This document shows, piece by piece, positions 1 through 64,000 of a DNA stretch of 64,000 nucleotides. The DNA lies in the NCBI RefSeq assembly GCF_000165465.1, contig NC_017455.1, forward strand, positions 682,001 to 746,000, read 5' to 3'. The notes beneath the pieces were generated by a model. That model was not told where the DNA came from. It saw only the letters and a program-made list of their open reading frames with translations, and did no database searches. Numbering within the stretch: the stretch's first letter is position 1; every line of letters starts with the position of its first letter. A program made the translations under genes and the position numbers. This DNA comes from Halanaerobium praevalens DSM 2228. Its GTDB lineage: Bacteria; Bacillota; Halanaerobiia; Halanaerobiales; Halanaerobiaceae.

Positions 1-662
1 AATTTGATAAATATTTAAGCTCAATTAAAAATAATGGTTTTCGTCTTTTAAGATTAGTTAACAATTTAATTGATATTACCAAAATAGGTGTTAATACATT
101 TTGTCTTCATAAGGGTAATTTTGATATTATTAAACTAGTAAAATCAATAGTGAAAAGTACAGCTGATTATTTAGAAACTAAAAATAGAAAATTTATTTTT
201 CAAAGTAATTTAGAAAGTCAAATTATAGCTTGTGATCCTTTTAACCTTGAAAGGGTAATTTTGAATTTGATTTCTAATGCAGTTAAGTTTACTGAAGCTG
301 GAGATGAAATTTTATTAAAAATAGAGAAAATAGAAAATGAAATTGTGATTTCAATCAAAGATACTGGGATTGGAATTAAAAAAGAAAATCAGGCTATTAT
401 TTTTGAAGAATTTAGGCAGGTTGATCAAAGCTTTAATAAAAAACGAGAAGGTAGTGGTATTGGTCTATCTTTAGCTAAATCAATTGTAGAAATGCATGGA
501 GGTAGAATTGAATTAACTAGTGAATATGGAGTTTATAGTAAGTTTAGTATTTATTTACCGATTGAAAAAATAGCAGCAAAAAATTTGGAAACAGATAATT
601 TTTCTGCCGATAGTTTAATTAATAAAGTTGAGCTTGAATTTAGTGACATTAATAATATTTAA
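1..662 (+). CDS. Sensor histidine kinase, 3' end only
   Basis: The frame is open from the left edge (first full codon at 3), so the 5' part of the gene lies outside the window; 219 residues remain. They hold the second helix of the dimerisation domain (around NGFRLLRLVNNLIDITK) and a complete HATPase_c domain: N box ERVILNLISNAVKFT, G1 box DTGIGI, and G2 box GSGIGLSLAKSIVEMHGG. The phosphoacceptor His would lie just before the window. This type phosphorylates a response regulator; no regulator gene is visible downstream. A GTG at 150 is an internal codon and not the start. The input signal cannot be judged from this fragment. The gene ends 19 bases before the amidase start. Confidence 0.93.
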   Translation, partial: FDKYLSSIKNNGFRLLRLVNNLIDITKIGVNTFCLHKGNFDIIKLVKSIVKSTADYLETKNRKFIFQSNLESQIIACDPFNLERVILNLISNAVKFTEAGDEILLKIEKIENEIVISIKDTGIGIKKENQAIIFEEFRQVDQSFNKKREGSGIGLSLAKSIVEMHGGRIELTSEYGVYSKFSIYLPIEKIAAKNLETDNFSADSLINKVELEFSDINNI

Positions 663-681
663 AAGAAAGGGGGTAATTTTA

Positions 682-2931
682 TTGTCGAATTTTAAAAAAT
701 ATATTCTATTAGTTTTATTTGTTAGTTTTCTAATTATCTTTAGTCAAGGAGCTGCTGCTCAAAATAAAGTTTTTTTTAATGGAGAAGATATTACTGAGCA
801 GGTAAAATTAGCTAGTCATAAAGGAGAACTTTTAATTAGGGCCCGTGATTTAGCAAATTTATTAGATGCTGATTTGACCTGGAGAGCAGCTATTAAGTCT
901 TTAAAAATGGAATCTCAATCTACTAGTATTAAAATTATGCAAAATAATCCTTATATTCAGATTGGTACTGATGCTTTAAGAACAAAGGCTGGCCTGCAAT
1001 TAATTGATGATCAAGCTTATATTCCATTAGCTAAATCTATAGAAGCTTTTGGTTATTTATTAGAATATCAAAGAAATAAAGAGGAACTATATATTTTTCA
1101 ACCTGAAACCACAATTAGTGATGTATCTTGGCAAGAAGATGGAAATCAGCTGCAAATTAAAATGGATGAGATTAGTCCTTATCGAGTTTTACATAGTGAA
1201 GACGGCAGAAAAATAACTATAGAAATTGATAAGGCTGAAATTGATCAAGAATTTAGTGATAATATTTCGAACAATAATTATTACCTAAAAGTGGTCAATG
1301 TTCCAGATAGAGCTTTACTTAGATTAGTTATTAAAAGTAGGACTCCAATTCCTTTTCAAATTGATGGTGGAGTTTATGAATATCAAGATTCTTTAGTTTT
1401 AAGTTTTTTGCCACAACTGAAAAATATTCAAATAGCTAATAATAATATTTTACAAATAGAAGCAACAGGAGAAATACCAACACCTAAAACTGAATATTTA
1501 TCAGAAGAGAAAAAAATGATAATTGATATTCCATCGATTGTTATTGGTAACTTTAATTTAGATTTGAAAGAAAATAAATTGATTGAAAATATTAAAGTTA
1601 GTCAACATAGTTTAGATCCTGTTGTACTTAGAATAGAAGCTAAACTGAAAAATGGAGATATATTTAAACCTCTTAAAAGAACGAATAATAAATTATTAGC
1701 ATTTAAAGCTGGGCAGAGATCAGAAATCAAAGATTTAAAATATAAAGATGGTAGTTTTAGTTTTAGTTCTTCTTCAGCTTTAAATCCTGAAATATTTTTA
1801 CTGAAATCTCCCCCCAGATTAGTAATGAATCTTTATCATGTTAACCGTGGGAGTGGAATTAGAGATGAGCTTAGCGTGAAAAATTCTCAAATCAAGAGCA
1901 TTAGAACTGCTCGTTTTGATGATCAAACAGTTAGGATAGTAGCTGATTTAAATGAACTAACCGAATATGATTTAGTTGAAGAACATAAAGAAGATCTTTA
2001 TTATTATCAGCTTAATTTAAAAAATAAATTTGCTAAAATTAAAACTAAAGCTCAAGGAGATTATCAATATTTAGATATTTTAATGGATTCTAAAGCTGAT
2101 TATGAAGTTAAAAAATTTAATTATCCTGATCGGATAGTTGTTGATTTTAAAAATACTCGAAATAATTTAGAGCAATTTAAAGCAATTAAAAAAACATCTT
2201 TAATTAAAGAGATTAGGAGTAGTACTTATCAATTAGAAGATAAAGAAGTAACTAGATTAGTTTTTGAATTAAATGACTATTATAGTCACCAAGTGACTAA
2301 TTATCAAAATGGTCATGGAATTAAAATTGCTTTAGCGAAAGATTATTTAAATCAAAAAGTTAAGGCAGAAAAGAAAATTGATTCTAATTTAATAGTTATT
2401 GATGCAGGACATGGTGGTTTTGATCCAGGAGCTATTGGCCCTAATGATTTAGAAGAAAAAACTCCAAATCTAGCAATAGCTAAAAAAGTTAGATATTTAT
2501 TGCTTAAACAAAAACAACGAGTATTATTAACTAGAGAATCTGATGAATTTCGTTCTTTACAGCAAAGAGTTAATTTTGCTAATAATAAAAAGGCAGATTT
2601 ATTTGTTAGTATTCATGCAAATTCTTTTAATAATCCTCAAAGTGGTGGTATTGAGACTTATTATAATAAGGCTAATAATAAAAATCGATTTTTGGCTGAA
2701 AAAATACAGGATAAATTAGGTAGAAGTCTTGGTATTGTTGATCGAGGGATTAAAGAAAGCAATTTTTATGTTATAAAATATACTAAAATGCCTTCTGCTT
2801 TAATAGAGGTAGCCTTTTTAAGTAACTATCATGAAGCAAGATTATTAAAAAATAAAGACTTTCAGCAGAAAGCTGCTACTTTAATAGTTGAAGGAATACT
2901 TGATTATTTAGCAGAAAATGGAGGTAATTAA
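682..2931 (+). CDS. N-acetylmuramoyl-L-alanine amidase with AMIN domains
   Basis: Secreted cell-wall hydrolase of 749 aa that cleaves the bond between MurNAc and the stem peptide. I chose the TTG at 682 because AAAGAAAGGGGG lies just upstream and the protein then begins with a signal peptide (hydrophobic run LLVLFVSFLIIFSQG, cut near AAAQ). A copper-amine-oxidase-like N domain spans about 25-140, followed by three or four AMIN-like beta domains to about 550, which in the family bind peptidoglycan. The Amidase_3 domain is about 570-745: zinc ligands His577 in DAGHGG, Glu in LEEKTPNLA, His in SIHAN, and the catalytic Glu in ALIEVAFLSN. It heads an operon with the GerMN gene one base downstream. 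It is longer than typical amidases because of the repeated AMIN modules. Confidence 0.93.
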   Translation: MSNFKKYILLVLFVSFLIIFSQGAAAQNKVFFNGEDITEQVKLASHKGELLIRARDLANLLDADLTWRAAIKSLKMESQSTSIKIMQNNPYIQIGTDALRTKAGLQLIDDQAYIPLAKSIEAFGYLLEYQRNKEELYIFQPETTISDVSWQEDGNQLQIKMDEISPYRVLHSEDGRKITIEIDKAEIDQEFSDNISNNNYYLKVVNVPDRALLRLVIKSRTPIPFQIDGGVYEYQDSLVLSFLPQLKNIQIANNNILQIEATGEIPTPKTEYLSEEKKMIIDIPSIVIGNFNLDLKENKLIENIKVSQHSLDPVVLRIEAKLKNGDIFKPLKRTNNKLLAFKAGQRSEIKDLKYKDGSFSFSSSSALNPEIFLLKSPPRLVMNLYHVNRGSGIRDELSVKNSQIKSIRTARFDDQTVRIVADLNELTEYDLVEEHKEDLYYYQLNLKNKFAKIKTKAQGDYQYLDILMDSKADYEVKKFNYPDRIVVDFKNTRNNLEQFKAIKKTSLIKEIRSSTYQLEDKEVTRLVFELNDYYSHQVTNYQNGHGIKIALAKDYLNQKVKAEKKIDSNLIVIDAGHGGFDPGAIGPNDLEEKTPNLAIAKKVRYLLLKQKQRVLLTRESDEFRSLQQRVNFANNKKADLFVSIHANSFNNPQSGGIETYYNKANNKNRFLAEKIQDKLGRSLGIVDRGIKESNFYVIKYTKMPSALIEVAFLSNYHEARLLKNKDFQQKAATLIVEGILDYLAENGGN

Positions 2932-2932
2932 A

Positions 2933-3478
2933 ATGACTGCTGAAAAAAAGAAACTAAAAGTTGATCAAAAAAGGAAACTGCTTTTAATATTAAGGATCAC
3001 AGTTTTATTAGGAGCAGTAATTTATCTTATCTTTTTAGTTTATACTAATTATTTTATTAGTGAAAACAAATTAGTTCTTTATTTTTCTACAAATGATGCT
3101 AATTATTTAGTAGTTGAAAAAAGAGCAATTGAGCCTGAAGTGGAAGATTATTACCTTAAATTATTTAGAGAATTGAAAACAGGACCAAAAAACAAAGAAC
3201 TAAAAAAAACTATTCCAAAAGAAACAGAACTATTAGATTATAATTTAAAAAATAAAACAATAACCTTAAACTTTAATTTAGCTTTAAAAAATAATCATTG
3301 GGGTGGAAGTACAGGTGAACTTTTAACAGTTTATTCAATAGTTAATACTTATACTCAGTTAGATGAGATTGAATATGTTAAAATTTTATTAGAAGGACAA
3401 GCAGTAGAGACTCTTGTTGGGCACCTTGACTTAAGTCAAGCCTTAATGTACAATCAAAAACTAACTAAGGGTAGTTAG
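2933..3478 (+). CDS. Membrane-anchored GerMN domain protein
   Basis: A 181-aa protein with a charged lysine-rich N-terminus, one membrane helix (about 19-40, LLLILRITVLLGAVIYLIF) and an external GerMN domain (about 45-175), including the usual stretch GGSTGELLTVYSIVNTYTQL. GerMN domains occur in Bacillus GerM (spore germination/cortex) and in cell-wall-associated proteins; the exact role here is unknown. I use ATG 2933, with GGAGGTAATTAAA before it, rather than the ATG at 2918, which would put the ribosome binding site inside the gene. In Bacillus subtilis the order racE-gerM-rph-rdgB is conserved, so this position between an amidase and murI is expected. Confidence 0.85.
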   Translation: MTAEKKKLKVDQKRKLLLILRITVLLGAVIYLIFLVYTNYFISENKLVLYFSTNDANYLVVEKRAIEPEVEDYYLKLFRELKTGPKNKELKKTIPKETELLDYNLKNKTITLNFNLALKNNHWGGSTGELLTVYSIVNTYTQLDEIEYVKILLEGQAVETLVGHLDLSQALMYNQKLTKGS

Positions 3479-3498
3479 TTTTAGAAATAGGAGTTGGT

Positions 3499-4332
3499 AT
3501 GGTGGAGAATTCAAAGAAAGCTATAGGCTTATTAGATTCGGGAGTAGGTGGATTGACAGTTGCATTTGAAATTTTCAAATTTTTGCCTAGAGAAAATATT
3601 GTTTATTTTGGAGATACTCTGCATTTACCTTATGGTCCTAAAAGCTTAAGTGTAGTTCGGACTTATGTAGAAAAAATAATAAATTATTTAATTGAGGAAA
3701 AAAAAGTTAAAGCTATAATTATTGCCTGTAATACAGCTACTTCTGCGGCTTTAGATTATGTTAAAGATAAATTTGAGGTTCCCATTTTTGGGATGATAAA
3801 AAGAGCTGCTTTTAAAGCGGTTACTTTGACTAAAAAGAAAAAAATTGCTGTGATAGGAACAGAAGGAACTATTAAAAGTCAGGTTTATCAGCAAGCTATT
3901 TTAAGTAGAAATACAGAAATTGAAGTATATACAAGAATTTGTCCTGAATTTGTGACTCTGGTTGAAGCAGGTATTTTTAAGGGCCCAGAAGTTAGAAAGA
4001 TAGCTGATTTTTATTTAAAGCCTTTAAAAAATTATGGAGTAGATACTTTAATTTTAGCTTGTACTCACTTTCCCTATTTAACTCCAATTATAGCAGATTT
4101 GATGGGAGCAAAAGTTAAATTAGTTAATCCAGCTTCTGAACTTGTAGCAGAACTACAAAATACCCTTAGCAATCTTAATTTACTTAATAGTCAAAATGAT
4201 AATTTTACTCAGCATCAATTATTAGTTAGTAAAAAACAAAAAATATCAACTAAATTTTTGCAGAATGGAAGTTCTTTTTTAGATTTGGAAGCTTTAGACT
4301 TTAAAGAAGAAAATATATTTATTAAACAATAA
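3499..4332 (+). CDS. murI: Glutamate racemase
   Basis: Cytoplasmic cofactor-independent racemase of 277 aa that makes D-glutamate for peptidoglycan stem peptides. The motifs are complete: GLLDSGVGGLTVA near the N-terminus, YFGDTLHLPYG, the first catalytic cysteine Cys77 in ACNTATSAAL and the second, Cys188, in ACTHFPYL. The C-terminal tail of about 40 residues after the racemase fold is poorly conserved. ATG 3499 follows AATAGGAG. It lies 20 bases after the GerMN gene and 19 before rph, consistent with one cell-wall/nucleotide operon. Confidence 0.96.
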   Translation: MVENSKKAIGLLDSGVGGLTVAFEIFKFLPRENIVYFGDTLHLPYGPKSLSVVRTYVEKIINYLIEEKKVKAIIIACNTATSAALDYVKDKFEVPIFGMIKRAAFKAVTLTKKKKIAVIGTEGTIKSQVYQQAILSRNTEIEVYTRICPEFVTLVEAGIFKGPEVRKIADFYLKPLKNYGVDTLILACTHFPYLTPIIADLMGAKVKLVNPASELVAELQNTLSNLNLLNSQNDNFTQHQLLVSKKQKISTKFLQNGSSFLDLEALDFKEENIFIKQ

Positions 4333-4351
4333 ATTAGGGGGAATTTAAATA

Positions 4352-5071
4352 ATGCGTACAGATGGAAGAGAATATAATCAACTGAGAGAAATTGAAATAA
4401 CAAGAAATTATACAAAATATGCGGAAGGCTCTGTTTTAATAGAAACAGGTGACACCATGGTTTTATGTAATGTTTCAATAGAAGATAGTGTTCCTTACTT
4501 TCTAAGAGGTCAAAATAAAGGCTGGCTCACTGCAGAGTACTCACTTTTACCTCGGGCAACTCAATCTCGAAATATTAGAGAAGCTGCTAAAAGGAAATTA
4601 AGTGGTAGAACTCAAGAAATTCAAAGGTTAATTGGAAGAAGTTTAAGAGCAATTATTGATTTAGAAAAAATTGGAGAAAGAACAATTTGGGTAGACTGTG
4701 ATGTACTGCAGGCTGACGGAGGTACAAGAACAGCTGCTATAACAGGTGCTTTTGTTGCTTTAGTAGATGGGATTAATTTTCTATTAGCAGAAGGAAAAAT
4801 AGAAGAAAATCCTTTAAAAGGCTATATGGCAGCAACTAGTGTTGGTTTGGTTAAAGGAGAGGCTTTGCTTGATTTATGTTATGAAGAAGATTCTCAAGCT
4901 CAAGTAGATATGAATATAGTAATGACTGAAGCTGGTAAAATTATTGAAATCCAAGGTACTGCTGAAGAAAATCCTTTTAGTAGAGAAGAACTTGATCAAA
5001 TGTATGAATTAGCTGAAAAAGGAATTTTAGGTTTAATTGAAGAACAAAAGTTAGTTTTAGGTGGTGAATAA
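4352..5071 (+). CDS. rph: Ribonuclease PH
   Basis: Phosphorolytic 3'-5' exoribonuclease (239 aa) that trims tRNA 3' ends and acts as a hexameric ring. It starts with the family signature MRTDGRE and contains [20 protein letters not shown], the phosphate-binding [11 protein letters not shown] region, and the C-terminal [14 protein letters not shown] box. Length matches the family (about 240-250 aa). The start has TTAGGGGG eight bases upstream. Stop codon and the following rdgB start are separated by a single base, so the two are probably translationally coupled. Confidence 0.97.
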
Positions 5072-5072
5072 G

Positions 5073-5672
5073 ATGGAGAAAATAGTAATTGGAAGCGGTA
5101 ACCAGCATAAAATAGAAGAAATTAAATCTTTTTTTTCAGATCTTAATTTCAAATTTGAAGGTTTAAATCCTGATTTAGACTTAGCTGAAGTAATAGAAGA
5201 TGGAAAAACATATAAAGAAAATGCTTTAAAAAAAGCCCGACAAAGAGCTTCAGAGTTGAATCAGATTGTACTTGCAGATGACTCAGGGCTTTCAGTTGAT
5301 TTTTTAGATGGTGCTCCAGGAATTTATTCTGCTCGTTTTGGGGGAGCAGATTTGAATGATCAACAAAAGTATTTAAAAGTATTAAAATTATTAGAAGGTC
5401 AGCCAGTAGAAGCTAGAAAAGCTGCTTTTATTTCAGTTTTAGCTCTTGTGGATCCTATTAATGATTTAGAAATAACTGTTGAAGGTAAATGTGAAGGTAG
5501 GATAGCTAATAAGCCTGCTGGTCAAAATGGTTTTGGTTATGATCCTATTTTTTATTTACCTGAATTTGATAAAACAATGGCGCAATTAAGCCAATCAAAA
5601 AAGAATAAAATTAGTCATCGAGGCCTTGCATTAATAAAAATGAAAAATGAACTAAAAAAGAGATATAACTAG
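5073..5672 (+). CDS. rdgB: XTP/dITP pyrophosphatase (RdgB/HAM1)
   Basis: House-cleaning nucleotidase of 199 aa that hydrolyses dITP and XTP to monophosphates and keeps deaminated purines out of DNA. Visible motifs are SGNQHKIEEIK at the N-terminus, LADDSGLSVDFLDGAPGIYSAR and NGFGYDPIF, and the C-terminal SHRGLAL, all diagnostic of the family. ATG 5073 is preferred over an in-frame GTG pair at 5061/5064 because TTAGGTGGTG inside the end of rph serves as ribosome binding site. It is the last gene of the amidase operon; no strong classical terminator follows before the tRNA promoter. Confidence 0.95.
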   Translation: MEKIVIGSGNQHKIEEIKSFFSDLNFKFEGLNPDLDLAEVIEDGKTYKENALKKARQRASELNQIVLADDSGLSVDFLDGAPGIYSARFGGADLNDQQKYLKVLKLLEGQPVEARKAAFISVLALVDPINDLEITVEGKCEGRIANKPAGQNGFGYDPIFYLPEFDKTMAQLSQSKKNKISHRGLALIKMKNELKKRYN

Positions 5673-5714
5673 CAAAAAAAAGTATTAATGATTTAATTTA
5701 ACCTTAAAAGCTGT

Positions 5715-5750
5715 AAATGCCGTTTTCTTTTTTGACCGAAAGCGGTATTT
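5715..5750. repeat. Inverted repeat overlapping the tRNA operon promoter
   Basis: Arms AAATGCCGTTTTC (5715-5727) and GAAAGCGGTATTT (5738-5750) pair over 13 bp with two G-U wobbles and a ten-base loop. The right half of the loop and the second arm contain the -35 element and spacer of the tRNA promoter. It could be the rdgB terminator or a regulator site; no T-tract follows the second arm. Confidence 0.6.
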
Positions 5751-5760
5751 ACTATATACT
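5732..5760 (+). promoter_or_regulatory. Promoter of the tRNA-Pro-Gly-Arg-His operon
   Basis: TTGACC at 5732-5737 and TATACT at 5755-5760 with 17 bp between fit the vegetative sigma factor consensus. The predicted start near 5767 leaves a leader of about 45 bases before tRNA-Pro, with a short imperfect hairpin (arms around 5773 and 5791). Confidence 0.75.
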
Positions 5761-5811
5761 ATTAATTGTCGTCGCGAAAAAAGAAATTATTTTTTGCGGT
5801 TCAAATAACGT

Positions 5812-5888
5812 CGGAGCGTGGCGCAGCTTGGTAGCGCACCTGCTTTGGGAGCAGGGGGTCGAAGGTTCAAATCCTTTCGCTCCGACCA
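5812..5888 (+). tRNA. tRNA-Pro (anticodon TGG)
   Basis: Acceptor CGGAGCG pairs with CGCTCCG, the anticodon loop is CTTTGGG (anticodon TGG), the T arm contains GGTTCAAATCC, and CCA is encoded. First tRNA of a four-gene operon. Confidence 0.96.
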
Positions 5889-5921
5889 TTTTATTTAATT
5901 CAAATTATAAACAATTTTTGA

Positions 5922-5998
<77 letters not shown>

Positions 5999-6004
5999 TT
6001 TTAT

Positions 6005-6082
6005 GCGCCCGTAGCTCAGTCCGGATAGAGCAACGGACTTCTAATCCGTAGGCCACAGGTTCGAATCCTGTCGGGCGCGCCA
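6005..6082 (+). tRNA. tRNA-Arg (anticodon TCT)
   Basis: Acceptor GCGCCCG pairs perfectly with CGGGCGC; the anticodon stem is ACGGA/TCCGT with loop CTTCTAA (TCT). CCA is encoded. Only six bases separate it from tRNA-Gly. Confidence 0.96.
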
Positions 6083-6104
6083 TTTTAAACCAAAAACCAA
6101 ATAT

Positions 6105-6182
6105 GGTGGATGTAGCTCAGTTGGCTAGAGCGCAGGATTGTGGCTCCTGAGGCCGTGGGTTCAAGCCCCATCATCCACCCCA
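6105..6182 (+). tRNA. tRNA-His (anticodon GTG)
   Basis: Acceptor GTGGATG pairs with CATCCAC, and the extra G at -1 (6105) faces C73, the His-specific identity element. Anticodon loop TTGTGGC gives GTG. CCA encoded. Last gene before the terminator. Confidence 0.96.
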
Positions 6183-6188
6183 TTTAAA

Positions 6189-6211
6189 ACACCAATTTGG
6201 TGTCTTTTTTT
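6189..6211 (+). terminator. Rho-independent terminator of the tRNA operon
   Basis: Stem ACACCA/TGGTGT with a three-base loop, then C and seven Ts, starting seven bases after the tRNA-His CCA end. Confidence 0.85.
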
Positions 6212-6229
6212 ATGTCTGTTTTAATTTTC

Positions 6230-6259
6230 TTGACTAATAACTTTAAAAAAAGTTATAAT
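6230..6259 (+). promoter_or_regulatory. Upstream tetR promoter with embedded operator
   Basis: TTGACT (6230-6235) and TATAAT (6254-6259) with 18 bp spacing. The spacer contains the perfect inverted repeat ATAACTTT-AAAA-AAAGTTAT at 6237-6256, whose right arm overlaps the -10 box. This is a typical position for an operator of the TetR-family product encoded just downstream. Confidence 0.6.
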
Positions 6260-6292
6260 TAAAATAGAGAATAACTTAATCACCATTCTTAC

Positions 6293-6321
6293 TTTAACTT
6301 AGTCTTAACTTGTGCTATAAT
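6293..6321 (+). promoter_or_regulatory. Proximal tetR promoter
   Basis: TTTAAC (6293-6298) and TATAAT (6316-6321), 17 bp apart. A second palindrome, TGACT-AAA-AGTCA at 6337-6349, lies directly after the expected transcription start and before the ribosome binding site. Confidence 0.5.
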
Positions 6322-6372
6322 ATATGCACTCTTCAATGACTAAAAGTCAAAAATAAATGGAGGTTAATAAGA

Positions 6373-7008
6373 GTGACTAAGAAAACAAAAAAATCATTAA
6401 AAAGGCGTAATACTATCTTAAATGAAGCTGAAAAGTTATTTATTAAAGATGGATTTGAAAAAACTACTGTTAAAGATATTGCTGCTCAAGCTGGAGTAGC
6501 TAAAGGAACTTTTTATTATTATTTTGATACTAAAGAAGATATAATTTCTTCTTTATTAGAAAAAAGATATAAAAAAACTGAAAAAAAAGCAAGACATGTT
6601 TTAGAAAATAAAAATATGTCTTCTTTAGAGAAAGTAGAGAAAATAATTTTGCGTTTAATTTTCAGTAGAAGAGGTAATTTTAAAGTTTATGAATTTTTTA
6701 AAATTGATGAAAATGCAAAATTCATGAAAGAAAGAAATAAAGAGTTTTGGAATAAGTTTATGCCGATTTTTACTGCTATAGTAAAAGAAGGTGTAGCTCG
6801 AGGTGAATTTGAAACTGAATACCCGGAAGAAGTAACTGAAATTCTTTTTATGGGCATTGATAGCTTTTTGCATAGAAATTATGCTGAGCTTACTACTGAA
6901 GAAATGTATATAGATAAGTTTTCTGCAGTAGAGGAATTACTTAATAGAGCCTTGCAAGTTAAAAATAGAAAAGTTGATTTATCTTTAATGAAACCTGAAA
7001 AACAGTAA
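6373..7008 (+). CDS. TetR/AcrR family transcriptional regulator
   Basis: DNA-binding repressor of 211 aa. Residues about 10-60 form the TetR helix-turn-helix: ILNEAEKLFIKDGFEKTTV, then IAAQAGVAKGTFYYYF, a near-consensus recognition helix, followed by TKEDI. The C-terminal 140 residues are the variable ligand-binding domain. GTG 6373 is preceded by GGAGG with nine bases of spacing. It stands alone between tRNA genes, with its own promoters and two palindromes in its leader, so autoregulation is likely. Its ligand and other targets are unknown; a neighbouring transporter, the usual target, is absent here. Confidence 0.9.
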   Translation: MTKKTKKSLKRRNTILNEAEKLFIKDGFEKTTVKDIAAQAGVAKGTFYYYFDTKEDIISSLLEKRYKKTEKKARHVLENKNMSSLEKVEKIILRLIFSRRGNFKVYEFFKIDENAKFMKERNKEFWNKFMPIFTAIVKEGVARGEFETEYPEEVTEILFMGIDSFLHRNYAELTTEEMYIDKFSAVEELLNRALQVKNRKVDLSLMKPEKQ

Positions 7009-7029
7009 AAAAATAAATTAATTTTAAAA

Positions 7030-7058
7030 TTGACTGGATATTTTGTCAGATTTATTAT
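7030..7058 (+). promoter_or_regulatory. Possible promoter upstream of tRNA-Leu (distal)
   Basis: TTGACT (7030-7035) and TATTAT (7053-7058), 17 bp apart. The 209-base stretch between tetR and tRNA-Leu carries no credible gene; this and the next promoter are its only recognisable signals. Confidence 0.4.
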
Positions 7059-7132
7059 ATAATAAGAAAGATGGAAATTTTAAGCAAGCTTTTGCCAAGG
7101 TTAAAAAAATAATTATTTTTTCTAATAATTCC

Positions 7133-7164
7133 TTGACAAGTCAAAAAAGTTATGTTACTATAAT
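7133..7164 (+). promoter_or_regulatory. tRNA-Leu promoter
   Basis: TTGACA at 7133-7138 with TACTAT at 7156-7161 (17 bp) or the overlapping TATAAT at 7159-7164 (20 bp). The -35 box lies inside the palindrome TTGAC-AA-GTCAA (7133-7144). A hairpin GTGAAAA/TTTTCAC (7175-7198) follows in the leader. Confidence 0.55.
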
Positions 7165-7217
7165 ACTTGCTTTTGTGAAAAAGAAAAAATGTTTTCACTT
7201 ACAGCATTATTTACTAT

Positions 7218-7303
7218 GCGAAAGTGGCGGAATTGGCAGACGCGCTAGATTTAGGATCTAGTGGGCAATCCCCGTGTGGGTTCGAGTCCCACCTTTCGCA
7301 CCA
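7218..7303 (+). tRNA. tRNA-Leu (anticodon TAG)
   Basis: Class II tRNA of 86 bases: acceptor GCGAAAG pairs with CTTTCGC, anticodon loop TTTAGGA (TAG), a long variable arm, T arm GTGGGTTCGAGTCCCAC, and encoded CCA. Confidence 0.96.
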
Positions 7304-7323
7304 TTTAATAATTCTGTCATTGA

Positions 7324-7353
7324 CCCCGATATTGGCCCGGTGCCAGATCGGGG
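7324..7353. repeat. GC-rich hairpin between tRNA-Leu and tig
   Basis: CCCCGAT (7324-7330) pairs with ATCGGGG (7347-7353), and inside it TGGC pairs with GCCA. No T-tract follows, so it is not a classical terminator, though it could end the tRNA-Leu transcript or structure the tig leader. Confidence 0.65.
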
Positions 7354-7416
7354 ATTATTAACATATAGAGAGTTTTTTTAAAAGTTTTATTTAAATATTA
7401 GTTAGGAGGAATATTA

Positions 7417-8697
7417 ATGGAAGTTAAAAAAGAAGTTTTAGAAGATAATAAAGTTAAATTAGAAGTTGAAATAGAAAGTAAAAAAGTAGATGAAGCTTTA
7501 GAGCAAGCATATCGTCAGGTGGTTAAAGATGTAGAGATTCCTGGATTTAGAAAAGGGAAAGCTCCTCGCAAATTGATTGAAAAAAGATTTGGAGAAGAAG
7601 TTCTGCATAAAGATGCACTTGATATTCTAATTCCTCAAGGTTATAGTCAGGCAGTAGAAGAAGCTGATATTGAGCCTATAGCTCAACCTGATATTGAAGA
7701 TTTTTATATTGCTAAAGGAGAGTCTGCTAATTTTACAGCTATAGTAGAAGTTAAACCAGAAGTAGAATTAGGAGCATATAAAGATCTTGGAATTGAAAAA
7801 GAAGATGCTGCAGTTAAAGCAGAAGAAATTAGTCAGCGTTTAGAACAAATGCAAGATAAACATAGTCAGCTGGCTACTGCCGAAAGGGAAGAACTAGAAG
7901 AAGGCGATTATGCAATTATTGACTTTACTGGTTATGTAGATGGTGAAGAGTTCCCAGGTGGTTCTGCTGAAGAATATAGTTTAGAGATTGGATCTGGTAA
8001 CTTTATTCCAGGTTTTGAAGAACAATTAATTGGAATGAAAGTTGGGGAAGAAAAAACTGTAGAAGTTAATTTCCCTGAAGATTATCATGCAGATGAACTT
8101 GCTGGGGCAGAGGCTTCTTTTGATGTACTCCTAAAAGAAATTAAAGTAAAAGAAAAGCCTGAGTTAAATGATGACTTTGCTGCTGAAGCAAGTGATTATG
8201 ATACAATTGCTGATTTGAAAGTAAGTATTGAAGAAGAATTAGCTGCTCAAAAAGAAGAATCAGTTGAAAACAACTTTAGAGAAGAACTAATTAAAAAAGC
8301 GAGTGAAAACGCAGAAGTTAAGATGACTGATACTTTAATTGATGAACAGTTAGATCAAATGTTCCAAAGACTATCACAATCTATTTCTCAGCAGGGAATG
8401 AATGCTGAAGATTATCTTAGCTATATGGGAATGGATGAAGCTGGTTGGAGAGAACAAAATAGAGATACTGCTGCTGAAAGAGCAAAAGAGCTGCTTGTTT
8501 TAGAAGCTATTGCTGAAGTAGAAGAAATTGAAGTGACAGATGAAGAACTTGATGAAGAAGTAAATCAGATTGCAGAAATGCATGATCAAGAACCTGAGCA
8601 AATCAAGGCTATTTTGCAGATGCAAGGACAGCTTAGCCAGTTGAAAGAAGATATTAAAAGGCAAAAAGCTATTGATTTTTTAATTGAAAATAATTAA
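7417..8697 (+). CDS. tig: Trigger factor
   Basis: Ribosome-associated chaperone and peptidyl-prolyl isomerase of 426 aa, the usual length. The N-terminal ribosome-binding domain carries the signature GFRKGKAPR near residues 44-52. The FKBP-type domain is about 155-240 (GDYAIIDFTGYVDGEEF, IPGFEEQLIGMKVGEEKT), followed by the helical C-terminal substrate cradle. The protein is very acidic. TTAGGAGG precedes the ATG. It opens the tig-clpP-clpX-lon-engB protein quality cluster that is conserved in many bacteria. Confidence 0.97.
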   Translation: MEVKKEVLEDNKVKLEVEIESKKVDEALEQAYRQVVKDVEIPGFRKGKAPRKLIEKRFGEEVLHKDALDILIPQGYSQAVEEADIEPIAQPDIEDFYIAKGESANFTAIVEVKPEVELGAYKDLGIEKEDAAVKAEEISQRLEQMQDKHSQLATAEREELEEGDYAIIDFTGYVDGEEFPGGSAEEYSLEIGSGNFIPGFEEQLIGMKVGEEKTVEVNFPEDYHADELAGAEASFDVLLKEIKVKEKPELNDDFAAEASDYDTIADLKVSIEEELAAQKEESVENNFREELIKKASENAEVKMTDTLIDEQLDQMFQRLSQSISQQGMNAEDYLSYMGMDEAGWREQNRDTAAERAKELLVLEAIAEVEEIEVTDEELDEEVNQIAEMHDQEPEQIKAILQMQGQLSQLKEDIKRQKAIDFLIENN

Positions 8698-8704
8698 TTT
8701 TTAA

Positions 8705-8738
8705 GTGCCTGATATGAATTTTAATTTATATCGGGCAC
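8705..8738. repeat. Hairpin between tig and clpP
   Basis: GTGCCTGATAT (8705-8715) pairs with ATATCGGGCAC (8728-8738) over 11 bp with one G-U. An A-rich rather than T-rich tail follows. It may be a processing or partial termination site that adjusts clpP relative to tig. Confidence 0.65.
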
Positions 8739-8764
8739 AAATTTAATATCAGGAGGTTTTAAAT

Positions 8765-9361
8765 ATGAGTTTAATTCCAATGGTAGTTGAACAGACTAAT
8801 CGAGGAGAAAGATCCTATGATATTTATTCGCGCCTCTTAAAAGATAGAATAGTATTTTTAGGTTCACAAGTAACAGATCAAGTTGCAAATACTGTTATTG
8901 CTCAACTGCTTTTTTTAGAAGCAGATAATCCAGATAAAGATATTTATTTATATATTAATAGTCCAGGTGGCTCAGTGACTGCTGCTCTGGCAATGTATGA
9001 TACAATGCAATATATAAAGCCTGATGTAGTAACAATTGGGATGGGTCAAGCTGCAAGTGCTGGAGCACTATTACTTGCTGCTGGAGCTGAAGGTAAACGT
9101 TATGCCCTTCCTTATGCAAGAGTTATGATTCATCAGCCAGCAGGTGGTGCTCAGGGTAAAGCAACTGAAGCAGAAATCCATATTAAAGAACTGATGAGAA
9201 TTCGAGAATTGCTGAATGAAATTCTTAGTCAACATACAGGTCAGACTGCTGAGAAAATTGCTCAAGATGTAGAGAAAGATTATTTTATGACTGCAAAAGA
9301 AGCAGTTGATTATGGATTAATTGATGAAGTAATTACACGTAATGAATTAAATGAAAAGTAA
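8765..9361 (+). CDS. clpP: ATP-dependent Clp protease proteolytic subunit
   Basis: Self-compartmentalised serine protease of 198 aa that forms two heptameric rings and degrades substrates fed by ClpX. The catalytic triad is visible: Ser98 in GQAASAGA, His123 in MIHQP and Asp172 in EKDYF. The N-terminal axial loop region begins with [20 protein letters not shown], as in the family, supporting the ATG at 8765 behind CAGGAGG. It lies 21 bases before clpX. No CtsR-type heptad operator was seen upstream. Confidence 0.98.
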
Positions 9362-9382
9362 TTTAGCCCAAGAGGTGATATA

Positions 9383-10654
9383 ATGTTTAAATTTGGCGAT
9401 CACGATCATGAAGATGGGGAATTAAAATGTTCCTTTTGTGGTAAAAGCCAGGATCAAGTTAAAAAATTAGTTGCTGGTCCCGGAGTGTATATTTGTGATG
9501 AATGTATAGAACTCTGTAATGAAATTGTAGAAGAAGAATTAGATGAAGAAATGGAATTGGAATTTGAAAATATTCCAAAACCTAAAGAAATAAAAGAATA
9601 TTTGGATCAATATGTTATTGGGCAGGAGAGAGCTAAGAAGTCTTTATCTGTGGCTGTTTATAATCATTATAAAAGAGTGAATTCTAATTTGATGATTGAT
9701 GATGTAGAATTACAAAAAAGTAATATTATGATGATTGGGCCTACAGGTTGTGGTAAAACTTTAATGGCTCAAACCTTAGCTAAAATTATAGATGTTCCCA
9801 TTGCTATAACAGATGCAACTTCTTTAACTGAAGCTGGTTATGTAGGGGAAGATGTAGAAAATATTCTACTTAAATTAATTCAGGCTGCTGATTATGATGT
9901 TGAAAAAGCAGAAAAAGGAATTATTTATGTAGATGAAATTGATAAAATTGCTCGTAAATCAGAAAACACATCAATAACTAGAGATGTATCAGGTGAGGGA
10001 GTACAGCAGGCTTTACTTAAGATTATAGAAGGTACTGTAGCAAGTGTTCCACCTCAAGGTGGCAGAAAGCATCCTCACCAAGAGTTTATTCAGATAGATA
10101 CTACTAATATTTTATTTATTGCTGGTGGAGCTTTTGATGGTTTAGAAAAATTAATTGACTCCAGAATCAGTGAAAAAGTTATGGGTTTTGGTGCTGACAT
10201 TAAAACTCAAGCAGAAGATGAAAATATTGGAGATACTTTAAAGCATATTCAACCTCAAGATTTATTACACTATGGTTTAATTCCTGAATTTATAGGGAGA
10301 ATGCCAGTTCAGGTAACTTTAGACCAACTTGAAGCAGAAGATATGGTTCGAATTATGAAAGAACCACGTAATGCTTTAATCAAACAGTATGAAAAGTTTT
10401 TTGCAATGGATGAAATAGAGCTAGAATTTACAGATGAAGCTCTAAAATCAATTGCTGCTAAAGCTTTAGATCGAAATACTGGTGCTCGAGGTTTAAGATC
10501 AGTTGTGGAAAATGCTGTTTTAGATATCATGTATGATCTTCCTTCACGGCCAGAAATTAAAAAATGTATTATTAATGAACAAGTTATAAATGAAAATGCA
10601 GATCCAATTTTAGAAGTTGAAGAGCAAAGTCTAGAAGAAGAAGAAAGTGCTTAA
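9383..10654 (+). CDS. clpX: Clp protease ATP-binding subunit ClpX
   Basis: AAA+ unfoldase of 423 aa that delivers proteins to ClpP. The N-terminal zinc-binding domain has four cysteines (CSFCGK and CDECIELC). The AAA+ core shows Walker A GPTGCGKT, Walker [10 protein letters not shown], pore loop GYVGED, the IGF-type ClpP-docking loop (here VMGFGA region), and sensor/arginine region [13 protein letters not shown]. An acidic tail ends the protein. It follows clpP closely, with AGAGGTGATA before ATG 9383, and is followed by a strong terminator. Confidence 0.98.
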
Positions 10655-10712
10655 CAGCTAAAATTTTAAATAATAAATATGATGTATTATAAATTAAGCT
10701 GTGAGCCTATTT

Positions 10713-10764
10713 AGAGATAATATTACTCCCCTAAGAGTGAGTGGTATTATCTCTTTCGTTTTTT
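10713..10764 (+). terminator. Terminator after clpX, nested in a longer inverted repeat
   Basis: AGAGATAATA (10713-10722) pairs with TATTATCTCT (10745-10754), extended by four more pairs with two wobbles, then TTCGTTTTTT. Around it, AAATTAAGCT (10691-10700) and AGCTTAATTT (10766-10775) form a second, perfect outer pair. Confidence 0.85.
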
Positions 10765-10849
10765 GAGCTTAATTTAAAGGTAAAAATTGATAAATATTGA
10801 AGTATAATACTAAGGTAGATTATTAAATAATTGATAGAGGTGAAAATTA

Positions 10850-13198
10850 ATGAGTACAGAAAATGAAGTTCAAGCAAAAATGGAATTACCTTTAATGGCA
10901 TCAAGAGGAGCTATTATTTTTCCGCATATGGTAATCCCACTTTTAGTTGGTAGAGAGAAATCTAAAGTTGCTTTAGAAGAGGCTATGATGGAAGAAAAGA
11001 AAATAATTATTGTAGCTCAAAAAGATGAAGCAATTGAAGAACCTGAAATCAGTGATATTTACGAATTTGGAACAATTGCTCAAATAAAGCAGTTAGTAAA
11101 ACTTCCAAATGGAATGATTAAAGTAGTAATTGAAGGTTTAGAAAGAGCTGAGCTGAGTAATTATTTAAAGACTGAAGAATATTTTCGAGTAGAAGTTAAG
11201 ACTCAACTTGAAGCTGAAATTGAAGTTTCAACTGAGATTAAGGCTCTAATGAGAACTGTTATTAAAGAATTTGAAAATTATATAAAATATCATAATGATT
11301 TACCTGGTGAAACGATAATGGCAGCTAGTAATATTGAAGAACCAGGTCAGTTAGCAGATGTTATTGCTTCTCACACAGAATTGAAATATCAGGATTTACA
11401 AAAAATATTAGAAATCACTGATATTGTTGAGCGTTTGGAAAAATTATTGAGCTTATTACAATCTGAAATAGAAGTTTTAAAAATAGAACAGGATATAAAT
11501 AAAAGAGTTAAAAATAAAGTAGAAAAAAATCAAAAAGAATATTATTTGAGAGAAAAAATGAAAATAATTAAAGACGAGCTTGATCAAGATCAAGATTCTA
11601 ATGATGAAATTGAAGCTTATTATCAGAAATTGGAAGAACTTGAATTACCAGAAAAAGTTGAGGAGAAAATTGAAGAAGAAATAAAAAAATTAGATAAAAC
11701 TTCTTCTATGTCTGCAGAAGCTACTGTTGTCAGAAATTATTTAGATTGTATTCTAGATTTACCTTGGAATGAAGAAAAAGAAGAAGAAATCAATCTGCAA
11801 AAATCTGAATCTATTTTAGAGTCAGATCATTATGGCTTAAAAGATGTTAAAGAAAGAATTTTAGAATATCTCGCAGTTAGGAAAATGGCTCCTAAAAAGA
11901 AAAGCCCTATTTTATGTTTAGTTGGAGCACCTGGAGTGGGAAAAACATCTTTGGGACGTTCAATTGCTAGAGCTTTAGATCGAGATTTTGTTCGTCTCTC
12001 TTTAGGTGGAGTGAGAGATGAAGCAGAAATTAGGGGACATCGTAGGACCTATATTGGATCTCGTCCCGGTAGAATTATTAATGCTATGCGAGATGCGGGT
12101 TCTAAAAATCCAGTATTTTTGTTAGATGAAGTAGATAAAATGAACTCTGATTTTAGAGGAGATCCCGCTTCTGCTTTACTTGAAGTTTTAGACCCAGAAC
12201 AAAATAAAGAATTTGGGGATCATTATCTTGAAGTTCCTTTTGATCTTTCTCAAGTTTTATTTGTAACAACAGCTAATGCTATTAAAACCATACCAGCACC
12301 CTTATTAGATAGAATGGAATTAATTGGTATTCCAGGCTATACAGAAAATGAAAAATTAAAAATTGCTGAACAGCATTTATTACCAAAAATATATAAAGAC
12401 CATGGTCTAAATGAAGAAAAAATTAATATTTCTGCTAATGCCATTTTAAAAGTAATTAGAGAGTACACTCGGGAAGCTGGAGTGAGAAATTTAGAAAGAA
12501 AATTAGCAGCTATTACGCGTAAAATTGCTAAAGAATTTGTAGAAGGCAGAGATCATAGAGCTTTAGTTGCAGTTAATAGTGTAGAAAAACATCTGGGATT
12601 ACCAGATTATGAGTACCAAGAAAGTGATTTAGAAGATCGGATTGGAGTTGCTACTGGTTTAGCCTATAATCAGGCAGGTGGAGATATTTTAGATATTGAA
12701 GTGGGAGTTGTACCTGGTAAGGGTAGTTTAACTTTGACTGGTTCTTTAGGAGATGTAATGAAAGAATCAGCTCAAGCTGCTTTAAGTTATATTAGGTCTA
12801 AACAAAAACAGCTAGAGCTAAGTGATGGATTTTATAAGAAATTTGATGTTCATATTCATGTGCCTCAAGGAGCAGTGCCCAAAGATGGTCCTTCGGCTGG
12901 AATTACTATTGCAATTGCTTTAGCATCTGCTTTAACTGGTTTAAAAATTAGAGGAGATTATGCAATGACTGGTGAAATATCTTTAAGAGGTAGAGTGCTA
13001 CCCATTGGTGGTTTAAAGACTAAACTTCTGGCAGGACGTCGGGCTGGAATTGAAAACTTTATTTTACCTAAAAAGAATGAAAATAATTTTAAAGAAATAG
13101 ATAAAGAAATAACTCGTGGTTTAAATGTTAGTTTTGTTTCTCATATGGATCAAGTGATTGATATTTTGCTATTAAAGGATGAAAAAAATGAAAATTAA
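10850..13198 (+). CDS. lon: ATP-dependent protease Lon
   Basis: Hexameric AAA+ serine protease of 782 aa that degrades misfolded and regulatory proteins. The N-terminal substrate domain is about 12-205, followed by a coiled-coil region to about 300. The ATPase core has Walker A GAPGVGKT and Walker B PVFLLDEVDK. The protease domain starts near 600 and carries the Ser682 (GPSAG) - Lys725 (GGLKTK) catalytic dyad. This is the LonA type; the LonB gene that often stands before it in spore formers is absent. GAGGTG lies before ATG 10850. The last 11 bases overlap engB. Confidence 0.98.
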   Translation: MSTENEVQAKMELPLMASRGAIIFPHMVIPLLVGREKSKVALEEAMMEEKKIIIVAQKDEAIEEPEISDIYEFGTIAQIKQLVKLPNGMIKVVIEGLERAELSNYLKTEEYFRVEVKTQLEAEIEVSTEIKALMRTVIKEFENYIKYHNDLPGETIMAASNIEEPGQLADVIASHTELKYQDLQKILEITDIVERLEKLLSLLQSEIEVLKIEQDINKRVKNKVEKNQKEYYLREKMKIIKDELDQDQDSNDEIEAYYQKLEELELPEKVEEKIEEEIKKLDKTSSMSAEATVVRNYLDCILDLPWNEEKEEEINLQKSESILESDHYGLKDVKERILEYLAVRKMAPKKKSPILCLVGAPGVGKTSLGRSIARALDRDFVRLSLGGVRDEAEIRGHRRTYIGSRPGRIINAMRDAGSKNPVFLLDEVDKMNSDFRGDPASALLEVLDPEQNKEFGDHYLEVPFDLSQVLFVTTANAIKTIPAPLLDRMELIGIPGYTENEKLKIAEQHLLPKIYKDHGLNEEKINISANAILKVIREYTREAGVRNLERKLAAITRKIAKEFVEGRDHRALVAVNSVEKHLGLPDYEYQESDLEDRIGVATGLAYNQAGGDILDIEVGVVPGKGSLTLTGSLGDVMKESAQAALSYIRSKQKQLELSDGFYKKFDVHIHVPQGAVPKDGPSAGITIAIALASALTGLKIRGDYAMTGEISLRGRVLPIGGLKTKLLAGRRAGIENFILPKKNENNFKEIDKEITRGLNVSFVSHMDQVIDILLLKDEKNEN

Positions 13199-13787
13199 TA
13201 AGGCTGAATTTTATAAAAGTGTTTATAAATATGAAGACTGCCCCAGGCTACAGCAGCCTGAGGTAGCTTTTAGTGGGCGTTCTAATGTTGGTAAATCATC
13301 ATTAATTAATCGAATGACAAAACAAAAAAAGTTAGCTAGAACAAGTAATACACCAGGAAGAACTCAGTGTTTAAACTATTTTAATGTTGATGACAAATTT
13401 TATTTAGTTGATTTACCAGGCTATGGATTTGCCAATGTACCTCAAAAAGTGAAAGATGATTGGGCTGAGTTGATTGATACTTATTTAAATTATAGAGAAA
13501 ATTTAGTTGGAGTAGTTCAAATTATAGATTCCAGGCATAAGCCAACTAAAGATGATAAACTAATGGTAAATTGGCTTCAAGCTAGTGGTTTGAATTTTTT
13601 AATTGTTGCTACTAAAGTTGATAAAATTTCAAATAATAAAAGAGCTAAACAAAAAAAGTTAATCTATCAAGAATTGAATTTAACTAAAGATGATAATTTC
13701 ACCTTCTTTTCTTCCCAAAACGGAGAGGGTAGTAAAGAAGTTTATAAGTATCTTGAGTTTTTAGTAAAATCGGCTAAAGAGAAATAG
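13188..13787 (+). CDS. engB: Ribosome biogenesis GTPase EngB/YsxC
   Basis: Small essential GTPase (199 aa) that binds the 50S subunit during assembly. G1 is GRSNVGKSS, the switch region is RTSNTPGRTQ, G3 is DLPGYG, and G4 is TKVDK. I chose ATG 13188 rather than 13179 because AAAGGATG at 13175-13182 then lies at proper distance and the N-terminus aligns with known members. It overlaps the end of lon, which points to coupled translation; the lon-ysxC pairing is conserved in Bacillus. Confidence 0.95.
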   Translation: MKINKAEFYKSVYKYEDCPRLQQPEVAFSGRSNVGKSSLINRMTKQKKLARTSNTPGRTQCLNYFNVDDKFYLVDLPGYGFANVPQKVKDDWAELIDTYLNYRENLVGVVQIIDSRHKPTKDDKLMVNWLQASGLNFLIVATKVDKISNNKRAKQKKLIYQELNLTKDDNFTFFSSQNGEGSKEVYKYLEFLVKSAKEK

Positions 13788-13796
13788 GTAATTAGA

Positions 13797-14720
13797 ATGG
13801 AACAAAGTTATACAACTTATTTTGCTGAAATTTATGATCAAATAATGGAAAGTGTTCCTTATGATTATTGGTATAGATATTTACAAGATCTTTTAATTTA
13901 TTATCAGCAAGAGCCAAAAAAAATATTAGAATTAGCTGCTGGAACTTCTAATATGACTTTAAGATTAATTGAGTTAGAGAGTTTAAATCAAATTACTGCT
14001 TTAGATTTATCTTCTGCCATGATTACTAAAGCTCAAGAAAAACTAGAGTATAAATTACAGGAAAGTAATTCTTTTAAAAAATATTCTGTAAAAGATAGGT
14101 TTAAATATTTAATTGAGCAAGATAAAAGGAAATTTTCTCTTCAATTTGAGGTTCAAGATATGAAAGATTTTTATTTTAAAAATCAATTTGATTTAATAGT
14201 TTCTTTTTTCGATAGTTTGAATTATTTGACAGAAAAAGCAGAACTAGAAGCTTGTTTTAAAAATGCAGCTAATTCTTTAACTGAAAACGGATTATTTATT
14301 TTTGATTTGAATTCAATCGGTAGAATAAAAACTATTGCAGAAAAATCTGTAGTATTTGAAGATCCAAGTTATGAATGCTTTTGGCAAGATATTGTTAATA
14401 AAGACAAAAATTTATGGAAAGTAAAGTTAAAAATTTGTCCAAATAACAAAGCACTGCCTTGTTTTGAGGAAGTTCATACTGAGCGAGGTTATAAAATTTC
14501 TACTGTTTTAGATTTGCTTGCTAATAGTGGGTTTCAGGCTGTAGATGTTTATAATGCTTTTAGTTTTGCTCAGGGTAAAAACAATTCAGATCGTCTTTAT
14601 TTTGTAGCTGCTAAAGCTCAATCTAGATTAGAGAAAAATCAAGGCTTATTAAAAAAGATATATTTTAATGCCAAAAATAGAGTTGACTATTTTTTAGTTA
14701 ATTTAAAATATTTATTTTAA
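13797..14720 (+). CDS. Class I SAM-dependent methyltransferase, substrate unknown
   Basis: A 307-aa protein with a Rossmann methyltransferase fold. Motif I is ILELAAGTSNMTLRL (about residues 42-56), the acidic residue of motif II is in TALDLSSAM, and the motif IV region is FDLIVSFFDSLNYL. The N-terminal YFAEIYDQIMESVPYDYW is typical of a family often annotated as class I methyltransferases acting on small molecules. It has an insertion of about 30 residues between motifs II and III. It starts nine bases after engB and ends at a two-way terminator. I cannot name the substrate. Confidence 0.85.
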   Translation: MEQSYTTYFAEIYDQIMESVPYDYWYRYLQDLLIYYQQEPKKILELAAGTSNMTLRLIELESLNQITALDLSSAMITKAQEKLEYKLQESNSFKKYSVKDRFKYLIEQDKRKFSLQFEVQDMKDFYFKNQFDLIVSFFDSLNYLTEKAELEACFKNAANSLTENGLFIFDLNSIGRIKTIAEKSVVFEDPSYECFWQDIVNKDKNLWKVKLKICPNNKALPCFEEVHTERGYKISTVLDLLANSGFQAVDVYNAFSFAQGKNNSDRLYFVAAKAQSRLEKNQGLLKKIYFNAKNRVDYFLVNLKYLF

Positions 14721-14755
14721 ATTAAGATCTTTGAATGATAAATATAAGGATCAAT

Positions 14756-14791
14756 AAAAAAAGCAAGAGCTAATTGGCTCCTGCTTTTTTT
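14756..14791. terminator. Two-way terminator between convergent genes
   Basis: AAAAAAAGCA and GAGC pair with GCTC and TGCTTTTTTT across a six-base loop with one A-C mismatch. The A-tract on one side and the T-tract on the other allow it to serve both the methyltransferase and the minus-strand dehydrogenase. Confidence 0.85.
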
Positions 14792-14799
14792 AATAATAA

Positions 14800-16581
14800 T
14801 TATTTTTTATTTACTACTTGTTTTAAATCTTGATCTTTATTTTTAGGTCTCCGCCAAATTATCTTTTTCAACCACGGTAAAACATAATAATCTAGGCCAA
14901 AAGAACGTCCAGAACCAATTAAGGCAATAGAAGCGAAAAAGAACCAAAATAATGGACTAAAGTGACCTGGATATTCACTAGACCAGTGTGCATATTGACC
15001 AGCTAATAAAAAGTTAACTGAAAAAGCAGCTGATCCTAAAGCACCAAGTGAGGCAAATAAGCCTGAAATTAAAGAAAGACCAATTCCGATCATACTTAGA
15101 GTGACTACAATTTGGAAGAAAAGTGGAAACTTAAAGATAATTGCTTCATTTAACCAGACATACCAGCCAACTGCATAATCACCAATGGGAGAAGCAGAAG
15201 CTCCAGAAACTAAATAATCTCCACTAAATAACCAGCCATCTCTTACTTTTGAGTAGCCTTCATAAAGCCACATTATTCCTACAAAAACTCTTAAAAGAAC
15301 TAACCAAAGCGATCTAGATTTTTGACTCACAAAACCGAAAAGCTGAGCTAATAAACCTTTTTGAGAAGCTTGTTCCTCCAGATATTCTGAAATTAAACTA
15401 TATGTTTCTTTAATTCCACCTAGTTCAAAACGATAAAACATATTAACTGAATGTTTCATAAACATAGCTGGAATACCAGTTAAAGATAAACCCATTACTT
15501 CAGCTACAGCATAACTGCTTCCCACTGAAACCATTACTCCATGTAAGTTTGGATCAAGTTCTTCTTTATCAGCACCTTTAATTTCTGCCACAATATTTTT
15601 AGCAGCACATTGACCAGTTTGTTGGGCTGATTCAACTAAAGCTGGTAAAATTTTATCTTTTTTCCATGGTGCTGCTGCATTATCACCAATGGCATAAACA
15701 TTGGAATAATTTTCTGTTTGTAGATATTTATTAACTTTAATTCTGTTTGCTTTATCAGTTTCTAAGCCAGAGTTAGCAGCGAAATCTGCAGCCTCCACTC
15801 CACAAGTCCAAATAATAGTTTTAGCCTTAATTTCTTCTCCATTATTTAAAATTAATTTATCTGCTTCTATTTTATTGACAAATTCGCCTGTTTTAACATT
15901 TACTCCCTTTTTCTTCATGTAATTCATAGCTTTTTTTACTAATTTTTCATTAAGGGAAGGAAGAATTCTATCAAGGCCTTCAAAATTATAAATTTCTATT
16001 TCATTCCAAGGAATATTATATTTTTTGCTATACTCAGTTAGCCATTCAATTAATTCACCCACCATTTCAACTCCAGTAAAGCCTCCACCAGCAACTGCAA
16101 ATGATAAAAGCTCTTTTCTTTGATCAGGTTCATCAGTAATTCTAGCTTCTTGCATGCATTTTTTTACATGATTTTTAATATTTAATGAGTCAGCAATCGA
16201 CCATAATGTAAAAGCGTGTTCATCGACGCCTTTGACTCCACAATCACTTGCTTTACTACCTGTACCCATAATTAAATAATCATAATTATATTGGTGATTG
16301 CTAGAACTTAAAACTTGTTTCTCAAAATCGATATCATTTATTTCATCTTGGACTAAATTAACTCTTGTGGAAGAAAAAATTCTCTCTAAGTTGACTTTAA
16401 TAGCATCTTCTTCAATTCTATTACCTGCTAACTCATGTAATTCAGTTAGTAAAGTATGATACGGATTCTTGTCAATTAGAGTAATTGTAGAATCAGGATA
16501 TTTTTTTAACTTTTTATGTAGAGTTTGCCCAGCAGCTACTCCTCCATAACCTGCTCCCAAAATAATGATGTTATTACTCAA
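14800..16581 (-). CDS. NDH-2-type NAD(P)H dehydrogenase fused to a DoxX-like membrane domain
   Basis: A 593-aa two-part protein. Residues 1-400 are a pyridine nucleotide-disulfide type flavoprotein like NDH-2: FAD-binding IIILGAGYGGVAAG at the N-terminus, second nucleotide-binding site AVAGGGFTGVEMVGEL near 165, and VYAIGDNAAA near 295. Residues about 425-575 hold four hydrophobic helices of DoxX type (LVLLRVFVGIMWLYEGYSKV, then a 45-residue loop and three more helices). NDH-2 passes electrons from NADH to quinone at the membrane without pumping. The start is TTG with AAGGGGGTAAC upstream. It is divergent from apbE and a polyprenyl synthase, which supports a quinone-linked role. The quinone and the DoxX function are inferred. 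Confidence 0.85.
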   Translation of the reverse strand: MSNNIIILGAGYGGVAAGQTLHKKLKKYPDSTITLIDKNPYHTLLTELHELAGNRIEEDAIKVNLERIFSSTRVNLVQDEINDIDFEKQVLSSSNHQYNYDYLIMGTGSKASDCGVKGVDEHAFTLWSIADSLNIKNHVKKCMQEARITDEPDQRKELLSFAVAGGGFTGVEMVGELIEWLTEYSKKYNIPWNEIEIYNFEGLDRILPSLNEKLVKKAMNYMKKKGVNVKTGEFVNKIEADKLILNNGEEIKAKTIIWTCGVEAADFAANSGLETDKANRIKVNKYLQTENYSNVYAIGDNAAAPWKKDKILPALVESAQQTGQCAAKNIVAEIKGADKEELDPNLHGVMVSVGSSYAVAEVMGLSLTGIPAMFMKHSVNMFYRFELGGIKETYSLISEYLEEQASQKGLLAQLFGFVSQKSRSLWLVLLRVFVGIMWLYEGYSKVRDGWLFSGDYLVSGASASPIGDYAVGWYVWLNEAIIFKFPLFFQIVVTLSMIGIGLSLISGLFASLGALGSAAFSVNFLLAGQYAHWSSEYPGHFSPLFWFFFASIALIGSGRSFGLDYYVLPWLKKIIWRRPKNKDQDLKQVVNKK

Positions 16582-16740
16582 TTTTGTTACCCCCTTAAGA
16601 TAGTTGTTTAGCTATTTCTATTAATTTACTTTTTTAATTAAATTAAAATTAAGTTTGAGTTAAATTGAATAGAAAAAAAGCTAAATATATATTGTAAATA
16701 TTTAAAAATAAGTCAATGAAGTTAATATTTTCACACTTAA

Positions 16741-16768
16741 ATTATAGCATATTTAAATTAAATTGCAA
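16741..16768 (-). promoter_or_regulatory. Promoter of the NDH-2-DoxX gene
   Basis: On the minus strand TTGCAA (16763-16768) and TATAAT (16741-16746) are 16 bp apart, with TGC directly before the -10 box (extended -10). It implies a leader of about 150 bases. The 301-base divergent region 16582-16882 otherwise shows only AT-rich DNA. Confidence 0.6.
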
Positions 16769-16790
16769 GAAAAGTACTCAAGTTTAATCT

Positions 16791-16818
16791 TTGCAAAAAT
16801 AATTAGATATGATAAAAT
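16791..16818 (+). promoter_or_regulatory. Promoter of apbE
   Basis: TTGCAA (16791-16796) and TAAAAT (16813-16818), 16 bp apart, with TGA before the -10 box. The two divergent promoters have identical -35 boxes separated by 22 bp, so shared regulation is possible. Confidence 0.5.
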
Positions 16819-16882
16819 ATAATTGATTTACTAAAGATTAAATTATTTTAAATAATAAATTAGAAAATTAGGAAGTGGTAAC

Positions 16883-17929
16883 TTGTCTAAAAAGAAAAAA
16901 ATATTGTTATTTAGTATTTTAATTATGATGATACTTTTTTTAACTGCCTGTAATAATCAATCTGAGTTAAAAAAAGTAGAAGATAATGCTTTTTTAATGG
17001 ATACCTTAGTTAAGGTTAGAGCTCATGGAAATGGTGCTGAAAAGGCTGTTAAAGAGAGTATTGATCAAATAGAAGCCATTGAAAATTTAATGAGTAAAAC
17101 AGTAACAAAAAGTGATGTTTATAAACTAAATCATAATCCGAAAAAAGAAATTATAATAGCTCCAGAAACAATGGTAGTTTTAAAAAAAGCTAAAAAATAT
17201 GCTAATTTAACTGCTGGTGATTTTGATCCTACTTTAGGAGCTTTAGTTAATTTATGGGGAATAGGAACTAAAAATCCAACTGTACCTCAGCCTTCTGCAA
17301 TTGAAAAAGCTTTAAAAAATACTGGTTATCAGTACTTAGATCTAAATGAAGAATCTGCTAAATTAACACAAGCTAAAGTAAAAATTGATTTAGGTGGCAT
17401 AGTTAAGGGTTATGCTGCTGATAGTGTGCGAAAAATTATGAAAAAAAATGAAGTAAAACACGCTTTTGTTAACCTTGGTGGAAATGTTTTAGTTATTGGT
17501 GATAAGGTTGATGGCTCAGCTTGGAAAATAGGAATTCAAGATCCAAGAAAAGGAAGAGGTTCTGTAATGGCTATAGTTGCAGCTAAAGATATGACAATAG
17601 TAACTTCAGGTAATTATGAAAGATACTTTGAAGAAAATGGTAAATTATATCACCATATTATTGATCCTAAAACTGGTTATCCAGCTCAAAATAATCTGTT
17701 AAGTGTAAGTATTATTAGCAGTAGCTCATTTGATGCTGATGCTCTTTCAACCTCAATTTATGTGATGGGTTTAAAAAAAGGAATGAAATTTATCGAAACC
17801 ATTGATGAAGTTGAAGCTATGTTTATAACTAAAGAGCTTGATGTTTATCTTTCTTCTGGCTTAAAAGAGTTAGTTGAAATAAAAAATAAAGATTTCAATT
17901 TAATTGAAGGTGAGTATTTTGCTAATTGA
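16883..17929 (+). CDS. apbE: FAD:protein FMN transferase, lipoprotein
   Basis: ApbE family enzyme (348 aa) that attaches FMN from FAD through a phosphoester to Thr/Ser of membrane redox proteins such as Rnf or Nqr subunits. An N-terminal signal peptide ends in the lipobox LTAC, so it should be anchored outside the membrane. Family features include MDTLVKV, the KIDLGGIVKGYAAD box, AFVNLGGNVLVIG, HIIDPKTGYPA and a C-terminal ADALSTSIYVMG Mg/FAD-binding segment. TTG 16883 follows AGGAAGTGG. Its last 11 bases overlap the polyprenyl synthase gene. No target with a flavinylation motif is visible in the window. Confidence 0.93.
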   Translation: MSKKKKILLFSILIMMILFLTACNNQSELKKVEDNAFLMDTLVKVRAHGNGAEKAVKESIDQIEAIENLMSKTVTKSDVYKLNHNPKKEIIIAPETMVVLKKAKKYANLTAGDFDPTLGALVNLWGIGTKNPTVPQPSAIEKALKNTGYQYLDLNEESAKLTQAKVKIDLGGIVKGYAADSVRKIMKKNEVKHAFVNLGGNVLVIGDKVDGSAWKIGIQDPRKGRGSVMAIVAAKDMTIVTSGNYERYFEENGKLYHHIIDPKTGYPAQNNLLSVSIISSSSFDADALSTSIYVMGLKKGMKFIETIDEVEAMFITKELDVYLSSGLKELVEIKNKDFNLIEGEYFAN

Positions 17930-18878
17930 AGATAAGTTTTATCAAAAAATATGTAATAAATTAAATGAAAATATATTAGAAATCACTAATTCTAAAAGAA
18001 GAATTATTAATGAAGCTGTTTCTGATTTAATTAAAGGTGGGGGAAAAAAATTAAGACCATTTTTAATGTTTTTAGCTGCTTCTTTTGGAGATTATGATCA
18101 AGAAAAACTGCTTCAATTAGGAAGTGGAATTGAATTGTTACATATGTCATCACTTTTACATGATGATGTAATAGATAATGCTAAATTGAGAAGAGGAAAA
18201 AAGACTGCTCAACATAAGTTTGGTAAAGAAGAAGCAGTGTTTATTGGTGATTTTTTATTATCACGTAGTTTTAATATTTTCTTTAAATATTTAGATAAAT
18301 CAACTTTAGGCAAAATGAATAAAAATGTCAGTCTTTTATGTGAAGGTGAAATTGAACAATCTGAAAAAAAATTTGATTTAGAAATAAGCATGAGAGATTA
18401 TTACCGACGGATTAGACATAAAACTGCTTTATTTTTTGCTTTAAGTAGTTACCTTGGAGCTTATGTAAGTGGAGTTAGAGGTAAAAAATTAAATTTATTA
18501 TATAAATTAGGCTTAGAAATAGGGATGGCTTTTCAGATCAAAGATGATTTGCTTGATTTTGAAGGTGAAGAAGAAGAGACTGGTAAAATTTTAGCCCAAG
18601 ATCTAAAAGAAGGAATAATTACTTTACCTGTGATTTTACTTTTTAATAAAGAAAAATATAGAAATAAGTACAAAAGATACAATAACAAAAAACTTGAGCC
18701 TGAAGTAGTTGCAAGCATTATAGCAGATTTGAAAGTTGCAGGAGCTTTAGATGAAAGCCAAGATATTCTTCTGCGTTTTATTAATAGAGTTAAGAAATAT
18801 CTTGAACAGTTACCAAATAATAAAGCAAAAAAAAGATTGAAAAAATTAGTTGAGGCTCAAATAGAAAGAAAATTTTAG
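17919..18878 (+). CDS. Long-chain polyprenyl diphosphate synthase
   Basis: Trans-prenyltransferase of 319 aa that condenses isopentenyl diphosphate units. The first aspartate-rich motif is DDVID in LLHDDVIDNAKLRRG, the second is DDLLD in FQIKDDLLDF; GGGKKLRP near the N-terminus is also conserved. Small Ser residues at positions -4 and -5 before the first motif favour a long product, such as a quinone side chain, over farnesyl or geranylgeranyl. I chose TTG 17919 because AAGGTGA lies six bases upstream; earlier TTG/GTG codons are possible. It overlaps apbE and sits across from an NDH-2 gene, consistent with menaquinone biosynthesis. Confidence 0.88.
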   Translation: MLIEDKFYQKICNKLNENILEITNSKRRIINEAVSDLIKGGGKKLRPFLMFLAASFGDYDQEKLLQLGSGIELLHMSSLLHDDVIDNAKLRRGKKTAQHKFGKEEAVFIGDFLLSRSFNIFFKYLDKSTLGKMNKNVSLLCEGEIEQSEKKFDLEISMRDYYRRIRHKTALFFALSSYLGAYVSGVRGKKLNLLYKLGLEIGMAFQIKDDLLDFEGEEEETGKILAQDLKEGIITLPVILLFNKEKYRNKYKRYNNKKLEPEVVASIIADLKVAGALDESQDILLRFINRVKKYLEQLPNNKAKKRLKKLVEAQIERKF

Positions 18879-18936
18879 TTAAATTTTCCTAAAAAATTAG
18901 AAATTCCTTTTAAAATAGTTAGTTTTTAAATTTAAC

Positions 18937-18965
18937 TTGATATTTAAATGATTTAATTATAAAAT
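18937..18965 (+). promoter_or_regulatory. Promoter of tRNA-Arg(CCT)
   Basis: TTGATA (18937-18942) and TAAAAT (18960-18965), 17 bp apart; the expected start is about seven bases before the mature tRNA end. Confidence 0.6.
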
Positions 18966-18978
18966 ATATATAGTTTCT

Positions 18979-19055
18979 GGGGTTATAGCTCAGCTGGATA
19001 GAGCAACAGATTCCTAATCTGTAGGCCGGCGGTTCAAATCCGCCTAACCCCACCA
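18979..19055 (+). tRNA. tRNA-Arg (anticodon CCT)
   Basis: Acceptor GGGGTTA pairs with TAACCCC; anticodon loop TTCCTAA gives CCT, for the AGG codon; T arm GGCGGTTCAAATCCGCC; CCA encoded. Confidence 0.96.
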
Positions 19056-19088
19056 TTTATAATACTTGTTATAACAATGATTATACTT

Positions 19089-19119
19089 AGACCAACCATT
19101 AATTTGGCTGGTCTTTTTT
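19089..19119 (+). terminator. Terminator of tRNA-Arg(CCT)
   Basis: AGACCA (19089-19094) pairs with TGGTCT (19109-19114), with an inner CCA/TGG pair and one A-C mismatch, followed by Ts. The stop codon of the opposite HD gene (19118-19120) lies within the T-tract. Confidence 0.85.
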
Positions 19120-19645
19120 ATTTTAAAAATCTTTTTCTAGCTAAATTTTTAGCTAAATCAGAAATTAATTTTTCTTCTATTAAGGTATCTTTTTCTTTTT
19201 CACTTAATTTATTTAATTGATAATTATCTTCTAATTTGATTATCCATTCAGCATCATATAATATTTTAAAATTATTACTACTAACTTTTCCAGCTTTATG
19301 ATGATGAATAACAATTTGAGCAATTTCTTCCATTGTTTGAAAATCAATATTTAATGATTCAATATTTAAAGATGATATTAGATCTTTTGCAGAGGCTGAA
19401 GATTTCAATTTTTTTAAGATTATAGAATTATTTTCAGAGTTTGTTTTATCTTGTTTTAATCCTAGATCATGTAATACAGCAGAATAGATAATAACTTGTT
19501 CACTGAGGTTTTCATTTGGGTATTTTGTTTTAAATAATTTTATTAATTCAGCTGCACATTCTGTAACTTTTAAATTTTGCTCTAAGTTTAATTTGTCTGT
19601 ACCAAAGTGATTTTTAAGCTCTTCAATTAATTTATATTTTAACAT
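19118..19645 (-). CDS. HD domain protein, probable phosphohydrolase
   Basis: A 175-aa protein with an HD superfamily core. VIIYSAVLHDLGLKQ carries the metal-binding HD pair, and IVIHHHKAGKV carries further histidines; a later DAEWI could supply the last acidic ligand. HD proteins hydrolyse phosphate esters of nucleotides, but the substrate here is unknown. ATG at 19645 follows AGGGGG on the minus strand. An 18-codon reading frame with an ideal ribosome binding site lies just upstream (19733-19677), possibly in the same transcript. It is a single gene facing tRNA-Arg and divergent from the ACT gene. Confidence 0.82.
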   Translation of the reverse strand: MLKYKLIEELKNHFGTDKLNLEQNLKVTECAAELIKLFKTKYPNENLSEQVIIYSAVLHDLGLKQDKTNSENNSIILKKLKSSASAKDLISSLNIESLNIDFQTMEEIAQIVIHHHKAGKVSSNNFKILYDAEWIIKLEDNYQLNKLSEKEKDTLIEEKLISDLAKNLARKRFLK

Positions 19646-19676
19646 TTTAGCCCCCTATTGTACTATTTTATGATTT

Positions 19677-19733
19677 TTAAAAACAAAACTCAGATAAGCT
19701 TATGTTATTTAATATATTCACTATAATCTTCAT
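19677..19733 (-). CDS. Possible 18-residue leader peptide or small protein
   Basis: On the minus strand, AAAGGAG stands four bases before an ATG that opens an 18-codon frame (MKIIVNILNNISLSEFCF) ending 31 bases before the HD gene start. The peptide is hydrophobic. Only the quality of the ribosome binding site argues for translation; no similarity is recognised. Confidence 0.3.
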   Translation of the reverse strand: MKIIVNILNNISLSEFCF

Positions 19734-19786
19734 TTCTCCTTTAAATCTTTTGCTTAATTATTATATATTTCTGAAAAATAATAATC

Positions 19787-19815
19787 TTGTAAAGAAAATT
19801 AATAAATGATAAGAT
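19787..19815 (+). promoter_or_regulatory. Promoter of the ACT-DUF711 operon
   Basis: TTGTAA (19787-19792) and TAAGAT (19810-19815), 17 bp apart, with an extended -10 TGA. Confidence 0.4.
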
Positions 19816-19884
19816 TAACAATAAGAATTATAATTTTTTTATAATAATTTAAAATTAATTTATTTAAAAGAAAGGAAGATTATT

Positions 19885-20154
19885 TTGAAAGCAATTATTA
19901 GTGTTATTGGTCTTGATCAAATTGGAATTATTGCTGAAGTGAGTACTATTTTAGCAGAAGAAAAAGTTAATATTTTAGATATTAGTCAAACTATACTTAA
20001 TGATTACTTTACAATGACAATGTTGATTAATTTAGATGAGGTTGATATTTCCTTGGAAGAATTAAAAAAGAAATTACAAGAAACAGGAGATAGACTAGGG
20101 GTTTCTATTAAACTGCAACATGAAGAAATTTTTCGTTCAATGCATAGAATTTAA
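19885..20154 (+). CDS. ACT domain protein (UPF0237 type)
   Basis: An 89-aa single ACT domain with the typical opening AIISVIGLDQIGIIAEVSTIL, in which Asp and Gly of the first loop form the small-ligand site at the dimer interface. The remainder matches the size of free-standing ACT regulators of the GcvR type. TTG 19885 follows GAAAGGAAG. It is followed 41 bases later by a DUF711 gene; this pair is conserved across many bacteria, suggesting the ACT protein senses an amino acid or similar ligand and controls its partner. The actual ligand is unknown. Confidence 0.9.
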   Translation: MKAIISVIGLDQIGIIAEVSTILAEEKVNILDISQTILNDYFTMTMLINLDEVDISLEELKKKLQETGDRLGVSIKLQHEEIFRSMHRI

Positions 20155-20195
20155 AAATTCCACTCAAATTATAAAGGTTGAAAGGAAGTGAGTCA

Positions 20196-21554
20196 ATGTT
20201 AAATACATATGAAATTATGGAAACAGTGAGAATGTTAGAAGAAGAGAAATTAGATATTAGAACAATTACAATGGGAATTTCTTTAGCTGATTGTGCAGAT
20301 AGTAATGGCAAAAAGGCACGAGAAAAGATATATAATAAAATTACTAATTATGCAGGTGATTTAGTGAAGACAGCTGCAGAAATTGAATTAAAATATGATA
20401 TTCCTATTATTAATAAAAGAATTTCGGTAACCCCGATTTCACTTATAGCAGCTGCTAGTAATGACTCAGATTATGTAGAATTTGCTAAAGTTTTAGATAA
20501 AGCAGCTAAGGAAGTAGGAGTTGACTTTATTGGAGGTTTTTCTGCTTTAGTTCAAAAAGGAATGACCAAAGCTGACAAAAAATTAATTAATTCAATTCCA
20601 AGAGCTTTATCTGAAACAGAAAGAGTGTGTGGCTCTGTAAATATTGGGACTACTAGAGCTGGTTTAAATATGGATGCTATAGCTTTAATGGGTCAAATAG
20701 TAAAAGAATGTGCTGAGCTAACTGCTGCTCAAGGTGGGGTAGCAGCTAGTAAATTAGTAGTTTTTGCTAATGCGCCTGAAGATAATCCTTTTATGGCTGG
20801 TGCTTTTCATGGAGTTGGTGAAGGAGAATGTATGATAAATGTTGGTATTTCTGGCCCGGGAACTGTTAAGTCTGCTTTAACAAGGGTTAAAGGAGAATCC
20901 TTTGATCAAGTTGCTGAAACAATTAAAAAAACAGCCTTTAAAATCACAAGAATGGGTCAATTAGTTGCTCAAGAAGCATCCGAAAAGCTAGGAGTAACTG
21001 CTGGTATTGTTGATCTTTCATTAGCTCCAACTCCAGCAGTAGGAGATAGTGTAGCTCGTATATTGGAAGAAATAGGGGTTGAAGTTGCTGGCAGCCATGG
21101 AACAACTGCTGCTCTGGCACTTTTAAATGATGCAGTTAAAAAAGGAGGAGTAATGGCTTCATCTCATGTTGGAGGCTTAAGTGGTGCTTTTATTCCTGTT
21201 AGTGAAGATGCTGGAATGATTGAAGCAGTTGAAAAAGGTGCTTTAAATTTAGAAAAATTAGAAGCAATGACTGCTGTTTGCTCAGTTGGACTTGATATGA
21301 TAGCTGTACCTGGTAAAACCACAGCAGATACTATTGCAGCAATTATTGCAGATGAAGCTGCAATTGGAATGGTTAATAGTAAAACAACAGCAGTTAGAAT
21401 AATTCCTGTTCCAGGTAAAGATGTTGGAGAAGAAGTAGTTTATGGTGGATTATTTGGTAAAGCTCCAATAATGAAAGTTAGTGATTATTCCAGCTCTAAT
21501 TTTATTGCTCGGGGTGGTAGAATACCAGCACCTTTACAAAGTCTTAAAAATTAG
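20196..21554 (+). CDS. DUF711/UPF0210 family protein
   Basis: A 452-aa cytoplasmic protein of the DUF711 family, whose members show a PFL/glycyl-radical-enzyme-like barrel but have no established reaction. Recognisable stretches include [15 protein letters not shown] near the N-terminus, [41 protein letters not shown] and [15 protein letters not shown]. It lacks the C-terminal glycyl-radical loop of true radical enzymes. ATG 20196 is preferred over 20178 because GAAAGGAAGTGAG lies upstream of it. It is co-transcribed with the ACT gene and followed nine bases later by galM. Confidence 0.9.
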
Positions 21555-21563
21555 GAGGATTTA

Positions 21564-22646
21564 ATGAGTCAAGTAACTATTTCTCAAAAAAAATTTGGCG
21601 AATTAAAAGATGGCAGAAAAGCAGATTTATATATCTTAGAAAATAAAAATGATCTCAAAATTGAAATTACAAATTATGGAGCTAGAATAGTTCGACTTTA
21701 TACTCCAGATAAAAATGGTAATTTAGCAGATATAGTTTTAGGTTATGATAATTTAGAGCAATATTTGAGTGATCCCAATTATTTTGGGGCAATAATTGGT
21801 CGCTATAGTAATCGAATTGCAGGAGCTACATTTGAGTTAAATAAGCAAAAACATCATTTAGAAATAAATGAAAGAATAAATGGTCAAGCTTGTTGTTTAC
21901 ATGGTGGTCAAGATGGATTTGATAGTCAATTATGGACTGCAGAAAAAGTTGAATTAAATGGTAAAAAATCAATTAAGCTGACTCATTTAAGCCAAGAAGG
22001 AGAAGGTGGTTTTCCTGGTAACTTAAAGGCTGTGGTTTATTATACTCTGACATCTGATAATAAATTAAGAGTTGAATATAGAGCAGAAACTGATCAGCCA
22101 ACAGTAGTAAATTTGACTCAGCATAGTTATTTTAATTTAAAAGGTCAGGGAAACTCAACTATAGCAGATCATTTATTATATCTTAAAGCAGATAAATATA
22201 CTCCAATTACTGAAAATCTGATTCCAACTGGTGAAATTAGATCAGTTAAGAACTCTCCCTTTGATTTTAGAAATACTAAAAAAATATCTGCTGGCCTTAA
22301 ATCTAAACATAAGCAGCTAGAGTTAGCTAATGGTTATGATCATAATTTTGTTTTAAATAAAACAGAAAAAGAACTTGAATTAGCTGCTAGGTTGAAAGAA
22401 AGAAAAAGTGGGAGGCAGCTTGAGGTCTGGACAACTGAGCCTGGAATTCAGTTTTATAGTGGAAATGAAATTATTTTGTCTAAAAAAGCTAAAAATAATA
22501 AAAATTATAGTAGTCGGAGTGGACTTTGTTTAGAAACTCAGCATTATCCCAATTCACCTAATCAAGAAAATTTTCCTGCTACTGTTTTAAGACCAGGTGA
22601 AAAATATCGAACAGTAACAGAATTTAAATTTGATTTAATTCAATAA
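21564..22646 (+). CDS. galM: Aldose 1-epimerase (galactose mutarotase)
   Basis: Interconverts alpha and beta anomers of hexoses; 360 aa, the family length. ITNYGARIVRLYTPD begins the beta-sandwich; GRYSNRIAGATF and LHGGQDGFD form the substrate cleft; the catalytic acid His187 is in LTQHSYFNL and the catalytic base Glu324 in LCLETQHYPNSPNQ. ATG 21564 follows TTAGGAGG. It is unusual as the third gene behind ACT-DUF711; no galactose pathway genes are nearby. Confidence 0.95.
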   Translation: MSQVTISQKKFGELKDGRKADLYILENKNDLKIEITNYGARIVRLYTPDKNGNLADIVLGYDNLEQYLSDPNYFGAIIGRYSNRIAGATFELNKQKHHLEINERINGQACCLHGGQDGFDSQLWTAEKVELNGKKSIKLTHLSQEGEGGFPGNLKAVVYYTLTSDNKLRVEYRAETDQPTVVNLTQHSYFNLKGQGNSTIADHLLYLKADKYTPITENLIPTGEIRSVKNSPFDFRNTKKISAGLKSKHKQLELANGYDHNFVLNKTEKELELAARLKERKSGRQLEVWTTEPGIQFYSGNEIILSKKAKNNKNYSSRSGLCLETQHYPNSPNQENFPATVLRPGEKYRTVTEFKFDLIQ

Positions 22647-22720
22647 AGACTCTTTTAAAGTTTAAATAGGGATAGATTTTTTTTAAAAGCAAGTTTTTTG
22701 TCTATAATCAGAAAATTGAT

Positions 22721-22749
22721 TTGATTTTATTTTTAAAATTTAATAAAAT
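22721..22749 (+). promoter_or_regulatory. Possible promoter of the chemoreceptor gene
   Basis: TTGATT (22721-22726) and TAAAAT (22744-22749), 17 bp apart, in the 181-base gap before the chemoreceptor. No clear sigma-28 type sequence was found. Confidence 0.35.
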
Positions 22750-22827
22750 AACATTAACTTCTATTTAATTTCAATATTGCTCGATTTTATTAAAAATAGA
22801 ATTTTTAAAACAAGGGGAGTGATTTTT

Positions 22828-24846
22828 TTGAAAAAAGAAGAAAGTTTTTTATCTTTCTCAGAAAATATTAAACTTAGTAAAAGTTTAAGCACTAAAATAA
22901 TAGCAATAATTGCTTTAGTTATTATTTTAGGTATGGGGGGCCTGGGATATTCAATTAATAAAACAGTAAATGAAGAAATAACTGAGTTGGCTCGTGAAAG
23001 AAATAACGGTATTGCAGAAAAGATGGAAGCTGAAATAAGTTCTTTTTTACAAGAAAAAAAGGCAGTAATTGATTTTTTAGCTACTCAATCAGAAGTTAAA
23101 AATGCCAGTTCAAAAGAATTATTAGTGCTATTAAATTCTGTAGTAGAAAATTATGATGAATTTCAAAATTTATATTTAGGAACACCAGCTGGTGAGATGA
23201 TGATAGCACCTGAAGATAATTTACCTGCAGATTATGATCCAAGAGTTAGACCTTGGTATAAAAATGCCCAAAAAACAGATCAAGCTGTTTGGACTGATAC
23301 TTATCGGGATGCTGGTAGTGGAAATTTAATAATTTCAGTTGCCAAAAAAGTTAGAGATCAAAATGGTGATTTTGTTGGAATTATAGCAGGAGATATCTCT
23401 TTAGCTGGAATTAGCAGTTTAGTTGCGACAACTAAAGTTGGTGAAACAGGCTATACGTTTATGATTGATTCAGAAGCTAAATTATTAGCTCATCCAGATC
23501 AAAAACTAGTAGCTGATCGCTTTGATGTTAGTCAACTTTTTGATACTTCTGCAGCTACAAATGGTCAATCTGGTTTTATAGAATATGATTATCAAGGAGA
23601 AGGCAGACTTAGCTCTTTTATTCCAATTGACGAGATAGAAGGAGCAATTTTTGCTCAAATTCCGTCAGCAGAGGCCTATAATGCTAATGCTAAAGTTTTA
23701 AGACAAATAATCATTTTATCGATTATTGTTTTATTAGTTTTAGTAACTATAATTGCTTTTTATATTAGAACAAATCTTGTTAAACCAATTGTTAATTATG
23801 GAGAACAGATGCGCAAAGTCTCTGATGGCAATCTAGATGTAGAACTAGAAATTGAGCGACAAGATGAATTAGGTAGATTAGGTCATATTTTTAATCAAAT
23901 GGTTAAAGACTTAAAAAATATGGTCCATAGTATTAAAGAAACTTCTAATCAGGTGACAGAAACTTCTGAGCATTTAGAAGAAAGTTCAAGAGAAGTTGGT
24001 AATACATCAGAACAAGTAGCAATTTCGATTCAAGAAGTTGCGACTGGTGCTGATCAACAAGCTAAAAATGTAGAGGGAGTTTCAAATAATATTCAGCAAT
24101 TGGCAGAAGGTATAGAAGAACTGGATACTAATAATCAAGAAGTTGAAGTTTTAACTAAAGATATGAATCAAGTAACTGCAGAAGGAACAGAAAAAATGGA
24201 TAAATTAAATAATCAAATGCATCAAATTGTAAAATCAATGCGTGAAGTTGCTGCAGACATTTCTGAGTTAGAGTCTATTTCTCAAGAAATTGGAAGTATT
24301 ATTGATATAATTAATAATATTTCTGAACAAACTAATTTATTAGCCTTAAATGCTGCTATTGAGGCTGCTAGAGCAGGAGAAGCTGGTCGAGGCTTTTCAG
24401 TAGTGGCTGATGAAATTAGAGATTTGGCAGAAGAATCTTCTTCTTCAGCAGATAAAATCAAAAAATTAATAGATGAAGTAACTGTTACAACTGAGTCAGT
24501 TGGAAAAGAAATGAAAAGCAGTGAAAAAGAAATTTTAAATGGAGAAGAATTAGTTGATTCAGCTAGTTCTACTTTTAAAGAAATTAAAAATACCTTAGCT
24601 AAAATAAATGAAGGTATGAAAAAATCAGCTAAAATTGTTACAGATAGTAATCAATTTAGTAAAAAAATATCTAATAATGCTCAGAATATTGCTGGGATTT
24701 CTCAAGAAACTTCAGCCTCAGCAGAGGAAGTAGCTGCTGCTAGTGAAGAACAAACAGCTTCAGTTGAAGAAGTTTCTTCTATTGCAAACGAACTGGCAGA
24801 AAGAGCATCTCAATTAGAACAATTAATAGAAAAGTTTGATGTTTAG
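22828..24846 (+). CDS. Methyl-accepting chemotaxis protein with dCACHE sensor
   Basis: A 672-aa transmembrane receptor that senses a ligand outside and controls CheA inside. Helix 1 (about 24-46) is followed by a double CACHE domain to about 290, with the typical [12 protein letters not shown] and [17 protein letters not shown] motifs. Helix 2 (about 292-316), a HAMP linker, and the signalling coiled coil follow, with the hairpin tip [20 protein letters not shown] chose TTG 22828 with AAGGGGAGTG upstream; a frame extension to 22777 lacks a ribosome binding site. The motif type suggests amino acid or small organic ligands, but this cannot be fixed from sequence. No other chemotaxis gene is in the window. 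Confidence 0.94.
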
Positions 24847-24862
24847 TTTAATTTAAGTTAAT

Positions 24863-24898
24863 CCCGCTAGCCTTAAAAAGCTAAGCGGGTTTATTTTT
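24863..24898 (+). terminator. Terminator of the chemoreceptor gene
   Basis: CCCGCT-AGC pairs with GCT-AGCGGG (one bulged A), then TTTATTTTT. Confidence 0.88.
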
Positions 24899-24963
24899 AA
24901 AAAGTTTATTTTAAATAAAATGAGATTATAAATATATAAATTTTAGATTTGGAGGAAATAATA

Positions 24964-26376
24964 ATGCAGAAAAAAGATCTTTTAAGATCTATACCAGCTA
25001 TTAATGATTTTTTGAAATCAGAAAAAGCAGAAAAAATAATTAATAAATATACTAGAAATAGATTTTTAGAGAGTTTAAGTTCTGAATTAGATAAAATCAG
25101 AAATAAAATTTTGGCTAAAGAAAGTGGTTTTGATTTAATAAAGGAAGAATTAGCAATCAACCAAGTTTTAAATAAAGTTGAAAAAGAGTTAAATTCTGAA
25201 GAGGACCAAGGAATTAAAAAAGTTATTAATGCAGGTGGAATAATAGTACATACTAATTTAGGGCGTTCTGTTTTGGCTGAAAATGCTTTAGAAAAAGCTA
25301 TTTCTATTGCTGGTGAATATTCTAGCTTAGAATTTGATTTAGAAACTGGAAAAAGAGGCTATAGATATAATAGAATCAAAAAGTTATTAAAAGATTTAAC
25401 AGGTGCTGAATCAGCAGTTGTAGTTAATAATAATGCAGCAGCTGTTATGATAGTCTTAAAAACAGTGGCAGAAGCTAAAGAAGTTATTTTAGCTAGGGGT
25501 GAAATGGTAGAGATTGGAGGCTCTTTTAGAGTTCCAGAAGTAATGGAAAGTAGTGGAGCCATTTTAAAAGAGGTTGGATCAACTAATAAAGTTTATTTAA
25601 AAGATTATTTAGCAGCAGTAAATGAAAAAACAGGGGCCTTGCTTAAAGTTCATACTAGTAATTATAGAATCCAAGGGTTTACTCATTTCGTTGAGGCTAA
25701 AGAAATGGTAGAGGCGGCTCACAAACATAATTTACCTGTTATTGAAGATTTAGGTAGTGGAATTTTATTTGATCTTTCTCAATACGGTTTAGCTTATGAA
25801 CCTACAGTACAAGAAGCAGTTAAAGCTGGAATCGATATTTTGACTTTTAGTGGAGATAAACTTCTGGGAGGACCACAGGCAGGAATTATTGTAGGTAAAG
25901 AAGAATATATATCAGAAATAGAAGCACATCCACTAATGAGAGCACTGAGAGTAGATAAGATGACACTGGCAAGTTTAGAAGAAACTTTAAAATTATATTA
26001 TAATTTTGAAGAAGCTATAGAAAAAATACCAACTCTAAATTTAATTACTGAAAAGGCAGAAAAAGTTAAATTGAGAGCTGAGAAATTATTAGCTCAAATA
26101 AAGGCACCTAAAAATATTGAATTGAAAATTAATAAATCAGAGGCTAAAGTAGGTGGAGGAGCTTATCCTTTAAGTACTTTTGCTAGCTACGCTTTAGTTA
26201 TTGATCTTGGAGAAAAGAGTGCAGAAAACTTTAGCTATCAATTAAGACAGCTCAAAACTCCAGTAATTGCTAGAATTCAAAATGAGAAATTGGTTTTTGA
26301 TTTAAAAACAGTAGCAGAGCGTCATTTGCCTGAATTAGCCTGTGCAATTAATAAAGTATTAACTGAGGTGTTTTAA
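24964..26376 (+). CDS. selA: L-seryl-tRNA(Sec) selenium transferase
   Basis: PLP enzyme (470 aa) that converts Ser-tRNA(Sec) to Sec-tRNA(Sec) with selenophosphate and works as a ring-shaped decamer. The PLP lysine is Lys299 in FSGDKLLGGPQAG; INAGGIIVHTNLGRS, SLEFDLETGKRG and VIEDLGSGIL are family motifs. An N-terminal domain (about 1-60) precedes the catalytic core. ATG 24964 follows TTGGAGGAAATAATA. The stop codon abuts the selB start directly, so the genes form a tight operon with the Sec tRNA downstream. Confidence 0.97.
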   Translation: MQKKDLLRSIPAINDFLKSEKAEKIINKYTRNRFLESLSSELDKIRNKILAKESGFDLIKEELAINQVLNKVEKELNSEEDQGIKKVINAGGIIVHTNLGRSVLAENALEKAISIAGEYSSLEFDLETGKRGYRYNRIKKLLKDLTGAESAVVVNNNAAAVMIVLKTVAEAKEVILARGEMVEIGGSFRVPEVMESSGAILKEVGSTNKVYLKDYLAAVNEKTGALLKVHTSNYRIQGFTHFVEAKEMVEAAHKHNLPVIEDLGSGILFDLSQYGLAYEPTVQEAVKAGIDILTFSGDKLLGGPQAGIIVGKEEYISEIEAHPLMRALRVDKMTLASLEETLKLYYNFEEAIEKIPTLNLITEKAEKVKLRAEKLLAQIKAPKNIELKINKSEAKVGGGAYPLSTFASYALVIDLGEKSAENFSYQLRQLKTPVIARIQNEKLVFDLKTVAERHLPELACAINKVLTEVF

Positions 26377-28314
26377 GTGACTAAAAATATTATAATAGGA
26401 ACAGCAGGTCATGTTGATCATGGAAAAAGTACTTTAATTAAGGCTTTAACTGGTGATGAAACAGATAGACTGGCAGCAGAAAAAGAAAGAGGTATTTCAA
26501 TTGAGCCTGGTTTTTCCCATTTAGAAAATGATAAAACTAATTCTGAAAATTTACGCTTAGGGATAGTTGATGTCCCTGGTCATGAAAAATTTGTTAATAA
26601 AATGTTAGCAGCTGCTGGGGGTGTAGATTTAGCTTTAATAGTTATTGCAGCAGATGAAGGTGTTATGCCTCAAACCTTAGAACATTTAGCCATTTTAGAT
26701 TTATTAGAAGTAGAAAAAGCAATTATTGTTTTAACTAAGATTGAGCTTGTAGATAAAGAGTGGACTGATTTAATAGAATTAGATTTAAAAGATCAATTTA
26801 AGGGTAGTTTTGCTGCAAAAGCTGATATAGTTCGAGTTGATTCTGAAACTGGTAAGGGAATTGCTGCTTTAAAAGATTTAATTATAGAAACAGCTTTACA
26901 GATGAAAAAACGTCAGAAATCGGAAATACCATATTATCCTATTGATCGAGTATTTACTCTTAAAGGTTTTGGTACTGTTGTAACTGGTACTTTGTTTAGT
27001 GGTGAAATTAAAGCTGGAGAAGAGCTTGCTTTATATCCAATGGAAAAAACAATCAAAATTAGAAGTTTAGAAAACCATGGTCAAGAAGTTGAAAAGGTGG
27101 AAGCAGGTAGCAGAGTTGGAATTAATATTGGTGGTTTAGAAAAATCTGAAATAGAAAAAGGGAATATTATAACAACTCCAGATTCACTTTTAAAAAGTAA
27201 ATTTTTTGAAGCTGAACTTAAAATTTTAGAAAACTTAAATTTTACTATAAAAAATGGTGATTCAATTCATTTTCATACAGCTGCTCTAGACACTACTGGT
27301 AAAATTTATTTATATAATAAAAAAGAAGCATTTCCTGGTGAAAAAGTATATGTTAAGTTAGTTTTAGCTGAAAAAGCAGCCTTATTTTTTAAACAAAAAT
27401 ATATAATCAGACGTTTTTCTCCAATGCAGACAATTGGAGGAGGAGAAATTTTAGAGCTTGACCCTCCACCACGCAGAAAAGTATCTGAGCACAAAATAAT
27501 GACTGATTTAGATAATCTAAAAAAAGCTGATCTAAAAGAAGCAGTTGAAATTTTTATTAGAAAAAAAGAAAATTCAGCAGCTGAAATTAAGTTTTTAAAG
27601 AAAAAAAGTGCTTTAAAAAATGAAAAGTTAAAAAGTATTCTAGATGATTTAGTAAAAGAAGCAAAAATTATTGAATTAAGAACTGATAAAAGCTATATTC
27701 ACTACCAAGATTTTGAAAAAATAAAAGAAGATATTTTAAAAATAATAAATGCCTATCATAAAAAGTTTGAACTGAGAGCTGGCTTAAAAAAAGAAGAACT
27801 TAGATCTAAAATAGATTTTAGTTTAAATAAAAAAGAAATGGATACTATGCTTGAAATTTTAGTTAAAGAGAAAGTGCTTAAAGAAAATAATAATTTAATT
27901 TCAGAATTTGCTTTTAAAATCAGCTTAACTAAGGATCTATTAGCTATTAAAAATAAAATTTTAAAATTATATCAAAAAAATCTTTTTAATCCCCCTGCCA
28001 AAGAAGAAATAGTTGAGCAATATGAAAATGGAGCAAGTATTTTTAATTATTTGGTAGATAATAATTATTTAGTTCAAATAAACTCTGAATTATATTTTGA
28101 TCAAGAAGTTTATTCTCAGCTAAAAATAATCTTAAATAATTATTTTCAAAAAAATGAATCACTTAGTTTAGCGGAATTTAGGGATTTAATTGGAAGTAGT
28201 AGGCGTTATGCTTTACCTTTATTAAAAAAATTAGAAGAGCTTAAATTATTAAAAAGAAAAGAGGATTTACGTTATCCGACTAATAAATTAGAAAAAATTA
28301 AAAAAAGCGATTAA
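26377..28314 (+). CDS. selB: Selenocysteine-specific elongation factor
   Basis: GTPase of 645 aa that brings Sec-tRNA(Sec) to UGA codons marked by a SECIS hairpin. G1 is GHVDHGKST, the switch region is ERGISIEPGF, G3 is DVPGHE and G4 TKIE. EF-Tu-like domains 2 and 3 extend to about 345, followed by about 300 residues of winged-helix repeats that bind the SECIS RNA (for example SSRRYALPLLKKLEELKLL near the end). GTG 26377 begins immediately after the selA stop, with ACTGAGGTG upstream. The C-terminus is lysine-rich as expected for RNA contact. Confidence 0.97.
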   Translation: MTKNIIIGTAGHVDHGKSTLIKALTGDETDRLAAEKERGISIEPGFSHLENDKTNSENLRLGIVDVPGHEKFVNKMLAAAGGVDLALIVIAADEGVMPQTLEHLAILDLLEVEKAIIVLTKIELVDKEWTDLIELDLKDQFKGSFAAKADIVRVDSETGKGIAALKDLIIETALQMKKRQKSEIPYYPIDRVFTLKGFGTVVTGTLFSGEIKAGEELALYPMEKTIKIRSLENHGQEVEKVEAGSRVGINIGGLEKSEIEKGNIITTPDSLLKSKFFEAELKILENLNFTIKNGDSIHFHTAALDTTGKIYLYNKKEAFPGEKVYVKLVLAEKAALFFKQKYIIRRFSPMQTIGGGEILELDPPPRRKVSEHKIMTDLDNLKKADLKEAVEIFIRKKENSAAEIKFLKKKSALKNEKLKSILDDLVKEAKIIELRTDKSYIHYQDFEKIKEDILKIINAYHKKFELRAGLKKEELRSKIDFSLNKKEMDTMLEILVKEKVLKENNNLISEFAFKISLTKDLLAIKNKILKLYQKNLFNPPAKEEIVEQYENGASIFNYLVDNNYLVQINSELYFDQEVYSQLKIILNNYFQKNESLSLAEFRDLIGSSRRYALPLLKKLEELKLLKRKEDLRYPTNKLEKIKKSD

Positions 28315-28319
28315 TTAAC

Positions 28320-28348
28320 TTGATGAAATATAAGAATAATGTTAGAAT
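28320..28348 (+). promoter_or_regulatory. Possible promoter of selC
   Basis: TTGATG (28320-28325) and TAGAAT (28343-28348), 17 bp apart, with an extended -10 TGT; the expected start is about 12 bases before the tRNA. Confidence 0.5.
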
Positions 28349-28366
28349 AGATATTAGCAAATATAA

Positions 28367-28465
28367 GGGAGTGGCTGTGTCCATGGTGGACATCTTGGAC
28401 TTCAAATCCAATGGCAGGCAGGCGGACCTGTCTGTGGTGGGTTCGATTCCCACACATTCCCGCCA
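28367..28465 (+). tRNA. selC: tRNA-Sec (anticodon TCA)
   Basis: This 99-base tRNA reads UGA as selenocysteine. GGGAGTG pairs with CATTCCC; the eighth acceptor pair of bacterial tRNA-Sec would be G-A here. The six-pair D stem is built on GTGTCC/GGACAT. The anticodon loop is CTTCAAA (TCA). The extra arm is long, with CAGGCAGG paired to CCTGTCTG (one G-U). The T arm is GTGGGTTCGATTCCCAC, discriminator G, and CCA is encoded. Position directly after selA-selB confirms the call. Confidence 0.96.
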
Positions 28466-28470
28466 AATTA

Positions 28471-28508
28471 CTACAGTCTTTATTTTAGGCTGTGGTTTAT
28501 TTTTATTT
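28471..28508 (+). terminator. Terminator of selC
   Basis: CTACAGTC (28471-28478) pairs with GGCTGTGG (28488-28495) with G-U wobbles, then a T-rich tail. Confidence 0.7.
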
Positions 28509-28561
28509 AAGGTCTTGATTTTAATTAGTTAATTACAAAAGACTAAATAAGGAGAATTTAA

Positions 28562-29785
28562 ATGTATGGACTTGTGCTTGAAGGTGGTGGTGCAAAAGGT
28601 GCCTATCATATCGGAGCTCTTAAAGCGATTAAAGAGCTGAATTTAGAAGTTGAAGCAGTTGCTGGCACTTCTATTGGAGCAATGAATGGAGCAATGTTTG
28701 TACAGGGCAAATTAGATATAGCTTATGATTATTGGTATAATATTTCTACTGCAGAAGTTTTGGATATTGAAGATAAGCATTTATCTAATTTATTGAATTT
28801 AAGTATAAATCAAAATAATTTAATTTATTTTATTAAAAAATTTAAAGAAGTAATTCAAAATAGAGGTTTGGATAATTCTTTTTTAAGAAAAATTTTAGAA
28901 GAAAATATTGATGAAAAAAAGTTAAGAGATGCTAAAATTGATTTTGCAATAGTTACTTTATCTCTAAGTGATTTACGGCCACTGGAACTATTTATTGAAG
29001 ATATTCCCCAAGGTAAATTAGTAGATTATATAATGGCAAGTTCTTATTTGCCTGCTTTTAAAATGCAGCGAATAGATGGTAAAATTTTAATAGACGGTGG
29101 GTTTTATGAAAATTTACCAATTAAAACTCTTCTTAAAAAAGGATATCAAAAAATTATAGCAATTAGAACTTATAGTTTAGGTAAAATTGAACAAAAGTCG
29201 ACTGAAAATGAAAATATAATATTTATTAATCCTAGTCAAAATTTAGGTAGAATGCTTAATTTTGAGCAAAAAAATGCTCGTCAAAATATAGAAATGGGTT
29301 ATTATGATACTTTAAGATATTTTAAAAATTTGGCTGGAACTAAGTATTATCTTAATATAAATGAAACTGAAAATTTTTTTATTAATTATTTATTGAAATT
29401 AGATAAAAAAGTAATTAAAAAATTATTAAAACAATTTTCATTACCTGAAGAACCTTATCTTCGTTCTTTTTTAGAAAACTTAATTCCTAAATTAATTAAT
29501 TTATTAGAAATAGATTATAGTTCAGATTATAAAAAAATTATAATTAGTTTACTAGAAAAACTTGCAGATAACTTAGAAATTAATAGATATCAAATTTATA
29601 AATTTAAAGAACTTTTAACTTTAGTTAATAAAAATTATCAAAAAAAAGATAAAAAGCTAGTGAAAAAATTGCCAGCTTTTATTAAAAAAAGTGGTTTTCT
29701 ACCAAAACAACTAAAAGAAGATCTATTATTAGATATTGCTGCTAAGTTGTTTATTGAGCCAGGAGGAAATAATTTTTATGAATAG
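28562..29785 (+). CDS. Patatin-like phospholipase
   Basis: Serine acyl hydrolase of 407 aa. The oxyanion hole motif is LEGGGAKGAYHIGAL, the nucleophile is in GTSIGAM, and the second dyad residue is Asp in DGGFYENLP. The catalytic part ends near residue 230; the remaining 170 residues are a lysine- and leucine-rich helical region without a recognised domain. Such RssA/YlbK-type proteins probably act on membrane lipids from the cytoplasmic side. TAAGGAG precedes ATG 28562. Its end overlaps the next gene by eight bases, so translation may be coupled. Confidence 0.92.
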   Translation: MYGLVLEGGGAKGAYHIGALKAIKELNLEVEAVAGTSIGAMNGAMFVQGKLDIAYDYWYNISTAEVLDIEDKHLSNLLNLSINQNNLIYFIKKFKEVIQNRGLDNSFLRKILEENIDEKKLRDAKIDFAIVTLSLSDLRPLELFIEDIPQGKLVDYIMASSYLPAFKMQRIDGKILIDGGFYENLPIKTLLKKGYQKIIAIRTYSLGKIEQKSTENENIIFINPSQNLGRMLNFEQKNARQNIEMGYYDTLRYFKNLAGTKYYLNINETENFFINYLLKLDKKVIKKLLKQFSLPEEPYLRSFLENLIPKLINLLEIDYSSDYKKIIISLLEKLADNLEINRYQIYKFKELLTLVNKNYQKKDKKLVKKLPAFIKKSGFLPKQLKEDLLLDIAAKLFIEPGGNNFYE

Positions 29786-29984
29786 AAAAAATAAAAATAG
29801 TGATTTAAGTCCAGAAAAAGAAATGATTCGGGATTTACGAAAAAGAATTTATGGTCAAAGTGATGCTGGCCCTGAATTACCTGTTAGTGATAAAAATTGT
29901 GTTTTTTGCGGTTCGAAATCAGATTTAAAAAAATATAAAGATTCTTATATTTGTAATGAATGTTTAAATGGTATTTTAAATTAA
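29778..29984 (+). CDS. Small four-cysteine zinc protein
   Basis: A 68-aa protein with an N-terminal charged helix (about 8-25) and a C-terminal CVFCG...CNEC pair resembling the zinc-binding domain of ClpX. No other domain is present. ATG 29778 follows an excellent AGGAGG site inside the end of the patatin gene, so both are probably made together. I do not know its function; a role as an adaptor or regulator of the lipase is only a guess. Confidence 0.78.
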   Translation: MNRKNKNSDLSPEKEMIRDLRKRIYGQSDAGPELPVSDKNCVFCGSKSDLKKYKDSYICNECLNGILN

Positions 29985-30064
29985 AAATTTAGCTTTTTAG
30001 GTTTAAAATATATTGATAATAAAACGTTTAGTTAATAAATAAAAATTATAAAGGAGTTAACTGC

Positions 30065-30679
30065 ATGAGTGCACTTTTGATTGGAATAGCAGGTGGAACT
30101 GCATCTGGTAAAACTACTTTAGCCAAAACTTTGAAAAATTCTTTTCAAGATAAAGTAGCAATTTTAAAACATGATTATTATTATTATGATCAAAGTCATT
30201 TTAAAGTTGCTGATCAAGATATTAATTTTGATCATCCTGATTCTTTTGAAACTGATTTATTAATAAAACAATTAGAAAAATTAAAAGAAAAAAAAGAAAT
30301 TGCTAGGCCTGTTTATTCTTATAAGACCAACAATCGTTTAGCAGAAACTAAAAAAGTTAAGCCTGCTCCAATTATTATAGTAGAAGGAATTTTGATTTTT
30401 CATTATCAAAAATTAAAAGAACTATTTGATTTAAAAATTTATGTAGATACTGCTGCTGATATTAGATTATTAAGAAGAATTAGTAGAGATATTAAAGAAA
30501 GAGATAGAACTTTTAATTCTGTTAAAAAGCAATATTTAAGTACTGTAAAACCAATGCACCAAAAATTTGTAGAACCAAGTAAATATCAGGCAGATATTAT
30601 TATTCCACATGGTGGCTTAAATGAAATTGCTAATGATTTAATTATAAAAAAAATAAAAGATCACCTCAGAGAAAATTAA
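30065..30679 (+). CDS. udk: Uridine kinase
   Basis: P-loop nucleoside kinase of 204 aa that phosphorylates uridine or cytidine in pyrimidine salvage. Walker A is GIAGGTASGKTT, the next block is LKHDYYYYDQ, the substrate segment is NFDHPDSFETDLL, and the lid contains LLRRISRDIKERDR. Length is that of the udk family. AAGGAG stands before ATG 30065. It appears to be a single gene closed by its own terminator. Confidence 0.92.
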   Translation: MSALLIGIAGGTASGKTTLAKTLKNSFQDKVAILKHDYYYYDQSHFKVADQDINFDHPDSFETDLLIKQLEKLKEKKEIARPVYSYKTNNRLAETKKVKPAPIIIVEGILIFHYQKLKELFDLKIYVDTAADIRLLRRISRDIKERDRTFNSVKKQYLSTVKPMHQKFVEPSKYQADIIIPHGGLNEIANDLIIKKIKDHLREN

Positions 30680-30707
30680 TATAGCAAGAAAATGCTATAT
30701 TTTTTTA
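30679..30707 (+). terminator. Terminator of udk
   Basis: ATATAGCA pairs perfectly with TGCTATAT over eight pairs, followed by a run of Ts; the stem includes the last base of the stop codon. Confidence 0.85.
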
Positions 30708-30776
30708 AATTAATTGGTAAAAAAATACAGGAAAAGTAAATTTTATCAAGAATATTAACTTAGGAGGTGTTTTATA

Positions 30777-31400
30777 ATGAAAAATAAAAGTAAAACTATA
30801 ATTATTGTAGTTGTTATTATGGCTTTGGTTTTTATTGCTTATTCTCAAAAAAATTTAAAAAATGAGTCGGATTTTAAAAGTTTAAATGATTTAAGTTTAA
30901 AAGAAAGTTCTATTGCTTCTAAATCAAATAACAAAAAAGCAACTAAAGTGATTGTTCATTTAAGTGGAGCAGTTAAAAATCCAGGGGTTTATAAATTAAC
31001 TGAAAGTGACAGACTAATTGATTTAATTAAAGCTGCGGGGGGATTAACCACAAAAGCTGATCTTGATCAAATAAATTTAGCTGAGAAATTATTTGATGGT
31101 CAAAAATTAAAAATACCTTCTCTTTTAAAATTAAAAGAAACTTCTAATTTAAAGGCAAAAAATAAAGTTATAAATCAAAATTATAGTTCAAAAAATACTG
31201 ATAGTAAATATTTGAATATTAATCGAGCTTCACAAGCTGAATTAGAAAGTTTAAGTGGTATAGGGCCTGCTAAAGCTGCAACTATAATTAAATATCGTTC
31301 TGATAATGGACCTTTTGCTCAAAAAAAAGATTTATTAAAAATAAGTGGTATTGGCCCCAAAACATTAGCTAATATTGAAGATGAGATTGTTTTAAGATGA
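30777..31400 (+). CDS. comEA: Competence DNA-binding protein ComEA
   Basis: Membrane-anchored DNA receptor (207 aa) for transformation. An N-terminal membrane helix (about 6-22) is followed by a SLBB domain (about 60-115, IVHLSGAVKNPGVYKL) and a double helix-hairpin-helix DNA-binding region at the end (LNINRASQAELESLSGIG and KISGIGPKTLANIEDEI). ATG 30777 follows TTAGGAGGTG. The stop codon overlaps the comEC start (ATGA), so the two are coupled. The Bacillus comEB deaminase gene that sits between them is missing. Confidence 0.94.
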   Translation: MKNKSKTIIIVVVIMALVFIAYSQKNLKNESDFKSLNDLSLKESSIASKSNNKKATKVIVHLSGAVKNPGVYKLTESDRLIDLIKAAGGLTTKADLDQINLAEKLFDGQKLKIPSLLKLKETSNLKAKNKVINQNYSSKNTDSKYLNINRASQAELESLSGIGPAKAATIIKYRSDNGPFAQKKDLLKISGIGPKTLANIEDEIVLR

Positions 31401-33727
31401 ATTTTAATTTAAAAAGAAGACCATTTTTTTTCATAGCTCTTGCTTTAGTTGGAGGCCTTTTAACTACTTATTTATTAATTTATTTGAAATTGTTTTTGTT
31501 ACTTAAAGTAATTTTAATGTTTGAATTATTATTCTTATTTTATTTTTTTATATTTCGTTTAAATTTTTCTAAAGATGATATTTTTATTTTTTTAATTATT
31601 TTATTTTTTATTTTGGGAACAATTCTATTTACTTATCAAGAATATAAACTTCAAAGTAAATTTTCTTTAAACAAAATTGAGTCTCAAAATATAAAACTAA
31701 TAGCGAAGTTATATTTTGACCTTGGAGATTTAGAAGGAGATACAGTTTATTTAAAGCCCTATTTTATTAATGGTCAAAAAATTAAATACGGAAAAATAAT
31801 TATTCATTCTAAAAAATTAGATAATTTTAATGACGGTGATTTAATAAGTTTAGAATTAGAGTTAAGTGAAATTGATACAGCTTTAAATCCAGGTTCATTT
31901 TCTTATGCCAAATATCTTAGAAAGAAAGGTGTTTATAAACAAGGTTGGGAATTAGAAAAAATAAATTTAATTCAAAAAAGTAAATCTATAAAAAATTCAT
32001 TAATTAGTTTTAAAAAAATATTATTAACTAATATTGATTATTTATTTAGTTTTAAAAATGGTGCTTTTATTAAAGCAATTTTATTAGGAGAAAGAGAAGA
32101 TTTAAATTTTACTCAAAAAGATTTATTAAAAAATGCGGGTGCAAGTCATTTACTGGCAATTTCAGGTTTGCATATGGGGATTATTATTTTAAGTTTTTCT
32201 TATTTATTATTTAAAATTTTCACTAGCAAAAAAATGGCTCTTTACTTTTTGAGTTTTTTGATTTTTATTTATATTATACTTGTAGGTGCAGCTGTTTCGA
32301 TTATAAGAGCAGCTTTATTAGCTCTTTTATTTTTATGGGCCTCTGAGTTTAATCGAGAGGCAGATTTTTTAAATATTATAGCTTTAACTTTGATAATTAA
32401 TTTAGTAATTAATCCTTTAGCTTTATTTACAGTTTCTTTACAACTGTCATATATTTTGGTTTTAGCCTTATTTTATTTAACACCTATTTTTAAGCAGAGA
32501 TTACCAGTATTTTTAGCTGTCTCATTAGTAGCTCAACTGGCTTCAATTGCAATTGCAGGTTACTATTTTAATCAGTATTCTTATATTTCTTTAATTACTA
32601 ATCTTTGGTTAATTCCTTATATTAGTTTATTATTACCATTTATATTTACTTTAGTCTTTTTATCAATTTTTAGTCTAAATTTAATATTACCTTTAGTGTT
32701 TTTGATAGAATGTTTATTAAATTATTTATTTAAAGGTCTTAAATTAATGACTATTCTACAAGGTAGACCTTTAGTAATTGGAAAATTAAATTTAATAACA
32801 GTGATTTTTTATTATATATTATTATTTTCTTTAGCTTTTTTATATAGGAAATACTATATCCAATTAAATTTAAATAAAATTTTATTTTGGCGTAAAATAG
32901 TTTCTTTATTATTATTAATGCTTATTAGTTCTTTTTTTATTAATTTCAATTCCAATAAATTAGAAATTAATTTTGTTGCAGTAGGACAAGGAGATGGAAT
33001 ATTTATTCAATTTCCAGGATCAGAAAATATGTTAATTGATACAGGGCCACCAGGTACTAAGGGACGAAATATTGAATATAATATTATTTCTTATCTGAAT
33101 TACTTAGGAGTTAAAAAAATTGATTATTTTTTGGTAAGTCATTTTGATGCTGATCACGTAGGGGGAATTGAGCACTTATTTAAAAGAAAAAAAGTCAAAA
33201 ATGTTTTAATTCCTCCTTTTACAGAGAAAACTACTTTTCATAGTTTTCTTAATCAAAAAATTAAAGAAAAAAAAGTTAAAGCAAATTATTTAACAGCAGG
33301 TATGGTTTTTAAGCTTGGAAATTGTAAAATAGAAATTTTAAATCCTGAGCCAAATCAGATTCATTCAGATAGAAATGAAAATTCTATAGTTTTTTTATTA
33401 ACACATAAAAATAATAGTTTTTTATTTACTGGAGATCTTTCTCAAGCTGGAGAAGAAAGAATAGTTAAAAAATATGATTTAGCTCATGTAGATGTTTTAA
33501 AAGCAGGTCACCACGGTAGTAAAACATCAAGTGGACAAAAATTATTAACAAAAATCAAGCCTGACTTAGCTATTATTTGTGTAGGGAAAAATAATTTTGG
33601 TCATCCAGCACCAGTGGTTTTAAACAGATTTAAGACAAATTCAATTAGATATTTAAGAACTGATCAAAATGGATTAATTAAAATAATTTCTGATGGTAGC
33701 CAAATTAGAGTAAGAACTTTTAAATAA
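31397..33727 (+). CDS. comEC: DNA uptake channel ComEC/Rec2
   Basis: Polytopic membrane protein of 776 aa that carries single-stranded DNA across the membrane. The first part has two or three helices and a DUF4131-like domain (about 65-190). The competence domain is about 215-490, starting KAILLGEREDL and containing the family sequence LLAISGLHMGIIILSF. The C-terminal beta-lactamase-fold domain (about 520-770) carries HFDADHVGG and GHHGSKTSSG. All parts are intact, so natural transformation could operate, although other com genes are outside the window. Confidence 0.95.
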   Translation: MNFNLKRRPFFFIALALVGGLLTTYLLIYLKLFLLLKVILMFELLFLFYFFIFRLNFSKDDIFIFLIILFFILGTILFTYQEYKLQSKFSLNKIESQNIKLIAKLYFDLGDLEGDTVYLKPYFINGQKIKYGKIIIHSKKLDNFNDGDLISLELELSEIDTALNPGSFSYAKYLRKKGVYKQGWELEKINLIQKSKSIKNSLISFKKILLTNIDYLFSFKNGAFIKAILLGEREDLNFTQKDLLKNAGASHLLAISGLHMGIIILSFSYLLFKIFTSKKMALYFLSFLIFIYIILVGAAVSIIRAALLALLFLWASEFNREADFLNIIALTLIINLVINPLALFTVSLQLSYILVLALFYLTPIFKQRLPVFLAVSLVAQLASIAIAGYYFNQYSYISLITNLWLIPYISLLLPFIFTLVFLSIFSLNLILPLVFLIECLLNYLFKGLKLMTILQGRPLVIGKLNLITVIFYYILLFSLAFLYRKYYIQLNLNKILFWRKIVSLLLLMLISSFFINFNSNKLEINFVAVGQGDGIFIQFPGSENMLIDTGPPGTKGRNIEYNIISYLNYLGVKKIDYFLVSHFDADHVGGIEHLFKRKKVKNVLIPPFTEKTTFHSFLNQKIKEKKVKANYLTAGMVFKLGNCKIEILNPEPNQIHSDRNENSIVFLLTHKNNSFLFTGDLSQAGEERIVKKYDLAHVDVLKAGHHGSKTSSGQKLLTKIKPDLAIICVGKNNFGHPAPVVLNRFKTNSIRYLRTDQNGLIKIISDGSQIRVRTFK

Positions 33728-33813
33728 ATAAAGCTTAATAATTGGAGAGGAGCTCTTAAATATGTTAAAATAATTAAGAAGCAGAATAAGTTAAGTTAAA
33801 GAAGGTGGCTAAA

Positions 33814-34821
33814 ATGGAAATAGAAGAATTTATTAAAAAAGAAAAAAAAGCAAAAAAATTATATTATATTTATGCAGAAAATACGTATTTAAGAAATAAA
33901 TTTAAAAAAGAATTTATGCAGAAATTTATTCCTCATTCAATTAGAGACTTTAATTTGGCTAAAGTGAATCCTGGAGATGAATATTTAAAAAGACTTTATA
34001 GTGCAGTCCAGACACCCCCAATGGGAGCCGAAAAAAGATATATTATTTCTGATTTTGATGATTCTGATTCTTTAAACCAAAAACAAAAAGAAAAGCTTTT
34101 AGAGATATTTAAAGGTTTATCAACTAGTTCAACTTTAGTTTTTTTAACTGCAAATAAGCTTGATAAGAGAAGGAAATTTTATCAAGCTTTAAAAGAAATT
34201 GCTGAATACCAAGAATTTGAACCACCTCGTTATCGTGATTTAGATAAATGGATTATGGAGCGTTTTCAAAAATATAATAAAAAAATTGATCGTCAAAGCC
34301 TTAAAATATTAGAAAATATGTTTAGTAATAAATTAGAAATTTTAAATAGTGAAATAGAAAAAATAATAACTCGTTACCCAGATAAAGATAAAATTTCTTA
34401 TTATGATTTAAAAGAAATAATTAGTAGAGAAAAATTTATTCAAGATGAAGAAATCTTTAAATTTTTAGATTTAATTGGTGATAAAAAAACTGATCAAGCT
34501 CTTTTAACTTTAAAAGAAATGTTAAATAAAGGAGTTTATCCGTTATATTTATTAACAATGCTTAAAAATCAGATAGAACTTTTAATGCAGGTTAAATTCT
34601 ATAGCCAATATACTCATAATAATAAAAAAATAGCAGCTAAATTAAATAAACATCCATATCCAGTCAAAAAAGCAATGAAAAGAAGTAGAAATTTTAGTCA
34701 AAAAGAATTAGAACAAATATTAGCTGAAATTTTAAGAGCAAATCGTCATTTTTTAACAGGCTATTATCCAAATCAAAATACTGCTTTAGAAATGATTATT
34801 ATTAAATCAGTTTCTTATTAA
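33814..34821 (+). CDS. holA: DNA polymerase III subunit delta
   Basis: Clamp loader subunit (335 aa) that opens the beta clamp. The N-terminal AAA+-like domain (about 1-140) lacks a functional P-loop, as is usual for delta, and the helical collar is at the C-terminus (TALEMIIIKSVSY). ATG 33814 is preferred, with GAAGGTGG five bases upstream; GTG 33805 is possible. The order comEC-holA-rpsT is conserved in Bacillus (yqeN). The 86-base gap upstream has a strong unused ribosome binding site followed by a three-codon frame. Confidence 0.9.
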   Translation: MEIEEFIKKEKKAKKLYYIYAENTYLRNKFKKEFMQKFIPHSIRDFNLAKVNPGDEYLKRLYSAVQTPPMGAEKRYIISDFDDSDSLNQKQKEKLLEIFKGLSTSSTLVFLTANKLDKRRKFYQALKEIAEYQEFEPPRYRDLDKWIMERFQKYNKKIDRQSLKILENMFSNKLEILNSEIEKIITRYPDKDKISYYDLKEIISREKFIQDEEIFKFLDLIGDKKTDQALLTLKEMLNKGVYPLYLLTMLKNQIELLMQVKFYSQYTHNNKKIAAKLNKHPYPVKKAMKRSRNFSQKELEQILAEILRANRHFLTGYYPNQNTALEMIIIKSVSY

Positions 34822-34837
34822 GTATTAATAAATAAAA

Positions 34838-34864
34838 AACTCATCCATTTGGATGAGTTTAAAA
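34838..34864. terminator. Two-way terminator between holA and rpsT
   Basis: AACTCATCC (34838-34846) and GGATGAGTT (34851-34859) form a nine-pair stem with a four-base loop, with A- and T-rich flanks usable from both sides. Confidence 0.87.
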
Positions 34865-34906
34865 ATTTAAAAGATAGCTATCTCTTAGATATATTTTTAT
34901 TTAAAA

Positions 34907-35167
34907 TTACATATTGTTGTACATCTTTGTGAGGCGGGATTTTTTACGGGCTGCATTATTCTTATGGATAATATTTCTTGTTACAGCCTTATCGATGACC
35001 TTTTTAGTCTCTTTTAACTGTTCTGCAGCAGCTTCTTTATCCCCTGTTTCAACTGCTTTTTCCATAGTTTTAATAGCATTTTTTAATCTTTCTTTCCATT
35101 CTTTATTCTGAGCAGTTTTCTTTGCACTAGTTTTAACTCTTTTTTTAGCAGATTTAATAATAGGCAT
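34907..35167 (-). CDS. rpsT: Ribosomal protein S20
   Basis: An 86-aa basic protein that binds 16S rRNA in the 30S body. It begins PIIKSAKKRVKTSAKK and contains the helical RNITHKN-like segment (here TRNIIHKNNAARKKSRL), characteristic of S20. GAGGGGGTG precedes the start on the minus strand. It is single and opposed to its neighbours, as in Bacillus, where gpr and spoIIP would follow on the other side. Confidence 0.97.
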   Translation of the reverse strand: MPIIKSAKKRVKTSAKKTAQNKEWKERLKNAIKTMEKAVETGDKEAAAEQLKETKKVIDKAVTRNIIHKNNAARKKSRLTKMYNNM

Positions 35168-35229
35168 CTAACTTCACCCCCTCTTCAAAGTAAATATTTA
35201 TAATCTCAGACTTAATTTGCAACATTTCA

Positions 35230-35258
35230 ATTTTAACATGTTGTTATTAAAAATGCAA
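35230..35258 (-). promoter_or_regulatory. Promoter of rpsT
   Basis: On the minus strand TTGCAT (35253-35258) and TAAAAT (35230-35235), 17 bp apart, with an extended -10 TGT. The leader is about 55-60 bases, long enough for S20 autoregulation, though no specific structure was recognised. Confidence 0.6.
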
Positions 35259-35332
35259 GGTTTAAATTCAAAAATACTATTGTTTAAATCTTATTAATTA
35301 GTTTCAGCTAGTTTTTAGTAGCTAAAAGAAAA

Positions 35333-35361
35333 TTGATTAATAAGTATAAATATAATATAAT
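35333..35361 (+). promoter_or_regulatory. Promoter of lepA
   Basis: TTGATT (35333-35338) and TATAAT (35356-35361), 17 bp apart. Confidence 0.6.
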
Positions 35362-35421
35362 TGTAGTACTATGGATAATATATTTTAATTAGAAAGTTAT
35401 TAAGAAAAAGGAGGAAATTTT

Positions 35422-37209
35422 TTGCAGACGGATAAAATAAGAAATTTTTGCATTATTGCTCATATTGATCATGGGAAATCTACCCTTGCTGATCGTATGT
35501 TAGAATATACAGGAACAATTACTGACCGGAAAATGCAAGAACAAGTTTTAGATAAAATGGATCTGGAACGCGAAAGAGGAATCACTATTAAAGCTCAAGC
35601 TGTTACAATTGAATATCAAGGTTATGAACTTAATTTGATTGATACTCCAGGCCATGTTGATTTTGCTTATGAGGTTTCTAGAAGTTTAGCAGCCTGTGAG
35701 GGAGCTTTATTAGTTATTGATGCAGCTCAGGGGGTTGAAGCTCAGACTATGGCTAATATTTATTTGGCTTTAGAACATGATTTAGAAATTATACCTGTTA
35801 TTAATAAAATTGATCTACCTTCAGCTAATCCTCAAAGAGTGAAAGAACAATTATTAGATATTGGTATTGATCCAGATGAGGCAATTTTGGCTAGTGCTAA
35901 AAAAGGTACTAATATTGATCAAATATTAGATGCAATAGTAAATCGAGTTCCGGCACCTTATAATGGTTCTAAAAATCCTTTAAAGTCTCTTATCTTTGAC
36001 ACTCTTTATGATTCTTATCAGGGTGTAATTGCTTATGTAAGAATTATGGAAGGTTCAGTTAAAAAGGGAGATAAAATTTTATTAATGTCTAATCAAAAAA
36101 GTTATGAGGTAGATGAGGTTGGTATTTTTGCTCCTGCAATGCAGAAAAAAGATGAATTAAGTTCAGGTGAAGTAGGTTATATTATTTCGGGAATTAAAGA
36201 TGTTCGAAATTGTAGGGTTGGAGATACTATTACTTTGAAAAAAAATCCTGCAGAAAAAGCTTTACCTGGATACCAAAAAGTTCAGCCAATGGTATTTAGT
36301 GGTCTTTATCCAACTGATAATTCTGATTATGAAGTTTTAAAAGAGGCTTTAGAAAAATTACAACTAAATGATGCTTCTTTTACTTTTGAGCCAGAAACAT
36401 CTGAAGCTCTTGGTTTTGGTTTTCGATGTGGATTTTTAGGTTTACTACATATGGAAGTTATTCAGGAAAGATTAGAAAGAGAATATGATCTTGACTTAGT
36501 AATTACTGCTCCGAGTGTAGAGTACCAGATTATTAAAAAAAGTGGAGAAGAATTGAGAATTGAAAATCCAGCTGCTTTTCCTGAACAGGGAGAAATTGAT
36601 AAGATTAAAGAGCCTTTTGTAACTGCAGAAATTCATTTGCCTGAAGAATATGTTGGTCAAGCTATGGAACTTTGTCAAGATAACCGAGGTGACTTTAAAG
36701 ATATGCAGTATATAGATCAAGACAGAGTGACTCTAAAATATGAAATGCCTTTAAGTGAAATTATTACTGACTTTTTTAATCAATTAAAATCTAAAACCAG
36801 AGGTTATGCAACTTTAGATTATGAATTAGAAGGTTATAAAGAGTCTAAATTAGTTAAACTTGATATCTTAGTTAATAAAGATGTAGTAGATGCTTTATCA
36901 ACAATTGTTCACGATGAACATTCATATCAAGAAGGTAATGCTTTAGTGAGAAGGTTAAAAGATGTAATTCCTCGCCATATGTTTAAAGTACCAATCCAAG
37001 CTGCAGTTGGAGGTAAAATTATAGCTAGAGTTAATATTCCTGCCATGCGTAAAAATGTACTGCAAAAATGTTATGGTGGAGATATTAGTAGAAAACGCAA
37101 ATTGTTAGAAAAACAAAAAGAAGGTAAAAAGAGAATGAAACAAGTTGGAAGTGTAGAAATTCCACAAGAAGCTTTTATGACAGTATTAGAAAGAGATGAA
37201 AATGCCTAA
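35422..37209 (+). CDS. lepA: Elongation factor 4 (LepA)
   Basis: Translational GTPase of 595 aa associated with 30S assembly and back-translocation. G1 is AHIDHGKST, the switch is [13 protein letters not shown]3 is DTPGHVDF and G4 NKIDLP. Domains II, III and V follow, and the LepA-specific C-terminal domain includes [18 protein letters not shown] and the conserved [14 protein letters not shown] 35422 follows AAGGAGGAAA. It overlaps hemW, the same order as in Bacillus. Confidence 0.98.
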
Positions 37210-38425
37210 ATTAAATTTTAAACACGCTAATGCTATTTATCTGCATTTGCCATTTTGTAGTAGTAAATGTCCTTATTGTGATTTTTATTCAGTTCAATAT
37301 ACAAAAAAAGGGGTGGGCCAGTATTGGGCCGCTCTTTTTATGGAATTAGAAGATTTAGCAGCAAAAACTGAAAATAAACTAGTAAAGACTATTTATTTCG
37401 GAGGAGGAACTCCATCTTTAATAGAACCAAATTTAATAAAAGATATAATTAAAAAAATAAAAAATAAATTTAAGGTTACTCCTACAGCTGAAATAACAAT
37501 GGAAATTAATCCTGCATCTGTAAGTGAAGAAAAAATAATTAATTTTAAAAGAGCAGGTATTAATCGTTTAAGTATAGGGATTCAAAGCTTTAATAATCAG
37601 CACTTATCTTTTTTAGGCAGAAAAACTAATTCTTTGCAAAATAAAAAAATATTAAAGCTTGTAGCAAATAATTTTAAAAATTATAGTGTGGATTTAATTT
37701 TTGCTTTACCAGACCAAAGTTTAGAAGATTTTGAAAAGGATTTAAAGGAATTACTTGATTTTTTTCCACCTCATATTTCTTTATATAATTTAGAAATTCA
37801 TGAGAACACTCCTTTTTATCAAAAATATAATCAGGGAAAACTAAAGCTACCTACAGAAGAACTTGATGCTCAGATGTATAAATTAGCTTTAAATAAATTA
37901 AAACAAGCTGGTTACCAACATTATGAAATTTCTAATTTTAGCCAAAAAGGCTATAGAGCCCAACATAATTATATATATTGGCTTTATCAACCTTATTTAG
38001 CTTTAGGGCCAGGAGCTTCCGGTTTTGATGGTAATTGTAGATATCAAAATTTAAGCAATCTTAATTATTATTTAGATTATTATAATCCTCAAAGATTGGA
38101 TTATTATGATTTAGATGATTATAACTTAGAAAAGTTAAAAAAAATTGATTGCTTAAGGGATCATAAAAAAAATAAGATTCGAAACATAACTTGTTTAAAG
38201 CCCAAAGAAAAGTGGGGAGAATATTCATTTTTAGCATTAAGAACTGATTTAGGTTTATTTTATCATAAATTTTATCAAAAATTTGGTTTAGAATTTAAAA
38301 GCATATATAAAGAAGAGATAGCAGAATTAAAGGCTCTTGATTTGCTAAAAGAAAATAATGAAAGAATAAAATTAACAACGAGAGGTAAAGAAGTTGCTAA
38401 TGAAGTTTTTTTGAAATTTTTATAA
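37202..38425 (+). CDS. hemW: Radical SAM heme chaperone HemW
   Basis: A 407-aa member of the HemN-like radical SAM group that binds heme and a [4Fe-4S] cluster. The cluster motif is [10 protein letters not shown] near residue 20, typical of HemW rather than true coproporphyrinogen dehydrogenase; FGGGTPSL and [10 protein letters not shown] follow, and a HemW-type C-terminal domain ends the protein. The segment [20 protein letters not shown] near 305-325 looks like a lineage-specific insertion. I chose ATG 37202; ATG 37196 is equally possible. It overlaps the end of lepA by eight bases. Confidence 0.92.
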
Positions 38426-38443
38426 AATAATCTCAAAATATAT

Positions 38444-38472
38444 TTGACAAAAAAAGATCTATATGTTATTTT
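38444..38472 (+). promoter_or_regulatory. Vegetative promoter of the hrcA operon
   Basis: TTGACA (38444-38449) and TATTTT (38467-38472), 17 bp apart, with an extended -10 TGT; the expected start lies just before the CIRCE element. Confidence 0.75.
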
Positions 38473-38483
38473 ATTAATAGTTG

Positions 38484-38510
38484 TTAGCACTCTTGTTTAT
38501 CGAGTGCTAA
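38484..38510. promoter_or_regulatory. CIRCE operator for HrcA
   Basis: TTAGCACTC (38484-38492), nine-base spacer, GAGTGCTAA (38502-38510): the exact consensus. HrcA bound here represses the heat-shock operon at normal temperature. Its gene is the first one downstream, so the circuit is autoregulated. Confidence 0.98.
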
Positions 38511-38525
38511 AAAATGAGGTGAGAA

Positions 38526-39584
38526 ATGATGGTTGAAGAAATTGGTGAATTAGACTCTAGAAAAAAGAGAATACTGCAGGCCATCATTCAGGAACACATA
38601 ATTTCTGCATCTCCAATTGGCTCAAGGACACTTGCAAAAAAGTATAATCTGAATGTAAGTCCTGCAACCATCAGAAATGAAATGGCTGATTTAGAAGAAT
38701 TAGATTATTTAGAACAGCCACATACTTCTGCTGGAAGAGTACCGTCTGATAAAGGTTATCGCTATTATGTTGATCAACTGATTAATAAAGAAAAAAATAA
38801 TACTACTGGGTCTATTGACAATATAGAATCTTTATATAATGATTTACAAGATGTACAGGATATTATTTCTGGAATGGCAAAAATGTTGTCGAAAATGACT
38901 CATTATACGGCTCTTGTCAGTGAACCCAAAAGCAAAGTTAGTAGACTTAAAAAAGTTGAAATAATGCAGTTAGCAGATAATTCTTTGCTTTTAGTGCTGG
39001 TAACTGATACAGGAATAGTTAATAATAAAATTATTAACTTGGAACAAAATTTGTCAACTAGTAAAATTTCATATCTTAACAATTTTCTTAGTCATAAGCT
39101 AGAAAATAAATTATTATCTAATTTAGATTCTAGTTATCTAAAAGAAATTGAAAAAGAACTGTTAAGTAGAATTGATCTTTCAGTTGATTTATTTAAACAA
39201 TTTCAAGATGAATTTGAAGGTGCTTTTGATCCAAATGGAGTTAAAGTTTATTTAGGTGGAACTTCTTATATTTTAGAACAGCCAGAGTTCAATGATTTGG
39301 CAAAAGTAAAAAAAATGCTTAAACTACTTGATCAAGACAAAATGTTAAACAAAATTATTAATAGTATTTCTGGTTCTGACCTTGAAATTAAAATTGGTCA
39401 GGAAAATGAAGTTGAAGATATAAAAAACTGCTCTTTAGTTGTTGCAACTTATTATATATCTGATCGAGCAGTTGGAAAAATTGGAGTCATTGGTCCCACC
39501 CGAATGGAATATCCACGTGTTATTTCTTCGGTTGATATTATTTCCGATATTTTGGGTAAGTTAATTTCTAAAGCTAGTGGGTGA
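38526..39584 (+). CDS. hrcA: Heat-inducible transcription repressor HrcA
   Basis: A 352-aa repressor that binds CIRCE and needs GroEL for activity. An N-terminal winged helix (LAKKYNLNVSPATIRNEMA) leads to the conserved DLEELDYLEQPHTSAGRVPS and a GAF-like sensor domain. GAGGTGAG precedes two consecutive ATG codons (38526, 38529), both possible starts. It heads hrcA-grpE-dnaK-dnaJ and overlaps with the end region of the grpE leader. Confidence 0.97.
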   Translation: MMVEEIGELDSRKKRILQAIIQEHIISASPIGSRTLAKKYNLNVSPATIRNEMADLEELDYLEQPHTSAGRVPSDKGYRYYVDQLINKEKNNTTGSIDNIESLYNDLQDVQDIISGMAKMLSKMTHYTALVSEPKSKVSRLKKVEIMQLADNSLLLVLVTDTGIVNNKIINLEQNLSTSKISYLNNFLSHKLENKLLSNLDSSYLKEIEKELLSRIDLSVDLFKQFQDEFEGAFDPNGVKVYLGGTSYILEQPEFNDLAKVKKMLKLLDQDKMLNKIINSISGSDLEIKIGQENEVEDIKNCSLVVATYYISDRAVGKIGVIGPTRMEYPRVISSVDIISDILGKLISKASG

Positions 39585-39589
39585 TAATA

Positions 39590-40219
39590 ATGAAAAATCA
39601 AAAAGAAAATATTGAAGACAAAACAAATTCTGAAGTTGATTCAAAAACAGAAGAGCAAGCAACTAACGTCAAGGAAGAAACAGCTGAGGCTAAAGCCACA
39701 GCAGAAAAAGCTGATGATTTAGATGGAATTCAAATTGAACTTTCTCGAGAAGAATTAATTGAAGAAGTTAAAGAAAAAAATGAAAAAATAGAAGAGATGG
39801 ATGCTGAAATTGATGATCTTTTAAGTAGGCTACAGAGACTACAGGCTGATTTTGTTAATTATCGAAAAAGAAGTCAGAGAGAAAAAGCTGAGATGACTGA
39901 TCGTGGTAAAATAAAACTGTGTTCAAGTTTATTACCAGTCATTGATAATTTTGAAAGAGCTTTAAAAGCAGAAGAAAATGAAGATGATTTTTATCAAGGT
40001 GTAAAAATGATTTATAATCAACTTTTAAAAACTTTTGCTGAACATGGAATTGAAGAAATAATTGCTCAGGGTGAAGAATTTAATCCTGAATACCATGAAG
40101 CAATAATGAGAGTTGAAAGTGATGAATATGAGCCAGGAACTGTAATTGATGTAGTTCAAAAAGGTTTTATTTTAGATGAAAGAGTTATTAGACCAGCAAT
40201 GGTTAGAGTAGCAGGGTAA
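39590..40219 (+). CDS. grpE: Nucleotide exchange factor GrpE
   Basis: DnaK co-chaperone of 209 aa that releases ADP. A disordered acidic N-terminus of about 60 residues is followed by a long coiled coil (EEMDAEIDDLLSRLQRLQAD), the conserved FVNYRKRSQREK segment, a four-helix part and the C-terminal beta wing (VIDVVQKGFILDERVIRPAMV). ATG 39590 lies five bases after the hrcA stop; the ribosome binding site GGGTGA is weak, so coupling to hrcA translation is likely. Confidence 0.96.
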   Translation: MKNQKENIEDKTNSEVDSKTEEQATNVKEETAEAKATAEKADDLDGIQIELSREELIEEVKEKNEKIEEMDAEIDDLLSRLQRLQADFVNYRKRSQREKAEMTDRGKIKLCSSLLPVIDNFERALKAEENEDDFYQGVKMIYNQLLKTFAEHGIEEIIAQGEEFNPEYHEAIMRVESDEYEPGTVIDVVQKGFILDERVIRPAMVRVAG

Positions 40220-40272
40220 TTTAAATAATAAGTTTTTAAGTTTTTAAAATACATTTTTAAATAAATTAAGTT

Positions 40273-40298
40273 TATAAAAATTGTACAACAATTTTATA
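40273..40298 (+). repeat. Hairpin abutting the dnaK ribosome binding site
   Basis: TATAAAAATTGT (40273-40284) pairs with ACAATTTTATA (40288-40298) with one bulged A. AAGGAGG follows immediately, so the stem edge could affect ribosome access to dnaK. Confidence 0.55.
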
Positions 40299-40309
40299 AG
40301 GAGGAATAG

Positions 40310-42172
<1,863 letters not shown>

Positions 42173-42210
42173 AATAAATATAGAATTAATAAATTAGAAA
42201 AGAATAGATC

Positions 42211-42257
42211 AGTTTAGGGAGAGTTAAACTCTCCCTAAACTGCTTTCTCTTTCTTTT
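42211..42257 (+). terminator. Strong hairpin between dnaK and dnaJ
   Basis: AGTTTAGGGAGAG (42211-42223) pairs perfectly with CTCTCCCTAAACT (42229-42241), followed by a pyrimidine-rich tail ending in five Ts. It probably terminates some transcripts and so lowers dnaJ relative to dnaK. Confidence 0.8.
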
Positions 42258-42275
42258 TAGAGAGGTGATTTTAAG

Positions 42276-43397
42276 ATGGCTAAACATGATTATTATGAAT
42301 TGCTAGGTGTTGATCGGGATGCCGATCAAAAAGAAATTAAGCGGGCTTATCGTAAGCTTGCTAAAAAATATCATCCTGATATGAACCAAGATAAAGATAC
42401 TTCAGATAAATTTAAAGAAATTTCTGAAGCCTATGAAATTTTAAGTGATCCAGATAAAAGGGCACGTTATGATCAATATGGACATTCAGGTATAAATGAT
42501 CAAGACTTCAACTTTGATGATTTTGCTCAAGGCGGTTTTGGTGGTCTTGATGATTTATTTAATATGTTCGGTTTTGGTGGTCGTAGTGGAGGCAGAAGAA
42601 ATGGTCCTCGCAGAGGAGCTGACCTTCAATATAGGCTAAAAATATCATTCGAAGAAGCCGCTTTTGGTGGTAAAAAAGAAATTAAGATTCCACGTGAAGA
42701 AAAATGTGATCAATGTGATGGTAGTGGAGCAGAACCTGGAACTGATGTTAAAACTTGTCCAGAGTGTAATGGTCAAGGTCAAGTCCGGACTAGTCAGCAA
42801 ACTCCTTTTGGCCAGTTTACCCAAAGTAGAGTTTGTCCCCAATGTGGTGGAGACGGTAAAATTGTAGAGGAAGCTTGTCATAAGTGTAATGGAGCTGGAA
42901 AAGTTAGAAAGCAGAGAAAATTAACTGTTAATATCCCAGCAGGTGTTGATACTGGAACTAGACTTAGAATGTCTGGTGAAGGACAAGCTGGAGAAAAAGG
43001 TGGCCCAGCTGGTGATTTATATATAGTTATTGATGTTCAAGATCATAAGATTTTTGATCGTAAAGGTGATGATCTTTACTGTGAGGTTCCAATCAATTTT
43101 GTTCAAGCTACTCTTGGTGACAAAATTAAAGTACCAACTTTAGAAGGCAAAGTACAATTTGATATCCCAGAAGGAACTCAACCAGGTACAACTTTTAGAT
43201 TAAAGAATAAAGGTATTTCTCATGTCAATGGTTATGGTCGAGGAGATCAATATATTAAAGCTAAGGTAATGATTCCTAAAGATCTAAATAAAAAGCAAAA
43301 AGAATTGCTAGAAGAATTTGCTGAAATTAGTGGAGAAGAAATTAATCCAGAGCATAAAAGTTTTTTAAAAAAAATAAAAGATGCAATTAATATTTAA
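42276..43397 (+). CDS. dnaJ: Chaperone DnaJ (Hsp40)
   Basis: DnaK co-chaperone of 373 aa that stimulates ATP hydrolysis. The J domain has KYHPDMN with the HPD triad; a Gly/Phe-rich linker follows (about 75-115); four zinc repeats are [24 protein letters not shown] and CHKCNGAG; the C-terminal beta domains end the protein. GAGAGGTGA precedes ATG 42276. prmA, often the next gene, is absent and rsmE follows 55 bases later. Confidence 0.98.
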
Positions 43398-43452
43398 ATA
43401 AGTTAATATTTTTTGTTCAATTAAACTAAAACTCTAATATGGAGTGAAAAAA

Positions 43453-44214
43453 ATGCATAGATTTTTTATAGATCAGAGTACTGAAATTGGTAAAAAAGTA
43501 TTTATTTCTGGAAATGACTATAACCATTTAAAAAATTCCCTGCGCCTAGATTTAGGTGACAGGGTTATTCTTTCTGATGGAAATGGTTTTGATCTGGAAG
43601 CAGAAATAATTACTTATCAAACAGAGTCAGCTGAACTTAAGATTTTAACTAAAGAAAAATCGAAAGTTGAGCCCAAAATCAAAGTTTGGTTAGCACAAGG
43701 ACTTCCCAAAAAAAGCAAAATGGATTTAATAGTCGAAAAAGCAACAGAAATCGGTTTTTCTGGTTTAATTCCTTTAGAAAGTAAAAGGACTATTGTTAAA
43801 TATAATCAGAAAAAGAAAGCTAAAAAACGTAGCCGTTGGCAGAGAGTTGCCGAAGCAGCAGCTAAACAGTCAGGTAGAGCAGTTATCCCTAAAATTAAGA
43901 ACTTTTGTAATAGTAATAATATAAAGTCTTTTAAAGAAAAATTTGATTATGTTTTAGTTTTATGGGAAGATGAAAAGAAAACAACAATAAAAAGTTTTTT
44001 TAAGGAAAATGAAATTGCTGCTGAAGCTAAAATTTTATTAATTATTGGACCAGAAGGTGGTTTTTCTGAAGCTGAAGTCAATAGATTTGAGCAAAAATTA
44101 GAAGCTGAAATTATTACTCTGGGTCCTAGAATTTTAAGAACAGAGACTGCAGGAATTGTTGCTTTAACAGCAATTTTGTCTGAGAAAGGTGAACTTGGTG
44201 ATGAAAATGATTAA
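43453..44214 (+). CDS. rsmE: 16S rRNA m3U1498 methyltransferase
   Basis: SPOUT-class methyltransferase of 253 aa that modifies U1498 of 16S rRNA. The N-terminal PUA-like domain starts HRFFIDQ; the knotted SAM site contains LLIIGPEGGFSEAEV and LGPRILRTETAGIVAL, both diagnostic. GGAGTG precedes ATG 43453; a GTG at 43444 is less likely. Its end overlaps the mtaB start. Confidence 0.95.
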   Translation: MHRFFIDQSTEIGKKVFISGNDYNHLKNSLRLDLGDRVILSDGNGFDLEAEIITYQTESAELKILTKEKSKVEPKIKVWLAQGLPKKSKMDLIVEKATEIGFSGLIPLESKRTIVKYNQKKKAKKRSRWQRVAEAAAKQSGRAVIPKIKNFCNSNNIKSFKEKFDYVLVLWEDEKKTTIKSFFKENEIAAEAKILLIIGPEGGFSEAEVNRFEQKLEAEIITLGPRILRTETAGIVALTAILSEKGELGDEND

Positions 44215-45517
44215 AAAGGCAGCTTTTTATACTTTAGGTTGTAAAGTAAATCAATATGAAACTGAAGCTGTAATTGATATTTTTTTAGAAAATGGTTATC
44301 AAATTGTTGATTTTTCAGAAAAAGCAGATGTCTATATAGTTAATAGTTGTACAGTTACAAATGAAGCAGCTCGTAAAACAAGACAAATTGCTAGAAGAGC
44401 TAAAAGAAAATATAGTAATAGTTTAGTTGCTATTGTTGGTTGTTATACTCAAGCTTTTCCAGATGAAGTAAGAAATATAGAAGAAATTGATTTTGTAATG
44501 GGGAGTAATAATAAAGCTGAAATTTTAGCTAAGGCTGAAGAAATGTTGGCTGGAAAAAATATTAATAGTGAACTAAAAGAATATCAGCAATTAAAGGAAT
44601 ATGAAGATTTAAAATTAAAAAGCTTATCTAATACAACTAGAGCTAATGTCAAGATTGAAGATGGTTGTAATCAATTTTGTAGTTATTGCATTATTCCTTA
44701 TGCTCGGGGTCCTGTTAGAAGTCGAAAAAAGGAATCTATAACTGAAGAAGTAAAAAGGTTATCTAAGCAAGGAGTTAAAGAAATTGTTTTAACTGGGACC
44801 CATTTAGGTGCCTATGGAAGTGATAAAGGAAATAAAAAAGCTTTAGCTCAATTAATGGAAAGTTTAACAGAAATTAAGTCTTTAAAAAGAGTTCGCTTAA
44901 GTTCAATTGAGGGTACAGAAATTGATCAAGGAATAATTAATTTAATTTCAGAATCAGATATTTTTTGTCCTCATCTTCATTTACCTTTACAAAGTGGAAG
45001 CAATCAAATTTTAAAGGCAATGAATAGACCTTATACTGTAGAAGAATTCAAAAAAACTGTAGCTAAATTAAGGAAAAAAATACCTGACTTAGCAATTACA
45101 ACTGATGTCATAGTTGGTTTTCCTGGTGAAACAGAAAAAACTTTTGCTGAAACTCTAAAAGTTGTTAAAGAAATTTCTTTTGCTAAAGTGCACGTCTTTC
45201 CTTATTCAGCAAGAGAAGGAACACCAGCAGCTAAGATGGAACAGCTTAATGGTAATATAGTTAAAGAATATAGTAAAAAATTACGTTTAGCAAATGAAGC
45301 TTTAATGTTAAACTATCAAAAAGAATTTATTGGTAAAACTAAAAAAGTGCTAATTGAGGAAGTTAGAGATCATAAAACAAATCTTTTGACTGGTTATACT
45401 GATAATTACCTAAAAGTCTTAATTTCAGGTTCAGATGCTTTAAAAAATAGCTTAGTCAAAGTTAAACTGGAAGAATCTATAGATCCCTATCATTTAAGTG
45501 GAAAAATTATAAATTAG
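44201..45517 (+). CDS. mtaB: tRNA t6A37 methylthiotransferase MtaB
   Basis: Radical SAM enzyme of 438 aa that adds a methylthio group to t6A37 in tRNAs reading ANN codons. The N-terminal UPF0004 domain binds one [4Fe-4S] cluster (YTLGCKVNQYET, NSCTVTNEAARK, VGCYTQ); the radical SAM cluster motif is CNQFCSYC; a C-terminal TRAM domain (about 370-435) binds tRNA. ATG 44201 and ATG 44207 both have usable ribosome binding sites inside rsmE. The rsmE-mtaB order is conserved in Bacillus (yqeU-yqeV). Confidence 0.95.
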   Translation: MKMIKKAAFYTLGCKVNQYETEAVIDIFLENGYQIVDFSEKADVYIVNSCTVTNEAARKTRQIARRAKRKYSNSLVAIVGCYTQAFPDEVRNIEEIDFVMGSNNKAEILAKAEEMLAGKNINSELKEYQQLKEYEDLKLKSLSNTTRANVKIEDGCNQFCSYCIIPYARGPVRSRKKESITEEVKRLSKQGVKEIVLTGTHLGAYGSDKGNKKALAQLMESLTEIKSLKRVRLSSIEGTEIDQGIINLISESDIFCPHLHLPLQSGSNQILKAMNRPYTVEEFKKTVAKLRKKIPDLAITTDVIVGFPGETEKTFAETLKVVKEISFAKVHVFPYSAREGTPAAKMEQLNGNIVKEYSKKLRLANEALMLNYQKEFIGKTKKVLIEEVRDHKTNLLTGYTDNYLKVLISGSDALKNSLVKVKLEESIDPYHLSGKIIN

Positions 45518-45609
45518 CAGGAATTTTATTCTTTTAAGAGAATATAATTAATAAGTAAAGATAATATTTCATTATATTTTTTAGATTAATTGTTAAGGGA
45601 GGGATTAAT

Positions 45610-45954
45610 TTGGAAGATTGCTTATTTTGCAAAATTATAGCAGGCAAAATGGAGACAGAATTTATTTATCAAGACGAAGAACTAGTAGTTTTTAAAGATA
45701 TTAGTCCTCAAGCACCAGTGCATTTATTAATTGTTCCTAAAAAACATATTGCTAATTTAAATCAGCTTAACAAAAGAGATAATAATTTAGTTGGTCAGAT
45801 CTATCAAGTTGCTCAAAAAATGGCAGCAAAATATGATATTGATCAATCTGGTTATAGAGTAGTCAGCAATTGTGGTCAAGATGGAGGACAAACTGTAAAT
45901 CATATTCACTTTCATCTTTTGGGTGGAAGAGAACTTCAGTGGCCACCTGGTTAA
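45610..45954 (+). CDS. HIT family nucleotide-binding protein
   Basis: A 114-aa histidine triad protein of the Hint branch, which hydrolyses nucleoside phosphoramidates. The triad is HIHFHLLGG; the start DCLFCKII and VVFKDISPQAPVHLLIVPKKHI are typical. TTG 45610 follows AAGGGAGGG. In many Clostridia this gene precedes rpsU, which is not found here. Confidence 0.95.
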   Translation: MEDCLFCKIIAGKMETEFIYQDEELVVFKDISPQAPVHLLIVPKKHIANLNQLNKRDNNLVGQIYQVAQKMAAKYDIDQSGYRVVSNCGQDGGQTVNHIHFHLLGGRELQWPPG

Positions 45955-45998
45955 AATAAAAATTTAATTTAAATTGAATTAAGATTGGAGTTGTCAAG

Positions 45999-46448
45999 AT
46001 GAGTGAACTAAAAAAGAAATTAATGGAAGATATGAAAAAAGCTATGAAAAAGAAAAATAAAGCTAGGCTTTCAGTAATTAGAATGACTAGAGCTGAAATT
46101 AAAAACAAAGAAATTGAAACTGGAAATGATTTAGATGATCAAGGTGTTATCCAAGTAATTGCTAAACAAGTAAAACAAATTAAAGATTCATTATCTGATT
46201 TTGAAAAGGCTGGTAAAGAAGATGTAATGAATAAATTGAATCAAGAAATTGAAATTTTACAAGACTATTTACCAGAACAAATGTCAGAAACAGAGGTAAA
46301 TAAATTAGTTGAACAGGTTATTGCAGAAACTGGTGCTGAAAATATGTCAGATATGGGTCAAGTAATGGGAAAATTAATGCCCCAAATTAAGGGTAAAGCT
46401 GATGGCTCACTTGTTAGTTCTAAAGTAAAGAACAAATTAAGTAATTAA
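45999..46448 (+). CDS. yqeY: GatB/YqeY domain protein
   Basis: A 149-aa free-standing YqeY domain, similar to the tail domain of GatB and probably tRNA-binding. LKKKLMEDMKKAMKKKNKARLSVIR opening is cut here to its core MEDMKKAMKKKNKARLSVIR; the end GSLVSSKVKNKL is conserved. TTGGAGTTG precedes the ATG. It usually accompanies rpsU in Firmicutes. A perfect-palindrome terminator follows. Confidence 0.93.
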   Translation: MSELKKKLMEDMKKAMKKKNKARLSVIRMTRAEIKNKEIETGNDLDDQGVIQVIAKQVKQIKDSLSDFEKAGKEDVMNKLNQEIEILQDYLPEQMSETEVNKLVEQVIAETGAENMSDMGQVMGKLMPQIKGKADGSLVSSKVKNKLSN

Positions 46449-46462
46449 AATATTGGTTTAAT

Positions 46463-46487
46463 AAAGAGGGGTACCCCTCTTTTTTTC
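46463..46487 (+). terminator. Terminator of yqeY
   Basis: A perfect 20-base palindrome, AAAGAGGG-GTAC-CCCTCTTT, continues into seven or more Ts. Confidence 0.9.
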
Positions 46488-46509
46488 TCTCTTAGAAGGA
46501 GGGTTAAAT

Positions 46510-47793
46510 TTGAGAAATAAATTTTTTGTTTTTTTAATACTTTTATTATTTGTTTTAATTCCTAAACCAGATTCAGTTCAAGCAGAAGTTAGGCATCTTA
46601 ATTTAGAAGGAGAAATTAATAATGCTCAGTATAAATTTATTGAAGATAATTTAGAGCAAGCTGAAAAAGATGGAGTAGATCTTTTTATTATAGAAATTAA
46701 CTCGTTGGGTGGTTTTGTTGATCCTGCTTTAAAAATAAGAGATAGCATTTTTGCTGCTGAAATTGAAGTTATAACTTTTGTTAAAGGAAGAGCATGGTCA
46801 GCTGCAGCTTTAATTGCTTTAGCTGGTGATGAATTATATATTTCTCCATCTGCAAGTATTGGAGCAGCTGAAACAAGACCTAAAGAAGAAAAATATATTT
46901 CAGCCTTAAGAAAAGAATTTGCTGTCACTGCTGAACATCGAAATAAAAATCCTGAAATTGCAGAAGCTATGGTTGATTCCTCTCTGGAAATTGAAGGGAT
47001 TATTGGAGTAGATAAACTTTTGACATTAACAGCTAAAGAAGCAATAACAACTGGCATTGCAGATTATAGACTTTCATCTTTAGCAGAAATAGCTCAAGTG
47101 AAAAGTTTTAATTTAAATGAAATAACAAAAGTTGAAAAAACTAACTTAGAGAAAATTATGGGCATAATTAGTAATCCTTATGCTAGCTCCTTAATCTTGA
47201 TTATTGCTTTTTCAGCTTTGATTTTTGAAGCACTTACTCCAGGTTTTGCTCTAGGAGGAACTATTGGTATTATCTCTTTGTTAATCTTTTTTAGTAGCCA
47301 TTTATTTATTGGTTCAATTGGGAATGGAATAATTATTTTGTTTATTATAGGGATTATTCTTATTTTAGCTGAAATTTTTATTATTCCTGGTTTTGGAATT
47401 GCTGGGATTAGTGGTATTATTTCAATTTTTATTAGTTTATTTTTTATATTTCCAAATACCACAATTGCAATTAATGTTTTATTGGCTGTAATTATAAGTA
47501 CTTTACTTTTAGCAGTTTTAATGTTTAAAAAAATTGGCACTAGTCGTTTTTGGAAAAGAATTTCTTTAGAAAATAATTCTAAAGATTTTTATTCTTCAAG
47601 TTCTAAAAAAGATTATTTAAATAAAAGAGCAAAAACCTTGTCTAAACTTCGTCCAGCTGGTACTATTAAAATAGATAATAAAAGAATTGATGCTATAAGT
47701 GACGGAAGTTTTATTGAGAAGGGAACAGATGTAGAAGTTATTTCAGTTTCTGGTTCTAAAGTTGTTGTTCGAAAAATTATAGAGGAGGAATAA
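46510..47793 (+). CDS. Membrane NfeD-family (ClpP-class) serine protease homologue
   Basis: A 427-aa protein with a signal peptide (residues 1-25), a ClpP-fold periplasm-facing domain (about 25-200), four or five membrane helices (about 220-345) and a C-terminal NfeD OB-fold (about 370-427). Ser97 in GRAWSAAAL is the candidate nucleophile, at the position known in the archaeal homologue PH1510; I could not assign the lysine base by eye. Such proteins act with flotillin-like partners, whose gene follows three bases later. TTG 46510 follows AAGGAGGG. Confidence 0.88.
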   Translation: MRNKFFVFLILLLFVLIPKPDSVQAEVRHLNLEGEINNAQYKFIEDNLEQAEKDGVDLFIIEINSLGGFVDPALKIRDSIFAAEIEVITFVKGRAWSAAALIALAGDELYISPSASIGAAETRPKEEKYISALRKEFAVTAEHRNKNPEIAEAMVDSSLEIEGIIGVDKLLTLTAKEAITTGIADYRLSSLAEIAQVKSFNLNEITKVEKTNLEKIMGIISNPYASSLILIIAFSALIFEALTPGFALGGTIGIISLLIFFSSHLFIGSIGNGIIILFIIGIILILAEIFIIPGFGIAGISGIISIFISLFFIFPNTTIAINVLLAVIISTLLLAVLMFKKIGTSRFWKRISLENNSKDFYSSSSKKDYLNKRAKTLSKLRPAGTIKIDNKRIDAISDGSFIEKGTDVEVISVSGSKVVVRKIIEEE

Positions 47794-47796
47794 ATA

Positions 47797-48777
47797 ATGG
47801 AAATTTTTTCAGTATTAATTTTGGTAGCTTTAATATTATTTTTTATTTTATTTTTTTACTTTATCCCACTTGGATTATGGATATCTGCAACTGCTGCAGG
47901 AGTAAAAGTTGGATTTTTTAATTTAATTGGAATGCGTTTAAGAAGGGTAGTACCATCTTCAATTGTTGCTCCAATGATTAAATCACATAAAGCAGGTAAG
48001 GGTTTAAGTAGTGATCAATTAGAGGCCCACTATTTAGCTGGGGGTAATGTTGATCGAGTAGTTGATGCTTTAATTGCTGCTCAAAGAGCAGAGATTGATT
48101 TAACTTTTGAAAGAGCTGCTGCTATCGATTTAGCAGGTAGAGATGTACTTGAAGCAGTTAAAATGAGTGTTAACCCTAAGGTTATACAGACTCCAGTAGT
48201 TACAGCTGTAGCGAGGGATGGTATTCAGGTGATGGCAACTGCTAGAGTAACTGTAAGAGCTAATATAGAACGTCTTGTTGGTGGAGCAGGAGAAGAAACT
48301 GTACTAGCAAGAGTTGGTGAAGGAATTGTTACAACAGTAGGTTCTGCAAAATCACATAAAAAAGTATTAGAAAATCCTGATTCTATTTCTAAAACAGTTT
48401 TAGACAAGGGCTTAGATTCGGGAACAGCATTTGAAATTCTATCTATTGATATAGCAGATGTTGATGTTGGTAAAAATATTGGTGCTCAATTACAAACTGA
48501 TCAGGCAGAAGCAGATAAAGAGATTGCACAAGCTAAAGCTGAAGAAAGAAGAGCTATGGCTGTTGCTGAAGAGCAAGAAATGAAAGCAAGAGTTCAAGAA
48601 ATGAGAGCTAAAGTTGTAGAAGCTGAAGCTGAAGTACCACTTGCAATGTCAGAAGCTCTAAAAAATGGTAAGCTTGGAGTTATGGATTATATGAATTTGA
48701 AAAATGTAGAGTCTGATACTAAAATGAGAAGTAGTATTTCTGAAATATCAAAAGAAGAAAATCAGAATGAAAATTAA
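47797..48777 (+). CDS. floA: Flotillin-like protein FloA
   Basis: A 326-aa membrane scaffold of functional lipid domains. A single N-terminal helix (about 6-30) precedes the SPFH-like region and the family block [17 protein letters not shown]; the C-terminal half is an Ala/Glu-rich coiled coil (about 225-300). The size is that of Bacillus FloA (YqfA). GAGGAGGAATAAATA precedes ATG 47797. The nfeD-floA pair is conserved and probably controls membrane organisation or protein turnover. Confidence 0.95.
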
Positions 48778-48810
48778 TCTTTAGACTGCTTTAAGTGCTG
48801 GAGGTGAAGG

Positions 48811-49263
48811 ATGGGAGATTTAATTTTTGTACTGCCAATATTAATAATCTTTTTTACTATTTTGTTTAAAATCTTTCTTTTTCTAAAAAAGATATTTGGC
48901 TTTTTTGCAAAAGCATTTAATTTAACAATTGAAAAAGCTGATGCAGATAAATCAGATAGTCAAAGCAAAGCTGAGACTATTGATTATTTAGATAATTATC
49001 GTCAAACATTAGAAACTAAAGATAAAAAAGTTGAAAATCCATCAACTGTAGAAAAGAAAGAGCAAGTTTTAAAACAAAAACAAAAAATGCAGCCTAATGC
49101 AAAGATTAAGAAGAATATTGAAAAAAATAAAGAGAAAAAGAAAAAAAATAAAAGAAAAAAAGTTGATTCTTTGGCAGGACTATTTAGTGATTATAGTGAA
49201 GCCGAAAAAGCGGTAATTTATAATGAAATTTTATCTAAACCTAAATCTCTGCAAAAGGATTAA
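48811..49263 (+). CDS. Small membrane protein of unknown function in the floA operon
   Basis: A 150-aa protein with one N-terminal membrane helix (about 4-28, FVLPILIIFFTILFKIFLF) and a soluble, highly charged tail: an acidic part (44-75) and a lysine block (about 105-125, mostly K and N). It ends with the AEKAVIYNEILSKPK segment, which looks like a short conserved helix. No family is recognised. GGAGGTGAAGG precedes the ATG. It takes the place of yqfB-yqfC-yqfD in the Bacillus order and is followed by a terminator. Confidence 0.8.
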   Translation: MGDLIFVLPILIIFFTILFKIFLFLKKIFGFFAKAFNLTIEKADADKSDSQSKAETIDYLDNYRQTLETKDKKVENPSTVEKKEQVLKQKQKMQPNAKIKKNIEKNKEKKKKNKRKKVDSLAGLFSDYSEAEKAVIYNEILSKPKSLQKD

Positions 49264-49273
49264 TATTTTAGCG

Positions 49274-49306
49274 AAAACTGTGGCCTTTTAAGGCTGCAGT
49301 TTTTTG
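49274..49306 (+). terminator. Terminator of the nfeD-floA operon
   Basis: AAAACTGTGGCC pairs with GGCTGCAGTTTT over 12 pairs (two G-U), then more Ts; outer TTAGC/GCTAA arms add a second stem. Confidence 0.85.
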
Positions 49307-49313
49307 GCTAAAT

Positions 49314-49341
49314 TTGTTTAAAAGAATAAATATGATATAAT
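49314..49341 (+). promoter_or_regulatory. Promoter of the phoH operon
   Basis: TTGTTT (49314-49319) and TATAAT (49336-49341), 16 bp apart, with extended -10 TGA. Confidence 0.55.
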
Positions 49342-49374
49342 AAATAAGTAAAAGAACTAAGGAGGAGTTATAAT

Positions 49375-50337
49375 TTGAGTCAAAAAGAAATAGAAATTGA
49401 AATTAATGATTATCAAATTGCTCAAAATTTATTTGGCCATAATGATCGGAATTTAAAAATAATCGCAGAAGTTTTAGCTGTAGAGATTAGTGGTCGAGGA
49501 AATAAAATAAAAATAAAAACTAATGAAAATAAGATAATTAAAGTCAAAAAAATTATAAAAAAATTAATTTCTTTAACAACTAAAAAAGAAGAATTTTCTC
49601 CTAAACAAATAAAATATGCAGTTGAACTATTGAAAAGAAATCCAGCTGTAGATTTGAATAAAATTTATAAAGAAGTTATTTTAGAAAATTATAAAGGCCG
49701 TAAAATAAAAGCTAAAACTATGGGCCAAAAAATATATTTAGAATCAATAAAACATCGAGATATTGTTTTTAGTATAGGACCTGCAGGTACAGGTAAAACT
49801 TATTTAGCAATGGTTATGGCTGTTAAAAGCCTTTTAAATAATGAAGTCAATCGAATAGTATTAACTAGACCTGCGATTGAAGCAGGAGAAAATTTAGGCT
49901 TTTTGCCAGGAGATATGCAGGAAAAAGTAGACCCCTATTTAAGACCCTTATATGATGCAATTTATGATATTTTAGGTCCAGAAAAATCTAAATTATACCA
50001 AGAAAAAGATATTATAGAAGTGGCCCCTTTAGCTTATATGAGAGGGAGAACACTTGATGATTCTTTTGTAATTTTGGATGAAGCTCAAAATACTACTTTA
50101 GAGCAAATGAAAATGTTTTTAACTAGAATAGGATTTAAATCAAAAGCAGTAATTACTGGAGATATCACTCAAATTGATTTACCAACTAAAAAAAATTCTG
50201 GTTTAGCTACAGTACAAAATATTTTAAAAGATATTAAAGGTATAGACTTTGTTTATTTAAGCCGTCAGGATGTAGTAAGACATGATTTAGTTAAAGAAAT
50301 CATTAAGGCATATGAGAGTTATGAAAGTGGGAGCTAA
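49375..50337 (+). CDS. phoH: PhoH family ATPase
   Basis: A 320-aa P-loop ATPase of the PhoH type, linked to RNA metabolism. The N-terminal KH-like part (about 1-95) is followed by Walker A IGPAGTGKTY, TRPAIEAGENLGFLPGD, and Walker B FVILDEAQNTT. TTG 49375 follows GGAGGAG. Pairing with ybeY two genes downstream is conserved and supports a shared role in rRNA processing; the gap to pgpH is two bases. Confidence 0.95.
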   Translation: MSQKEIEIEINDYQIAQNLFGHNDRNLKIIAEVLAVEISGRGNKIKIKTNENKIIKVKKIIKKLISLTTKKEEFSPKQIKYAVELLKRNPAVDLNKIYKEVILENYKGRKIKAKTMGQKIYLESIKHRDIVFSIGPAGTGKTYLAMVMAVKSLLNNEVNRIVLTRPAIEAGENLGFLPGDMQEKVDPYLRPLYDAIYDILGPEKSKLYQEKDIIEVAPLAYMRGRTLDDSFVILDEAQNTTLEQMKMFLTRIGFKSKAVITGDITQIDLPTKKNSGLATVQNILKDIKGIDFVYLSRQDVVRHDLVKEIIKAYESYESGS

Positions 50338-50339
50338 AA

Positions 50340-52562
50340 ATGAAAATCATGAAAAAATTAAGGCTTAAAATTAGAGGTTGGAGAAAAAAATATCTAGATT
50401 TTTCGAATAATACTTATAAAATAATTTGGGCTTTATTTTTCTTTGTTTTAATTTCTTTAAGTCTAAGTTTAGACTTAATTCCAAATCAAGTTGATTTAAG
50501 AGCTGGACAAGTCAGTCAAAATGATATAACAGCACCTAGAACCATAACTTTTGTTAATGAAGAAAAAACTTCTGAATTGCAAAGAGAAGCTGCAGAAACA
50601 GCACCAAGAGTTTATGAAGAAGATAGTACTGTTAAAGAGGAAGTTTTTAATAAAATTAATAATTTTTTCGAAAGTATAAACCAGAAAAGAGAGTCTTTTT
50701 ATTTAAATCAAATTAGTCAAGTTGAAACTGATTCTAATCAAGAAAAAAAAGAAACTGATTCTGAAAAAGAAATCCCAGCATTTGAAAAAATTAATTTTAG
50801 TGAATCTGAAAAAAATGAAATTATTAATTTAATTAAAAAAGATCTTGATTTTGAAATAAAAGATGAGAATTTAGTATCATTAATTGTTTTATCTAAATCT
50901 GAGTTAAAGGATCTAAAAAATAAAGCAATTAATATTTTAGAACAAAAATTAGATAATAGAATATTACCTTCAGATTTAGTAGCAGTCCGAGTTGATTTAA
51001 GACAACAGGTGATGGAAATGGATTTAGCTAGAAATAAGAGGTTATTCTTAGCTGATTTAGTTGAATCAGTAATTTCTGCTAATATGTTTTTAAATCAAGA
51101 AGCTACTGCTAAGAGGAGAGAAAAAGCTGTTTCAGAAGTTGAGCCAGTAAAAAAAACAGTGCGCCAAGGAGAAATAATTGTGCGTAAGGGTGATGTTGTT
51201 ACTGAGGTAGATATAAAAGTTTTGGAAAAAATAGGAATGAAAAAAAGTGGTATTAATTATTATAATATTGCTGGTCGAGTTTTAATTAGTTTCATTTTAT
51301 TTTCAGTTTTAGGTTTTTATTTTTATAAGTATCAAAGAAAAATTTGGACTGATAATAGTAAACTAATTTTAATTGAACTTTTAATTTTAATTGTCGTTAT
51401 TTTATCTAAAATTTTAATTTTATTTCAAAATCCCTTTGTTGATTATCTCGTTCCAACAGCTATGGCTTCAATTTTGCTAACAGTTTTGATTGGTAGTGAA
51501 ACAGCTGTAATTAGTACTTTATTTATTAGCTTATTAATTGCACCTGTTTATGATATGAATTTTAATATTGTTTTAACATCATTTTTAGCTGGTTTAATTG
51601 GTATCTTTAGCGTTACAAAAGTTAAAGAACGCGGTGATATTATTCGAGCAGGTTTAAATATTAGTTTTATTTTGGCGTTTTTAATTGGGGGACTTTCTCT
51701 TTTACAGCAAAATCAAAATTTAACTTATTTAATCTGGTCAATTGGAGCAGGAATCGTGAATGGACTTTTAGTTGGAATTTTGGCTAATGGTTTACTACCT
51801 TATCTTGAAGATTTATTTGATTTAACAAGTTCTGTTAAATTATTAGAACTTTCTAATCCAAGTCAGCCAATTTTGAAAAGAATGTTAGTTGAAGCTCCAG
51901 GGACTTATCATCATAGTGTAATTGTTGGTAATTTGGCAGAAACAGCTGCTGAAGATGTTGGAGCAAATTCTTTATTAGCTAGAGCCGCAGCTTATTATCA
52001 TGATATTGGAAAATTAAAGAGACCATACTTTTTTTCTGATAATCAATTTGGAGGGGAGAATCCGCATGATAAAACTTCACCTAACTTAAGTGCTTTAATA
52101 ATTAAATCACATGTTAAAGATGGGGTGGAATTGGCTGAAAAAAATGGTTTGCCAGCTAAGATTATAGATATTATAAAACAACATCATGGAACAAATTTAA
52201 TTTCTTATTTTTATCAGCAGGCATTGCAGACAAATAAACATGATGATATTGAAAAAAAAGATTTTCGTTATGATGGACCTAAGCCCCAAAGCAGAGAGGC
52301 AGCTATTATAATGTTAGCTGATATTACAGAAGCAGCTGTTAGATCGAAAAGGTTTAATAAAAATAATCATGATCGGATTGAAGGTTTTGTCAGAGGGCTT
52401 GTTAAAGACAAATTAATAGAAAATCAGCTTGATCAATCAAACTTAACTTTAAGTGATTTAGATACAATTGTTAAAAGTTTTGTTAAAGTTTTAACTGGTA
52501 TTTATCACCAGCGAGTTGAATATCCAGAAAAACTATTACAAGAGATGAAAGGTGGTAATTAA
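50340..52562 (+). CDS. pgpH: Membrane HD phosphodiesterase PgpH (c-di-AMP)
   Basis: A 740-aa 7TM-HD receptor. An N-terminal helix (about 24-45) leads to an extracellular 7TMR-HDED domain (about 50-300), then seven membrane helices (about 305-485) and a cytoplasmic HD domain (about 500-720) with YHHSVIVGNLAETAA, AAYYHDIGKLKRP and IKQHHG metal-binding motifs. Its Listeria and Bacillus homologues hydrolyse c-di-AMP, a regulator of potassium and osmotic balance. ATG 50340 or 50349 are both possible. The long extracellular domain has a charged insertion near 130-145. Confidence 0.93.
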   Translation: MKIMKKLRLKIRGWRKKYLDFSNNTYKIIWALFFFVLISLSLSLDLIPNQVDLRAGQVSQNDITAPRTITFVNEEKTSELQREAAETAPRVYEEDSTVKEEVFNKINNFFESINQKRESFYLNQISQVETDSNQEKKETDSEKEIPAFEKINFSESEKNEIINLIKKDLDFEIKDENLVSLIVLSKSELKDLKNKAINILEQKLDNRILPSDLVAVRVDLRQQVMEMDLARNKRLFLADLVESVISANMFLNQEATAKRREKAVSEVEPVKKTVRQGEIIVRKGDVVTEVDIKVLEKIGMKKSGINYYNIAGRVLISFILFSVLGFYFYKYQRKIWTDNSKLILIELLILIVVILSKILILFQNPFVDYLVPTAMASILLTVLIGSETAVISTLFISLLIAPVYDMNFNIVLTSFLAGLIGIFSVTKVKERGDIIRAGLNISFILAFLIGGLSLLQQNQNLTYLIWSIGAGIVNGLLVGILANGLLPYLEDLFDLTSSVKLLELSNPSQPILKRMLVEAPGTYHHSVIVGNLAETAAEDVGANSLLARAAAYYHDIGKLKRPYFFSDNQFGGENPHDKTSPNLSALIIKSHVKDGVELAEKNGLPAKIIDIIKQHHGTNLISYFYQQALQTNKHDDIEKKDFRYDGPKPQSREAAIIMLADITEAAVRSKRFNKNNHDRIEGFVRGLVKDKLIENQLDQSNLTLSDLDTIVKSFVKVLTGIYHQRVEYPEKLLQEMKGGN

Positions 52563-52564
52563 TA

Positions 52565-52996
52565 ATGATTAATGTAGACTTTAATAATAGTCAAACAGCA
52601 GTTGAAATTGACCAAGAAATTTTAAAATTATTAGAAAAAGTAGTTGTAACTGCAGCTGAGATTGAAGGTTATAGTGGTGGTGAAGTAAGTATAGCTTTTG
52701 TAACTAAAGCAAAAATTAAAGAATTAAATAATGATTATAGAGATAAAGATTCAGTGACAGATGTACTTTCTTTTCCAATGGATGCTGAAGTGCTAGGAGA
52801 TATAATTATTTCTGCTCAAATAGCTTCTGAACAGGCTCAAGAATACAAACACAGCTTGAAAAGAGAGTTAGCTTATTTAACAGTCCATGGTATGCTGCAT
52901 TTATTTGGTTATGATCACCATGGTCAAGAAGAAAAAAATGAAATGAGACAAAAAGAAGAGCGTGTTTTAACTCAATTAGGTATTAGCAGAAATTAG
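52565..52996 (+). CDS. ybeY: Endoribonuclease YbeY
   Basis: Zinc endoribonuclease of 143 aa for 16S rRNA 3' maturation and ribosome quality control. The metal site is in HGMLHLFGYDH, and DSVTDVLSFPM is the other family block. ATG 52565 lies two bases after pgpH, with AAAGGTGG upstream. The phoH-pgpH-ybeY-dgkA-cdd-era order is strongly conserved. Confidence 0.97.
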   Translation: MINVDFNNSQTAVEIDQEILKLLEKVVVTAAEIEGYSGGEVSIAFVTKAKIKELNNDYRDKDSVTDVLSFPMDAEVLGDIIISAQIASEQAQEYKHSLKRELAYLTVHGMLHLFGYDHHGQEEKNEMRQKEERVLTQLGISRN

Positions 52997-53004
52997 GAAT
53001 TAAA

Positions 53005-53706
53005 ATGTGGATTTTAAAAACAATAGAAAGCTTTAATTATGCAATTGCTGGTTTTATCCATGCGATTAGAACCCAAAGAAATATGCAGTTTCATTTATTA
53101 GCTGCAACTTTTGTACTTTTTTTTAGTCTTTTTTTTGATTTAACTAGATTAGAGTTGGCTTTAGTTATAATTTCAATTGCTTTTGTTATTTTTGCTGAGC
53201 TAATAAATACGGCAGTAGAAGTGATTATTGATATTTTAACTCAAGATTATAGTTTTAAAGCAAGAATTGCTAAAAATATTAGTGCAGCTGCAGTTGTAGT
53301 TGCAGCTTTTAATTCTGTTTTTATTGCTTATTTAGTTTTTTTTAAAAGGGCACAAGAATTATCCTTAAATTTAATTTTTAATATTAGGCATGAGCCTTTG
53401 CATTTGATTTTTATCAATTTAACTTTAATTTTTATTTTAATAATAGCAATCAAGTCAATATTTATTAGTGGAACCCCACTTAAAGGTGGAGTAGCAAGTG
53501 GTCATGCAGCTATTTCAGCTTCTTCAGTTTTAATTATCTGGTTTTTAACTAATAATTTAATTGTTCTTTCTTTAACTTTATTACTTGCTTTATTAACAAT
53601 CCAAAGTCGTTTAGAAGCAGATACCCATTCATTTAAGGAAATTATATTAGGAGCTTTAATTGGGATTATTTCGACACTTATAGTTTTTTATTTTTTTAGA
53701 ATTTGA
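53005..53706 (+). CDS. dgkA: Diacylglycerol/undecaprenol kinase fused to a PAP2-like phosphatase
   Basis: A 233-aa membrane protein in two parts. Residues 1-115 are DgkA: three helices with the active-site AELINTAVEVIIDI and the N-terminal FNYAIAGFIHAIRTQRN. Residues about 125-233 are PAP2-like, with SGHAAISA and SRLEADTHSFKEIILGALIG; the usual Asp of motif 3 is Glu. In Firmicutes DgkA phosphorylates undecaprenol, so the fusion could interconvert undecaprenol and its phosphate for cell-wall precursor recycling. A start is at ATG 53005, nine bases after ybeY. The single-gene form in Bacillus lacks the second domain. Confidence 0.88.
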   Translation: MWILKTIESFNYAIAGFIHAIRTQRNMQFHLLAATFVLFFSLFFDLTRLELALVIISIAFVIFAELINTAVEVIIDILTQDYSFKARIAKNISAAAVVVAAFNSVFIAYLVFFKRAQELSLNLIFNIRHEPLHLIFINLTLIFILIIAIKSIFISGTPLKGGVASGHAAISASSVLIIWFLTNNLIVLSLTLLLALLTIQSRLEADTHSFKEIILGALIGIISTLIVFYFFRI

Positions 53707-53735
53707 TAACATAGTTGACTGTGGAGGAATTAATA

Positions 53736-54995
53736 ATGTATATAGAATTATTGTTTTTGGTTATTTTAATAGTTTTATCTGCCTTTTTTTCGGGCTCAGA
53801 AACTGCTTTTATGGCTGTGAATCGGATAAAAATAAAAGAAAAAGTCCAAAGAGGAGATGAACATGCAGTTAAAGTTGATAAACTTCTTCAAGATCAAACT
53901 AGGTTATTGACTACTATTTTAATTGGTAATAACTTAGTTAATATTGCAGCTTCCTCCATAGCAACAGCTTTGTCAATTCAATTATTTGGAAGTAAAGGAG
54001 TTGGAATTGCAACAGGTGTTGTAACTATTTTAATTTTAATTTTTGGAGAAATAACACCTAAATCATTAGGGAATAACAAATCAATTGCTTACGCTAAATT
54101 AGCAGCAGTTCCTTTATATTATTTAGAGATAATTTTATCTCCTTTTATTTATCTTTTTACCAAAGTAGTAAATCTTTTTGTTAAAGATAAAAGCTTAATT
54201 TCTTCTGCTTTTTTAAGTGAAGAAGAAATTAGACGTTTTGTTAATGTTAGTCAACGTGAGGGTGTTATTAAAGAAACTGAGCAGGAAATGATTCAAAGTG
54301 TTTTTGAATTTGATGATACTCTTGTTAAAGAAATAATGATTCCTCGAATTGATATTATTTGTATTGAAAAAAATGCTTCATTAACTGAACTTATTAAGTT
54401 AGGGGTAGAAAAAGGACATTCTCGAATTCCTGTTTTTGAAGAATCTATTGATAACATAATTGGTTTGATTTATATTAAAGACTTGCTTGAACTTTTACTT
54501 GCAGAAGAAAAAGTTGTAACAATTGAAGAATTTGTAAAACCAATTTATTTTATCCCTGAAGGTAAACCAATTAACCAGTTATTATCTGAAATGAAAGAAA
54601 GAAAAGAACATATGGCAATTGTAGTTGATGAATATGGTGGAACTTCTGGTTTAATTACAATTGAAGATTTATTAGAAGAAATTGTTGGTGATATTCAAGA
54701 TGAATTTGATTTAGAAAAAAGCTATATTGAGGTTATTGATGATAATAAATTATTGATTGATGGAAGAGTAAATATTGATGAGTTAAATAAATATTTACCA
54801 ACTTCTTTAGTTGAAAGTGATGACTATGAAACTGTAAGTGGTTTGATTTTATATTATTTAAACCGTTTACCTGTCCAAGGAGAAAAGTTAGAATTAGACA
54901 AAATAACTTTTGTTATTGAAAGTATCATTGATAATCGAATTCGTAAAATAAAATTAATTCATGAAAACAAGTTAGATCTTAAAAACGTTGAATAA
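53736..54995 (+). CDS. CorC/HlyC-type CNNM family membrane protein
   Basis: A 419-aa protein with a DUF21 membrane domain (about 1-185, four helices; SAFFSGSETAFMAVNRIKI), a CBS pair (about 195-315) and a CorC_HlyC domain at the C-terminus (about 330-415). Homologues export magnesium or affect metal balance. ATG 53736 follows GTGGAGGAATTAATA. It lies between dgkA and cdd, not usual in Bacillus, and ends 17 bases before the DUF3048 gene. mgtE, a magnesium channel, is found 2.4 kb further on. Confidence 0.92.
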   Translation: MYIELLFLVILIVLSAFFSGSETAFMAVNRIKIKEKVQRGDEHAVKVDKLLQDQTRLLTTILIGNNLVNIAASSIATALSIQLFGSKGVGIATGVVTILILIFGEITPKSLGNNKSIAYAKLAAVPLYYLEIILSPFIYLFTKVVNLFVKDKSLISSAFLSEEEIRRFVNVSQREGVIKETEQEMIQSVFEFDDTLVKEIMIPRIDIICIEKNASLTELIKLGVEKGHSRIPVFEESIDNIIGLIYIKDLLELLLAEEKVVTIEEFVKPIYFIPEGKPINQLLSEMKERKEHMAIVVDEYGGTSGLITIEDLLEEIVGDIQDEFDLEKSYIEVIDDNKLLIDGRVNIDELNKYLPTSLVESDDYETVSGLILYYLNRLPVQGEKLELDKITFVIESIIDNRIRKIKLIHENKLDLKNVE

Positions 54996-55012
54996 TATTT
55001 AGAGGTGAGAAG

Positions 55013-56107
55013 ATGAAATCAAAATTATTTATTTTAATGGTCTTATTAAGTATAACTTTAGTTTTTTTGACTGGTTGTGGTTTTAAAGAAAAAAGTCAAA
55101 AGCCTAAGCCTGAAGAACAAATCCAGACTCAAACTGATTTAAGCTCTCAAGAAAGAAAAGAAGAAATAGCAAGTTTAGAAGAAAAATATGAGATTGAAAG
55201 TTCAACTGAGAATCAAATTTTTGAAAATAATTATGAGGCCAGTTCACCTTTTACAGGTTTACCAACTAAAGAAGAATATTATAATCGAGCAGTAGCAGTT
55301 GCTATTGAAAACTCGCCAGCTGCTAGACCTCAAACTGGTTTAGATGAGGCAGCTGTAGTCTATGAGTTCATGTTAGAAGGGGGAATAACAAGATTTTTGG
55401 CCATTTATTGGCCTGAAATACCTGTTAAAATAGGTCCAATTAGAAGTGCCAGGCCAGCTTTAATAGAAATTGCTCGTTCATATGATGCCTTATTTCTTCA
55501 TGCTGGAGCTAGCCCAGATGGTTTTCAACTTTTAGCTGATTCTAAGCTTCTTAATTTGGATCAATTATATAAGAGTAAATATTTTTGGCGGAGTAGTAAA
55601 AGAAAAGCACCCCATAATTTATATTCTGGTCAAAAACCTTTGGCAGAATATATAGCTAATTTGACTGAGAAAGAATATCCTAAACAATTTAATTTTATAA
55701 CCGCTTCGATAATTAATGATTTTAAAGAGGCTCAAAATATTAAAATAGATTATTGGGGAGCTTATGATGTTCTATACAAGTATCAAAGCTTAAAAAATAA
55801 TTATTTAAGATTTATTAAAAGTGATAATAATCCACATTTAAGTGAAAATGGAAAACAATTAACAGCTAAAAATATTATAGTTCAATATGTAAATACATCT
55901 ACTAAAGATGATCAAGGTAGACAAGATATTGATCTTAGTTCAGGCGGTGAAATCAAGCTTTTTAGAGATGGAATTGTAATTAATGGTAGTTGGGAAAAAA
56001 GAAATAATAAGATAGTTTATTTAAATTCTAAAAATCAAAAATTAGGTATTAATCCAGGGCAAACTTGGATTCAAATTGTAGCTAAAAAGACTAAAGTTAG
56101 TTATTAA
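55013..56107 (+). CDS. DUF3048 (YerB-like) lipoprotein
   Basis: A 364-aa exported lipoprotein. Signal peptide ends in LTGC; a charged linker extends to about residue 70; the DUF3048 N domain begins FTGLPTKEE and includes IENSPAARPQTGLDEAAVVYEF and KIGPIRSARP, and the C domain ends near KTWIQIV-like QTWIQIVAKK. Its role is unknown, though it is common in Firmicutes cell envelopes. GAGGTGAGAAG precedes ATG 55013. It is an insertion in the conserved dgkA-cdd order. Confidence 0.9.
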   Translation: MKSKLFILMVLLSITLVFLTGCGFKEKSQKPKPEEQIQTQTDLSSQERKEEIASLEEKYEIESSTENQIFENNYEASSPFTGLPTKEEYYNRAVAVAIENSPAARPQTGLDEAAVVYEFMLEGGITRFLAIYWPEIPVKIGPIRSARPALIEIARSYDALFLHAGASPDGFQLLADSKLLNLDQLYKSKYFWRSSKRKAPHNLYSGQKPLAEYIANLTEKEYPKQFNFITASIINDFKEAQNIKIDYWGAYDVLYKYQSLKNNYLRFIKSDNNPHLSENGKQLTAKNIIVQYVNTSTKDDQGRQDIDLSSGGEIKLFRDGIVINGSWEKRNNKIVYLNSKNQKLGINPGQTWIQIVAKKTKVSY

Positions 56108-56141
56108 TAAAAAATAGAAAAATTAACTTGAGGTGTTAATA

Positions 56142-56561
56142 ATGAAAGAAGAGATTAAAAATAAAATGTTTAAAAAAGCTTTAGCAGTCCAAAAAAATGC
56201 TTATGTTCCTTATTCAGACTTTCCTTTAGGAGCAGCAGTTTTGACAGCAGATGGTTCTATTTATACAGGTGTTAATATTGAGAACGCTTCTTTTGGTCTA
56301 ACAAATTGTGCTGAAAGATCAGCGATTTTTAGTGCTGTATCTCAAGGTAAAAGAAAAATAGAAGCTTTATTAATTGTTAGTTCAACTGAAGAACCAGTAA
56401 CTCCTTGTGGGGCTTGTAGGCAGGTTATTAAAGAATTTGCAGCTGGAGATATTGAAGTTATAATGATGACAAAAAAAGGTAAAGAGCTTACTATGACAAG
56501 TAAAGAGCTTTTACCTGGAGCTTTTAGTGAGCAAGCGATGGAGAAAAACAATGAATTATAA
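56142..56561 (+). CDS. cdd: Cytidine deaminase
   Basis: Zinc enzyme of 139 aa that deaminates cytidine and deoxycytidine in pyrimidine salvage. Zinc and catalytic residues are in NCAERSAIF and PCGACRQVI; YVPYSDFPLGAAV is the substrate loop. ATG 56142 follows TGAGGTG. The stop lies 11 bases into era, so the genes are coupled. Confidence 0.97.
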   Translation: MKEEIKNKMFKKALAVQKNAYVPYSDFPLGAAVLTADGSIYTGVNIENASFGLTNCAERSAIFSAVSQGKRKIEALLIVSSTEEPVTPCGACRQVIKEFAAGDIEVIMMTKKGKELTMTSKELLPGAFSEQAMEKNNEL

Positions 56562-57432
56562 ATCAGGATTTGTTACAGTTATTGGTAGACCAAATGTTGG
56601 TAAATCAACTTTAGTTAATACTTTAATTGGTGAAAAAATAAATATTATTTCTCCAAGACCACAAACTACTAGAAATAGTATTAAGGCTATTTATACTGAA
56701 GCTGAAGGGCAAATAATATTTATTGATACTCCTGGTATTCATGAAGCTAGAAATGAGCTTGACAAATATATGCAGGGAGAAGCTTATAATAGTTTAGACG
56801 GGATCGATATAATTATTTTTATTTTAGATGGGAGCACTTATTGGGGTAAAAATGATGAGATGATTTATAAGCAACTTAAAAGTTCTAAACAAGATATAAT
56901 CTATGTTATGAATAAAATAGATAAAATGTCGAATAAAGATTTGATCAAAAGGCAAAAAGAATATAGTCAAAAAGTTGGACAAGAGGTAATTCCAATTTCA
57001 GCTTTAAATAATAAAAATACAGATACTTTATTAACTGAAATATTTAATAGACTACCAGAAGGTCCACAATATTATCCAGATGATATGATAACTGATCAAA
57101 TTGAAAGATTTGTTTTTGCAGAAATGATTAGAGAAAAAATATTTTATTTAACTAGAGAAGAAGTTCCTTATGGAGTTGCTGTTTTAGTTGAAGAAGTAAA
57201 AGAAAGAGATAATGATGATTATTATATTAGAGCTAATATTTATGTCGAAAAAAAATCTCATAAAGGTATAATTATTGGTAAAAATGGTAGAATGCTTAAA
57301 AAAATAGGTAGTCAAGCTAGAAAAGAAATTGAAGGTTTAATGCAGACCAAAGTCTATTTAGATCTCTGGGTTAAAGTATTAAAAGATTGGAGAGAAAAAG
57401 ACAATCTCCTCAAAAGAATGGGTTATAAATAA
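56551..57432 (+). CDS. era: GTPase Era
   Basis: Ribosome assembly GTPase (293 aa) that binds the 3' end of 16S rRNA. G1 is GRPNVGKST, the switch region SPRPQTTR, G3 DTPGIH and G4 NKIDK; the KH domain has SHKGIIIGKNGRMLKKIG. ATG 56551 follows GATGGAG inside cdd; a longer frame from 56527 lacks support. Confidence 0.98.
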   Translation: MNYKSGFVTVIGRPNVGKSTLVNTLIGEKINIISPRPQTTRNSIKAIYTEAEGQIIFIDTPGIHEARNELDKYMQGEAYNSLDGIDIIIFILDGSTYWGKNDEMIYKQLKSSKQDIIYVMNKIDKMSNKDLIKRQKEYSQKVGQEVIPISALNNKNTDTLLTEIFNRLPEGPQYYPDDMITDQIERFVFAEMIREKIFYLTREEVPYGVAVLVEEVKERDNDDYYIRANIYVEKKSHKGIIIGKNGRMLKKIGSQARKEIEGLMQTKVYLDLWVKVLKDWREKDNLLKRMGYK

Positions 57433-57444
57433 GAGGTGATTTAA

Positions 57445-58773
57445 ATGAATAAAAAATTAGCTGAAATAGCTCCTGCTAAATATAGCAGTTTTTATAATTT
57501 TTATTATGACAATTATCCAGCTGATGTAGCAGAGTTCTTGGAATCTTTACCTAAAGAAAAAGTTTTAGAGAGTTTAGACCAATTAAATTATGAAATTTTA
57601 GCTGAAATAATTATTTTTTTTGATAATGATTTTAAAAAGGAAATAGCAGCTAAAATATCTACTTTCAAATTAGCTGAAATATTAAGTGCAATGTATACTG
57701 ATGATGCAGCTGATTTATTAAGTGTTCTAAAAGTAGGTAAAATAAAAGAAATATTAAATTTAATGAAAGCTAATAAAGCTTTAGAATTAAAAGAGCTCTT
57801 AGAATATGATGATCAAAGTGCTGGGGGAAGAATGACTACAGAATTTATTGCTTTTTATGCTGATAACTCTGTAGCAGAAGTTTTAACGAAAATTAAAGAT
57901 TTAATTATTGAACCAGAAATGATATATTATATTTATGTAATTTCTAGAAACAAAAAATTATTAGGTGTTTTATCTGTAAGGCAAATTTTAGCTGCTTCTA
58001 GAAATAAAGAATTAGGGAAATTGATGAATAAAAATGTAGTTCAAGTCAATGTTAATCTTGATCAAGAAGAAGTAGCAAAGGTTTTGGCTAAATATGACCT
58101 TTTAGCAGTTCCAGTTATCAATAATTATCAACAATTAGTTGGAATCATAACAGTTGATGATATTATTGATATTATAGAAGAAGAAACAACTGAAGATTTA
58201 TATAAAATGTCTGGTACGACTAATACTTATGATATCCATGGTAATTTTATGGAAGGTGTAAAAAAAAGAGTACCATGGCTTTTTATTCTTTTAATTGGAG
58301 GACTTTTATCTGGGACAGTAATCAATAGATTTGAGCAGGCTCTGGAATCTGTAGCAGTTTTAGCTATTTTCATTCCTGTTTTGATGGATATGGGAGGAAA
58401 TGTAGGTACTCAATCTCTAACTATAGTAGTTAGAGCTTTAGCAACAGATGAATTAGAAAAAGAAGACTATTTAAAACATCTTTTAAATGAATTTAAATCT
58501 GGTCTGGTAATGGGGGTTCTGATTGCAGTTTCTCTGCTTTTAATTACTTTATTCTGGCAGCAAAATTTAAGTATAGCTTTTGTTGTAGGTATTTCTATGT
58601 TTACTACAATGGTAACTGCAGTTATTTTAGGAACAATAATTCCTTTTATAATTGATTATTTTGGAATAGATCCCGCTGTAGCAGCTGGTCCTTTTATTAC
58701 AACTTTAATTGATATTTCTGGACTTTTTATTTATTTTAGTTTGGCAAGTTTTTTATTAGAAAAATTAGTATAA
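57445..58773 (+). CDS. mgtE: Magnesium transporter MgtE
   Basis: Homodimeric Mg2+ channel of 442 aa. The N domain (about 12-125) and a CBS pair (about 130-250) gate the channel by cytosolic Mg2+; five helices (about 275-440) form the pore with the selectivity segment PVLMDMGGNVGTQS. AAGAGGTGA precedes the ATG. No M-box riboswitch fits in the 12-base gap behind era. It follows era here, an arrangement not usual in Bacillus. Confidence 0.95.
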   Translation: MNKKLAEIAPAKYSSFYNFYYDNYPADVAEFLESLPKEKVLESLDQLNYEILAEIIIFFDNDFKKEIAAKISTFKLAEILSAMYTDDAADLLSVLKVGKIKEILNLMKANKALELKELLEYDDQSAGGRMTTEFIAFYADNSVAEVLTKIKDLIIEPEMIYYIYVISRNKKLLGVLSVRQILAASRNKELGKLMNKNVVQVNVNLDQEEVAKVLAKYDLLAVPVINNYQQLVGIITVDDIIDIIEEETTEDLYKMSGTTNTYDIHGNFMEGVKKRVPWLFILLIGGLLSGTVINRFEQALESVAVLAIFIPVLMDMGGNVGTQSLTIVVRALATDELEKEDYLKHLLNEFKSGLVMGVLIAVSLLLITLFWQQNLSIAFVVGISMFTTMVTAVILGTIIPFIIDYFGIDPAVAAGPFITTLIDISGLFIYFSLASFLLEKLV

Positions 58774-58851
58774 ATGCAGGACTATGCTGTATTTTGTAGA
58801 ATATAATTATTGACAAAGCAAAAATATAAGAATATAAGGAGTGTTTTTAAA

Positions 58852-59535
58852 ATGGCGATTAAACCTCGTGATATGGCCAAAATGATTGATCATACAAATT
58901 TAAATCCAACTGCAACGGTAGATGATATTAAAAAACTATGTGCGGAAGCAAATGAACATGAATTTGCATCAGTGTGTATTCATCCTATTTATGTCCCTTT
59001 AGCAGCTAAGTTATTGGAAGATAGCTCGGTTAAAGTGTGTACAGTAGTAGGTTTTCCTTTAGGGGCAAGTACCACTGAAGTGAAATCTTATGAAACTCGA
59101 AATGCAATTAAAAATGGAGCTCAAGAAATTGATATGGTAATGAATATTGGAGCTTTTAAATCAGGCGCTTATGAAATTTTTAAAACTGATATTAAGTCAG
59201 TAGTTGATGCAACTAAAAAATCAGGTGTTAGTTCTGATATTATTGTAAAAGTAATTTTAGAGACCTGTTTTTTAAAAGAAGAAGAAATTGTAAAAGCTTG
59301 TGAAATCATTAAAGATGCTGGAGCAGATTTTGTTAAAACTTCTACTGGTTTTGGTGATTATGGTGCTCGAGTTGAAGATGTAGGTATTATGCGTAAAACT
59401 GTTGGTAGAGAAGTTGGTGTTAAAGCTTCAGGTGGAATTAAAAATTTCGAGCAGGCTCTAGAAATGCTTGATGCAGGAGCTAATAGGATTGGAGCTAGTT
59501 CTGGGGTTACAATTGTTACTGATGATGAAGAATAA
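58852..59535 (+). CDS. deoC: Deoxyribose-phosphate aldolase
   Basis: Class I aldolase of 227 aa that splits deoxyribose 5-phosphate into acetaldehyde and glyceraldehyde 3-phosphate. Lys162 in [10 protein letters not shown] forms the Schiff base, Lys191 in VKASGGIK assists, and the Asp in EIDMVMNIG is the acid. ATG 58852 follows AAGGAG; an in-frame extension to 58810 has no ribosome binding site. With cdd close by it completes deoxynucleoside breakdown. Confidence 0.96.
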
Positions 59536-59551
59536 TTAGGAGTTGAATTAA

Positions 59552-60322
59552 TTGGCTACTTTTGAGACAGAAGCCTTAGTCTTAAAACAATTTGATTTAG
59601 GTGAAGCTGACCGTTTAATTACTTTATATACTAAAGAAAAGGGCAAATTAAAAGCAGTAGCTAAAGGTGCTCGCAAAGGCAAGAAAACACGCTCAGGCTT
59701 AGTGCTTCCTTTTAGTTACCATAACTTTACTTTGTATCAAGGTAGGTCTTTAGCTAAAATAAATCATATTGAATCAATAGCAATGAACTCTAAATTAAGA
59801 GATGATTTAGATTATATGGCTTATGCTAGTGTAGTTTCAGAATATATAGAGAGGTCTGGATTAGAGGCTGAAGCTGATCAGGCTCTTTTTTCTCTACTAG
59901 CTATTATCTTAGAAAAGATGGCCCAAGCTAAAAAAAATGAGCTTTTATTTAATTTTGTTATTTTTAAGGCTAAATTACTTTTATTATTAGGAGTTAAACC
60001 AGAAATTGAAAATTGTACTGTTTGTGGTAAAAAAGTAAATCTAAAAAAAGGAGCTCCTCTTAGTGTAGAAGAAGGAGGAACAATTTGTAAAAATTGTTTT
60101 AATCAGAATGAATATTATAAGTCAACTGTTTTTTCTCTATCTGAGATGAGAGTTTTATATAAAATTATTTTTGCTGAAATTTCCCAATTGAAAAAGGCTC
60201 GGTTTTCTGATCAAACTTTAGAGAAGATTAATAAGATAACAGAAAAGTTTTTGGTTTATCACCTTGAACTAGAACCTAAATCTTTATCATTTCTATATAC
60301 AATCAGGAAAATGAATAATTAA
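59552..60322 (+). CDS. recO: DNA repair protein RecO
   Basis: Recombination mediator (256 aa) that loads RecA together with RecR. The N-terminal OB fold begins FETEALVLKQFDLGEADRLI; the C-terminal helical part has a zinc finger CTVCGK...CKNCF. TTG 59552 follows TTAGGAG. In Bacillus recO directly follows era; here mgtE and deoC intervene. Confidence 0.94.
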   Translation: MATFETEALVLKQFDLGEADRLITLYTKEKGKLKAVAKGARKGKKTRSGLVLPFSYHNFTLYQGRSLAKINHIESIAMNSKLRDDLDYMAYASVVSEYIERSGLEAEADQALFSLLAIILEKMAQAKKNELLFNFVIFKAKLLLLLGVKPEIENCTVCGKKVNLKKGAPLSVEEGGTICKNCFNQNEYYKSTVFSLSEMRVLYKIIFAEISQLKKARFSDQTLEKINKITEKFLVYHLELEPKSLSFLYTIRKMNN

Positions 60323-60333
60323 TTAAATTTAAG

Positions 60334-60364
60334 CCTTATCCTTGCAGGATGAGGTTTTATTTTA
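60334..60364 (+). terminator. Terminator of recO
   Basis: CCTTATCCT (60334-60342) pairs with AGGATGAGG (60346-60354) with one wobble, then TTTTATTTT. Confidence 0.8.
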
Positions 60365-60404
60365 ATGAAAAATATATAAAAAGAGTACGAGAGGAAGTGT
60401 GTTT

Positions 60405-61253
60405 ATGAATTTCCAAGAAATTATTTTTTCATTAGACAAATTTTGGAGTGAACAGGGGTGTGTAATTGAGCAGCCTTATGATATTGAGGTTGGAGCAGGT
60501 ACAATGAGTCCTTCTACATTCTTGCGTTCTTTAGGAAGTGAAGCTTGGAATACTGCTTATGTTCAACCCTGCCGTCGGCCTACAGATGGCCGTTATGGAG
60601 ATAACCCTTATCGATTACAAAGATATTTTCAATATCAAGTAATTATGAAACCTTCTCCAGCAAATATTCAAGAAATATATTTAGAAAGTTTAAAAGCCTT
60701 AGGTGTTGATCCTCAAAAACATGATATTCGTTTTGTAGAAGATAATTGGGAATCACCAACTTTGGGCGCTTGGGGTCTTGGTTGGGAAGTGTGGCTTGAT
60801 GGAATGGAGATAACTCAATTTACTTATTTTCAACAAGTTGGAGGTTTTAAGGCTGATCCCGTAACAGTAGAAATTACTTATGGGTTAGAAAGAATAGCCA
60901 TGTATTTACAAGAAGTTGAAAATGTTTATGATTTAAATTGGACTAATGGAGTTAAATATCGTGATATTTACCATCAAAATGAAGTAGAACAGTCTAAGTA
61001 TAATTTTGAAATAGCTGAAATTGATCATTTGTTTGATCTATTTGATATTTATGAAGCAGAAGCAGAAAGTTCTTTAACTGCAGATCTTGCTTTAGCTGCT
61101 TATGATTATACTTTAAAATGTTCTCATACTTTTAATCTTTTAGATGCAAGAGGAGCAATTAGTGTTACAGAAAGAACTAGATTTATTAAGCGAGTTAGAA
61201 AACTAGCTCATGCATGTGCAGCTAGTTATTTAGATACAGGAGAGCAGGAGTGA
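60405..61253 (+). CDS. glyQ: Glycyl-tRNA synthetase alpha subunit
   Basis: Catalytic subunit (282 aa) of the bacterial tetrameric glycyl-tRNA synthetase. Class II signatures are seen: [35 protein letters not shown] and the block [20 protein letters not shown] 60405 follows GAGGAAG; GTG 60399 is less likely. No T-box leader is visible in the 82-base gap behind recO. The end overlaps the glyS leader. Confidence 0.98.
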
Positions 61254-61258
61254 TAATA

Positions 61259-63322
61259 ATGGCAAAAAATCTGATTTTTGAAGTTGGAACTGAAGAAATG
61301 CCAGCTGCTTCCATGCAGAGGTTTAGAGAAGATTATTTGCAGACAGCAGCTACTATTTTTGAAAATAATAATTTGGAATATGAAGAAATAAATGTTTATT
61401 CTACACCCCGTAGATTAGTACTTGCAATTGAAGCTTTGGCTGAAAAACAAACAGATAATAAAGAAATAGTTAGAGGACCAGCTGTAAACATTGCTTTTGA
61501 TGCTGATGGTAATCCAACTAGAGCAGGAGAAGGTTTTGCTAAAGGGCAAGGTTTAGAAGTTTCTGATTTAACAAAAAAAGATGGATATTTATATGCTGAA
61601 AAGATAACTAAAGGTCAAAATACAGCAAATATTTTAGCTGGAATTTTAACTCAATTAATCAAGAATGTGCCCTTACCAAAGGCTATGCGTTGGGGTAGTG
61701 TTAAAATGGAATTTATTCGTCCTATTAAATGGTTATTGGCTTTATTTGGTTCAGAAAAAATAGAACTTGAGCTTGCAGGAATTAAAAGTTCAAATTATAG
61801 TATTGGTCACCGTTTTTTAAGTGAAGGTCATTTAGAAATAAAAGAAGCCGATGCATATTTTTCTACTTTAGAAAATGCATCTGTGATAGTCAAACAAAAG
61901 CAGAGAGAAGAAAAAATAAGAAAGCAAATTGAAAAACTGGATTTAAGTGCTTCAGCTTTGATCAAAGATTCTTTGCTGACTGAAGTAATAGATTTAATTG
62001 AATTCCCAACTGCTTTTAAGGGCAGTTTTGATTCTAGTTATTTAAAATTGCCAGCAGAAGTTTTGATTACTGCTATGGAAAAACATCAACGTTATTTTCC
62101 AGTAGTTTCTCAAAAAGGAGAATTAAAATCTGAATTTATTGGAGTTCGAGATGGGGGCTCTGATTTTATAAAAGAAGTTATCTCAGGTAATGAAATGGTT
62201 TTAAAAGGAAGGTTAGATGATGCTCAATTTTTCTTTGCTGAAGATCAAAAATATGGATTTTTAAATAGAACTGAAAATATAAAAGATATTGTATTCCAAA
62301 AAGATATAGGTAGTGTATATGAAAAAGTACAAAAACTAGAAAAAATCACTGCAAATTTGGCTGATACTTTAGCTTACACAGCAGAGACTAAAAAAATGGC
62401 TAAAAAAGCAGCTAAATTAGCTAAAAATGATTTAGCAACAGAAATGGTAAATGAGTTTTCTAATTTACAAGGTTTAATGGGTAAGGAATATGCTCTTTTA
62501 GCAGGTGAAGCAGCAGAAACCGCTACTGCTATCTTTGAACACTATTTACCACGTTTTGCTGGTGATAAACTTCCAGAAACTAAGAGTGGAACTATTTTGG
62601 CAATGGCAGAAAAATTATTCAATTTAAGTAGTCATTTTCTGCTAAATAATATTCCAAGTGGTTCTCAAGATCCTTTTGCTTTAAGAAGACAAGCTACAGG
62701 TTTAGTTCGTATTATTTTAGAAAATAAATTAGAAATTAATATAGAACAGTTAATTCATTCTTCAATGAAAATTGTAGCAATAAATTTAGAACAAATTGAT
62801 TCTACAGCAGCTAAATTAAAAGAATTTATTTTGCAAAGACTTGAAAATTTATTAGCTGAAGAAAATATAAGATATGATATAATAAATGCTGTTATTAAAG
62901 TTAATAATCATAATTTATTTGACTTATATCAAAGAGCTCATAAATTAATGGAGTTTAGAAATGAAGACTCTAAATTATTTGTTGATTTAGTGAGAGGATT
63001 AGTTCGAGTTAAAAATATAAGTGAAAAAGCCGAAAATAAATTAGAGTTTGATGCAGGATTATTAGTTGAGAACGAAGAAAAGAAGTTATATAAAGATTTA
63101 AAAACTAGAAAAACTAAAATAAAAGAATTATTTAGTTCTGCTAAATATAAAAAAGGTCTTTATCTTTTAGTAGAATTAAAACCAGCCATTGATCAATTTT
63201 TAGATAATGTAATGGTTATGGTAGATGATCAAAAAATAAAGAATAATAGATTAGCTTTATTAGGAAGTATTACACCACTAGTAGCAAAAGTTATAGATAT
63301 TGAAGAAATAGCTTTAGATTAA
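61259..63322 (+). CDS. glyS: Glycyl-tRNA synthetase beta subunit
   Basis: Partner subunit (687 aa) needed for tRNA binding. It starts FEVGTEEMPA and contains MRWGSVKMEFIRPIKWLLAL, MEKHQRYFPV, and a C-terminal anticodon-binding-like region with an HD-like part (SGTILAMAEKLFNL). ATG 61259 follows GCAGGAG that overlaps the glyQ end. Length matches the family. Confidence 0.97.
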   Translation: MAKNLIFEVGTEEMPAASMQRFREDYLQTAATIFENNNLEYEEINVYSTPRRLVLAIEALAEKQTDNKEIVRGPAVNIAFDADGNPTRAGEGFAKGQGLEVSDLTKKDGYLYAEKITKGQNTANILAGILTQLIKNVPLPKAMRWGSVKMEFIRPIKWLLALFGSEKIELELAGIKSSNYSIGHRFLSEGHLEIKEADAYFSTLENASVIVKQKQREEKIRKQIEKLDLSASALIKDSLLTEVIDLIEFPTAFKGSFDSSYLKLPAEVLITAMEKHQRYFPVVSQKGELKSEFIGVRDGGSDFIKEVISGNEMVLKGRLDDAQFFFAEDQKYGFLNRTENIKDIVFQKDIGSVYEKVQKLEKITANLADTLAYTAETKKMAKKAAKLAKNDLATEMVNEFSNLQGLMGKEYALLAGEAAETATAIFEHYLPRFAGDKLPETKSGTILAMAEKLFNLSSHFLLNNIPSGSQDPFALRRQATGLVRIILENKLEINIEQLIHSSMKIVAINLEQIDSTAAKLKEFILQRLENLLAEENIRYDIINAVIKVNNHNLFDLYQRAHKLMEFRNEDSKLFVDLVRGLVRVKNISEKAENKLEFDAGLLVENEEKKLYKDLKTRKTKIKELFSSAKYKKGLYLLVELKPAIDQFLDNVMVMVDDQKIKNNRLALLGSITPLVAKVIDIEEIALD

Positions 63323-63342
63323 AAAATAAGGGGTGGGTAATT

Positions 63343-64000
63343 ATGGCTAATAATAATTTAGATGTTTTTATTATTTCAGATTGTACTGGTAAGACTGCTA
63401 AGAATTTGATGGAATCAACTGCTGGTCAGTTCCCAGATTATGAATTAAAAATGAAAACATTTACTTTTGTAAGAAGTATTGAAAAAATTGAAGAAATACT
63501 TATGGAAGCAAAAGAAGTGAATGCAATAATTGCCTATACTTTCGTCAAAACTAAGATGAGAAATTTTTTAAATGAAACTGCTGAAAAATATAATTTAGAA
63601 TATATTAATATGATGGAAAAACCATTAAATATTGTGGCTAAGCGACTTGGCAAGCAGCCAAAACAGCAATTTGCTTTAAAATATCAATTAGATGAAGCTT
63701 ATTTTGACCGAATTGAAGCAATGGAATTTACTCTTAAATTTGATGATTTAAATGAATCTAAAGGCATTGCTGAAGCTGATATAGTATTAGTTGGGGTTTC
63801 TCGAACTTCTAAAACACCACTTTCTGTTCATTTATCTTATTTGGGTTATAAAACTGCCAATGTCCCTTTAGTTCCCGAAGTAGAAGTCCATCCTGCAGTT
63901 TTAGAAAATAACAATAATAAAGTCGTTGGGCTGACAATTGATCCTAAACTTTTAAATGGTATTAGAATTGAAAGACTAAAAAAAATGGGTTTAGGTGATG
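63343..64000 (+). CDS. Pyruvate, phosphate dikinase regulatory protein (partial)
   Basis: The first 219 residues of a DUF299 bifunctional kinase/phosphorylase that inactivates and reactivates pyruvate phosphate dikinase or PEP synthase by ADP- and Pi-dependent (de)phosphorylation. Start DVFIISDCTGKTA and the P-loop GVSRTSKTPLS are diagnostic. ATG 63343 follows GGGGTGGG. The C-terminal part is beyond the window edge. Its place after glyQS matches Bacillus (yqfL), where ccpN stands in between. Confidence 0.93.
   Translation, partial: MANNNLDVFIISDCTGKTAKNLMESTAGQFPDYELKMKTFTFVRSIEKIEEILMEAKEVNAIIAYTFVKTKMRNFLNETAEKYNLEYINMMEKPLNIVAKRLGKQPKQQFALKYQLDEAYFDRIEAMEFTLKFDDLNESKGIAEADIVLVGVSRTSKTPLSVHLSYLGYKTANVPLVPEVEVHPAVLENNNNKVVGLTIDPKLLNGIRIERLKKMGLGD

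Follow-up and report, generated by a model that had tools for sequence, protein, structure and literature searches.

What purpose is served in an anaerobic fermenter by a gene for a membrane-anchored NADH dehydrogenase that lies back to back with genes for a flavinyltransferase and a prenyl synthase? The locus (Table 1) occupies part of the window, a 64,000-nucleotide stretch of the Halanaerobium praevalens genome, and was originally predicted to encode a quinone-using redox module of the membrane that also carries covalently bound FMN, surprising for a strict anaerobe. The kind of module was recognized correctly, but its correspondence to a known gene set was missed: the three genes quite probably form a pared-down, split, and PplA-less module for flavin-based extracellular electron transfer (FLEET/EET). 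Since FLEET serves fermenters without oxygen, the surprise falls away. A known electron-export gene set would now be placed in Halanaerobium, a genus whose members are diderm, halophilic fermenters common in oil and shale brines, where redox balance and corrosion matter in practice.

Table 1. Features of the ndh2–apbE–dmkB locus (window positions)
Feature	Positions	Strand	Remark
Inverted repeat AGCAAGAGC/GCTCCTGCT with A and T tracts	14757..14793	.	read in sequence
ndh2: predicted FLEET-type NDH-2 (aa 1-395) + DoxX-like membrane domain (aa ~420-575)	14800..16581	-	
DoxX/DoxD-like membrane domain, aa 420-575	14857..15324	-	
TM1-TM2 loop, aa 448-471	15169..15240	-	mostly low pLDDT in model
SGAS, aa 459-462, core of candidate ApbE flavinylation site	15196..15207	-	
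NDH-2 flavoprotein domain, aa 1-395	15397..16581	-	sequence, structure, motifs
Shine-Dalgarno-like AAGGGGG of ndh2	16590..16597	-	read in sequence
ndh2 promoter, TTGCAA-16-TATAAT, extended -10	16741..16768	-	predicted
apbE-dmkB promoter, TTGCAA-16-TAAAAT	16791..16818	+	predicted
apbE/fmnB: FAD:protein FMN transferase lipoprotein	16883..17929	+	
dmkB: probable long-chain-type polyprenyl diphosphate synthase, HepT-like	17919..18878	+	

Ndh2 and Its DoxX-like Membrane Domain

The minus-strand ndh2 open reading frame begins with TTG and encodes 593 residues, of which residues 4–391 match the C. thermarum NDH-2 (4nwz) with an E-value of 1.3e-68 (phmmer), and the fold agrees with that of NDH-2 at a Foldseek TM-score of 0.94 by target length. 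Two dinucleotide motifs (GAGYGG and GGGFTG) and a quinone-site-like motif (AQQTGQ) can be read in the translation. By its two-dinucleotide-binding fold and these sequence criteria, the protein is a type II NADH dehydrogenase, with the activity being predicted.

The C-terminal domain of the window protein scores 19.1 bits against DoxX (PF07681), under the curated cut-off of 23.6; across the family, however, all 57 aligned relatives, window Ndh2 included, match DoxX at E ≤ 0.1 (best 3.4e-9), 41 of the 57 match DoxD, and two relatives (L092, 37.6 bits; L134, 23.9 bits) exceed the PF07681 cut-off. The domain is therefore named DoxX-like, the resemblance holding at the family level. Thus, phmmer, Foldseek, and the family-wide DoxX matches bear out the predicted fusion of NDH-2 with a four-helix DoxX-like domain. 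The nearest solved structure is NACHO/TMEM35A (VIA-align, Z 10.5 over 121 residues), which is only moderate evidence because the domain is a helical bundle, and a Foldseek search restricted to the C-terminal domain found nothing at E ≤ 0.001. What is shared with DoxX and DoxD (thiosulfate:quinone oxidoreductase small subunit) is a helical membrane domain and sequence resemblance, whereas the window domain is fused to NDH-2 and carries a flavinylation-like motif in its TM1–TM2 loop.

Conserved Gene Neighborhoods

Among the 80 fused-Ndh2 loci with enough flanking sequence, DmkB lies within 6 kb of Ndh2 in 74, ApbE in 52, EetB in 46, and EetA in 38—compared with none of these neighbors at 20 control loci of ordinary NDH-2—and ApbE is encoded in 79 of 80 genomes that carry this type of Ndh2. 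In three Listeria loci (L118, L125, and L134), DmkA-FmnB-PplA is divergent from Ndh2-EetA-EetB-DmkB, and the Listeria and window Ndh2 proteins align through the C-terminal domain. Within Halanaerobium, Ndh2 was found in 12 of 12 genomes, and ApbE-DmkB and Ndh2 remain together across the genus.

These neighborhoods bear on the role in oxygen or oxidant defense that had been proposed from the association of DoxX with SseA and SodA in mycobacteria. Although the C-terminal domain is indeed DoxX-like, recurring thiol or superoxide neighbors were not seen around fused Ndh2, the recurring ones being ApbE, EetA, EetB, DmkB, and DmkA; furthermore, cytochrome bd was not found in this genome or in any of the 38 genomes of the order. 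Such a defensive role is thus highly improbable.

The two plus-strand genes are largely as predicted. The apbE product (348 residues) is a full-length ApbE (311.5 bits in the profile search) with an LTAC lipobox read directly in the translation, consistent with the flavinyltransferase lipoprotein originally described, and the gene is present in a single copy in the whole genome. The neighboring prenyl synthase has GerC3/HepT (TIGR02748) as its best profile, at 263 bits and under the equivalog cut-off of 456.55, and matches heptaprenyl diphosphate synthase component 2 (9kp1) with an E-value of 1.8e-57. The residues 4 and 5 positions ahead of its DDVID motif, read by eye, are both small (S, S); the enzyme is accordingly, as first proposed from the residues before this Asp motif, likely to be of the long-chain type.

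A Split, PplA-less Gene Set

One operational definition of EET loci combines an NADH dehydrogenase (K03885) that has a transmembrane helix with an ApbE or FMN_bind gene at most five genes away, the latter carrying a signal peptide or lipobox (PMC8238504). In the window, the two genes are adjacent and divergent, the dehydrogenase has NDH-2 similarity and predicted membrane helices, and the LTAC lipobox of ApbE was read by eye. On these features, the locus falls under the definition.

The remainder of the genome was examined by family profile searches and in a few selected stretches. Homologues of EetA (PF07009, 86.1 bits) and EetB (PF07456, 154.6 bits) are encoded at C1:1374474-1375410, beside rnfB, where the rnf operon ends; a DmkA-type DHNA prenyltransferase is encoded at C1:855993 (NF004752, 346.6 bits; cut-off 289). 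PplA was not found, with RnfG being the sole FMN_bind (PF04205) match in the genome. Compared with the eight-gene Listeria set, Ndh2 with a homologous C-terminal membrane domain, the ApbE/FmnB lipoprotein, and DmkB thus occur together, with apbE and ndh2 divergent as in Listeria, and DmkA, EetA, and EetB have homologues in the genome. Unlike in Listeria, there is no pplA, eetA/eetB and the prenyltransferase gene lie outside the three-gene locus, the Ndh2 is of a short-loop class, and the host is a diderm halophilic anaerobe. The EetA/EetB homologues, placed with rnf, may serve Rnf alone. The single ApbE is the only enzyme available for RnfG flavinylation; Ndh2 and DmkB are not parts of Rnf.

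FLEET loci without pplA are known from Lactococcus (PMC8837199) and Alkalibacterium pelagium (PMC10572741), and these likewise keep apbE, ndh2, and eet genes; they belong, however, to lactic acid bacteria and relatives rather than to Halanaerobiales, and in the window genome the eet genes are separated from ndh2. In L. plantarum, EET requires Ndh2, and PplA only conditionally (PMC9888254, PMC8837199). Among the lactic acid bacteria tested, iron was reduced, under the conditions used, only by species with both ndh2 and pplA (PMC8837199).

The module as predicted presupposed quinone genes and an ApbE target. Targets are present, namely RnfG, an RnfD motif, and possibly Ndh2. With regard to quinones, the de novo genes are lacking, as neither MenD nor the MqnA/MqnD family was found by family search of the genome; any quinone therefore needs an outside precursor, and the DHNA-prenyltransferase homologues are consistent with use of scavenged DHNA.

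In the proposed mechanism, Ndh2, anchored by its DoxX-like domain, would oxidize cytosolic NADH and pass the electrons to membrane (demethyl)menaquinone, the tail of which would be made by DmkB and joined to scavenged DHNA by the DmkA-type prenyltransferase. In Listeria, FAD for FmnB is exported by EetB (PMC9973259), and here it would be supplied by the EetB homologue of the rnf operon. ApbE/FmnB would then attach FMN, on the extracytosolic side, to RnfG, to the RnfD motif, and plausibly to the Ndh2 loop, and the electrons would end up on free flavins, on exogenous quinones, or on some other acceptor outside the cytosol, regenerating NAD+ in the fermenter. As Halanaerobium is diderm, true extracellular transfer needs an additional outer-membrane step. 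A literature search of titles and abstracts found no report of EET by Halanaerobium.

The same genes might instead be read without any EET module, with ApbE acting only for Rnf, the DmkB polyprenyl otherwise used, and Ndh2 only recycling NADH. The eetA–eetB pair does follow rnfB, RnfG is the only FMN_bind target, and PplA, MenD, and MqnA/D are all missing. However, this alternative would leave aside the persistence of ApbE-DmkB with Ndh2 across Halanaerobium and the wider family, the lack of such neighbors at the control loci, and the encoded DHNA-type prenyltransferase; it is considered unlikely. The electrons of NADH would in that case go to some soluble or membrane quinone.

The Ndh2 Loop as a Candidate Flavinylation Site

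The FLEET papers surveyed do not settle how electrons leaving Ndh2 cross the membrane and reach flavins on the extracytosolic side. The TM1–TM2 loop would be extracytoplasmic, provided that the NDH-2 domain is cytosolic. ApbE substrates carry the motif D-x-x-[S/T]-G-A-[S/T], in which Asp-to-Ala replacement in a model substrate had minor effects (PMC12052999). The loop of the window protein reads D-YLV-SGAS, that is, with the core present, S462 as the candidate FMN acceptor, and the conserved Asp (D455) at −7 instead of the canonical −6.

Among 111 Ndh2 relatives, a relaxed form of the motif was found at 76 loop sites in 53 proteins and never in the NDH domains, and the strict form in 21; composition shuffles of the loops gave means of 0.9 and 0.1, respectively. 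The aligned acceptor column is Ser or Thr in 56 of 57 relatives, and in the short-loop class the acceptor changes four times, between Ser and Thr only, with the Gly invariant. Expanded loops contain DAVTAAT-type repeats with up to seven relaxed sites. On this evidence, the chance that Ndh2 is itself an ApbE/FmnB substrate, with at least one covalent FMN on its outer-face loop, is judged to be even. A somewhat less probable reading takes the SGAS and DAVTAAT motifs as a plain Ala/Ser/Thr-rich linker without FMN, in line with the low complexity of the long loops, the mostly missing Asp at −6 in the short-loop class (which includes the window protein), the Ala at −3 in 23 of 48 members of that class, and the 10 of 111 loops without any core pattern; the conserved Asp-to-acceptor spacing, far above that of the shuffles, and the restriction of the acceptor to Ser/Thr beside an invariant Gly argue against it.

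If Ndh2 is flavinylated, a single polypeptide would connect NADH, FAD, and quinone with FMN outside the cytosol, expanded repeat loops would be multi-flavin wires, and the loop could stand in for PplA in species lacking it, such as H. praevalens. The position of the motif in Ndh2's own outward loop makes FMN labeling by FmnB directly testable. No report of Ndh2 flavinylation was found in the mainly open literature searched, including papers naming both Ndh2 and ApbE. For Bacillaceae that lack FMN_bind proteins (7 of 80 genomes), the idea that ApbE acts on Ndh2 alone lost ground, since four of these loci also encode small lipoproteins bearing DAVTTAS-type motifs and since ApbE has other substrates, FMN_red and Flavodoxin_4 (PMC10979944).

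Divergent Promoters and Gene Boundaries

The ndh2–apbE intergenic region measures 301 bases, as originally described, and both of its predicted promoters are kept in two other Halanaerobium species (three in all). The −35 sequence proposed to be shared is indeed identical, but a single common box is ruled out: TTGCAA occurs in two distinct boxes, 16763-16768 and 16791-16796, 28 bases apart. A candidate Rex operator downstream of the ndh2 −10 (16719-16736, a weak match with three mismatches) was dropped since such matches are not above chance, with 36 observed in the window against 53 expected. For the plus-strand prenyl synthase, whose reading frame ends at 18878 and could start at 17904 or 17919, the start is probably the TTG at 17919 after AAGGTGAG, with an 11-base overlap with the end of apbE. 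The inverted repeat downstream of ndh2 likely forms a bidirectional terminator between ndh2 and a convergent methyltransferase gene.

Identity of the three genes

The genome is a single contig (C1) of 2,309,262 bases, with the window at C1:682001-746000, and eleven further genomes are assigned to the same genus. The three genes, as read from the ORFs and the sequence, match their original description. The minus-strand product is a 593-residue protein with a C-terminal helical membrane domain and an NDH-2 domain (residues 4-391; E = 1.3e-68 against the C. thermarum enzyme, and a TM-score of 0.94 by target length), and is 83-84% identical to Ndh2 of H. kushneri and H. saccharolyticum. The apbE gene, the only one in the genome, is complete, with the lipobox LTAC by direct reading; the prenyl synthase is HepT-like, scoring under the HepT family equivalog cut-off, and a second PF00348 gene is present elsewhere. 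The predicted divergent promoters are kept in two congeners, but they do not share a -35 box: TTGCAA occurs in two separate boxes.

Searches with Ndh2 through 299 genomes from the phylum, and through GTDB contigs, gave 111 fused proteins for analysis, hosted by Bacillota-type genomes and some Spirochaetes. Flanks of 5 kb or more on each side were available for 80 loci, and within 6 kb of the fused gene these have homologues of DmkB (74/80), ApbE (52/80), EetB (46/80), EetA (38/80), and, in many, UbiA (33 and 11 for two queries); none of these is near ordinary NDH-2 genes, those with no membrane domain, at 20 control loci. Listeria was among the searched genomes: its loci show the known order of the flavin-based extracellular electron transfer (FLEET) set, and the Listeria Ndh2 alignment with the window protein extends through the C-terminal domain. 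On this evidence, the best reading of the three genes is that the fusion is Ndh2, ApbE is FmnB, and the prenyl synthase is DmkB of the FLEET system. A published operational definition of EET—a TM-containing NADH dehydrogenase at most five genes from ApbE (PMC8238504)—also covers the locus. The proposed interpretation is supported in part, with the module read as FLEET-like electron export rather than oxidant defence; the locus is a variant of an already known kind. The electron path, and any EET phenotype of the organism, we infer.

The window protein scores 19.1 bits against the DoxX profile, below the cut-off of 23.6; all 57 aligned proteins match DoxX at E <= 0.1, some above the cut-off, and 41 of them match DoxD. 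With a predicted model of the membrane domain alone (mean pLDDT 77.4), VIA-align gave NACHO/TMEM35A (Z 10.5) and the membrane portion of vitamin K-dependent carboxylase (Z 8.6) as nearest structures, values that are only moderate evidence because the matched structures are helical bundles. "DoxX-like" is the safe name.

Flavinylation-like motifs in the DoxX-like domain

In the ApbE target motif D-x-x-[S/T]-G-A-[S/T], FMN is joined to the final residue, and seven residues are enough; Asp-to-Ala mutation has a minor effect, Gly-to-Ala reduces labelling to about half, and a Ser acceptor is tolerated (PMC12052999). Provided that the NDH-2 domain lies in the cytosol, the fused proteins must have their TM1-TM2 loop facing outward. 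These loops carry the strict motif in 21 of 111 proteins (shuffle mean, 0.1) and 76 relaxed sites, D..[ST][GAST]A[ST], in 53 of 111 (shuffle mean, 0.9), with neither form found in any of the 111 NDH domains, nor in the C-terminal domain outside the loop. Because the shuffles ignore shared ancestry, these counts are not probabilities, and conservation is the argument: of the 57 aligned sequences, 56 have Ser/Thr at the acceptor position and 55 have Ala just before it. Some Clostridia and Spirochaetes have long loops of repeated DAVTAAT-like units (L064-L068, L121), with up to seven relaxed sites per protein.

A class of 48 short-loop sequences, the window protein among them, has the pattern D-x-L-V-[S/A]-G-[A/S]-[S/T], in which Gly is invariant, position -7 is Asp in 39 and Glu in 3, and the acceptor is Ser (42) or Thr (6), all four changes on the tree being between Ser and Thr. 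This pattern exceeds the canonical motif by one residue, and has Ala at -3 in 23 of 48. Ndh2 flavinylation is therefore well motivated at family level, with the window protein a candidate; this putative covalent FMN is the part that specialists would wish to see tested.

Features of the window, the genome, and other loci
Feature	Coordinates	Remark
ndh2	window 14800-16581 (-)	
apbE/fmnB	window 16883-17929 (+)	
dmkB	window 17919-18878 (+)	
SAM methyltransferase	window 13797-14720	convergent with ndh2
DHNA prenyltransferase	C1:855993	PRK06080.1-4 subfamily
Second UbiA-family gene	L007:7957-8922 (C1:348957-349922)	farther from DHNA prenyltransferase models than that of L008
Short ORF	L006:7882-8187	matches only C-terminal half of Maf (profile 88-187)
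Ndh2, much expanded loop	L065:7372-9624	tandem DAVTAAT-type repeats
Small lipoprotein	L124:12090-12656	flavinylation-like motif soon after lipobox
Small lipoprotein	L127:12421-12981	same
Small lipoprotein	L137:12131-12652	same
Small lipoprotein	L126:2306-2893	same

Differences from the Listeria system

PF07009 (EetA-like) and PF07456 (EetB-like) genes lie elsewhere in the genome, just after an rnfCDGEAB operon. Listeria EetB exports FAD for FmnB, and in Clostridia EetB frequently accompanies Rnf (PMC9973259). RnfG is the sole FMN_bind protein in the genome, and PplA is therefore absent. Between apbE and ndh2, seven loci of related Halanaerobiales and one neighbouring class (L040, L044, L161, L163, L168, L171, L172) encode a 223-234-residue protein that carries the D..[ST]GAT motif once or twice; the same interval is only about 300 bases in the window and its congeners (L073, L074), which makes PplA loss in this lineage likely. 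PplA-less FLEET loci are already known from Lactococcus (PMC8837199) and Alkalibacterium (PMC10572741).

Family searches found no MenD or MqnA/D in the genome, and no cytochrome bd in any of 38 genomes of the order. Absence of the former would fit use of external DHNA, as in L. plantarum (PMC9888254). The methyltransferase gene keeps its position across most Halanaerobiales loci read, and its product has weak UbiE/MenG similarity (PF01209, 22.4 bits; cut-off, 20.1); that it methylates a quinone is no more than a guess. The maf gene in L006 may be broken, or have its remainder in another frame.

ApbE and its substrates across genomes

ApbE is encoded in 79 of 80 genomes with fused Ndh2. The exception is a Spirochaeta assembly (G323, locus L113) in which fused Ndh2 is accompanied by 18 FMN_bind matches; it may be incomplete, and is otherwise a puzzle. 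Seven genomes have ApbE without any FMN_bind match; several of their loci encode Ndh2 with TSGAS, and other ApbE substrates are possible. In PplA-less Bacillaceae, the small lipoproteins of L124 (the one of the four scanned for FMN_bind, with no match), L127, L137, and L126 carry the motifs DAVTTAS, DTVTAAS, DVVTAAS, and DVVTTAS, and are possible PplA substitutes.
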